This document shows positions 1-25,866 of a stretch of DNA of 25,866 nt, in pieces (the first letter of the stretch is position 1; each line of letters starts with the position of its first letter). The stretch is from a virus. A program made the translations under genes and the position numbers. Under the pieces are notes generated by a model. The model did no database searches. It saw only the letters and a list, made by a program, of their open reading frames with translations, and had not been told where the DNA came from. The stretch covers positions 1 through 25,866 of the IMG/VR virus record IMGVR_UViG_3300028802_000052, one strand, 5' to 3'.

Positions 1-2
1 CC

Positions 3-65
3 ACGGCTGACACGGGTGTGACGTCGCAAATGGACCTGCCGGCGCTAGGCGTTTCCGCTCACTAG
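3..65 (+). CDS. Possible C-terminal end of an upstream gene (partial)
   Basis: From base 3 one frame stays open for 20 codons and ends at TAG 63-65; the other two plus frames close within the first 21 bases. Third codon positions are mostly G or C as in the neighbouring genes, so this may be the tail of a gene cut by the window edge. The readable end is QMDLPALGVSAH. It is too short to assign a function and may be chance. Confidence 0.3.
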   Translation, partial: TADTGVTSQMDLPALGVSAH

Positions 66-120
66 CCCGCACCGCCCCCGCTAACTAGGCATATTTGACG
101 AGTCGAAAACGCCGTGGTAC

Positions 121-1203
121 GTGGTTACCACAGTGACCACGACGCAAAGCAGTACACCCGTCGCCGCCCCCACCCGTCGCGCACTGCAGGTGCTGACGAA
201 CTCACAGCTCAAGACCTACCGCTCCTGCGCGGTCGAGCACCATTACCGTTACGAGCTCGGCTACAAGCCGCTCGGCGACGACCCCGAGGCCCTGCGATTC
301 GGGTCGCTCTTCCACTTGGGCCTCGAGGCGTGGTGGCGCGCGTATGCGACACCGGACCTGCAGCTGTCAGCGGCACTCGACGCAATCCGCCCGCACGCCG
401 TGGACGACTACGACTTGGCACGCGCGGGCGTGCTGATGCAGGCCTACGACGCGCGATGGCACGATTCGCTAGACGTGGAGATCTTGGGCGTCGAGCTCGA
501 GTTTCGCGCGGACCTGAAAAACCCGGCGACCGGCGCGAAGTCGAAAACGTTCGGCCTCGGCGGCAAGCTCGATGCGCTCGTGCTCAACCTGTCGGACGGC
601 CGCGTATACATAGTCGAGCACAAGACCAGCGGCGAAGACATCTCGGCCGGCTCGACGTATTGGAAACGGTTGCAGCTCGACTCACAGATCAGCACGTATT
701 TCGCCGGGGCACGCGCCCACGGCATCGAGATCGCCGGCTGTCTATACGACGTGATCGGCAAGCCGCGTCACGCACCGCTGCGCGCCACGGCCCCCGAGGC
801 CCGCAAGTACACGAAGGCCGGCGCACTCTACGCCAATCAGCGCGACGTCGACGAAACGCCCGACGAGTTCCGGTTGAGGCTGACCGAGGAGGTGCTAACC
901 AATGTCGACAAGTACTTCCAACGCGGCTTTGTGGTGCGCTTGCCTGAGGAAGAAACCGAGGCCGCTCACGACGCGTGGCAAACGGCGATCTTGATCCGCG
1001 ACGGGCAGCGGTCCGGCATCCGCGCTCGTAACGTGCAGTCATGCGAGCGTTACGGACGCATGTGTTCTTTCTTCCCCGTGTGCACGCGCCAAGCGTCGCT
1101 CGAGGATTTCACCGTGTACCAACGCGTAGACAACGTGCATCCCGAGCTGTCACCAGATTTCGTGATGCCGGCACAAAACACTAACGGGCAGGCCGCCGAG
1201 TGA
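121..1203 (+). CDS. RecB/Cas4-like PD-(D/E)XK exonuclease with Cys cluster
   Basis: This 360-residue protein has the layout of the RecB/AddB/Cas4-type nuclease family. Motif G61-x3-H65 is followed by GGKLD (D151), EHK (E166, K168) and QISTY (Q189), the usual metal-binding and catalytic series. C36 near the N terminus and C308, C315 and C321 near the C terminus fit the four-Cys iron-sulfur cluster of Cas4/AddB proteins. In phages such enzymes resect double-stranded DNA ends to give single strands for recombination. Start is GTG 121, after an in-frame TAA at 82-84; no strong SD is visible, so the start is moderately uncertain. The gene overlaps the next by GTGA (1200-1203), implying translational coupling with a Sak4-like ATPase. 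No cas1, cas2 or CRISPR array is present, so the role is phage recombination. Processing direction cannot be read from sequence. Confidence 0.85.
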   Translation: MVTTVTTTQSSTPVAAPTRRALQVLTNSQLKTYRSCAVEHHYRYELGYKPLGDDPEALRFGSLFHLGLEAWWRAYATPDLQLSAALDAIRPHAVDDYDLARAGVLMQAYDARWHDSLDVEILGVELEFRADLKNPATGAKSKTFGLGGKLDALVLNLSDGRVYIVEHKTSGEDISAGSTYWKRLQLDSQISTYFAGARAHGIEIAGCLYDVIGKPRHAPLRATAPEARKYTKAGALYANQRDVDETPDEFRLRLTEEVLTNVDKYFQRGFVVRLPEEETEAAHDAWQTAILIRDGQRSGIRARNVQSCERYGRMCSFFPVCTRQASLEDFTVYQRVDNVHPELSPDFVMPAQNTNGQAAE

Positions 1204-2399
1204 CGGAACCACAACCAGCACCAACACCACCACACGAGGCACCAGCAGTACCCATGGCACCAGCAGTACCAGCCACCAAGCAGTCACCGACCGGCACCGC
1301 AGCACCTTCCCCCGCACCGACCGCAGCCCAGCGCGCAGCACTTGCCGCAGCCGCAGCCGTGGCACGAGCCACCCGAGCCCAGCCGCCGTCAGCGGCAGCC
1401 CCCGCCAACGCGTCGCAAGTCGTGCTGCCGGCGAAACCATCCGGGCGCATGGCACTCGGGAAGGTGATCAAGGGCAGGCTCGCAAAACCCATGCGGCTGC
1501 TGGTGTACGGCATCGAAGGTGTAGGCAAGTCGACGTTCGCCGCGGCGGCACCCGCGCCGATCTTTCTCGGTGCGGAAGACGGGACATCGGAGCTCGACGT
1601 AGAGCGCTTCCCACAGCCGCAGACGTGGCTCGACGCCTTGGAAGCCGTGGCCGAGCTCACCACGGCGGCGCACGACTATCAGACACTGGTGATCGACACG
1701 CTCGACTGGCTCGAGCCGCTGTGCTGGGCGCACGTGTGCCGTGAGTCGCGCGACGACAACGGGCGGCCGTACCAGTCGATCGAAGACTTCGGCTACGGGC
1801 GCGGCTACGTGGCTGCACACGACCAATGGCGGCGGCTCGCGTCGGATCTCGAGACGTTGCGCACGAAGCGGCACATGCACATTATTCTGCTGGCGCACTC
1901 TGCGATCCGCACCTTCCGCAATCCTGCCGGCGACGACTTCGATCGGTACGAGTTGAAACTTCACAAAGCACCGAGCGGCTATTGGCGCGAGTGGAGCGAC
2001 GCGGTTTTATTCGCCAGCCACGACTTGAACACCGTCAAGAAAGCAGGCCGCATCCGCGGTGTAATGGGCAATCAGCGCGTGCTGCACACCGAGCGCACCG
2101 CGGCGTGGGATGCGAAAAACCGTTACGACCTGCCCGCGCGGCTCGCGCTGGACTGGCAAGAGTTCGCGGACGCGGCAACGGCGCACAGGCCCGCGGACCG
2201 TCGTACGCTACTCGCGCAGATTGAAGCGCAGCTCGAGGCACTAGCCGCGGACGAAACGCGCGTAACACGAGCTCGCGCGGCACTCGCACGCGCGGTCGAA
2301 GAAAACGACGACGCGGAAATCGCACGGATCGCAAACAAGCTTGCGGCGATCATCGCCGCGGCGACCGAGACACAGGACACTGCACAGGAGCCACAATGA
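1200..2399 (+). CDS. Sak4-like RecA-fold ATPase (recombination/annealing)
   Basis: This 399-residue protein carries Walker A GIEGVGKS (104-111), a Walker B-like strand LVIDTLDW with D166, and a sensor-like strand IILLAHS near 230. That is the pattern of the AAA_24/phage nucleotide-binding family to which Sak4 belongs. Sak4 proteins are minimal RecA-like ATPases that promote single-strand annealing and act with SSB. Residues 1-80 are Ala/Pro/Thr-rich low complexity, unusual for the family; translation could instead begin at M84, just before the fold. The GTG start at 1200 is supported by the GTGA overlap with the nuclease gene. The C-terminal about 65 residues are Ala/Glu-rich and probably helical. 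An ATGA overlap joins it to the SSB-like gene, so the three proteins are probably made together and act on the same DNA ends. Confidence 0.85.
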   Translation: MTEPQPAPTPPHEAPAVPMAPAVPATKQSPTGTAAPSPAPTAAQRAALAAAAAVARATRAQPPSAAAPANASQVVLPAKPSGRMALGKVIKGRLAKPMRLLVYGIEGVGKSTFAAAAPAPIFLGAEDGTSELDVERFPQPQTWLDALEAVAELTTAAHDYQTLVIDTLDWLEPLCWAHVCRESRDDNGRPYQSIEDFGYGRGYVAAHDQWRRLASDLETLRTKRHMHIILLAHSAIRTFRNPAGDDFDRYELKLHKAPSGYWREWSDAVLFASHDLNTVKKAGRIRGVMGNQRVLHTERTAAWDAKNRYDLPARLALDWQEFADAATAHRPADRRTLLAQIEAQLEALAADETRVTRARAALARAVEENDDAEIARIANKLAAIIAAATETQDTAQEPQ

Positions 2400-3004
2400 G
2401 CGGACCGTCAATCAATCCAGACACGTACCGCGCGCGAGCCGTCACGGCGGCGCTAGGCTACACACAGGCCGGCAAGCCGCAGATCGCGGTCGACTTCGTG
2501 CTGCTCGACGGCGGCTATCTGTCGCAAATGGATGCCGCGATCGGGCAGCACATTACGTGGTACGGGTATTTCGGCGACAAGTCGATCGAACACACGATGA
2601 AGGCCCTGCGCACGTGCGGGTGGTCGACCGATTCGATCGACGACTTGACCGGCGTGGATCAGAACGAAGTCTCGCTCGTGTTGGTCGAGGAAAACGACCT
2701 GCAGGGATATCCGCGCATCAAGGTCAGGTGGATCAACGCACCGGGCGGCGTGGGCGGCGTAGCCTTGAAGGCCCGCATGGCGCCCGATGAGGCCCGCAGC
2801 TTTGCGGACCAAATGCGCGGCCACGCGCAGGCGTCGCGCGCCACTGCGCCGCCGGCAGCGGCCCCCGCACGGCCTGCGGCACCGCCCGCCCGAGCCGCGG
2901 CGGCACCGCCGGCACGGCCTGCGCCACGGCCGCCCGCGCGACCGCCCGCCGCCATAGCGACCGCGGCGGCAGGCCTCGATCCCGACGACAACATCCCGTT
3001 CTGA
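2396..3004 (+). CDS. Single-stranded DNA-binding protein-like (phage SSB)
   Basis: This 202-residue protein has a folded region of about 140 residues, then a Pro/Ala/Arg-rich linker (about 146-190), then the acidic tip DPDDNIPF. The tip closely resembles the C-terminal peptide with which bacterial SSBs recruit repair enzymes. The folded part is beta-rich with aromatic residues (WYGYF 55-59, YPRIKVRW 105-112), suiting an OB fold, but I do not recognise it as canonical SSB; a DUF669-type phage family is possible. It starts at ATG 2396, overlapping the ATPase gene by ATGA, and ends 42 bases before a strong terminator. The inferred role is coating single strands made by the nuclease and loading the Sak4-like ATPase. 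Confidence 0.7.
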   Translation: MSGPSINPDTYRARAVTAALGYTQAGKPQIAVDFVLLDGGYLSQMDAAIGQHITWYGYFGDKSIEHTMKALRTCGWSTDSIDDLTGVDQNEVSLVLVEENDLQGYPRIKVRWINAPGGVGGVALKARMAPDEARSFADQMRGHAQASRATAPPAAAPARPAAPPARAAAAPPARPAPRPPARPPAAIATAAAGLDPDDNIPF

Positions 3005-3045
3005 CGACGACGATCACGCCGCGGCGCTGGTGCCCGCGGACGTGT

Positions 3046-3093
3046 AGCCCCGCTGCTCGGCATTACGCCGCGGTGAGCAGCGGGGCTTTTTTT
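3046..3093 (+). terminator. Rho-independent terminator of the recombination operon
   Basis: A perfect 13-bp stem (3046-3058 with 3075-3087) encloses a 16-nt loop and is followed directly by seven T residues (3087-3093). It lies just past the SSB-like stop codon and closes the three-gene operon. It also separates that operon from the minus-strand gene ending at 3103. Confidence 0.93.
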
Positions 3094-3102
3094 GTCTGCA
3101 GG

Positions 3103-3501
3103 TCAGCCCGCGGCGGCGGCCTTGAGCTCGCGGCCGATCCTGATGATCTCCGCGCGGGCGTACGGGTCGAGCCGCGCGAGCTGCGCACGCGACCACGCCG
3201 TGTCCGCCACGATGAGCATGTGCTGCGCGGCCCGCGTGGCCATCGCCGTCCAGTAGGTCGGGTTACGCGCCCACACCGACCGCGTCACCAGCTGGCCGCA
3301 GTAGTCGTAGTCGGTGAAGGTCGACAGCGTGTGCGCAGCCTGCAGCCGGGCCTGCTGCACCGCGGTACGTGACTGCACTGCGACCTGCCCCGCGCCGCCG
3401 CAGGAGTAGCACCGGCCGTTTTCGCGGTGACTCCAAAACCAGAGCGTGCCCTTGCCGTCGCACTTGCCACACGCTGCGGTCGTCGTCTGCGTCGTCGTCA
3501 T
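3103..3501 (-). CDS. DnaJ-type zinc-ribbon small protein
   Basis: This 132-residue protein has two zinc knuckles resembling the DnaJ/anti-TRAP Cys-rich motif: CGKCDGKG (C11, C14) and CYSCGGAG (C31, C34). The rest is probably helical (about 45-130) and ends in KAAAAG. The open frame continues upstream to 3942, but the stretch before ATG 3501 runs through the repeat-rich intergenic region and has an atypical His/Cys/Thr composition. ATG 3501 is therefore preferred, although its SD is weak. The gene is divergent from the partition-like operon and shares its upstream repeats. Such small zinc proteins in phages often act in DNA binding or protein-protein contacts; no specific function can be assigned. 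Confidence 0.72.
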   Translation of the reverse strand: MTTTQTTTAACGKCDGKGTLWFWSHRENGRCYSCGGAGQVAVQSRTAVQQARLQAAHTLSTFTDYDYCGQLVTRSVWARNPTYWTAMATRAAQHMLIVADTAWSRAQLARLDPYARAEIIRIGRELKAAAAG

Positions 3502-3518
3502 GTCTTGAGCATGACGGC

Positions 3519-3740
3519 ATTTGTGCAAACTTGCAAATGTGCACGCGTGTGCACCGGCACGCTTGCTCATTGGCACGGCTGCACACTGGCACGTGTGCAC
3601 GTGTGCTGGTGTGGATCCGTGCGTGACCTGGTGAGGATCCGTGCACGGGTGCAAGCGTGCTGGCGTGGACGCGTGCCGGCTTGCCGCCGTGCACGCCGCT
3701 TGTGCGTAAACGCAAACCGCGCTAACTTGCGGAAACGCAC
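3519..3740. repeat. Cluster of degenerate direct and inverted repeats (candidate centromere/iterons)
   Basis: The divergent intergenic region is packed with GTGC/GCAC-rich repeats. Two 17-nt copies (3606-3622 and 3628-3644) differ at one base and lie 22 bp apart, about two helical turns; a third copy at 3660-3676 matches 14 of 17. A 15-mer pair (3570-3584 and 3586-3600) matches 12 of 15. An inverted TGCAA/TTGCA pair sits at 3524-3535, and an outer GTGCGT/ACGCAC pair brackets the promoter. This resembles partition sites of ParA plus ribbon-helix-helix systems or replication iterons; which one cannot be told from sequence. Confidence 0.6.
3700..3728 (+). promoter_or_regulatory. Candidate sigma70-like promoter of the partition-like operon
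   Basis: TTGTGC (3700-3705) and TAACTT (3723-3728) are separated by exactly 17 nt. Transcription would start near 3735, just before an AGGAG ribosome site (3741-3745) and ATG 3757. The elements lie inside the repeat cluster, between outer GTGCGT and ACGCAC half-sites, so autorepression by the ribbon-helix-helix protein is plausible. Confidence 0.5.
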
Positions 3741-3756
3741 AGGAGCACGCCCCGCC

Positions 3757-4164
3757 ATGCAGACACTCGCTGTCCCCGCCGCACAGCAGCCCTTGATCGT
3801 CACGAGCTACCAGCTGGCCCGCATCAGCAACGTGCACGTTGACTTGTGTCACCGCTGCGCAACCGCCGCCGACCACGACTGCGGCGATCTCGGGCCCGTG
3901 GCCCGTGGCCCGCACCGCGGCCAGTGCCACGGCGTCAAACACTCTGCGCCGGTACGGTGCGAGTGTGGCCAGTGGTCCGGCGAGCCGTGCGACGACGTAG
4001 CGCCCGCCGATACGATGGTCACGATCGAGGTGACGCCGCTATCAGAGCGCCACGCGGATGGCGGGGAAGGTGCAGCGATGATCATCCGCGTCACGGGTGA
4101 ATGCGCGGCATGGATCATCGAGGCCGATCCGTCGTGGTCACGCATCGCGATCGGTGCGCTGTGA
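3757..4164 (+). CDS. Cys-rich small protein, first gene of the partition-like operon
   Basis: This 135-residue protein has seven cysteines in its first 80 residues: CHRC (C31, C34), C42, C57, CEC (C68, C70) and C78, with interspersed His. It probably binds one or two zinc ions. The C-terminal 50 residues look like a small alpha/beta region (MVTIEVTP, MIIRVTGE, AWIIEADP). The frame is open upstream to 3427, but ATG 3757 has AGGAG 11 nt before it and follows a good promoter. The stop overlaps the ParA start by GTGA (4161-4164), so the two are coupled. I do not recognise the family. Its position ahead of parA suggests an accessory or regulatory role in partition, by inference only. Confidence 0.72.
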   Translation: MQTLAVPAAQQPLIVTSYQLARISNVHVDLCHRCATAADHDCGDLGPVARGPHRGQCHGVKHSAPVRCECGQWSGEPCDDVAPADTMVTIEVTPLSERHADGGEGAAMIIRVTGECAAWIIEADPSWSRIAIGAL

Positions 4165-4922
4165 GCCGCGCCCGCGTGATCGCGGTGACGAATCAGAAAG
4201 GCGGCTCGTGCAAGACGGCGACCGCGGTCAATCTCGCGGCCGAACTCGCCGCGCGCGGGCGGCGCGTCTTGCTGGTCGACCTTGACCCACAAGGCAACGC
4301 GTCGACGTACGTAGGCCAGCGATCGGACGGGCGCGCGCTGCTCGACGCCCTGACGACCGGCGGGCCACTCACGGTCACACGTGCAGACTGCGGCGTAGAC
4401 GTGGTCGCGGCGGGCGAATGGCTCTCGGCGGCGGACAAAATGCTCGCGCGAGAAGTCGGGGCCGAAACCATCCTACGTACGGCGTTGCGGGCCTTGCCGC
4501 GTCGCTGGGATGTCGTGCTGATCGACTGCCCCCCGAGCATGGGGATCCTTTCTGCGATGGCGCTTACCGCCGCCCACGCGGTGCTCGTACCGGTGCTCAC
4601 CGAGGCCGCGGCCTTGGAAGGTGTGGCGCTCATCATGCGCACGGTCGAGCGCGTGCGTGCGCGGCTGAATCCGCAGCTCGCGGTCGCAGGCGTGATCGCG
4701 TCGCAGACGAACACCACGCGGCTGTCGCGCAGCGTCGAGGCCAAGCTGCGCACGCAGCTCGGTGACGACGTGTGCTCGACCGTGGTGCGCCGCAACGTGG
4801 CGATCGCAGAGTCGTACTCACACCAGCAGCCGATCCGCCTATATGCGCCCGACTCGATCGGCGCGACCGATTACGCCGCCCTAGCCGCAGAACTGACGAA
4901 ACGTAAGCAGGTGACAGCATGA
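4161..4922 (+). CDS. parA: ParA-family partition ATPase (small type Ib-like)
   Basis: This 253-residue protein contains the ParA/MinD signatures: deviant Walker A KGGSCKTA (13-20), Walker A-prime DLDPQGN (40-46) and Walker B VVLIDCPP (118-125). It lacks the N-terminal DNA-binding extension of P1-type ParA, matching the short chromosomal/type Ib plasmid class. ParA proteins bind DNA non-specifically as ATP dimers and move plasmid cargo. The Walker A is unusual: the glycine before the invariant catalytic lysine is Cys, and the residue after the Thr is Ala where Thr or Ser is usual; both lysines remain. GTG 4161 is chosen because it overlaps the previous stop as GTGA; an ATG 60 nt upstream (4101) would add 20 unlikely residues. 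An ATGA overlap leads into the ribbon-helix-helix gene. Confidence 0.9.
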   Translation: MSRARVIAVTNQKGGSCKTATAVNLAAELAARGRRVLLVDLDPQGNASTYVGQRSDGRALLDALTTGGPLTVTRADCGVDVVAAGEWLSAADKMLAREVGAETILRTALRALPRRWDVVLIDCPPSMGILSAMALTAAHAVLVPVLTEAAALEGVALIMRTVERVRARLNPQLAVAGVIASQTNTTRLSRSVEAKLRTQLGDDVCSTVVRRNVAIAESYSHQQPIRLYAPDSIGATDYAALAAELTKRKQVTA

Positions 4923-5299
4923 GCCGCCCCGCCCTAGCCGCCGATCCGTTCGAAGCCGTCACCGCACCGCCGCAGCCTGCAGCCGCTCGAGGCCGCAAAG
5001 CCGCGCCCGTGCCGGCTGCCGCGGTCGGCTCGGCTGCTCACCGCGTAGGCACGATCGCGACCCCGTACACGCGGCAAGACGGCGTGCAAGTGCGCCAGTG
5101 GTCCGCAACGCTGCCCGTAGATATCGTCGAGGCGCTGCAGATCGCGTCGATTCAAGAGCGCCGCAGGCCGGCGGACATCGTTGCCGACTTGATCGCTGCG
5201 CACTGCGGGCTGCAGCCTGCGGCGGCACCGTCGCCCAAGCCGCGCGCGGCCAAGACTTCCACCACCAAGCCCAAGCCCCGTAAGACCCGCAAACGTTAG
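4919..5299 (+). CDS. Ribbon-helix-helix protein, probable ParA partner
   Basis: This 126-residue protein begins with an Ala/Pro-rich tail (1-55), followed by a compact region at about 58-95. That region reads as a beta strand (VRQWSATLPVD) and two helices (IVEALQIASIQER and PADIVADLIAAHC), the order of a ribbon-helix-helix fold. The C terminus (103-126) is strongly basic with KPKPRKTRKR. It lies directly after parA with an ATGA overlap, where ParG/omega-type centromere-binding partners are found. In those systems the ribbon-helix-helix dimer binds repeats upstream of the operon, represses it and stimulates ParA ATPase. The repeats at 3519-3740 are the natural target here. It is not a ParB with an HTH domain. 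Confidence 0.68.
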   Translation: MSRPALAADPFEAVTAPPQPAAARGRKAAPVPAAAVGSAAHRVGTIATPYTRQDGVQVRQWSATLPVDIVEALQIASIQERRRPADIVADLIAAHCGLQPAAAPSPKPRAAKTSTTKPKPRKTRKR

Positions 5300-5310
5300 G
5301 AATGCAGCTG

Positions 5311-5751
5311 ATGGCGTACATCGTGATCAAAGACGATCGAAGCGAAGAAGGTTTTTTCACGTATCTGATCGACTCCGACGCGGACGAAAAGACCGCGCGT
5401 GACGCGCTGCGCGATGCCGGTATCGCGTGTGCCGCAGTGTGGAACGGCGCCCCGGACTGCCCCGACGCTTTCAAGAGCACCCGGCTGTTGTTCGCGTCCG
5501 CGGGCCCGATCATCCGCGAAAAGCCGGAAGGCATGCCGGGCGGGTCGTACCAGGTGACATATTATCGCGTGACGAAAGCCGGCACATTCAAGCAGCGCCC
5601 AGACTACGATCGCGACGTCTCCGAAACTTACGTACGCAGCATGGCCGCAAAATTGGGCGAAAACGAGGCGCTGCACGCGGTCTGCAGGTCACAGCCGGGG
5701 GGCATGTGGGCTTATGGGTCGCTCGATGCAGAGGCCGCGAACGAGCGCTGA
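5311..5751 (+). CDS. Small hypothetical phage protein
   Basis: This 146-residue protein of mixed charge has no motif I recognise. It begins MAYIVIKDD and appears alpha/beta, with strands near the start (YIVIKD, GFFTYLID) and around 84-88 (YQVTYYRV). There is no signal peptide or membrane segment. ATG 5311 is preferred over ATG 5302 because AGGA at 5298-5301 lies 9 nt before 5311 but directly abuts 5302. It begins 11 bases after the ribbon-helix-helix gene and may be the last gene of that operon. Confidence 0.65.
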   Translation: MAYIVIKDDRSEEGFFTYLIDSDADEKTARDALRDAGIACAAVWNGAPDCPDAFKSTRLLFASAGPIIREKPEGMPGGSYQVTYYRVTKAGTFKQRPDYDRDVSETYVRSMAAKLGENEALHAVCRSQPGGMWAYGSLDAEAANER

Positions 5752-5834
5752 CGGTCCGCCGCCGCCCGTGGCGCGCGTGATCCGGTAAGAGTCTTTATGT
5801 CTACTTCGCCCGCCGCTTTTGGAGCTGCACACCG

Positions 5835-6212
5835 ATGCTTTTGAAGCCTACCCACACATGTTTTGACGACGTGCTCGACTTTTTCGCCGGCCTGACTGAT
5901 CCGAAAGCGCGAGATCTACATGTCGTCGTGCATGGGATCTGCGTGCTGCCGGACGGCTCGCGCATCGCGCATGCATGGCTTGAGCGGACGGACGTCGAGT
6001 TCGTGATCGAAGGGATGCTGCTCGGACCTACGAAGGTGTACCACGCGATCCCGCGGGCGACATTTCACGAGCGTTGGACGGTCGAGCGCTGCACCCGATA
6101 CACGCTCGCCGAGGCCATCGCGCAGAACGCCGCCCATGATCATTTCGGCCCGTGGGATCCTGAATATGCGGCTTTGTGTACGCCTCGATCAGGGCTTGGT
6201 GAGCTTCTATGA
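5835..6212 (+). CDS. Small hypothetical phage protein
   Basis: This 125-residue acidic protein (MLLKPTHTCFDD) has GGAG 10 nt before its start. The first half could form a small alpha/beta fold (LHVVVHGICVLPDGSRIAHAW near 28-48), followed by EFVIEGMLLGPTKVY. No catalytic motif is evident. Its stop overlaps the next start by ATGA at 6209-6212, so the two small proteins are co-translated. Function unknown. Confidence 0.65.
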   Translation: MLLKPTHTCFDDVLDFFAGLTDPKARDLHVVVHGICVLPDGSRIAHAWLERTDVEFVIEGMLLGPTKVYHAIPRATFHERWTVERCTRYTLAEAIAQNAAHDHFGPWDPEYAALCTPRSGLGELL

Positions 6213-6493
6213 CGTATCCCGAGCGCCCCGAGGCCCTGTACTGGCGCGCACTCGACGACGACCACGAGATCACCGTGTATCGCATGGGCCTCAACACGCG
6301 CGTGTGCATGGGCGAGCGTGGCACGTTCGGCGCGATCCTCGATGCGTGGTGCTATCTCGATCCGCGGCGCGCCATGGAAGCGGCCGCCGCTTGGAGCGGC
6401 AGCGGCGATCCTATCGATGGCTGGCACCGCAATCCGATCACGGGTCGGCGGCGTGAAGGTGGCGATCCTGCGCGGGAATATCACCGCTGGTAA
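6209..6493 (+). CDS. Small hypothetical phage protein
   Basis: This 94-residue protein, rich in Trp, Arg and Asp, is coupled to the preceding gene by an ATGA overlap. The C terminus (about 71-94: GWHRNPITGRRREGG then DPAREYHRW) resembles a short basic and aromatic tail that I associate with small early-region phage proteins, but I cannot name a family. No transmembrane segment is visible. The conserved-looking tail and tight coupling argue that it is real. Confidence 0.6.
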   Translation: MTYPERPEALYWRALDDDHEITVYRMGLNTRVCMGERGTFGAILDAWCYLDPRRAMEAAAAWSGSGDPIDGWHRNPITGRRREGGDPAREYHRW

Positions 6494-6541
6494 GCGTAAA
6501 GCCACACGGCTGATCGACGCAAAAACCGCTAAGATCACCGC

Positions 6542-7375
6542 ATGCGGTTAGGCACTGTGACGGCGGGCTGTATAGCTGGCGTGGTGGTGGCGTGTGCAGG
6601 TCCGGGCCTCGATGCGATCGGCGACGGCATGCGGGATGCTGGCGCAATGCTCGCCGGTCGTGATGCTGGTGGCGTAGGCGGCGCTGCAGGGATTTCGCAG
6701 CCATCGGCGGCAGGCAAAAGCGCCGCCGTAGGCGGCACGGGCGGCACGGCCCACAGTGTGACCGTTGACGCCGGGCGCATGGTCGTTGACGCCGGGCAGG
6801 CGATCGTCGACGCGGGTCACGCCGTGGATGCGAGCCGCGCCGTGCTCGCGCAAGACGCGGCCGAGCCTGCGGGCGACGGGCTACCGCGGCCGCATTGGGT
6901 CTTGCGCGGCGCGGACGGCGCAGCGGTGCAAGCAGACGTCGTGCCGGGCTATGCCGCGAGTGCCGATCGATTCATCGATGCGCCCGAATGCGTGTACGTC
7001 CAACACGTTGGCCAGCGGCGAATCGGGCTGTCCTATCAGCTCGCAACGGGCAAACTATCGGTCGCGGGTGAATGCAATCAGAGCGCCTCGACACTGATCG
7101 CGACGTGGCATGACACAACGCAGGCTTATTACCTCGACGACGTATGCGCCGGCCCCGCGTACGTGCCATCAGCGGGGATCGTGCTCACGGTGGGCTCCAT
7201 CCCCTATTACTCCGCAGGTGTGCCGGTCGTCGTCACAGCCTACCGGTGGCAGGCCTCGACGCAACAATGCGTGCAGCTGTCGGGCCCCGTGACCATGTGG
7301 CCTTACACGACTGTGCCCGCCACCGTGACCGAGCTGCTGTCCCACGCCCCCTACTCGATCACGCTGGTTTACTGA
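6542..7375 (+). CDS. Predicted exported lipoprotein with DAG repeats
   Basis: This 277-residue protein starts with a short Arg-led hydrophobic stretch ending in the lipobox VVAC, with C18 as the predicted acylated residue. Mature residues 18-110 are Gly/Ala/Asp-rich low complexity with DAG repeats about every 7 residues (76, 83, 90, then DAS at 96). Residues 115-277 look like a secreted beta-rich domain with paired cysteines (C150, C178, C202, C244). The mature protein would sit on the host membrane, so lysogenic conversion or superinfection exclusion is a reasonable guess. The ATG lies only 6 nt after a TAAGAT -10-like element (6530-6535) and has no clear SD; a leaderless message or a later start is possible. 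The family is not recognised. The 21-bp DNA periodicity in the DAG region suggests repeat expansion. Confidence 0.65.
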   Translation: MRLGTVTAGCIAGVVVACAGPGLDAIGDGMRDAGAMLAGRDAGGVGGAAGISQPSAAGKSAAVGGTGGTAHSVTVDAGRMVVDAGQAIVDAGHAVDASRAVLAQDAAEPAGDGLPRPHWVLRGADGAAVQADVVPGYAASADRFIDAPECVYVQHVGQRRIGLSYQLATGKLSVAGECNQSASTLIATWHDTTQAYYLDDVCAGPAYVPSAGIVLTVGSIPYYSAGVPVVVTAYRWQASTQQCVQLSGPVTMWPYTTVPATVTELLSHAPYSITLVY

Positions 7376-7532
7376 CCTACGCAGCCGCGAGCGGCACGGG
7401 CAAACGCCGCGTGGCAGAACCTCAAGGGATCGGGCTGGCTGCCGCGTGCGTGTCCACAGCCCTGGCAATTGGCCCGATCCACGCCCGGCGCACCCCGCCC
7501 TAGCTTGCTTGTCTTAAAAACGCGGAGCGTGA

Positions 7533-7551
7533 GTGCGGTGTCACACCGCAC
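7533..7551. promoter_or_regulatory. Perfect 19-nt palindrome, operator candidate
   Basis: GTGCGGTGTCACACCGCAC has 9-bp perfect arms around a central C. It is not followed by a T run on either strand, so it is not an obvious terminator. The length and symmetry suit a dimeric repressor site, but no promoter can be placed confidently next to it. Confidence 0.4.
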
Positions 7552-7690
7552 CAAGATTGCCTGCGAAGGACGGTGGAAGGCCTCGAGCGTCCGCAGCCTA
7601 GGGCGGCGATCGGCGTTTTGACGCGCACCGAGGCCCGCGGGACTGCTCCGAAGGCCGGCTCGACACGCGCGCGACGTGCTGAAAACGCGC

Positions 7691-7743
7691 AAAAACGACG
7701 ACAAGACGCACCGCTCCCACGAGCTGCGCTGCCTTGTCGTCGT
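7691..7743 (-). terminator. Rho-independent terminator of the 333-residue gene
   Basis: On the minus strand, arms of 11 bp (7743-7733 and 7705-7695) pair perfectly around a 27-nt region with some internal pairing. The second arm ends in T and runs straight into further T residues (7695-7691). It begins 22 bases after the stop codon at 7765. This supports the minus-strand reading of the 7765-8766 region. Confidence 0.75.
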
Positions 7744-7764
7744 GTCGCGGGCTGTGTGCCGGCG

Positions 7765-8766
7765 CTACGGCGGCGCTTGGGCGTGCTGTTGGGCACGGCG
7801 TGCCGCGGTCGAGCCGTAGGGGGCCCGCACGAAAGGCAGCGTGTCGTCGCAGGCGGCGGCGGCGACGTCGCGCAGCATCGCGTATTGGACGATCAGCGCG
7901 GGCGGCAGGCGGCCACCTTCCACGGCCCGCCCGGCACGGTCACGGCCTACGATCTGGTAGGTCGCCGTGGGATAGCCCGAGTCGCCGATCTCCCACGGTT
8001 CGCAGTGCCGGGCGATCTGCGCGGGCGTGCGCCACTGGTGCCGCTCGATCGCCCCGGCGAGCTCGAGGGCTACGCCGTAGCCGATGTCGCCCGTTTCCAA
8101 GGTGTCATCGGCCCCGCGATGGTTCCATGCGCTGCGCGACGGGTGGTGATGTTGGCACCGCCGGCAGTACGGGTCGCCGTCGTGGACGTCGCGAATCATG
8201 CGCAGCAGCGTGCACACGCTGACGCCGCGGACCACGCCCGCCCTTTCGAGTTCCGACTGCAGCCACCCGAGCGTGAAGGTCCGGCGGGCGCGCAGCGCTG
8301 CGCGGTTCGTGCCTACGACCGTGTACCGGTGCGTACCGTCACCGAGCGGCACTACGGCGGCGTACCACGAGGCCCCCGCGGCCTCGGCGCGACCGTTTGC
8401 GGACATTTCCCGGACCGTCCAGCGGATGCGCTCGCCGGTCGGATCGGTCAGGTGCAGCTGCGATCCGATCCACAGCTCGCGCCGCAGGTCCGGGGGCAGC
8501 GGCAGCGGCGGCGCGTCGAGGCCGCCGTGCGTCCGCAGCCAAGCCTTGCGGCGGCCGTCCAGGCGGGCCATGGCGGCCTCGGGCGGGCGGGCCTGACGCT
8601 GGGCGGCCGCTCGAGCCGCCCGTGCCGCTCGAGCCGCGTCGCGTTCCGCGCGGCGGCGGTCGCGTCGAGGCACCAGCTCTGCAAAGTGCAGCTGGTCTTC
8701 GTTCTCGTTTTCGCCTAGAAGTAGCTGCACTACGGATCGCGTGTGGTGCGTGACGTGGTGGGGCAC
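7765..8766 (-). CDS. Orphan minus-strand gene, putative cargo (moron-like)
   Basis: This protein of up to 333 residues has an Arg/Ala-rich, probably helical N-terminal region (33-70), a central beta-rich part (LWIGSQLHLTDPTGERIRWTV, 98-118; THRYTVVGTN, 145-154), and a possible zinc site with C201, C204 and H206-H208. The last 100 residues contain YGVALELAGAIERHQW and WEIGDSGYPTATYQI. I do not recognise the family. The first start is GTG 8766; GTG 8730 (then QLLLGENENED) is an alternative, and neither has a convincing SD. It stands alone between plus-strand genes with its own terminator, as lysogeny-expressed morons often do. The complementary strand also has a long open frame, which I judge to be a shadow. 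Confidence 0.65.
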   Translation of the reverse strand: MPHHVTHHTRSVVQLLLGENENEDQLHFAELVPRRDRRRAERDAARAARAARAAAQRQARPPEAAMARLDGRRKAWLRTHGGLDAPPLPLPPDLRRELWIGSQLHLTDPTGERIRWTVREMSANGRAEAAGASWYAAVVPLGDGTHRYTVVGTNRAALRARRTFTLGWLQSELERAGVVRGVSVCTLLRMIRDVHDGDPYCRRCQHHHPSRSAWNHRGADDTLETGDIGYGVALELAGAIERHQWRTPAQIARHCEPWEIGDSGYPTATYQIVGRDRAGRAVEGGRLPPALIVQYAMLRDVAAAACDDTLPFVRAPYGSTAARRAQQHAQAPP

Positions 8767-8830
8767 CGCCCTAGGCGTGAAAACGCCGCGGATGTCCCGA
8801 TGGCCGCAGGTGGTGAGACACCAGCGGCTT

Positions 8831-8846
8831 TCGCACTTAAGTGCGA
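8831..8846. promoter_or_regulatory. Perfect 16-bp palindrome in divergent intergenic region
   Basis: TCGCACTTAAGTGCGA is a perfect dyad in the 226-bp gap between divergent genes starting at 8766 (minus) and 8993 (plus). That is the expected place for a shared operator. No clear -35/-10 pair can be positioned around it by eye. Its CGCAC/GTGCG half-sites recall those at 7533-7551 and at 3703-3740. Confidence 0.45.
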
Positions 8847-8992
8847 TGTGTGGGCACTACGGCGCGATTACGCCGCGGCGACAAGCGCAAACGACCGCGG
8901 GCGGCCTTCACCTTGCGTTTTTGCACGGTCGAGGCCGCAAATTCGGCGATCCGGGCTGGTCTGCGCGAATTGCTTGGGCGATCGTGGCGGCC

Positions 8993-9283
8993 ATGGCGGA
9001 CACCAAAACGATCGCGAAGGGCCGATATGTGATCGCGTCCAAGCTTTTGGAGCACGCACTCGAACTGCTCGGGCCCTGCGACGCGGTGACGATCATCGTG
9101 CACAACGCGCCGGGCGAGCCGGAACAAGCGATCGCCCTACAGACCACGGTGGGCAGCCGCGCGGCCGTCCGGGGCGTGCTGATGAGCGTGGTAGGCGAAA
9201 CGCTGCTCGCGGACGGCATCGGGCCCGACGATATGCAGGCCGTCGCCATGCGCGACTCCGAAACATGGAGCGGGACGCGATGA
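8993..9283 (+). CDS. Small hypothetical protein, first of a coupled pair
   Basis: This 96-residue protein (MADTKTIAKGRYVIASK) has a helix-rich start, then the segment VTIIVHNAPGEPEQAIAL and another helix. The frame stays open for more than 200 bases upstream, but that part has a non-coding composition; ATG 8993 or GTG 8984 is likely. The SD is weak. It ends in an ATGA overlap with the next gene. Weak resemblance to the next protein in layout (helix, P-rich turn, beta strand with N-A-P-G or N-V-A-G-P, helix) hints at tandem paralogues. No function recognised. Confidence 0.6.
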   Translation: MADTKTIAKGRYVIASKLLEHALELLGPCDAVTIIVHNAPGEPEQAIALQTTVGSRAAVRGVLMSVVGETLLADGIGPDDMQAVAMRDSETWSGTR

Positions 9284-9714
9284 GCACGACCGATCTCAAG
9301 CTCACCGAGGCCGCGATCGCGCTGCTCGAAAGACTCGAGGCGACACTGCCCCCCGGCACGGGCGCCATGTTCCAATTCTACAACGTCGCCGGCCCCGACC
9401 TAGAACTGACGCTTGCCTCCCTAGGCCGCCACGATCCCGGCGACGCGCTACGCGTGCTGCAGGTGGTGCGCGAGCAGTACGCTGCGCAGCACCGAGGCCG
9501 CAAACGGCACTACGTCGCCCCGGCGGGCGGTAGCCCGACCGGGCACGCGATCTCATCGGCGGAAGTCTTGGAAGCCGGGGCGCATGACGTCGTGCGCGTA
9601 TGGTCCCGCGGCGGGTTTGCGGGTGAATTCGTGGTCAGCCGCGGCGACGGGGCGCGCGTGTGCTGCGTCTTGTTCCAGCTCGAGGCCGCGCCCGACGACG
9701 ACGCTGCGCCCTAA
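9280..9714 (+). CDS. Small hypothetical protein, second of a coupled pair
   Basis: This 144-residue protein (MSTTDLKLTEAAIALLERLE) begins in an ATGA overlap with the previous gene, supporting the start. It appears to be a helix, a beta segment (GAMFQFYNVAG), a second helix (DALRVLQVVREQYAAQH), then a beta-rich C-terminal part (HDVVRVWS, GEFVVSRG, RVCCVLFQLE) and an acidic end. No catalytic or targeting motif is visible. It is the last plus-strand gene before the convergent tail operon, and its TAA (9712-9714) overlaps the opposing TAG. Confidence 0.65.
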   Translation: MSTTDLKLTEAAIALLERLEATLPPGTGAMFQFYNVAGPDLELTLASLGRHDPGDALRVLQVVREQYAAQHRGRKRHYVAPAGGSPTGHAISSAEVLEAGAHDVVRVWSRGGFAGEFVVSRGDGARVCCVLFQLEAAPDDDAAP

Positions 9715-10064
9715 GGCGGCGTCAGCGCGAGCGTGCCGTGCACGAGCTCGATACGCTCACCGCTGGCGAGCTCCGCCCAGCACGGCCACGACCACGACAC
9801 CGGCGTATGCACGTCACCGAGCAGCCCGCATTCGTCCGCGGTGAGCGACAGCGCCAGCGACGACGCGTCAGTCTGCACGACCGTGAAGGCTGCAACGGGA
9901 GGAGCGATTTCGCCGCGCGCGAGAAACGGTGCTGTGATCGTGAAGGCCGTCAGGTCCACGGGCGTGCCGTCTGCATACTTGACGCCTAGGCTGAATCCGA
10001 CCGTGGCGCCCGTGACGACGCGGACTGTGATCGGCGGTGACGGCGTGAAGTCGAGTGTGTACAT
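9711..10064 (-). CDS. Small beta-rich tail-region protein (BppU-N-like)
   Basis: This 117-residue protein (MYTLDFTPSPPITVRVVTG) is the last gene of the tail operon. Its layout is an opening strand, a glycine turn, the phrase ADGTPVDLTAFTITA, then alternating strands and SLALSLTADECGLL. That recalls Ig-like N-terminal domains of baseplate upper proteins (BppU-N), which anchor fibres. The start at 10064 is supported by AAAGGGA shortly upstream; an upstream extension to 10349 reads antisense into the fibre gene frame and is rejected. Position right after two fibres suggests a fibre-associated or baseplate accessory protein. It ends at the convergence point with the early genes. Confidence 0.6.
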   Translation of the reverse strand: MYTLDFTPSPPITVRVVTGATVGFSLGVKYADGTPVDLTAFTITAPFLARGEIAPPVAAFTVVQTDASSLALSLTADECGLLGDVHTPVSWSWPCWAELASGERIELVHGTLALTPP

Positions 10065-10078
10065 GGCGACGGATCCCT

Positions 10079-11632
10079 TTACACGAGCGGCATTTTCTTG
10101 ATGCGCACGGATGCCGTGCCGACGATCGTCGCGAACTCGATTTCGTATGCGGTAATCAGGTTGATTCCTGACGCTGGATTGTCGTCGGTGATCCCGGTGT
10201 CGCGCCGAATCGTACGGCCCGCGATCGACAGCGTAAGCGTGCGACTGCCGGTGCCGTCTTGCTTGACGTATAGCGACAGCCGCACGCCATCCACGCCGCC
10301 TGTAAGCGTCAAGGTTGAATTGCCGGTCAGGTTGTTGGACGCGGCCCACACACCGCCCACGCCTGCGACCGCGATCGACGCTGCGTTAGTCGCCCATGCG
10401 AACGTCCCGCCGGTACCGACCGCGGCAAGTCTTGGATCTGACCCCTGGCAAAACGTGCCGGAAGTCGATCCAAATGCGGGCAAGGCGTGCACATGATCGG
10501 ACCGCACGAGCGTCACTGCCGATCCCGGTGCGTTCGCACCGCCCACTACGAGCGCAACGGGCGTAGCCGTCGCCGGCAGCGCATGCACGTGGTCACTCAG
10601 CGCGAGCGTCGCTGCCGCGCCTTGAGTGTTGCTCGCGGCCAGCGTTAGCGCTGTCGGTACGCCCGCCGCCGGCATCGCATGCGCGTGGTCAGCTCGAGCC
10701 AGCGACGCGGACGTGCCGGGCGCCTGCGCACCGCCCACCGTGAGCGCCGCAGGTGCCGCAGTCGCCACGCCATGCACGTGATCGCCGTGTGCCGCCGCCG
10801 TGTCGCCGCCCACGGCTGCAGCGGTGACAGTGATCTGCGTGGGCGCTGCAGCGGTGAGAGCCAGGCCCGCTGGCAAAGCCGCAAACCCTGCGTGTGTCGC
10901 ATCGGTCGCGATCAGCGCCTGGCCGGGCGTCGGCACTGGCGAACCTGCGAGTTCAACATTCGCACCACCCGCAACCACGATCCGCTTCGCGCCGCCTGCG
11001 GTGTCACTGACTAAGCCCCAAATCGACGATCCATCCTCATGATAGAAAATCCATTCGTAATTCGCGCCCGGCAGCAGCACGGCACTCGGGCCACGCAAGC
11101 CGTCTAGCCCTTGGATCTCCGACGTGCCCAGCACGTTGACTTGCACGGGCACGGTGACGTCGCGGTGCACGTACAGCCCGAAACGCGCGTCTACTGGCGG
11201 AGCTTCGAGTGATGACACGATATAGACAACTAGCGATGTAGTCCCCACCGGCGGCGGCCAGATAAAACCCCACGTGCCGGGCAAAACCGTGGCAACGCCC
11301 GTGGTACTCGTCCAAAATTTAATTGACGGGTCGTAGTGCAAGCCGGGCACGCGCCAAATGGAGTGCTCCGCGTCTGCAGCTGTCAGTACCTGACCTTCGA
11401 CGGGCGGCGCAGACGCTGCGACGTCCACGGGTGCGCCAGTCGTCGCTAGGCTGCTCGCGGTCGCGCTGCCCGCACCGTCCGCACCGGGCGGGCCAGGTGG
11501 GCCAGGTGGGCCCGCTGCGCCGTCTGCGCCGGGCGGGCCAGCGGTGCCGGGCGCACCGGGCGCACCGGGTTTCGGGCTGACGATCACGGTCAGCGTGGGC
11601 GGCGTGGGTATGGTGATCACGAAATCAGTCAT
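10079..11632 (-). CDS. Tail fibre with collagen-like segment and HxH repeats
   Basis: This 517-residue protein has four zones. Residues 1-21 are a short attachment peptide. Residues 23-55 form eleven Gly-X-Y triplets, a collagen-like trimeric rod. Residues 80-215 are a mixed beta region. Residues 265-385 hold four repeats with HxH pairs at H285/H287, H316/H318, H348/H350 and H380/H382, spaced about 32 residues and typically DHVHALP. After GTFCQGSDPRL (392-402) a beta-rich C-terminal domain (about 410-517) is likely the tip. HxH pairs in phage fibres (for example T4 gp37) coordinate metal along a trimer axis. ATG 11632 follows a G-rich ribosome site. Similar repeats in the gene before it suggest duplication. 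Confidence 0.82.
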   Translation of the reverse strand: MTDFVITIPTPPTLTVIVSPKPGAPGAPGTAGPPGADGAAGPPGPPGPPGADGAGSATASSLATTGAPVDVAASAPPVEGQVLTAADAEHSIWRVPGLHYDPSIKFWTSTTGVATVLPGTWGFIWPPPVGTTSLVVYIVSSLEAPPVDARFGLYVHRDVTVPVQVNVLGTSEIQGLDGLRGPSAVLLPGANYEWIFYHEDGSSIWGLVSDTAGGAKRIVVAGGANVELAGSPVPTPGQALIATDATHAGFAALPAGLALTAAAPTQITVTAAAVGGDTAAAHGDHVHGVATAAPAALTVGGAQAPGTSASLARADHAHAMPAAGVPTALTLAASNTQGAAATLALSDHVHALPATATPVALVVGGANAPGSAVTLVRSDHVHALPAFGSTSGTFCQGSDPRLAAVGTGGTFAWATNAASIAVAGVGGVWAASNNLTGNSTLTLTGGVDGVRLSLYVKQDGTGSRTLTLSIAGRTIRRDTGITDDNPASGINLITAYEIEFATIVGTASVRIKKMPLV

Positions 11633-11645
11633 CGCCTGCCCCGAT

Positions 11646-13223
11646 CTAATAGGAGACTAACGCCATCATACCCGACTGAGCTGGGCCGTTGATTCCGAAG
11701 AACTCGACGTTGCCGGAGCCATACTGCAGCCACCAATACGCGGTTACCCCAAGCGTCGAGTTGACTGCGATGGCAGCCGAGATGGTGGACATATCAAACG
11801 GCGCCGAGGCTATGCGGGAGATGCCTTCCATGGTGCGCGCGCCCACAGGCGTTGCGTTGTTGACGCCGATACCTATCAGCGGAAACGAAATTGTCGTGGT
11901 CGTGTTGGATGTGTTCGCCGATGCCATCGCAGTTATCGAAACGGGATCGCCGGGCAAGCCCGCAATCGTGTCTATCTGCGCGTTGGCGCTTGCTGCCCAC
12001 TGTCGCCAGGTAGCCGTAGAATAAGCCTGATTTGCAACGGTGTCCGTGAGTTGGATAGCGGTCTGCTTTCTCAAATTTTCGTTGAAGTAGTCGATGCCGA
12101 CTGAGCCAGTGCTGACAGCGTTGAACCGTTGGACGCGGTATGTCGTCGCGCTGCGCGGTCGCACGCTGCCGAGGTAGCGGCGCGTCGCATCGCCTGACTT
12201 GACCCACACGCCGTTCTGCTTTGCGAGCGCGACCGCTCGGACCGTCGCAGACGTCCAGTTGACAGCCTCGAGCACGACTACCGATCCTGACCACGATGCG
12301 AACACATCGAAAGGTGTGCCGGCGGTGTGCCCCGCGAGCGTATAAGACACGCCGGATGCCGACCGCAGCACCCAGGCCGATCCGGTGTACAGAGCAATGA
12401 GATCACCGCCGACCGGCGCGAAATTGACAGCCGTAAAAGCTCCATCCGCCGGGATGCTGTCATCCGTCGTCGGAGCGAGCCGGAAACCGTTTACGGCAGG
12501 GTTTACAAGCAGTCTTGCGTCATTGCCTTCGCAGAACGTGCCCGCGGCGATGCCGAAATTTGCGAGCGGGTGTGCGTGATCTGAACGCGCGAAAGACGCA
12601 GCCACACCAGACGACGCAGTTGCACCCGGCACGACGATCACGGGCGTGCCGGCAGGAGGCATCGCGTGCACGTGGTCAGCTCGAGCGAAAGATGCGGACG
12701 TGCCCAGCACCTGCGTGCTGCCGATGATCAACGCCGCAGGCGCCGCCGTGGGTATGTCGTGCGCATGGTCGGCCCGAGCGAACGTCGTAGCGGCACCTGC
12801 ACCGTTCGCCAAATTCGCCGTGAGCTGCACGGGCGCAGCCGCCGCCGGCATGGCGTGCACGTGGTCCGCTCGGGCGACCGACGCAGACGTGCCTATCGCT
12901 TGGGCACTGCCGATCGCCAGCGCTGTAGGTGCCGCCGTGGGCAGCGCGTGCACATGGTCAGCGTGCGCTGCCCCGGCATCGGTGCCGATGGTTGCGACCG
13001 TCGTAGCCGTTACTTGCGCGGGCGCAGTGGTCGTCGTGAGCGCTGGTCGATCGCCGTCCAGATACACCAGCCACTGATATACGAGGTTCTGCAGCCAATT
13101 CGCGAGCTGGGCAGTCAGGATCGTCTGCGGGATATGCCCGACGTCTTGCTCGGTCGATGTGGGCGCGGCGATCACGGCCGTGCCGCCCGTGGCCCAACGT
13201 GGAAACGCAGTAGGACGTGCCAT
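11646..13223 (-). CDS. Tail fibre with five HxH repeats
   Basis: This 525-residue protein has an N-terminal module (about 7-53: FPRWATGG, then ANWLQNLVYQW) that matches the start of the Asp-box fibre at 15457-16746. Five HxH repeats follow (H90/H92, H121/H123, H153/H155, H184/H186, H216/H218; period about 31-32), then GTFCEGNDARL (228-238). The C-terminal about 285 residues are beta-rich and probably form the receptor-binding part; their coding DNA looks more AT-rich than the repeat region. The start has an excellent AGGAGG located inside the last codons of the preceding gene. It is likely a trimeric host-recognition fibre. No chaperone gene for it is evident nearby, unless the 117-residue protein plays that role. 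Confidence 0.83.
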   Translation of the reverse strand: MARPTAFPRWATGGTAVIAAPTSTEQDVGHIPQTILTAQLANWLQNLVYQWLVYLDGDRPALTTTTAPAQVTATTVATIGTDAGAAHADHVHALPTAAPTALAIGSAQAIGTSASVARADHVHAMPAAAAPVQLTANLANGAGAATTFARADHAHDIPTAAPAALIIGSTQVLGTSASFARADHVHAMPPAGTPVIVVPGATASSGVAASFARSDHAHPLANFGIAAGTFCEGNDARLLVNPAVNGFRLAPTTDDSIPADGAFTAVNFAPVGGDLIALYTGSAWVLRSASGVSYTLAGHTAGTPFDVFASWSGSVVVLEAVNWTSATVRAVALAKQNGVWVKSGDATRRYLGSVRPRSATTYRVQRFNAVSTGSVGIDYFNENLRKQTAIQLTDTVANQAYSTATWRQWAASANAQIDTIAGLPGDPVSITAMASANTSNTTTTISFPLIGIGVNNATPVGARTMEGISRIASAPFDMSTISAAIAVNSTLGVTAYWWLQYGSGNVEFFGINGPAQSGMMALVSY

Positions 13224-13227
13224 CGCG

Positions 13228-13884
13228 TCAACCTCCTAGGAGCGAGCGGTCAAACCCGAAATCCGGGCCCCCGCCATTGAAAGTGAAAGACTCGATCGCG
13301 ATTTCCCCGCCGCCGTCAGATGCAAACACGAAACGCCCCGCGTCGAAACCGAGCGGCGATGCCGGGATCGGCACGTCAGCAGGTGCGAACGTGAACGCCG
13401 CCGGCCACGCGACGTTTGACCACGTGGCGGTGAAGCGCACGCCGGCTGCTTTCGCCGGCACGATGAGCTGCGCGATCTGCAGCCCCGTATGCGAGTCGAG
13501 CGCGCCCATGTCGAGCATGAACGATCCAGGGAAGTACTCGCGGAGCTTGACCGTGTTACCGCCCGCCAGCTTGTCCGCGATCGCGATGATCTGCTCGGTC
13601 GTACCTGACGACCGCTCCACCAGCACACGCGCGGAAATCCACAGCCGATACGTCGCGTCGTCGCGCCCGCCGCGCGGCTGACCCACGATGCGCCCGAGCA
13701 TATCGAGCATGGCGCCCGTGGCCGTATCGATGCTGCGCTCGGTCAGTAGCTGATAAAAAGCATCCTCGACCGCCTGCACCTCCGTGAGCCACGACGCGAG
13801 CAAGGCCGATGTCTTGGGCTGCCGGTAGCGCTCGATCAGCCGCTCGATACCGCGTGTCACGTGGTCGCTGAAATGCTCTGTCAT
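13228..13884 (-). CDS. DUF2612/gpI-like baseplate-fibre connector
   Basis: This 218-residue protein lies directly after the baseplate J gene with an ATGA overlap, the position of P2 gpI/DUF2612 proteins. The N-terminal half is helical (LASWLTEVQAVEDAFYQLLTER, 29-50) and has the family-like phrase GAMLDMLGRIVGQPRGGRDDATYRLWI (57-83). Members connect the wedge to tail fibres. The C-terminal half is beta-rich with VRFTATWS. Its final codons contain the ribosome site of the fibre gene, which begins 4 nt after the stop. Confidence 0.83.
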   Translation of the reverse strand: MTEHFSDHVTRGIERLIERYRQPKTSALLASWLTEVQAVEDAFYQLLTERSIDTATGAMLDMLGRIVGQPRGGRDDATYRLWISARVLVERSSGTTEQIIAIADKLAGGNTVKLREYFPGSFMLDMGALDSHTGLQIAQLIVPAKAAGVRFTATWSNVAWPAAFTFAPADVPIPASPLGFDAGRFVFASDGGGEIAIESFTFNGGGPDFGFDRSLLGG

Positions 13885-15086
13885 GGGATCGGCACCACCG
13901 AGATCCGCGTCGTGTCGAGCGTGCCGATCTGCCGCTGCGTCACGGCGACGCTAGGGACGCCCGTTGCATAGTCAGACGACACGAGCGACACGCGACACTC
14001 GGCATTCAAGACGCCCGGCTGCTGCATCGCGACCGTGACGAACCTGCCCGCATAGACTGGGTCGCCTACGTCCAAGTACCCCGGCGATCCCGGCGTCTCA
14101 GCCGACGCGGCGATCGCATCTTTCATGGCTGCGTCGCCTCCGTAGTCTGCGGCGACTACAGTCACGCGTAACGCCACGTATACCGGGATCTCAGTAGGCC
14201 TGCTGAATCCGATCGTGTGCGGGATGCCTTCGCTATCCAGGATCACGACATTGATCGAGCCGTACGCCTGAATCCCCGCCGGCTTGTTTGCCCAAATCGT
14301 CGCCGCGATCGCTTGATCGTCAGTCGCGCCAATCTCCGAACGCACGACAGCTTCAAACGAGTGTCCCGGCAGGCCGTTTGCGTCCACGGCATCGGTCACG
14401 TTTTCGAGCACCGACACCGCGAGCACCGTGTCGAGCTGCAGAATGTCCGCGCGGATGCCGGCGACCGTGCCGCCGCCCTGCGTGGCGAGCTCATCTTGAC
14501 GGCGTATGCGGTACGCGGCATCGGATTCGATGTCGGTGCCGAGCTCGGCATCAAGCGCGTTCGTGACCGACGTCCAGCCCGAGATCAGCGTGTCGCGCTG
14601 CGTCAGCGTGCCCGCGTTCGCGGCAACCGGCCCCGTGGCCAGCGCTTGAAATGGGATGCTCAACGTCGCAGGTGCGCCGGTCGCATTCGTCATCGCGAAC
14701 GTGTTCGTAAACCGCGCTGCGGCGTTGCCTTGCACCGACGCTACGGCCGTCAGCGCCGGGATCGATGTCGAGGCCGCGAGCACCACCGTGCACAGCACAC
14801 GTGACGGCGTGGCAGGCTCGCGCAGGCTGTTAGTCAGGCTGTAGAGTTGGTCCTGCGCGTCGCCCGACGCTTGATCGGGATCCATCGCGTCATACAGGTT
14901 TTCGCCGAGCTCCCACAACTCGGCCAAGTCGCTCGCCACGATGCCGTTCAGCTGCCCGATCAAGCCGAATTGCGACGTGTCGATCGCCGGATCGATGTTC
15001 GCGCGCTGCTGTGCGACGAAAGACGCTTCGATATCCTGCAGTGTCTTTGCGACGAATCCCGCATCGGTCAGGCCGTAGACCGTCAT
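13881..15086 (-). CDS. Baseplate J-like wedge protein
   Basis: This 401-residue protein matches the Baseplate_J family (P2 gpJ, T4 gp6 relatives). The N terminus is helical (AIDTSQFGLIGQLNGIVASDLAELWELGENLYDAMDPDQASGDAQDQL, about 34-81). It is followed by a beta region and the characteristic segment DIESDAAYRIRRQDEL (about 184-199). The C-terminal part is alternating alpha/beta (VYVALRVTVVAADYGG, then RFVTVAMQQPGVLNAECRVSL). J proteins dimerise to form the inner iris of the baseplate wedge and trigger sheath contraction. It starts one base into the preceding gp25-like stop (TGATG) and ends in an ATGA overlap with the next gene. Confidence 0.92.
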   Translation of the reverse strand: MTVYGLTDAGFVAKTLQDIEASFVAQQRANIDPAIDTSQFGLIGQLNGIVASDLAELWELGENLYDAMDPDQASGDAQDQLYSLTNSLREPATPSRVLCTVVLAASTSIPALTAVASVQGNAAARFTNTFAMTNATGAPATLSIPFQALATGPVAANAGTLTQRDTLISGWTSVTNALDAELGTDIESDAAYRIRRQDELATQGGGTVAGIRADILQLDTVLAVSVLENVTDAVDANGLPGHSFEAVVRSEIGATDDQAIAATIWANKPAGIQAYGSINVVILDSEGIPHTIGFSRPTEIPVYVALRVTVVAADYGGDAAMKDAIAASAETPGSPGYLDVGDPVYAGRFVTVAMQQPGVLNAECRVSLVSSDYATGVPSVAVTQRQIGTLDTTRISVVPIP

Positions 15087-15460
15087 CAGCCGCCCCCTAT
15101 CGTCTCGGAAAGCGTCAGCATGCCTTCGCCCCCTGCGGAGTAGAGCACCGACGCTGTGACCGTCAGCACGCGCCGTAGGCCATCGAACGTGAAGCGCAGA
15201 TCGGTGACGTCTTTCACTCCCGGCGTCTCGCGCGAGGCCTTGGCATACAAGCCGCGCACGACCGTCATAGACGGGTTTTTGATCAGAATCAGATTCTGAT
15301 AGTCAATCCCAAGCGACCGATCGCGAAAGCATTCACCGAGGAAAAGCGTCAGGTGCGTTTGCCATGCCTGCGCGACTGCGGCAGCACCGGTCACGAGCTG
15401 CGCCTTACCGCCGATGAGTAGCAGGTCGTCAGTCGCGGGGTCGATCGCTAGGTCGCTCAC
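15086..15460 (-). CDS. gp25/gpW-like baseplate wedge protein
   Basis: This 124-residue protein has the size and pattern of GPW_gp25 domain wedge proteins. The N-terminal strand ...DLLLIGGKAQLVTGAAAVAQ leads to helix QAWQTHLTLFLGECFRDRSLGIDY. The C-terminal strands follow as VTDLRFTFDGLRRVLTVTASVLYS. gp25-like proteins nucleate sheath polymerisation at the baseplate. GTG 15460 is chosen because it forms a GTGA overlap with the upstream fibre stop; extension to 15523 would run into that gene. It sits before baseplate J as usual, but after an inserted fibre gene rather than directly after the spike. Confidence 0.85.
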   Translation of the reverse strand: MSDLAIDPATDDLLLIGGKAQLVTGAAAVAQAWQTHLTLFLGECFRDRSLGIDYQNLILIKNPSMTVVRGLYAKASRETPGVKDVTDLRFTFDGLRRVLTVTASVLYSAGGEGMLTLSETIGGG

Positions 15461-16746
15461 GTCAGCACCGTTCCTATGCTTGCCGCCCAGATTTCTCCGG
15501 GCGATGTCCCCCCACCGTTCCAACCACTGGCTATAAACAATTTCTGATCGCGTCTGCGCACATAACTAATATTGCCAAAGGTCCCCGACCCGCCCGGCAA
15601 TGGCGTTCCGCCCGGAACGCTCGTCATTTTGAAACGAACAATCGAGCCGTCCTTTAGAAAAGCCAGATCGGGCGCAAACGTTGACGCGGTGAAATTAGCA
15701 GACCCCATCGTTTGATATATGGCCGACTCTGTAACTAACATCGCGTTACCTGTGTTAGGGATGTCTGCCCCTAAATCCAAGGTGCGTGCCCAGGTGATGC
15801 CGTCCTGTGACTGATAGATTTTGGCCGTGGTCGCCGATTCCCAATTGAGCATCACGAAACCAACGCCTAACAGATAAGCGATATTCGGCATGATGCCATG
15901 CCGCACTGTCGCTGCAGGCAACGGGCGCACCGTCCACGTCACTCCATCCGGCGACGTATATACGTCACCGTTGCTGACTCCCCCATTAGGTGCGACGAAC
16001 AAACCCGCGCCGTATGCAATCGCCCCCGACATGACAACGGGCAAAGCGTTAGTGGTTAGCGTCCAGGTAACGCCCCCGTCTGTGCTTCGATTGAGATCGC
16101 GAGCTTCTAACTGCACGAGCACGCCCGAACCATTGTTCGCGATCATCCCTTGACCGTACACCCCGGAACCACTGGGCGTGATAGTCGACCATGCCGCGCC
16201 ATCCGCCGTCCAGCGCAGCGTTGACGCCACGCCGAAACCGATAAATCGCGACGATTGCGGCACCCACAGCACGCGCTGAATGTTCACCGCTACGGCTAGG
16301 CCCCATGCAGGAGACGCCAACACGTCAGGGTTTACCGACGTCGCTGTACTTGCGCCGCCCAGAACAACGATCAGCCGCCCAGTTAGAGGATCGGCCGCTG
16401 CCTGACCTAACTGCGCAGTCCCCGGCGGGATCGCGCCTTTATGCAGGTTGCAGAGCGCGAAGATCTCCGCGCGCACTTGCTCGCGGTAAAGCTTATTGTC
16501 TGTCGTATCCGCGCGCGTCGTCAGCGCTGCGATCTGCGTCGTGTGCGTGCCTAGCGTCGTCGTGTGGGAATCGACAGTCGTGTCAAACCACGTGGTCCAC
16601 AAGTGCACGAGGTTCTGCCAGTAGTTGAAAAACGACGCAGGCGGCTGCTCGCCCGGCACCCAGCCCTGCGCTTTTTTGCCGTCTGACGGCTCGAGGATCG
16701 ACGCTGCGCCGGTTGCCCATGTGGGGAGCTTGGAAGGTTTAGGCAT
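15457..16746 (-). CDS. Asp-box (BNR-like) tail fibre/receptor-binding protein
   Basis: This 429-residue protein begins with a module (8-50: LPTWATGA, GWVPGEQPPASFFNYWQNLV) shared with the 525-residue fibre. A short coiled-coil-like segment rich in Thr follows (about 55-90). The remainder has four Asp-box motifs: TADGAAW (180-186), STDGGVTW (221-228), SPDGVTW (265-271) and SQDGITW (313-319). Asp boxes mark beta-propeller repeats in sialidases and in binding proteins; with four visible and no sialidase catalytic set recognised, carbohydrate binding is safer than catalysis. The coding DNA is clearly more AT-rich than its neighbours. It lies between the spike and gp25 genes, an odd place for a fibre; a baseplate-tip adhesin is possible. 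Confidence 0.75.
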   Translation of the reverse strand: MPKPSKLPTWATGAASILEPSDGKKAQGWVPGEQPPASFFNYWQNLVHLWTTWFDTTVDSHTTTLGTHTTQIAALTTRADTTDNKLYREQVRAEIFALCNLHKGAIPPGTAQLGQAAADPLTGRLIVVLGGASTATSVNPDVLASPAWGLAVAVNIQRVLWVPQSSRFIGFGVASTLRWTADGAAWSTITPSGSGVYGQGMIANNGSGVLVQLEARDLNRSTDGGVTWTLTTNALPVVMSGAIAYGAGLFVAPNGGVSNGDVYTSPDGVTWTVRPLPAATVRHGIMPNIAYLLGVGFVMLNWESATTAKIYQSQDGITWARTLDLGADIPNTGNAMLVTESAIYQTMGSANFTASTFAPDLAFLKDGSIVRFKMTSVPGGTPLPGGSGTFGNISYVRRRDQKLFIASGWNGGGTSPGEIWAASIGTVLT

Positions 16747-16752
16747 GGCTGA

Positions 16753-17532
16753 TCAGGTCGCTTTCGTTTTGGTGGCGGCTACGCTTGCCGGCGTACTAGG
16801 CACGGTCGCCGGTCCGGGGGGCACGCCCAAGCCGCTCTGAAATGCAGCATCCATCACGGGCCCGCCCGCAAAACCAGGTCCGGACGTGCCGCCCGCTTTG
16901 AAGCCTGCCGATATCGCAGTGCTCAACGTCGCGAAGTCGTCTTTGATGCGATTGAGTTCGGTTAGCACTTTGCCGGCGAGCGCCACAAAGTCTGTGCCCG
17001 TCGTCGCCTCGGAGATCACTACGTCGCCGTTCGCTTTCCAGCGCTGCAGAATCTTCCCGCTCGTCGTGCCTATCACGACGTCCGCCGCGTCTACGCCCGT
17101 CAGCAGGCTCGCTCGCGGCGCGGGCCCGCACGGTAGCGCTATGGCCCCCTGCAGGCTGTGCGTCGCCACGTCGCCCGGCACGACGGCCGACTGTGCACCG
17201 CGGCGGGCCGACTCGATCCAAGCGTCTAGCGACCGCTCCGCAAACACTAAGAGCACGATGTCGCCGACCGCGATCGGTAGCGACACGAAGAAACCGCCGC
17301 CCTGCGCGTAGCCCACCGGGACCATGGGGATCACTGGGTAAGCCTCATTGATCGCGATGCCGTCTGCGTCCACCACGACCCGTTGCAGCGTCGGCAAGAC
17401 GTCGACGAACTGCCGCGCGTCTTTGCCATCACGCACGCCCACGATCTCCGCCGGCATGCACGTATGCACGTCCGCGAGTTCATCGCGGATGAACTCGACG
17501 TGCAAATCGACTGCCGATGGCAACACCGTCAC
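16753..17532 (-). CDS. Gp138_N-like baseplate central spike
   Basis: This 259-residue protein resembles spikes with a Gp138_N OB-like domain. The N-terminal half holds CMPAEIVGVRDGKDARQFVDVLPTLQ (25-50), then GFFVSLPIAVGDIVLLVFAERSLDAWI. A C-terminal beta segment follows (VVIGTTSGKILQRWKANGDVVI, about 151-172). The final 60 residues form a Gly/Pro-rich tail. The protein would trimerise at the tube tip and pierce the outer envelope. It begins at GTG 17530-17532, three bases after the hub stop. No lysozyme domain is present, unlike T4 gp5. Confidence 0.8.
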   Translation of the reverse strand: MTVLPSAVDLHVEFIRDELADVHTCMPAEIVGVRDGKDARQFVDVLPTLQRVVVDADGIAINEAYPVIPMVPVGYAQGGGFFVSLPIAVGDIVLLVFAERSLDAWIESARRGAQSAVVPGDVATHSLQGAIALPCGPAPRASLLTGVDAADVVIGTTSGKILQRWKANGDVVISEATTGTDFVALAGKVLTELNRIKDDFATLSTAISAGFKAGGTSGPGFAGGPVMDAAFQSGLGVPPGPATVPSTPASVAATKTKAT

Positions 17533-17535
17533 GGC

Positions 17536-18372
17536 TTAGCTACTCGCTTTCCGCTGCTCTGATTTCAGCTGCAGATCTACATACCAGTCTTTCGAGAAAG
17601 TTTGGCCCGTGTGCTTGGACACCTCGACCCGATAAAAGCCGCGCACGTGCTGCGACTCCACCTCGACGCGGCGGCCTGGATATAAATCCGGGATGATCAA
17701 CGTCCGCACGTCAACCAGGCCCTTGTTGCCCGGCTCGGGCGAGCCTATCAGCCCCGTCTGCGGCGTCAGCTTGACGGCGAGCTGTGACAGCGGCTCGCCA
17801 TAGTCGAGGAATTGCAGTTCATCATCCTGCACCGACCATTCGAGGCCGCAGCTCGCGGCGATGCGGTCGATCTCATCCTCGACCGAGCCCGCCAGCGCGT
17901 AGCCGTTGAAGTACTGCGTGGCTGCAGTGCCGGCGATCTTCGCCTCGACCACGCGCTGCGCAGAGTTCCCGAGCTTGAGGCCCATCGCCTTGGCGGCGTC
18001 TTCCAGCACCTTACCCACCGACGCACCGGGCGCGAATGACTTCACGATGCGCGCCTTGCGTGCACGCCTGCCGGCGTCGGACGTGATCGCCGTGATCCAA
18101 TCAGACCCGTCACGCGTCGATGACGCATCGCGCAAATCGCCGCGGAAAAGCAGCGACGTCGCCCCGGCGTAGCCCGCCTCGAGCGACACATACACGCTTT
18201 CCATTTCCTGCAGCCGCTTGCGGTGATCGGCGTTCAGGTTCCACACGCGGATCTCCGCGCTGTTAGGCGTCTTTGACGACAGCGACCGCTCGATCTGAAA
18301 CGAAAGATCGAAACCGTCGAGCTTCAGATCCGCCACCTGCAGCGACACCTGACGATTGAAAAGCGTACTCAC
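17536..18372 (-). CDS. Baseplate hub protein (gp27/gpD-like)
   Basis: This 278-residue protein (start VSTLFNRQVSLQVADLKLDG) has the hub pattern: an opening beta domain with FDLSFQIERSLSSKTPNSAEIRVWNL, a central region (SWITAITSDAGRR, SFAPGASVGKVLEDAAKAMGL), a second barrel-like part (SVEDEIDRIAASCGLEWSV, LQFLDYG) and a C-terminal strand region with GFYRVEVSKHTG. Hubs form trimers linking tube and spike. GTG 18372 is supported by its GTGA overlap with the plug stop; the frame upstream to 18549 is Arg/Pro-rich and reads through the plug gene. Order plug-hub-spike matches simple contractile tails. Confidence 0.85.
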   Translation of the reverse strand: MSTLFNRQVSLQVADLKLDGFDLSFQIERSLSSKTPNSAEIRVWNLNADHRKRLQEMESVYVSLEAGYAGATSLLFRGDLRDASSTRDGSDWITAITSDAGRRARKARIVKSFAPGASVGKVLEDAAKAMGLKLGNSAQRVVEAKIAGTAATQYFNGYALAGSVEDEIDRIAASCGLEWSVQDDELQFLDYGEPLSQLAVKLTPQTGLIGSPEPGNKGLVDVRTLIIPDLYPGRRVEVESQHVRGFYRVEVSKHTGQTFSKDWYVDLQLKSEQRKASS

Positions 18373-18725
18373 GGCGGCATCGCCCCCGTTAGCCCGTAGT
18401 TCAGCACGTCGAGCCCCGGCAGGTAGAACAGGCACCACCGGTCTCCGAAACCGTCCCGTGTGACCGGCTCCGCGGGCCCCGCTAGGTCGATGAGCACCAG
18501 GTCGCCGGGCGGCCTGTGCGGGGCGTGACAGCGCCGCAAGAGCGGCCACGCAGTCACCAGTGCGACCGACAGCGCGATCGGCTCATCGTCCAGCGTGCGC
18601 AGATCCATGTGCCACGTCTGCGACCGGTCAGACCAGCGGAACCGGAACGAGTACGTCACGCCGTCTAGATCTGACTGCTGCGTCACTAGCGGGTGCGTCG
18701 TCGTCTTGAGCCGCTGCAGCGTCAT
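18369..18725 (-). CDS. Baseplate plug protein
   Basis: This 118-residue protein includes DLDGVTYSFRFRWSDRSQTWHMDL (19-42) and later GDLVLIDL and FGDRWCLFYLPGLDVLNY. It matches the small plug family (DUF6983-like, as in cyanophage Pam3) that sits under the Dit-like ring. It starts three bases after the Dit-like gene and ends in a GTGA overlap with the hub gene. Confidence 0.78.
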   Translation of the reverse strand: MTLQRLKTTTHPLVTQQSDLDGVTYSFRFRWSDRSQTWHMDLRTLDDEPIALSVALVTAWPLLRRCHAPHRPPGDLVLIDLAGPAEPVTRDGFGDRWCLFYLPGLDVLNYGLTGAMPP

Positions 18726-18728
18726 ACG

Positions 18729-19613
18729 TCAAAATCCAATATTGAAAGGGTTTCCGAGCCGCTGATACACGCCTGACAGCCCGTCTGTTTTGATCACGGT
18801 CAGAAACGAGTGATCCGCTTGCTCTTGTGCCGGTGCGGACAGTGACGCCGTGGGCGTCGGCTCGGTCGTCTGCTTGCCCCGTGATTCGCCTGACTGCCCG
18901 CGTGACTCCGATGGATCCACGACCGTTTCTGACGACACGAGCCGCATCACTTTGCACGTCGCCGTAAACGACAGCGACTGCGGCCCATGCTTGCCCGAGC
19001 GCTCGAACTCGAGATCCTGCAGCGCGACCGAATCGTAAACCTCGAGGCCCGTGATCAGCTGCACAGGTTCAGCGAGCTCGACCACGCGGCACAGCGCGTC
19101 ATACACGGCACGCACGCGGTCGAAATCCTCGGTGAAGCGCAGCCCTGCCCAGTGGACGAACTGCTCGGCCCCGCGCTGCACGTGGTGGAGCTCCATCGCG
19201 TATTCACGCCGCGGCAGCGATATGGGCAGGCCTAGCGCGCCCGTGATCGCTCCTGCCAGCGACGACGCCTGCCCGAATCCGGGGATCATGTCGAGGCCGT
19301 ACGTCGTCGGCTCGCCTTGAATCGTCATCGTGTGCGGCGGGATCCGCGGCAGCGGGTTAGCCGGCACGCGCAGCGAAAACGCCTGCGTGTCCACCTGCGC
19401 CGTGCCCGCGTGCGTCTGCGGTAGCTCGAGCGGGTGGTTAGTCACGAGGCCTTCAATGCGGATCGTGCGGGGCGTGGGCCGTATGTGATCGGTGATGCCG
19501 ATGCCGTCTTCCACGGGATGATCGGTGACGTCTGCGCCGATCGAATGCGACTCACTGATCGACACGTCGATCCACGCGGGCCCGATTTCTACGTGTGTGG
19601 GCTGCTTGGCCAT
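18729..19613 (-). CDS. Dit-like baseplate/tube initiator protein
   Basis: This 294-residue protein has the opening region WIDVSISESHSIGADVTDHPVEDGIGITDHIRPTPRTIRIEGLVTNHPL (14-62). That is the sheet and loop pattern of Dit-like N-terminal domains of contractile tails. A second part (EQFVHWAGLRFTEDFDRVRAVYDALCRVVE) precedes the beta region TGLEVYDSVALQDLEFER. The C terminus after about 225 is Ser/Glu/Gln-rich and likely flexible. Dit proteins form the ring joining tube, TMP end and hub. It begins just three bases after the tape measure stop. Confidence 0.82.
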   Translation of the reverse strand: MAKQPTHVEIGPAWIDVSISESHSIGADVTDHPVEDGIGITDHIRPTPRTIRIEGLVTNHPLELPQTHAGTAQVDTQAFSLRVPANPLPRIPPHTMTIQGEPTTYGLDMIPGFGQASSLAGAITGALGLPISLPRREYAMELHHVQRGAEQFVHWAGLRFTEDFDRVRAVYDALCRVVELAEPVQLITGLEVYDSVALQDLEFERSGKHGPQSLSFTATCKVMRLVSSETVVDPSESRGQSGESRGKQTTEPTPTASLSAPAQEQADHSFLTVIKTDGLSGVYQRLGNPFNIGF

Positions 19614-19616
19614 GCG

Positions 19617-21632
19617 TCATGTCCCCCCACGCCGCGGGATCGCTGCCGCCGCGCGCTTGCGTTGATCGTCGAATGACTTGTCGACCGTTTTCTTGATGAG
19701 CTCGGGGTCGCCGTGGATGTTGATCACGGGCGCGGGCATCGACACGTTGACCGACATGTTTTCGGGCATCGTCGACGCCCCCGGCGCAGCTGCCGAGGCC
19801 TCGAGAGCCGCCGCCGCGTAGTCGCTGATCGATTCGGTCGCGGCCCCGACGTCGTACTGGCCCGGCAGCGTCGATGCGCCGCCCGATGCCGCCGTTAGCG
19901 CCGCAATCCGTGCCGCTTCCGCTTCCGGTGTGCTCGACCATTCGGGGGACTTGAGTGCCTCTGCGTTTTCCCGCGCCTTGCGTCGCGCCTTGGCTGACCA
20001 CGCCGTGCCCGGCGTCATCTCGACGCCGGCAGCTGCCGCGGCTGCCGCTTGCTCTTGCTGGTAAAGCTCCTCGGCGTCTTCGCGCTCTTGCTTGCGTCGC
20101 CGGATGCCTTCGCGCCTCGTTTCCTCACGGCCTCGACGTCGGTCGCGGTCGAACTGGTCCTGCTCCGACGATTCTTTGCCGTACGCATCCGCGCCCGAGC
20201 CGCGCGTCTTGGCGTATTGGTAGCTCTTGCGCTCCATTTCCTTCACGTCGAGCAAGAGGCCCTTGGCGTGCATCGCGCGGATATATTTGTTCTGCGCGTC
20301 AATGATCGGATTCATCAGCCAGTCATCGACCTTGTCTTTGAACGCGGCGAGATCTGCGCCGCGATCCTGATTCGGGCCCGCGAAGCGGTTTTCAATCAGA
20401 TCGAAAGCCCCGTCGAGATCACCCAGCTGCTGGACTAGCTCAGACACATACCCGATCGACCGCTCGATCGTTGCGTTGAGTTTCTTGAAAAACGTGATCG
20501 TGCCTTCAATCAGCTTGTTCGTCGTGCCGATGCCGAATGACTTGTCGAGCCATTCGCCGATCACGGTTTTGCCGCCGCGAAATAGGTTCCAAAGCTCATC
20601 AATGAGCAGAACCATCGCGCCGATCATCATCAGCGGCACCGCGAACGCCAGCAGCGTTTCTCGCCCGAGCCACACCACCACGGCGCCCAGCGCGAGAAAT
20701 GCCGACTCTAAAACCTTCGTGCCCAAGCGCGCCTCATTGAACCACTTGATCAGCTCGCGCCCAGCTCGCACGAGCTTTTCGAACGCCGGGATCGCCTTGC
20801 GGGCCATGTCGATGCCAAGCGTTTTGATCTGCGCCTGCAGTGCTTTTGTCGCGTTCGCGAAACCTTCACCCGTACGCGCAGCATCGCCCTGCGCTTGCTT
20901 GGTGCGGGCCATGATCGCCTGGTAGCGGAGCTCGGTTTTCTCCGCGACCGTCATTTGCGTGACTTTTTTCTTGATGCCTTGCGAGTGCGCTATCTCCGCA
21001 AGCGTCGAGTCATTCAAGACCACGCCGTAACGCTTGAGTGACTCGTATTCGCCCGTCAGGCCGGACCGTAAGGCCAACATCGCGTCTTGGTCGGACGTAT
21101 TGAAAAACGATGCAAGGTCGACTGCTAGGCCTGACAATGATTCGGCCATCAGCCGCGCTTGATCTTGTGTCTTCGTGATCGGCCCGAGCACCGAGCCGAG
21201 CCGCGCGGAATATGCCTGCAGGTCGTATGCGGAACGGCCCATCGCCTCGCCCATGGCGTGCGACCATTCGTCCACCTGCTTGGCACCTTCGGTTCCGAAG
21301 ATCTGCCCGATCGCCGATGCCGTTTCATTCGCGTCCGACGCGAGCTGCACGAACTCGTTCAGCTTCGCGCCGATGCCCAGCGCCGCGAGCTGCCGCCCGA
21401 GCATGGCGAAGGTTTCATTCAGCTTGGACGCGGCTTGCTGCGTCTCGTTTACGGCCTTCGTGGTGTCTTTGGCGGTTTGCTCGGGCGCGCTCATGCCCGA
21501 CTTGGGCGCCCCGCTCGAGCTGCCCGACGTCAGCGACTTGTGCAGATCTTCGATCTGCTTTTCCGCCTTGCGAAAAGACTCCTGGTCGACCACGAAACCC
21601 AGCCGCGTGATCAGCTCGCGTACCACCGTCAT
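19617..21632 (-). CDS. Tail tape measure protein
   Basis: This 671-residue protein is mostly helical, with an N-terminal coiled region (5-80), repeated ASDANETASAIGQIFG-type motifs, a long hydrophobic stretch at about 308-345 (FLALGAVVVWLGRE, AFAVPLMMIGAMVLLI) and a charged C-terminal half (RRRGREETRREGIRRRKQER, about 493-512). Tape measures set tail length; at roughly 1.5 angstrom per residue this predicts about 100 nm, a short-to-medium tail. The hydrophobic stretch may help membrane penetration. Start ATG 21630-21632 overlaps the stop of the frameshifted chaperone (ATGA), which fixes the start. Confidence 0.92.
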   Translation of the reverse strand: MTVVRELITRLGFVVDQESFRKAEKQIEDLHKSLTSGSSSGAPKSGMSAPEQTAKDTTKAVNETQQAASKLNETFAMLGRQLAALGIGAKLNEFVQLASDANETASAIGQIFGTEGAKQVDEWSHAMGEAMGRSAYDLQAYSARLGSVLGPITKTQDQARLMAESLSGLAVDLASFFNTSDQDAMLALRSGLTGEYESLKRYGVVLNDSTLAEIAHSQGIKKKVTQMTVAEKTELRYQAIMARTKQAQGDAARTGEGFANATKALQAQIKTLGIDMARKAIPAFEKLVRAGRELIKWFNEARLGTKVLESAFLALGAVVVWLGRETLLAFAVPLMMIGAMVLLIDELWNLFRGGKTVIGEWLDKSFGIGTTNKLIEGTITFFKKLNATIERSIGYVSELVQQLGDLDGAFDLIENRFAGPNQDRGADLAAFKDKVDDWLMNPIIDAQNKYIRAMHAKGLLLDVKEMERKSYQYAKTRGSGADAYGKESSEQDQFDRDRRRGREETRREGIRRRKQEREDAEELYQQEQAAAAAAAGVEMTPGTAWSAKARRKARENAEALKSPEWSSTPEAEAARIAALTAASGGASTLPGQYDVGAATESISDYAAAALEASAAAPGASTMPENMSVNVSMPAPVINIHGDPELIKKTVDKSFDDQRKRAAAAIPRRGGT

Positions 21633-21868
21633 CGGGGCGCCCTCGCTACACGTCGATCGAGTTCTTCGTACATGTCGAGCACGGCGTGCGCCTCGTAAAG
21701 GTCGTCAAGCGACCACTGGGTTTGAACGGTGATCAGGCTGTCGGAGTAGTGCTCGCTGCTGGCGATCCGGTGGATATCCCAGTCGATGTCGGTAGGGGCT
21801 GCAACACTGATAGGAGCTTGGTCAAACGCCCGAGCAGCCCGCTTGCGCTGCTCGACACGGCGAAAAAA
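21629..21868 (-). CDS. -1 frameshift extension of the tail assembly chaperone
   Basis: After slippage at 21868-21862 the -1 frame continues for 77 codons from CGC (21862-21860) to TGA (21631-21629), giving a 210-residue fused product. The extension reads RRVEQRKRAARAFD, then ISVAAPTDIDWDIHRIASSEHYSD and WSLDDLYEAHAVLDMYEEL, a charged, clearly protein-like sequence. The zero-frame tail instead is a Ser/Thr/Pro-rich 42 residues. Its stop overlaps the tape measure start as ATGA, and this reading fills what would otherwise be a 100-base gap. Fused GT-type chaperones coat the tape measure during tail assembly. No separate start codon or SD serves this frame. Confidence 0.85.
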   Translation of the reverse strand, partial: FFRRVEQRKRAARAFDQAPISVAAPTDIDWDIHRIASSEHYSDSLITVQTQWSLDDLYEAHAVLDMYEELDRRVARAPR

Positions 21869-22260
21869 CTCGCAAAATTTACCTCACAGCAGTACCGCAG
21901 CCACGCGAACATCTCGTCATACCGGCCCGCGAAATGGTCGTCATAGACGTCGGACAAGCGCAGCTCGACGTCGCGCGATTTGACGACGATCGTGTACGTC
22001 GCGAACTCATCGCAGATCGCAGACAAGTCGTCGTCATTCAGCCGCAAGCACAGGTCATGTAGCCCGTCTGCGATCCCGAGCGCGAGCCCCCCGTCGAAGG
22101 TTTGGTCTTTGCTGCGCCCGAGCCCGCCCACGAAAGACCCCGCACCAGGCCCCACGAGGCGCACGAACCGCACCAGCATCGACCGCCCACGCTTAGCGGG
22201 CAGTTGTGTCACGCGGTACGTCACGCCGCCGATGCGCTTTTCTTTGGCCTCAATCGCCAC
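21733..22260 (-). CDS. Tail assembly chaperone (zero-frame, G-type)
   Basis: This 175-residue protein lies between tube and tape measure, the standard chaperone position. It has a beta-rich start (KRIGGVTYRVTQLPAKRG), a helix (ADGLHDLCLRLNDDDLSAICDEFA) and FAWLRYCCEVNFASFF (118-133), where the slippery heptamer falls. After F133 the zero frame gives a low-complexity Ser/Thr/Pro tail to its stop. It begins with GTG 22260, three bases after the tube stop. The shorter product is normally made in excess over the frameshifted form. Confidence 0.85.
   Translation of the reverse strand: MAIEAKEKRIGGVTYRVTQLPAKRGRSMLVRFVRLVGPGAGSFVGGLGRSKDQTFDGGLALGIADGLHDLCLRLNDDDLSAICDEFATYTIVVKSRDVELRLSDVYDDHFAGRYDEMFAWLRYCCEVNFASFFAVSSSASGLLGRLTKLLSVLQPLPTSTGISTGSPAASTTPTA
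21862..21868 (-). promoter_or_regulatory. Slippery heptamer T TTT TTC for programmed -1 frameshift
   Basis: On the minus strand, zero-frame codons AGT TTT TTC place a perfect X XXY YYZ heptamer (T TTT TTC) at codons 131-133 of the chaperone. After a -1 slip both tRNAs re-pair with TTT. This is the usual arrangement in tail chaperone genes of siphoviruses and myoviruses. No strong downstream stem or upstream SD was confirmed by eye. Confidence 0.85.
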
Positions 22261-22263
22261 GCG

Positions 22264-22707
22264 TCAGCGCCCCCCGATGAACGTCGCGACGCTGGCGTCG
22301 GCTAGCTGGATTTTCCATTGCAGCGTCTGAATGGTCTTGCCCAACGTGACGGACGGGTAGGCCATCACCCAAGCGCGCTCGGCAGCGACGACCATGCGGC
22401 CCGACCGGTCGCGCGCGGAAAACATGCCGGCCCCTGCCCCGTTCGGCGTGCTCATGTCGGCCTTGAGCATCGCCGTCAGGCGGTCGTTTGCCGCCGCCGT
22501 ATGCGCATACGTCAGTGTGACCGTCGCTAGCCCGTTGTTCGTCGACGCGCGGGACACCTCGCCGTCAGCCCCCACGAAGGCCGTGAATTGATCTTCGGCC
22601 CACTCCAGAGCCATGACTTCGTCTTCGCCGTAGCCGCCATCGTCGAGCGGTACCGCGTTGAGCGATATCGCCAAATCTCGGATGTTCCATGCGCGCATGT
22701 TGGACAT
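22264..22707 (-). CDS. Tail tube protein (DUF3277-like)
   Basis: This 147-residue protein has the size and look of a contractile tail tube subunit: an N-terminal beta segment (MRAWNIRDLAISLNAVPLDDGGYGEDE), a central sheet with GLATVTLTYAHTAAANDRLTAML, and MFSARDRSGRMVVAAERAWVMAYPSVTLG, ending in KIQLADASVATFIGGR. DUF3277 proteins form hexameric rings. AAAGGATC lies upstream of ATG 22707. It follows the sheath gene and precedes the chaperone, as expected. Confidence 0.87.
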   Translation of the reverse strand: MSNMRAWNIRDLAISLNAVPLDDGGYGEDEVMALEWAEDQFTAFVGADGEVSRASTNNGLATVTLTYAHTAAANDRLTAMLKADMSTPNGAGAGMFSARDRSGRMVVAAERAWVMAYPSVTLGKTIQTLQWKIQLADASVATFIGGR

Positions 22708-22745
22708 GACTGTTAGATCCTTTCGACCTTCCCCGCCCTATGCGG

Positions 22746-24077
22746 CTAGACGGCGGCGACCAGCACCGTCCCGTTGATGAGCACTTTGTTGATCGCGCCC
22801 TGCAGCACGAACTGGAATTTGACGTTGCGTAGGATGCGCGCGATCTTGTCCGCCGATGGCACGTCAGCGACCGCCGGCACGGCTGACCACCAGTCTTGAT
22901 CGCCGTCTGCGATCGTCGCTGTGATGGCCTCGAGGATCTGCGCGTCGACCTGCCCGCGAATCAGCGCTATGCCCTTGTCGGTGTAGGGCACCTTGTCATT
23001 GTTCGCGAGCACACCAACGATTCGCTCCTCGAGCCGCGCTTCAAACCAGTCAGTGCCCTGTGTGATGTCCGCGAATCGACCCGACGCCGCGCGACCGTCG
23101 AGCGTGAACCCGATGCCCTTGATCGCGACGTAGTAATTGACGTTTTTCGTCTTGAGGTTGCCGCGTGCCGTATCGTCGAGCGGCGACATATCCACTAGCG
23201 CTAGAGCCTTATTCGCCCAGTTGGCCGCGCCCGGCGTCTTGGGTAGCATCTTCCCGAGCCACGCTGCGCCCGCCCATTGTTCCGCCGCGCGGTGATGCCA
23301 CGTTGTAAACGTGCGCGTAATCGATGCCGCTTTCAGCTGCGTACCGATGTCCGTGGATCCAGCGCCGATGGCGTCAGAATCCATCGTCGTCGGCCAAAAC
23401 ATGACGGTGTTAGTCTCCGCCCAATTCGCCGCGGCTAGGATCTCCGCGGGCCCCGTGGAATCGATCACGAGGCCGTACCAGTCCTGATCGTACGCGCGGA
23501 TCGTGTTCAGGTCCGTGGCGATGCTGGTGACGGGATCGGGCGTCGACTCCAAATAAGCGATATTTTTCGATGAGCACGAAAACGAATAACGCGTGCCCGC
23601 CACTGACGCGGTCACGGTGACTACGGTCGCCGTCGCCACGGCAGTCACACCGAGCGGCGGCGTAGCGCCCGTGATGGCCGCAGCGATGGCCGTGCAGGCC
23701 TGCGCGACGGTGCCTGCCGCAGCAACGCTTGCGGTCAGTGCCTTGCCGTTGATGGCGAACGTGTACGTGGCGCCCGCCGCGGTGACGGTCGGTGTTAGCG
23801 TCGCAACCTGCGTCCCCTTGCCTGCACGGGTGCCGATCTTGAAGGTGGCAGGCGATGGCTTTTGCGCTTTCATCGCTTGCGCCATCAGATACACGGGATG
23901 CGTGATCGGCACCGCGAGCGGCGGCGTCACGAGCTGCACGAGCTCGCTGAACGTGCGCACGGTTTCAGGCCAAAACGCGTGCGATGCGACGATCATCGGC
24001 GTGCCGAAACCCTGCTGGGCTACAGCCGCGTCCCGGATGTCGATCGTCACGTCTACGACTTCGATGGTAGTTGTCAT
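22746..24077 (-). CDS. Tail sheath protein (DUF3383-like)
   Basis: This 443-residue protein follows the DUF3383 sheath pattern. The N-terminal part has GFGTPMIVASHAFWPETVRTFSEL (23-46). A Thr/Ala-rich beta insertion covers about residues 78-175 (ATLTPTVTAAGATYTFAING, GVTAVATATVVTVTASVAG). The C-terminal alpha/beta domain includes DWYGLVIDSTGPAEILAAANWAETN and DWFEARLEERIVGVLANNDKVPYTDKGIALI. Sheath subunits surround the tube and contract at infection. ATG 24077 has AGGAG 8 nt upstream. The insertion probably decorates the sheath surface. Confidence 0.9.
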   Translation of the reverse strand: MTTTIEVVDVTIDIRDAAVAQQGFGTPMIVASHAFWPETVRTFSELVQLVTPPLAVPITHPVYLMAQAMKAQKPSPATFKIGTRAGKGTQVATLTPTVTAAGATYTFAINGKALTASVAAAGTVAQACTAIAAAITGATPPLGVTAVATATVVTVTASVAGTRYSFSCSSKNIAYLESTPDPVTSIATDLNTIRAYDQDWYGLVIDSTGPAEILAAANWAETNTVMFWPTTMDSDAIGAGSTDIGTQLKAASITRTFTTWHHRAAEQWAGAAWLGKMLPKTPGAANWANKALALVDMSPLDDTARGNLKTKNVNYYVAIKGIGFTLDGRAASGRFADITQGTDWFEARLEERIVGVLANNDKVPYTDKGIALIRGQVDAQILEAITATIADGDQDWWSAVPAVADVPSADKIARILRNVKFQFVLQGAINKVLINGTVLVAAV

Positions 24078-24088
24078 GCGGTCGGCTC

Positions 24089-24685
24089 CTATGGCGGCAG
24101 CGGGGGCATCATTTCGGGTGGGAAGTCGATCGGCTGATCGATATTGATCACGGTGCCGCTCACCTCGGCATGCTCGATGATCGTCGTCGCAGAGTCGGGC
24201 AGCGTGCCGTCAGGTGCCGTCACGTCGAGCACATACCCGAAGTCAGTGCGCAGCGTCGCGACCGACAAATCACGGTGCTCGGACGGCGGATACGTACTCA
24301 CGATCGCTTGGTTGCCGATGAACGCTAGGCCGAGCTCGGCGAACACGTCTTGCGAGTACGGCAATTCCATCAGCACCGCGAGCCGGTCTAAAACCACGTA
24401 GGCCTTCGCGTCCGCGTGCTGGTCGCGCGTCGTCACCGTGATCGACCACGTGCACAGCCGCTGCGCCACAACGCTGGGCTTGACCAAGCCGTCATCGTCG
24501 GGCGGCGGATACACAATTTCTGCTGTGATGCCGTCCCGGCTGCGGTGATCACCGAGCCGCAAGTCAACCTGCGGATATACGCGGTAACCCCACGGCTCGC
24601 GATCCCATGCGACGTGCGCAGGCACGATGCCGGACATGCCGAGCACCCACCCGCGTAACCCCGTTTCGGCGGCCTGCCAGTCCAC
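24089..24685 (-). CDS. Tail terminator/neck protein (LIC_12616-like)
   Basis: This 198-residue protein opens with WQAAETGLRGWVLGMSGIVPAHVAWDRE, then YPQVDLRLGDHRSRDG and LCTWSITVTTRDQHADAKAYVVLDRL. This is typical of neck terminator proteins (gp12-like, LIC_12616 family), located before the sheath gene. These proteins form the ring capping the tail end. The start is GTG 24685. The last 60 residues (about 140-198) are acidic and Pro-rich (IDQPIDFPPEMMPPLPP). Confidence 0.8.
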   Translation of the reverse strand: MDWQAAETGLRGWVLGMSGIVPAHVAWDREPWGYRVYPQVDLRLGDHRSRDGITAEIVYPPPDDDGLVKPSVVAQRLCTWSITVTTRDQHADAKAYVVLDRLAVLMELPYSQDVFAELGLAFIGNQAIVSTYPPSEHRDLSVATLRTDFGYVLDVTAPDGTLPDSATTIIEHAEVSGTVINIDQPIDFPPEMMPPLPP

Positions 24686-24688
24686 GCG

Positions 24689-25195
24689 CTAGGCCCCCTC
24701 GATGATATAGGTGATGCTGCCGCGCAACTGGCCCGTGTCGATCAGCGGAACGTCCGAGCCTTTCTTGGCGATCGTGTACGGACTGTTTTTGGGCGGGATG
24801 CGATCCGCGATCCGCTGCTGAATCAGCCCGACGACGTACGCGCCGAACGCTTCCAAGGCCGTGCGCAGGTCGAGCTTGCCTAACATCACCGCATAGGCGA
24901 ACGCCGCTTCGCGCTTCGCGATCGCGTCTTGAAAGATGTCGACGGTCGCACCCATGAACGAGCGCGCCGGGATGATCACCCAGCGCTTGCGCTTGGGCTG
25001 CCAGATGCGCTTCCCGTACTCCTGCACGTTGGCAATCTGCGCGACGCTGATGCGCGCTCGCTGATGGTTCGCCGCTGCCGGCGGCCCCTGCACGCCCACA
25101 CGACAAATCGCACCGGTGTCGCCCAGCTTATGCACGCGCTCGCGCAGCGCTTTCCAGCCGTGATCGATCGCGATGGTTTTGGTCGTGACTGGCAT
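24689..25195 (-). CDS. HK97 gp10/Mu gpG-like neck protein
   Basis: This 168-residue protein contains the family phrase PLIDTGQLRGSITY near its end (149-162), WVIIPARSFMGATVD (72-86), and a helical middle. Such proteins join head and tail. It starts at ATG 25195, 16 bases after the head-tail adaptor gene; no strong SD. The sequence KKGSDVPLIDTGQLRGSI is a very typical motif for this family of virion morphogenesis proteins. Confidence 0.83.
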   Translation of the reverse strand: MPVTTKTIAIDHGWKALRERVHKLGDTGAICRVGVQGPPAAANHQRARISVAQIANVQEYGKRIWQPKRKRWVIIPARSFMGATVDIFQDAIAKREAAFAYAVMLGKLDLRTALEAFGAYVVGLIQQRIADRIPPKNSPYTIAKKGSDVPLIDTGQLRGSITYIIEGA

Positions 25196-25211
25196 GAGGC
25201 ATCAAGGGTCG

Positions 25212-25505
25212 TCAGGTCGCGCGCGGGCCGATCGTGGTGCTGCGCACGAGCTTCAAATATTGGCGTTCATACGTGGTCGACGCGCCGCCCGGCTCGGTCG
25301 ACTCGACCAGCCGGGCGAACTCGCCGTGCGGTGCCAGCGCGATCAGGTGGCACGCGTAGTACTTCACCGCGTCGTCGATCAGGCCGCCCAGCGCATCGCC
25401 GCTGATGAGCCGCTGCGCGTCGGCCAGCTTGTAGCCGATGAGTTCCGATCTCGTGTTGGCGAACTCGGGAAACTCGGCCTTGATCTGGTCGACGGTCACG
25501 GTCAC
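25212..25505 (-). CDS. Head-tail adaptor (DUF4054-like)
   Basis: This 97-residue protein (VTVTVDQIKAEFPEFANTRSELI) shows the DUF4054 pattern: a helix after FPEF, ADAQRLISGDALG, a helix YYACHLIALAPHGEFA (53-69) and a C-terminal TTYERQYLKLVRST. These helical proteins form the connector ring below the portal. GTG 25505 is chosen since it makes a GTGA overlap with the upstream gene; the frame upstream runs through that gene and is rejected. Confidence 0.82.
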   Translation of the reverse strand: MTVTVDQIKAEFPEFANTRSELIGYKLADAQRLISGDALGGLIDDAVKYYACHLIALAPHGEFARLVESTEPGGASTTYERQYLKLVRSTTIGPRAT

Positions 25506-25825
25506 GGCATCGCCTCGCACTCGGGCGTGGTGGTCGTGGGATCTGCTTCGGGTGGCGGCGGCGGCGGCGCGACGTACGCCACCAGGTACCCCGCGTCGAA
25601 CCACGCCTGATAGATAGGCTGATAGGTCAGCTGGAACGTGTAGCGCGCGGCTTGGTCGGCATTCAGCACGTATGCCGCAGGTGGGTCGAGCAGTGGCTCG
25701 AACACCATATAATCGCCCTTGAGGATGCCGATCGACAGCATGCGATCCGTCGTGTTGGACAGCTGCACGAGCGTCGATCCATCGGGCGGCGTTTCCCCGT
25801 CTATGAGCTTTGGCAGTAGCGGCAT
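25502..25825 (-). CDS. Small Pro-rich head-region protein
   Basis: This 107-residue protein (MPLLPKLIDGETPPDGSTLV) ends in a proline-rich stretch (86-92) and PTTTTPECEAMP. The middle (DYMVFEPLLDPPAAYVLNADQAARYTFQLTYQ) may be beta. Its position ahead of the DUF4054-like gene suggests a head or neck accessory protein, but I do not recognise the family. AAAGG upstream of ATG 25825 is a plausible ribosome site. Confidence 0.55.
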   Translation of the reverse strand: MPLLPKLIDGETPPDGSTLVQLSNTTDRMLSIGILKGDYMVFEPLLDPPAAYVLNADQAARYTFQLTYQPIYQAWFDAGYLVAYVAPPPPPPEADPTTTTPECEAMP

Positions 25826-25834
25826 GTGTCGGCC

Positions 25835-25866
25835 TCAACCTTTCCGCGCGCGTGGCGTCACTCGTC
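25835..25866 (-). CDS. Possible end of an upstream head gene (partial)
   Basis: One minus frame runs from the window edge and ends in TGA (25837-25835) after ...VTPRARKG, a plausible basic C terminus 9 nt before the next start. Only ten codons are visible, so this is tentative. Confidence 0.25.
   Translation of the reverse strand, partial: RVTPRARKG

What the first reader, a model, noticed from the sequence alone, without database searches (positions are those of the whole stretch)
3502..5299. Partition-like cassette with Cys-rich leader, ParA, ribbon-helix-helix protein and upstream repeats
Overlapping genes encode a Cys-rich protein, ParA and a ribbon-helix-helix candidate downstream of repeats and a promoter. 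On a contractile phage this suggests a plasmid prophage state. The Cys-rich first gene is not part of known ParA/ParG or ParA/omega operons that I can recall, so it may be a new partition component.
Basis: partly seen in the sequence, partly recalled or inferred. Interest (0 to 1): 0.75.

Follow-up and report, generated by a model that had tools for sequence, protein, structure and literature searches.

The report
Phage partition cassette with octamer centromere
This contractile-tailed phage carries a plasmid-style partition cassette (a ParA motor, a small DNA-binding partner and a repeat array it probably binds), and relatives carry further copies of such arrays in front of their structural genes, which hints that the partition protein may also help silence the phage.

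Summary
The cassette is real. ParA (4161-4922, Soj-like, 253 aa) overlaps by 4 nt a small protein (4919-5299) predicted to be ribbon-helix-helix (RHH). Upstream lies an array with exact 8-bp period (3506-3695; z = 7.0, 0 of 1000 shuffles reach it). Two relatives that look complete (49.9 and 48.2 kb) keep ParA, the RHH protein and a period-8 array before parA. They have no tyrosine or serine integrase and carry a DUF3854/DUF927 primase-helicase and an XRE repressor candidate. A more distant relative has an integrase and no ParA. I read this as a parABS cassette of a phage-plasmid, working like mycobacteriophage RedRock, whose parS sites are also 8-bp repeats. The Cys-rich first gene is probably real, but absent from both relatives and every database searched, so it is unlikely to be a core partition part. 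The new element lay outside the finding: each complete relative has six period-8 arrays, mostly at head/tail gene junctions and beside parA; a close relative of the window phage has its own set. The same scan finds only the two known sites in RedRock's first 50 kb. The RHH protein may be both centromere binder and silencer; this is untested.

The parts
3506..3625 (.). octamer array, block 1: 15 contiguous 8-bp units, GC at the centre of 13; proposed parS/operator
   Evidence: period 8 autocorrelation z=7.0, 0/1000 shuffles; unit listing
3640..3695 (.). octamer array, block 2: 7 units in a second phase
3700..3728 (+). candidate promoter TTGTGC-17-TAACTT
   Evidence: by eye; same spacing and place as TTGTGA-17-TATCTG before parA in L002 (sequences); consensus scan negative
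3757..4164 (+). Cys-rich 135-aa protein, first gene of the operon in this phage only
   Evidence: best codon score of six frames, GC3 0.81; no homologue found
4161..4922 (+). ParA, 253 aa, Soj-like, no N-terminal HTH; Walker A at residues 13-19 (KGGSCKT)
   Evidence: PF13614 2.1e-43; Thermus Soj 1wcv 4.3e-47; 60% identical to relatives
4919..5299 (+). predicted ribbon-helix-helix centromere-binding protein (ParB role)
   Evidence: 42-44% identical to relatives at the same place; RHH topology; weak RHH structure hits

Best explanation
A parABS partition cassette of a temperate phage kept as a low-copy plasmid. Shown by sequence: a ParA ATPase gene, a small partner gene with RHH topology, and an upstream array of contiguous 8-bp units conserved in position and period in three phages. 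Inferred: RHH dimers coat the array, one per octamer; the coated array is the centromere and also represses the adjacent operon promoter; the disordered N-terminal tail of the RHH protein contacts ParA and stimulates its ATPase, and nucleoid-bound ParA positions the phage-plasmid before division. In relatives the same protein probably also coats about five further arrays, most at gene junctions of the head and tail region; whether these act as extra centromeres, silencers of late genes, or both is open. The Cys-rich protein is a lineage-specific passenger or modulator of the operon, not a core part.
For: ParA family hits. RHH topology and RHH-type structure hits. Period-8 array z 6.3-7.0 upstream of parA in all three phages. 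RedRock, an experimentally studied phage parABS, has parS loci of eight 8-bp direct repeats recognised by ParB (PMC7157519), and the same scan recovers exactly two period-8 loci flanking its parAB. Relatives G001 and G002 have terminal direct repeats of 44 bp (exact) and 191 bp (190/191); G001's two ends fall inside one intact gene of G002 and G002's ends are contiguous in G001. Neither has PF00589 or PF00239. Primase-helicase; XRE repressor candidates. Relative G004 has an integrase fragment and no ParA hit. RHH partition proteins of known systems bind arrays that overlap promoters or act as operators (PMC9499535; PMC7308502).
Against: The RHH model has low overall confidence (mean pLDDT 56) and structure hits have E near 1. 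No binding, stability or copy-number data. The window is a fragment without its own replication region. Only three genomes with this ParA/RHH pair were found; scans of bacterial genomes found none, so the host and the plasmid state are unobserved. Type Ib ParAs are usually shorter than 253 aa.
Confidence: 0.8

Rival explanations
1. Dual-use extension: the RHH protein is at once centromere binder and silencer of phage gene expression. Dispersed arrays before head and tail genes work like stoperators, so plasmid maintenance and repression of the lytic programme are run by one protein.
For: Six arrays of up to 14 units in each of G1 and G2 at matching positions; 20 shuffles of G1 gave no run longer than 4 units. 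Nearly all lie outside conserved coding alignments, directly before or between structural genes such as tube and maturation protease. G3, a close relative of the window, has window-like arrays at the maturation-protease and portal starts (z 6.7 and 5.4) and others. Within G1 the head-junction and parA arrays share 85% of 8-mers while the parA array of G1 shares 6% with the window's. RedRock has only its two parS loci in 50 kb. Omega of pSM19035 uses six parS sites overlapping promoters.
Against: No expression or binding data. Separate XRE repressor candidates exist. The window has no array at the sheath/tube junction. In the window lineage the similarity between loci is modest (w vs G3 0.11-0.41; w vs G1/G2 0-0.19).
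Confidence: 0.35
2. The Cys-rich protein is a true new partition or control component, for example a zinc-binding modulator of ParA or of the array, in this lineage.
For: First gene behind the candidate promoter, overlapping parA by 4 nt; coding statistics fit.
Against: Absent from the two relatives with the cassette; no homologue; model unreliable (mean pLDDT 48.5).
Confidence: 0.12
3. ParA and RHH are an orphan regulator pair of a lytic phage, with no plasmid state.
For: No lysogen or plasmid was found.
Against: XRE repressor candidates, primase-helicase, absent integrase in relatives that look complete, integrase instead of ParA in G004.
Confidence: 0.12
4. The period-8 repeats are unrelated to the cassette, for example packaging sites, replication-origin iterons or a dispersed repeat element.
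For: They are dispersed and occur away from parA in relatives.
Against: An array sits directly before the parA operon in all three phages; RedRock and omega/ParG precedents; the 18-mer GCTCATGAGCTCATGAGC occurs in only seven contigs of the 2.9 million, most of them clearly of this phage group.
Confidence: 0.1

Closest known systems
RedRock-type parABS of cluster A actinobacteriophages
   Same: parA then small parB with RHH-like C terminus on an integrase-less temperate phage; parS made of 8-bp repeats (PMC7157519; both loci recovered); the cassette stands where relatives have an integrase
   Different: RedRock ParA is 185 aa and aligns only over the Walker region (49% over 45 aa); ParB not detectably related; arrays only at the two parS loci in the 50 kb scanned, none dispersed among structural genes; RedRock is a non-contractile siphovirus (from memory)
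delta-omega parABS of plasmid pSM19035
   Same: ParA plus RHH ParB; several parS arrays that overlap promoters and also serve in expression control (PMC9499535)
   Different: 7-bp non-palindromic heptads there, 8-bp GC-centred units here; delta and omega have their own promoters there, one overlapping operon here
ParF-ParG-parH of plasmid TP228
   Same: ParA then RHH protein with flexible tail, centromere made of an array of degenerate boxes, RHH protein also represses its operon (PMC7308502)
   Different: ParF is 206 aa and only weakly similar (4dzz 6e-6); the boxes are tetramers with AT-rich spacers
Soj (Thermus, Helicobacter) chromosomal ParA
   Same: closest solved ParA by sequence (1wcv 4.3e-47; 6iub 3.8e-31)
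   Different: partner there is an HTH ParB (Spo0J), here a predicted RHH protein
Stoperators of mycobacteriophage L5
   Same: one regulator with many sites spread over a phage genome (PMC6550527)
   Different: those are 13-bp single sites of the immunity repressor, not partition arrays

Membership tests
ParA partition ATPase | Deviant Walker A (KGGxxKT) in a ParA/MinD-type ATPase | tested here: met
   KGGSCKT at residues 13-19; PF13614 2.1e-43; 1wcv 4.3e-47
Type Ib ParABS | ParA without N-terminal HTH | tested here: met
   ATPase domain starts at residue 5
Type Ib ParABS | Short ParA of about 190-215 aa | tested here: not met
   253 aa, the length of Soj-type ParA; so I call it type-Ib-like, not a type Ib member
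Type Ib ParABS | Small RHH centromere-binding protein downstream of parA | tested here: inconclusive
   right place and RHH topology, but low-confidence model and weak hits
Type Ib ParABS | Iterated centromere upstream of parA | tested here: met
   period-8 arrays in three phages, z 6.3-7.0
Type Ib ParABS | Partner binds the array and the cassette stabilises a replicon | not testable with these tools
   needs binding and plasmid-stability assays
RedRock-type phage parABS | parS of contiguous 8-bp repeats | tested here: met
RedRock-type phage parABS | Arrays flanking both sides of parAB (parS-L and parS-R) | tested here: not met
   no period-8 array directly after the RHH gene in window, G1 or G2
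RedRock-type phage parABS | Homologous ParA and ParB | tested here: not met
   ParA similar only in the Walker region, ParB no significant match
Phage-plasmid | No integrase in the complete genome | tested here: met
   for relatives G001 and G002, tyrosine and serine families only; the window itself is a fragment
Phage-plasmid | Autonomous replication function | tested here: inconclusive
   DUF3854/DUF927 primase-helicase in relatives; such genes also serve lytic replication
Phage-plasmid | Observed extrachromosomal prophage | not testable with these tools
   no host genome with the element found
Spo0J/KorB-type HTH ParB system | ParB with ParBc/HTH domain next to parA | tested here: not met
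   no ParB domain in the partner; G1 has a ParB_N domain only in a distant methyltransferase

The most novel reading that the evidence does not exclude
In this phage family one RHH protein serves as centromere-binding protein and as genome-wide silencer: octamer arrays placed before head and tail genes are coated in the prophage, so partition and lysogenic silencing are one mechanism, and array sequence and RHH specificity diverge together between lineages.
Probability: 0.33. Interest if true: 0.78.

Novelty: new variant of a known kind. Interest (0 to 1): 0.57.

Why it matters
It extends the RedRock principle (integrase exchanged for a partition cassette with 8-bp repeats) to an unrelated contractile-tail phage group with a different ParA. 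The dispersed arrays turn an open question, whether partition proteins of phage-plasmids also control the lytic genes, into a binding and reporter test with defined DNA sites.

Tried and rejected
Cys-rich protein: searches in viral contigs, phage records, Pfam, PHROGs, NCBIfam and the proteins of six related contigs gave nothing; single-sequence model unreliable. RHH profile against PDB sequences: none. Both bacterial-genome scans (RHH alignment; C-terminal half of ParA): none. Period-8 tile near the end of G4: a run of C, rejected. The loose GC-centred criterion (6 of 8 octamers) also gives hits at control periods, so I rely on runs of 7-8 and on high-autocorrelation tiles. Toxin-antitoxin reading (weak BrnA-antitoxin hint for the L002 RHH protein, E 0.054): no recognisable toxin gene next to it. 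The wider set of ParA-bearing viral contigs shows many Soj-like ParAs with small downstream proteins, several RHH-like, but of the 26 loci examined only L002 and L003 have a period-8 array upstream.

Full report
The window is an IMG/VR virus record, 25,866 bp, with no end repeats. Its + strand starts with a PD-(D/E)XK exonuclease, a Sak4-like ATPase and a 202-aa protein at the place of a single-strand-binding protein (the last by position only). The - strand from 10 kb on holds tail fibre, baseplate, hub, tape measure, tube, sheath and neck genes, so the phage is contractile. The finding lies between these blocks.

Observation. Three overlapping genes are present as described. ParA is unambiguous: PF13614 at 2.1e-43; the nearest solved structure by sequence is Thermus Soj, 4.3e-47. 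It has no N-terminal HTH. The 126-aa protein has no family match. Its model, from an alignment of three sequences, is disordered at the N terminus, then strand, helix, helix at pLDDT about 70-76. Most informative structure matches are RHH proteins (Arc, CopG, VapB, AmrZ, CdbA, MatP), each weak. I treat RHH as likely, not proven.

Repeats. The divergent intergenic region 3502-3756 has an exact 8-bp period: 48% self-match at shift 8 against 27% expected, z = 7.0, none of 1000 dinucleotide shuffles as high, periods 7 and 9 below background. Units are GC-centred: 13 of 15 contiguous octamers over 3506-3625, then a second block 3640-3695. It is the only period-8 tile of this strength in the window. 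A candidate promoter follows at 3700-3728; the consensus scan did not call it, but the same layout stands before parA in L002.

Relatives. A scan of viral contigs with ParA gave two close loci, L002 and L003, in contigs of 49.9 and 48.2 kb (G001 and G002; G1 and G2 below). Both encode ParA at 60% identity and the small partner at 42-44%, and carry a period-8 array before parA with a different unit, TGAGCTCA. Neither has the Cys-rich gene; in both, the array stands directly before parA. The Cys-rich ORF looks coding but has no relative anywhere searched. The claim that it is a new partition component is therefore not supported.

Lifestyle. G1 has a 44-bp and G2 a 191-bp (190/191) terminal direct repeat. 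G1's ends fall inside one intact gene of G2, and G2's ends are contiguous in G1, so both maps look complete and circular. Neither has a tyrosine or serine recombinase, with controls positive. G1 has a large DUF3854/DUF927 primase-helicase with a Cch-type HTH hint (88% identical homologue in G2) and an XRE repressor candidate (homologue in G2). A scan with the sheath protein found further contigs. G003 (G3) is a near relative of the window (exonuclease and Sak4 96-97%) that ends just before the parA locus; it too has an XRE repressor candidate. G004 (G4) is more distant, has an integrase fragment at its end and no ParA. ParA replacing integrase is the pattern described for cluster A mycobacteriophages (PMC7157519). 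Both G3 and G4 are fragments, so the exchange is suggestive only.

Dispersed arrays. Six array loci, with runs of 5-14 units, exist in G1 and six at matching places in G2. Twenty shuffles of G1 gave no run above 4 units. Apart from the one before parA they lie at gene junctions: before the maturation protease, between sheath and tube, before the 43673-45529 gene, before the gene homologous to window 25212-25838, and near the start of the RecD-like helicase. G3 carries arrays of the window's type at the maturation-protease start (z 6.7), at the portal start (z 5.4) and at further places. In G1 the head-junction and parA arrays share 85% of 8-mers, while the G1 and window parA arrays share 6%. 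Between window and G3 the sharing is modest (0.11-0.41) but higher than between window and G1/G2 (0-0.19). This is what one trans-acting binder per lineage would produce; the evidence is strong for G1/G2 and moderate for the window lineage.

Comparison with the known. In RedRock, ParB recognises two parS loci of eight 8-bp direct repeats, the phage lacks an integrase, and the prophage replicates extrachromosomally (PMC7157519). The same scan recovers exactly two loci, one on either side of RedRock parAB, in the first 50 kb and nothing else, which is both a positive control and a contrast. RedRock ParA is 185 aa and related only in the Walker region. Omega of pSM19035 uses six parS sites of 7-bp units that overlap promoters, and four or more contiguous repeats are needed for full ParA activation (PMC9499535). 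ParG coats an array of degenerate boxes and also represses its operon (PMC7308502).

Verdict. Ordinary in principle (a phage parABS with RHH partner and 8-bp array), new in lineage and in the dispersal of arrays among structural genes. Shown: genes, array, period, conservation, dispersal, absence of integrase families in two relatives. Inferred: binding, partition, autorepression, silencing. The Cys-rich leader remains unexplained and is lineage-specific.

Noticed in passing
G1 (L004-L006) 17715, 34766, 37886, 41714, 45531; G2 (L007-L009) 15456, 19153, 23021, 26109, 42930; G3 (L108-L109) 16338, 20065, 22175, 23255 (contig coordinates): Octamer arrays like the one before parA at gene junctions of the head/tail region and a helicase; possible dispersed centromeres or silencer sites.
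   Followed up: partly
window 15457-16746 (-): Tail-fibre-like protein 99.5% identical to G2 while most other proteins are 46-85% identical: recent exchange of a tail gene.
   Followed up: no
window 6209-6493 (+): 94-aa protein 93% identical to G1, far above its neighbours, and at a different place in G1: recent transfer.
   Followed up: no
window 7765-8766 (-): 333-aa protein without family match, conserved at 63% in both relatives near the cassette; possible replication or control protein.
   Followed up: partly
window 3103-3501 (-): Protein with a DnaJ-type zinc-finger hint, divergent from the cassette; the array lies in the shared intergenic region and may control both.
   Followed up: no
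window 3701-3741: Inverted repeat TGTGCGTAAACGCAA / TTGCGGAAACGCACA around the candidate -10; possible site of a second regulator.
   Followed up: no
L110:51-407 (G004): Truncated tyrosine integrase at the contig end of a sheath-related phage that has no ParA hit.
   Followed up: partly
window 6542-7375 (+): Lipoprotein-like 277-aa ORF with signal-like start and DAG-rich 21-bp tandem repeats.
   Followed up: no
L010, L012, L013, L014, L015, L017, L019, L020, L023, L025, L026: Soj-like phage ParAs followed by a roughly 90-130-aa protein with RHH-like C terminus, without a period-8 array upstream.
   Followed up: partly

Follow-up and report, generated by a model that had tools for sequence, protein, structure and literature searches.

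Many long-tailed phages are known to obtain two versions of a tail-building helper protein from a single gene through a one-base backward slip of some ribosomes. Phage lambda encodes a short tail assembly chaperone and a long, -1-frameshifted one (G/GT) ahead of its tape measure gene (PMC5009743), and in the contractile-tail phage P2 a -1 shift likewise takes place before the tape measure, in E/E' (PMC5009743). In the Vandenendeviridae and Andersonviridae (Pseudomonas phage Adele and relatives), a homologous chaperone with a -1 extension is found before the tape measure, and the same frameshift, with an invariant GTTTTT motif, was independently proposed for these families in a study published in 2025 (PMC12846349). 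In the loci of these families that we inspected, the zero frame reads GTT TTT and reaches its stop shortly afterwards, whereas the locus described here has a canonical T TTT TTC and a zero-frame tail of 42 codons; the letters GTTTTT are also present in it, but in another phase.

The window, i.e. the whole stretch of DNA that was analysed, comprises 25,866 bases and comes from a virus record. By comparing sequences, we are highly confident that a programmed -1 ribosomal frameshift on its minus strand gives a short and a long tail assembly chaperone. This would extend the tail-chaperone frameshift to a large set of metagenomic viral contigs and would add a protein segment of 77 codons that is likely to escape gene callers. 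One chaperone family appears to use at least two types of slippery site, the canonical T TTT TT(C/A) and GTT TTT. The main features of the locus, from high to low coordinates, are:

22746-24077, minus strand: tail sheath (PF11863 DUF3383, 1.4e-19; PHROG 205 tail sheath, 3.9e-88)
22264-22707, minus strand: tail tube candidate (PF11681 KPP10_Orf10, 8.9e-10; PHROG 280 virion structural protein, 1e-25)
21733-22260, minus strand: zero-frame ORF of the short tail assembly chaperone (175 aa), with a GTG start at 22260 and a stop ending at 21733
21862-21868, minus strand: putative slippery heptamer T TTT TTC, codons 131-133, phase checked
21632-21862, minus strand: -1-frame extension, 77 sense codons, homologous across all compared loci and with -1 substitution periodicity
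21629-21632, minus strand: ATGA, in which the stop of the -1 frame overlaps the start of the tape measure
19617-21632, minus strand: tape measure protein, 671 aa (PHROG 1535 tail length tape measure, 1.4e-18)

An earlier interpretation of this DNA from its letters alone (the sequence-only reading) had called the gene a tail chaperone. This is borne out by Pfam Phage_TAC_15 (PF21822), which matches the N-terminal part of the protein (aa 11-138) with an E value of 7.8e-18 and 65.7 bits against a curated cut-off of 22, by PHROG 1613 tail assembly chaperone (E 4e-17), and by the position of the gene between the tail tube and the tape measure. This position is that of lambda G/GT-type genes, and the site is also of their kind, with a phased heptamer late in the short ORF and a -1 frame that has no stop before the tape measure is reached. 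On these features the gene appears to be a lambda G/GT-type chaperone, for which the frameshift in related phages was already published in 2025 (PMC12846349). Neither the lambda G family nor the P2 E family was among the window's Pfam or PHROG matches. The -1 extension alone had no match in Pfam or PHROGs, the fusion product had none in NCBIfam, and neither the chaperone profile nor the extension profile gave a credible match to a solved structure. A DNA similarity search of phage records returned no matches, and the genome contigs that were searched contained no relative of the -1 extension and one distant chaperone.

At 22264-24077 (minus strand), a single tail-tube-like gene is located between the sheath and the chaperone. 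In related Pseudomonas phages this interval holds three structural genes, an arrangement that was termed tube triplication (PMC12846349).

The T TTT TTC that had been claimed at codons 131-133 is present at 21868-21862 on the minus strand, the strand having gone unnamed in that claim. It has the phase X XXY YYZ (offset 392, mod 3 = 2) and the codon context AGT TTT TTC. The site of P2 E/E' is a T-run heptamer as well. The open -1 stretch of 77 codons, the 210-aa fusion product and the junction S-F-F-R-R could all be reproduced from the sequence; the first base of the extension is the re-read C of the heptamer, and the extension is followed by TGA at 21631-21629. As had been claimed, this TGA overlaps the tape measure ATG (21632-21630), and ATGA or GTGA overlaps of a similar kind occur in many relatives. 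The 100 bases expected to be non-coding without a frameshift were located at 21732-21633, ahead of the tape measure.

In the proposed mechanism, most ribosomes would read T TTT TTC in the zero frame and produce the short form of 175 aa. Some ribosomes, when UUU occupies the P site and UUC the A site, could move back one base and re-pair on UUU UUU, after which they would read 77 more codons and produce a long form of 210 aa that ends where the tape measure starts. If the proteins work as in lambda G/GT, the N-terminal part common to both forms would attach to the tape measure, and tail tube subunits would be recruited by the part encoded in the -1 frame. We infer the slippage itself and its rate, as well as the partners of each chaperone part in a G/GT-like complex, from lambda and related phages (PMC5009743).

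Judged from this one sequence, the heptamer is suggestive of a -1 frameshift site. TTTTTTC occurs three times in the window, with 0.63 expected, and phased T TTT TT was found at 0 of 4,724 phased sites in the 14 other tail-region genes tested. A phased T6 appears in 1.8% of codon-order shuffles of the chaperone gene, and long alternate frames are common in single GC-rich sequences, both of which would allow the heptamer and the open -1 frame to be a chance combination in a GC-rich genome. However, chance is refuted by the conservation in relatives, the -1 periodicity and the invariant residues of the extension, leaving it with a negligible probability. As a single-sequence heptamer is only suggestive, it is the conservation across relatives that settles the frameshift site.

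Matches to the fused protein were found in 34 Pseudomonas phage records and, in 32 of them, at least 80% of its length is matched as two pieces in different frames. All 11 of the Pseudomonas phage records that were inspected have GTT TTT in the zero frame at the site, with a -1 frame that is already open ahead of the zero-frame stop and remains so until it reaches, or comes close to, the tape measure start. Pseudomonas phage REC has an annotated, joined two-piece CDS spanning 617 nt, which is one short of a multiple of three and therefore fits what a -1 join gives.

Scans of viral contigs found many relatives closer than the Pseudomonas phages, and conservation was determined in 72 non-redundant loci with both the chaperone and the extension, the window included. 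The sequence-only reading had stated that relatives lacking the heptamer, or with stop codons in the -1 frame, would refute the frameshift. T TTT TT was found in the same phase in 66 of the 72 loci (next base C in 49 and A in 17), a count that covers homologs with both parts rather than all chaperones of the family, because the loci were chosen partly by their match to the extension profile. In all 66, the -1 frame stays open from the heptamer through the whole of the extension. The six loci without T TTT TT(C/A) are distant relatives that still keep the homologous -1-frame extension. Two of them (L010 and L011) are Pseudomonas phages with the GTT TTT site, as published, and L128 has another canonical heptamer, G GGT TTC. 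For the remaining three (L092, L123 and L126), a recognisable slippery heptamer was not found at the site, and their retention of the -1 extension counts against the ribosomal frameshift model. Taking the comparison of relatives as a whole, the frameshift is very likely.

Codon usage at the site indicates that selection there acts on nucleotides and not on the protein only, because Phe is encoded by TTT in 66/66 cases at the site compared to 110/453 in the same ORFs, and Leu at the last slippery codon is encoded by TTA in 17/17 cases compared to 10/919 (about 1%) in the same ORFs.

A T6 run that is both present and conserved could also cause slippage of RNA polymerase, which is known to occur on homopolymer runs (PMC5009743); this would result in mixed mRNA, with the fusion being read from part of it. 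Polymerase slippage needs no phase, however, and all 66 runs are in the phase for tandem slippage with TTA or TTC as the last codon, although this argument is weakened by the conservation of the amino acids at that point. The runs are also shorter in L128 (G GGT TTC) and in the Pseudomonas phages (GTT TTT). A run of six T would also be short for polymerase slippage, and we consider this explanation quite improbable compared with slippage of the ribosome.

The pattern of substitutions shows where the coding frame changes. Over 146 ungapped pairs, the differences at zero-frame codon positions 1, 2 and 3 were 0.172, 0.135 and 0.354 before the heptamer and 0.066, 0.309 and 0.076 after the zero-frame stop, where the peak of 0.309 falls on position 3 of the -1 codons. 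Between the window and one relative (L001), the extension has a pN/pS of 0.15, and W28, W50, D53, D54, A58 and H59 are among the residues that do not vary in the first nine sequences. Its pN/pS, invariant residues and periodicity show that the -1 extension is under selection as protein.

Such a segment could instead be a separate gene with its own start, expressed without any fusion, and a small ORF is often annotated here in related phages. The first part of the window's extension contains no ATG, GTG or TTG, which makes a separate gene unlikely; among the 66 loci, 36 are without any of the three in the early extension and 55 are without ATG. A separate gene would also leave the conserved, phased heptamer unexplained, so that we regard it as highly improbable and favour the ribosomal frameshift.

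Eight relatives (L081, L082, L083, L086, L087, L089, L090 and L091) have a common SPGF motif in the -1 frame of the early extension. The motif perhaps reflects an element of the overlap that is conserved at the nucleotide level.

For the ribosomal frameshift, two candidate stimulators were identified around the heptamer:

21881-21885, minus strand: GAGGT, Shine-Dalgarno-like, ending 12 nt upstream of the heptamer, with support at the level of the family only
21831-21854, minus strand: predicted stimulatory hairpin CGAGCAGC/GCTGCTCG, with a perfect 8-bp stem, 7 nt after the heptamer

Both kinds of stimulator have been described, and the structures generally begin 5-8 nt downstream (PMC4066793). 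The 30-nt segment holding the hairpin ranks within the most stable 0.1% of window positions; the 60-nt segment is ordinary, and so is the 90-nt downstream fold (z -0.56). Stems of at least 8 bp starting 5-9 nt past the site were found in 21 of 66 loci compared to a background of 2.7%, with many differing sequences, although the P value printed for this enrichment is too small as the loci are not independent. Stems from different lineages do not align. For the Shine-Dalgarno-like site, the anti-SD pairing energy of the family was -7.06 compared to -5.54 in synonymous shuffles, and was reached by 0 of 100 shuffles; in the window alone the pairing is not significant, half of the synonymous shuffles reaching it. 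This lack of significance in the window, the ordinary 90-nt downstream fold and a hairpin that is weak or absent in many relatives count against the frameshift model. Based on the sequence, the hairpin and the GAGGT site are likely to be frameshift stimulators, and together they would probably raise the slip rate.

Past the heptamer, the same bases could be read in both frames:

21736-21861, minus strand: zero-frame tail of 42 codons, overlapping the -1 extension and analysed by substitution classes

This zero-frame end had been described as low complexity, which holds for its last part, rich in S/T/P/A, but not for its first ~25 codons, which appear to be selected in the zero frame. Against a neutral expectation with a simple transition weight of 2, and with modest counts that give roughly 3 standard deviations, changes silent in the zero frame and non-silent in the -1 frame were in excess over codons 1-25 after the site (67.5 vs 40.0 expected; 19 relative pairs), changes silent in the -1 frame and non-silent in the zero frame were in excess over the rest of the overlap (42.0 vs 21.4 expected; 19 relative pairs), and changes non-silent in both frames were depleted in the two parts (36.0 vs 61.6 and 22.5 vs 38.9, respectively). 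The per-position substitution rates of the overlap are flatter, as expected where both frames constrain the sequence. The constraint therefore seems to be in the zero frame for the first ~25 codons and to pass to the -1 frame after that.

Due to the excess of zero-frame-silent changes, the first ~25 residues of the short form's tail probably have a function, and for them a similar pattern of hydrophobic residues could be seen by eye in several relatives. The openness of the zero frame was rejected as a sign of selection, because the length of the tail is ordinary (observed mean of 40 codons vs 44 in simulations given the -1 protein); it is the substitution classes that provide the evidence. 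We see an even chance that the frameshift swaps the C-terminus, the short form carrying the selected, perhaps helical tail of ~25 residues and the long form a variable linker and a conserved domain. If so, isoforms with mutually exclusive C-termini would be made from the same bases, and the constraint on the overlap in two frames provides a testable idea on the tail of the short isoform.

Elsewhere in the window, T TTT TTC occurs once more in the slippery phase, at 5352-5358 (plus strand), early in the ORF 5302-5751. As a frameshift site it was rejected, with a -1 product of just 33 aa, and it is probably due to chance. At 4101-5299 (plus strand), a ParA-type partition ATPase (PHROG 164, 7.4e-54; Pfam AAA_31) is followed by a small ORF (4919-5299) with no Pfam match; genes for partition may be a sign that the prophage is maintained like a plasmid. 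A PD-(D/E)XK exonuclease-like gene adjoins a Sak4-like single-strand annealing ATPase at 121-2399 (plus strand), and the pair is a recombination module. Finally, two adjoining large proteins at 10079-13223 (minus strand) have repeated DHVHALP-like segments in common, the first of them also containing a collagen-like Gly-Pro stretch (weak Pfam match), and they are likely to be tail fibre paralogues.
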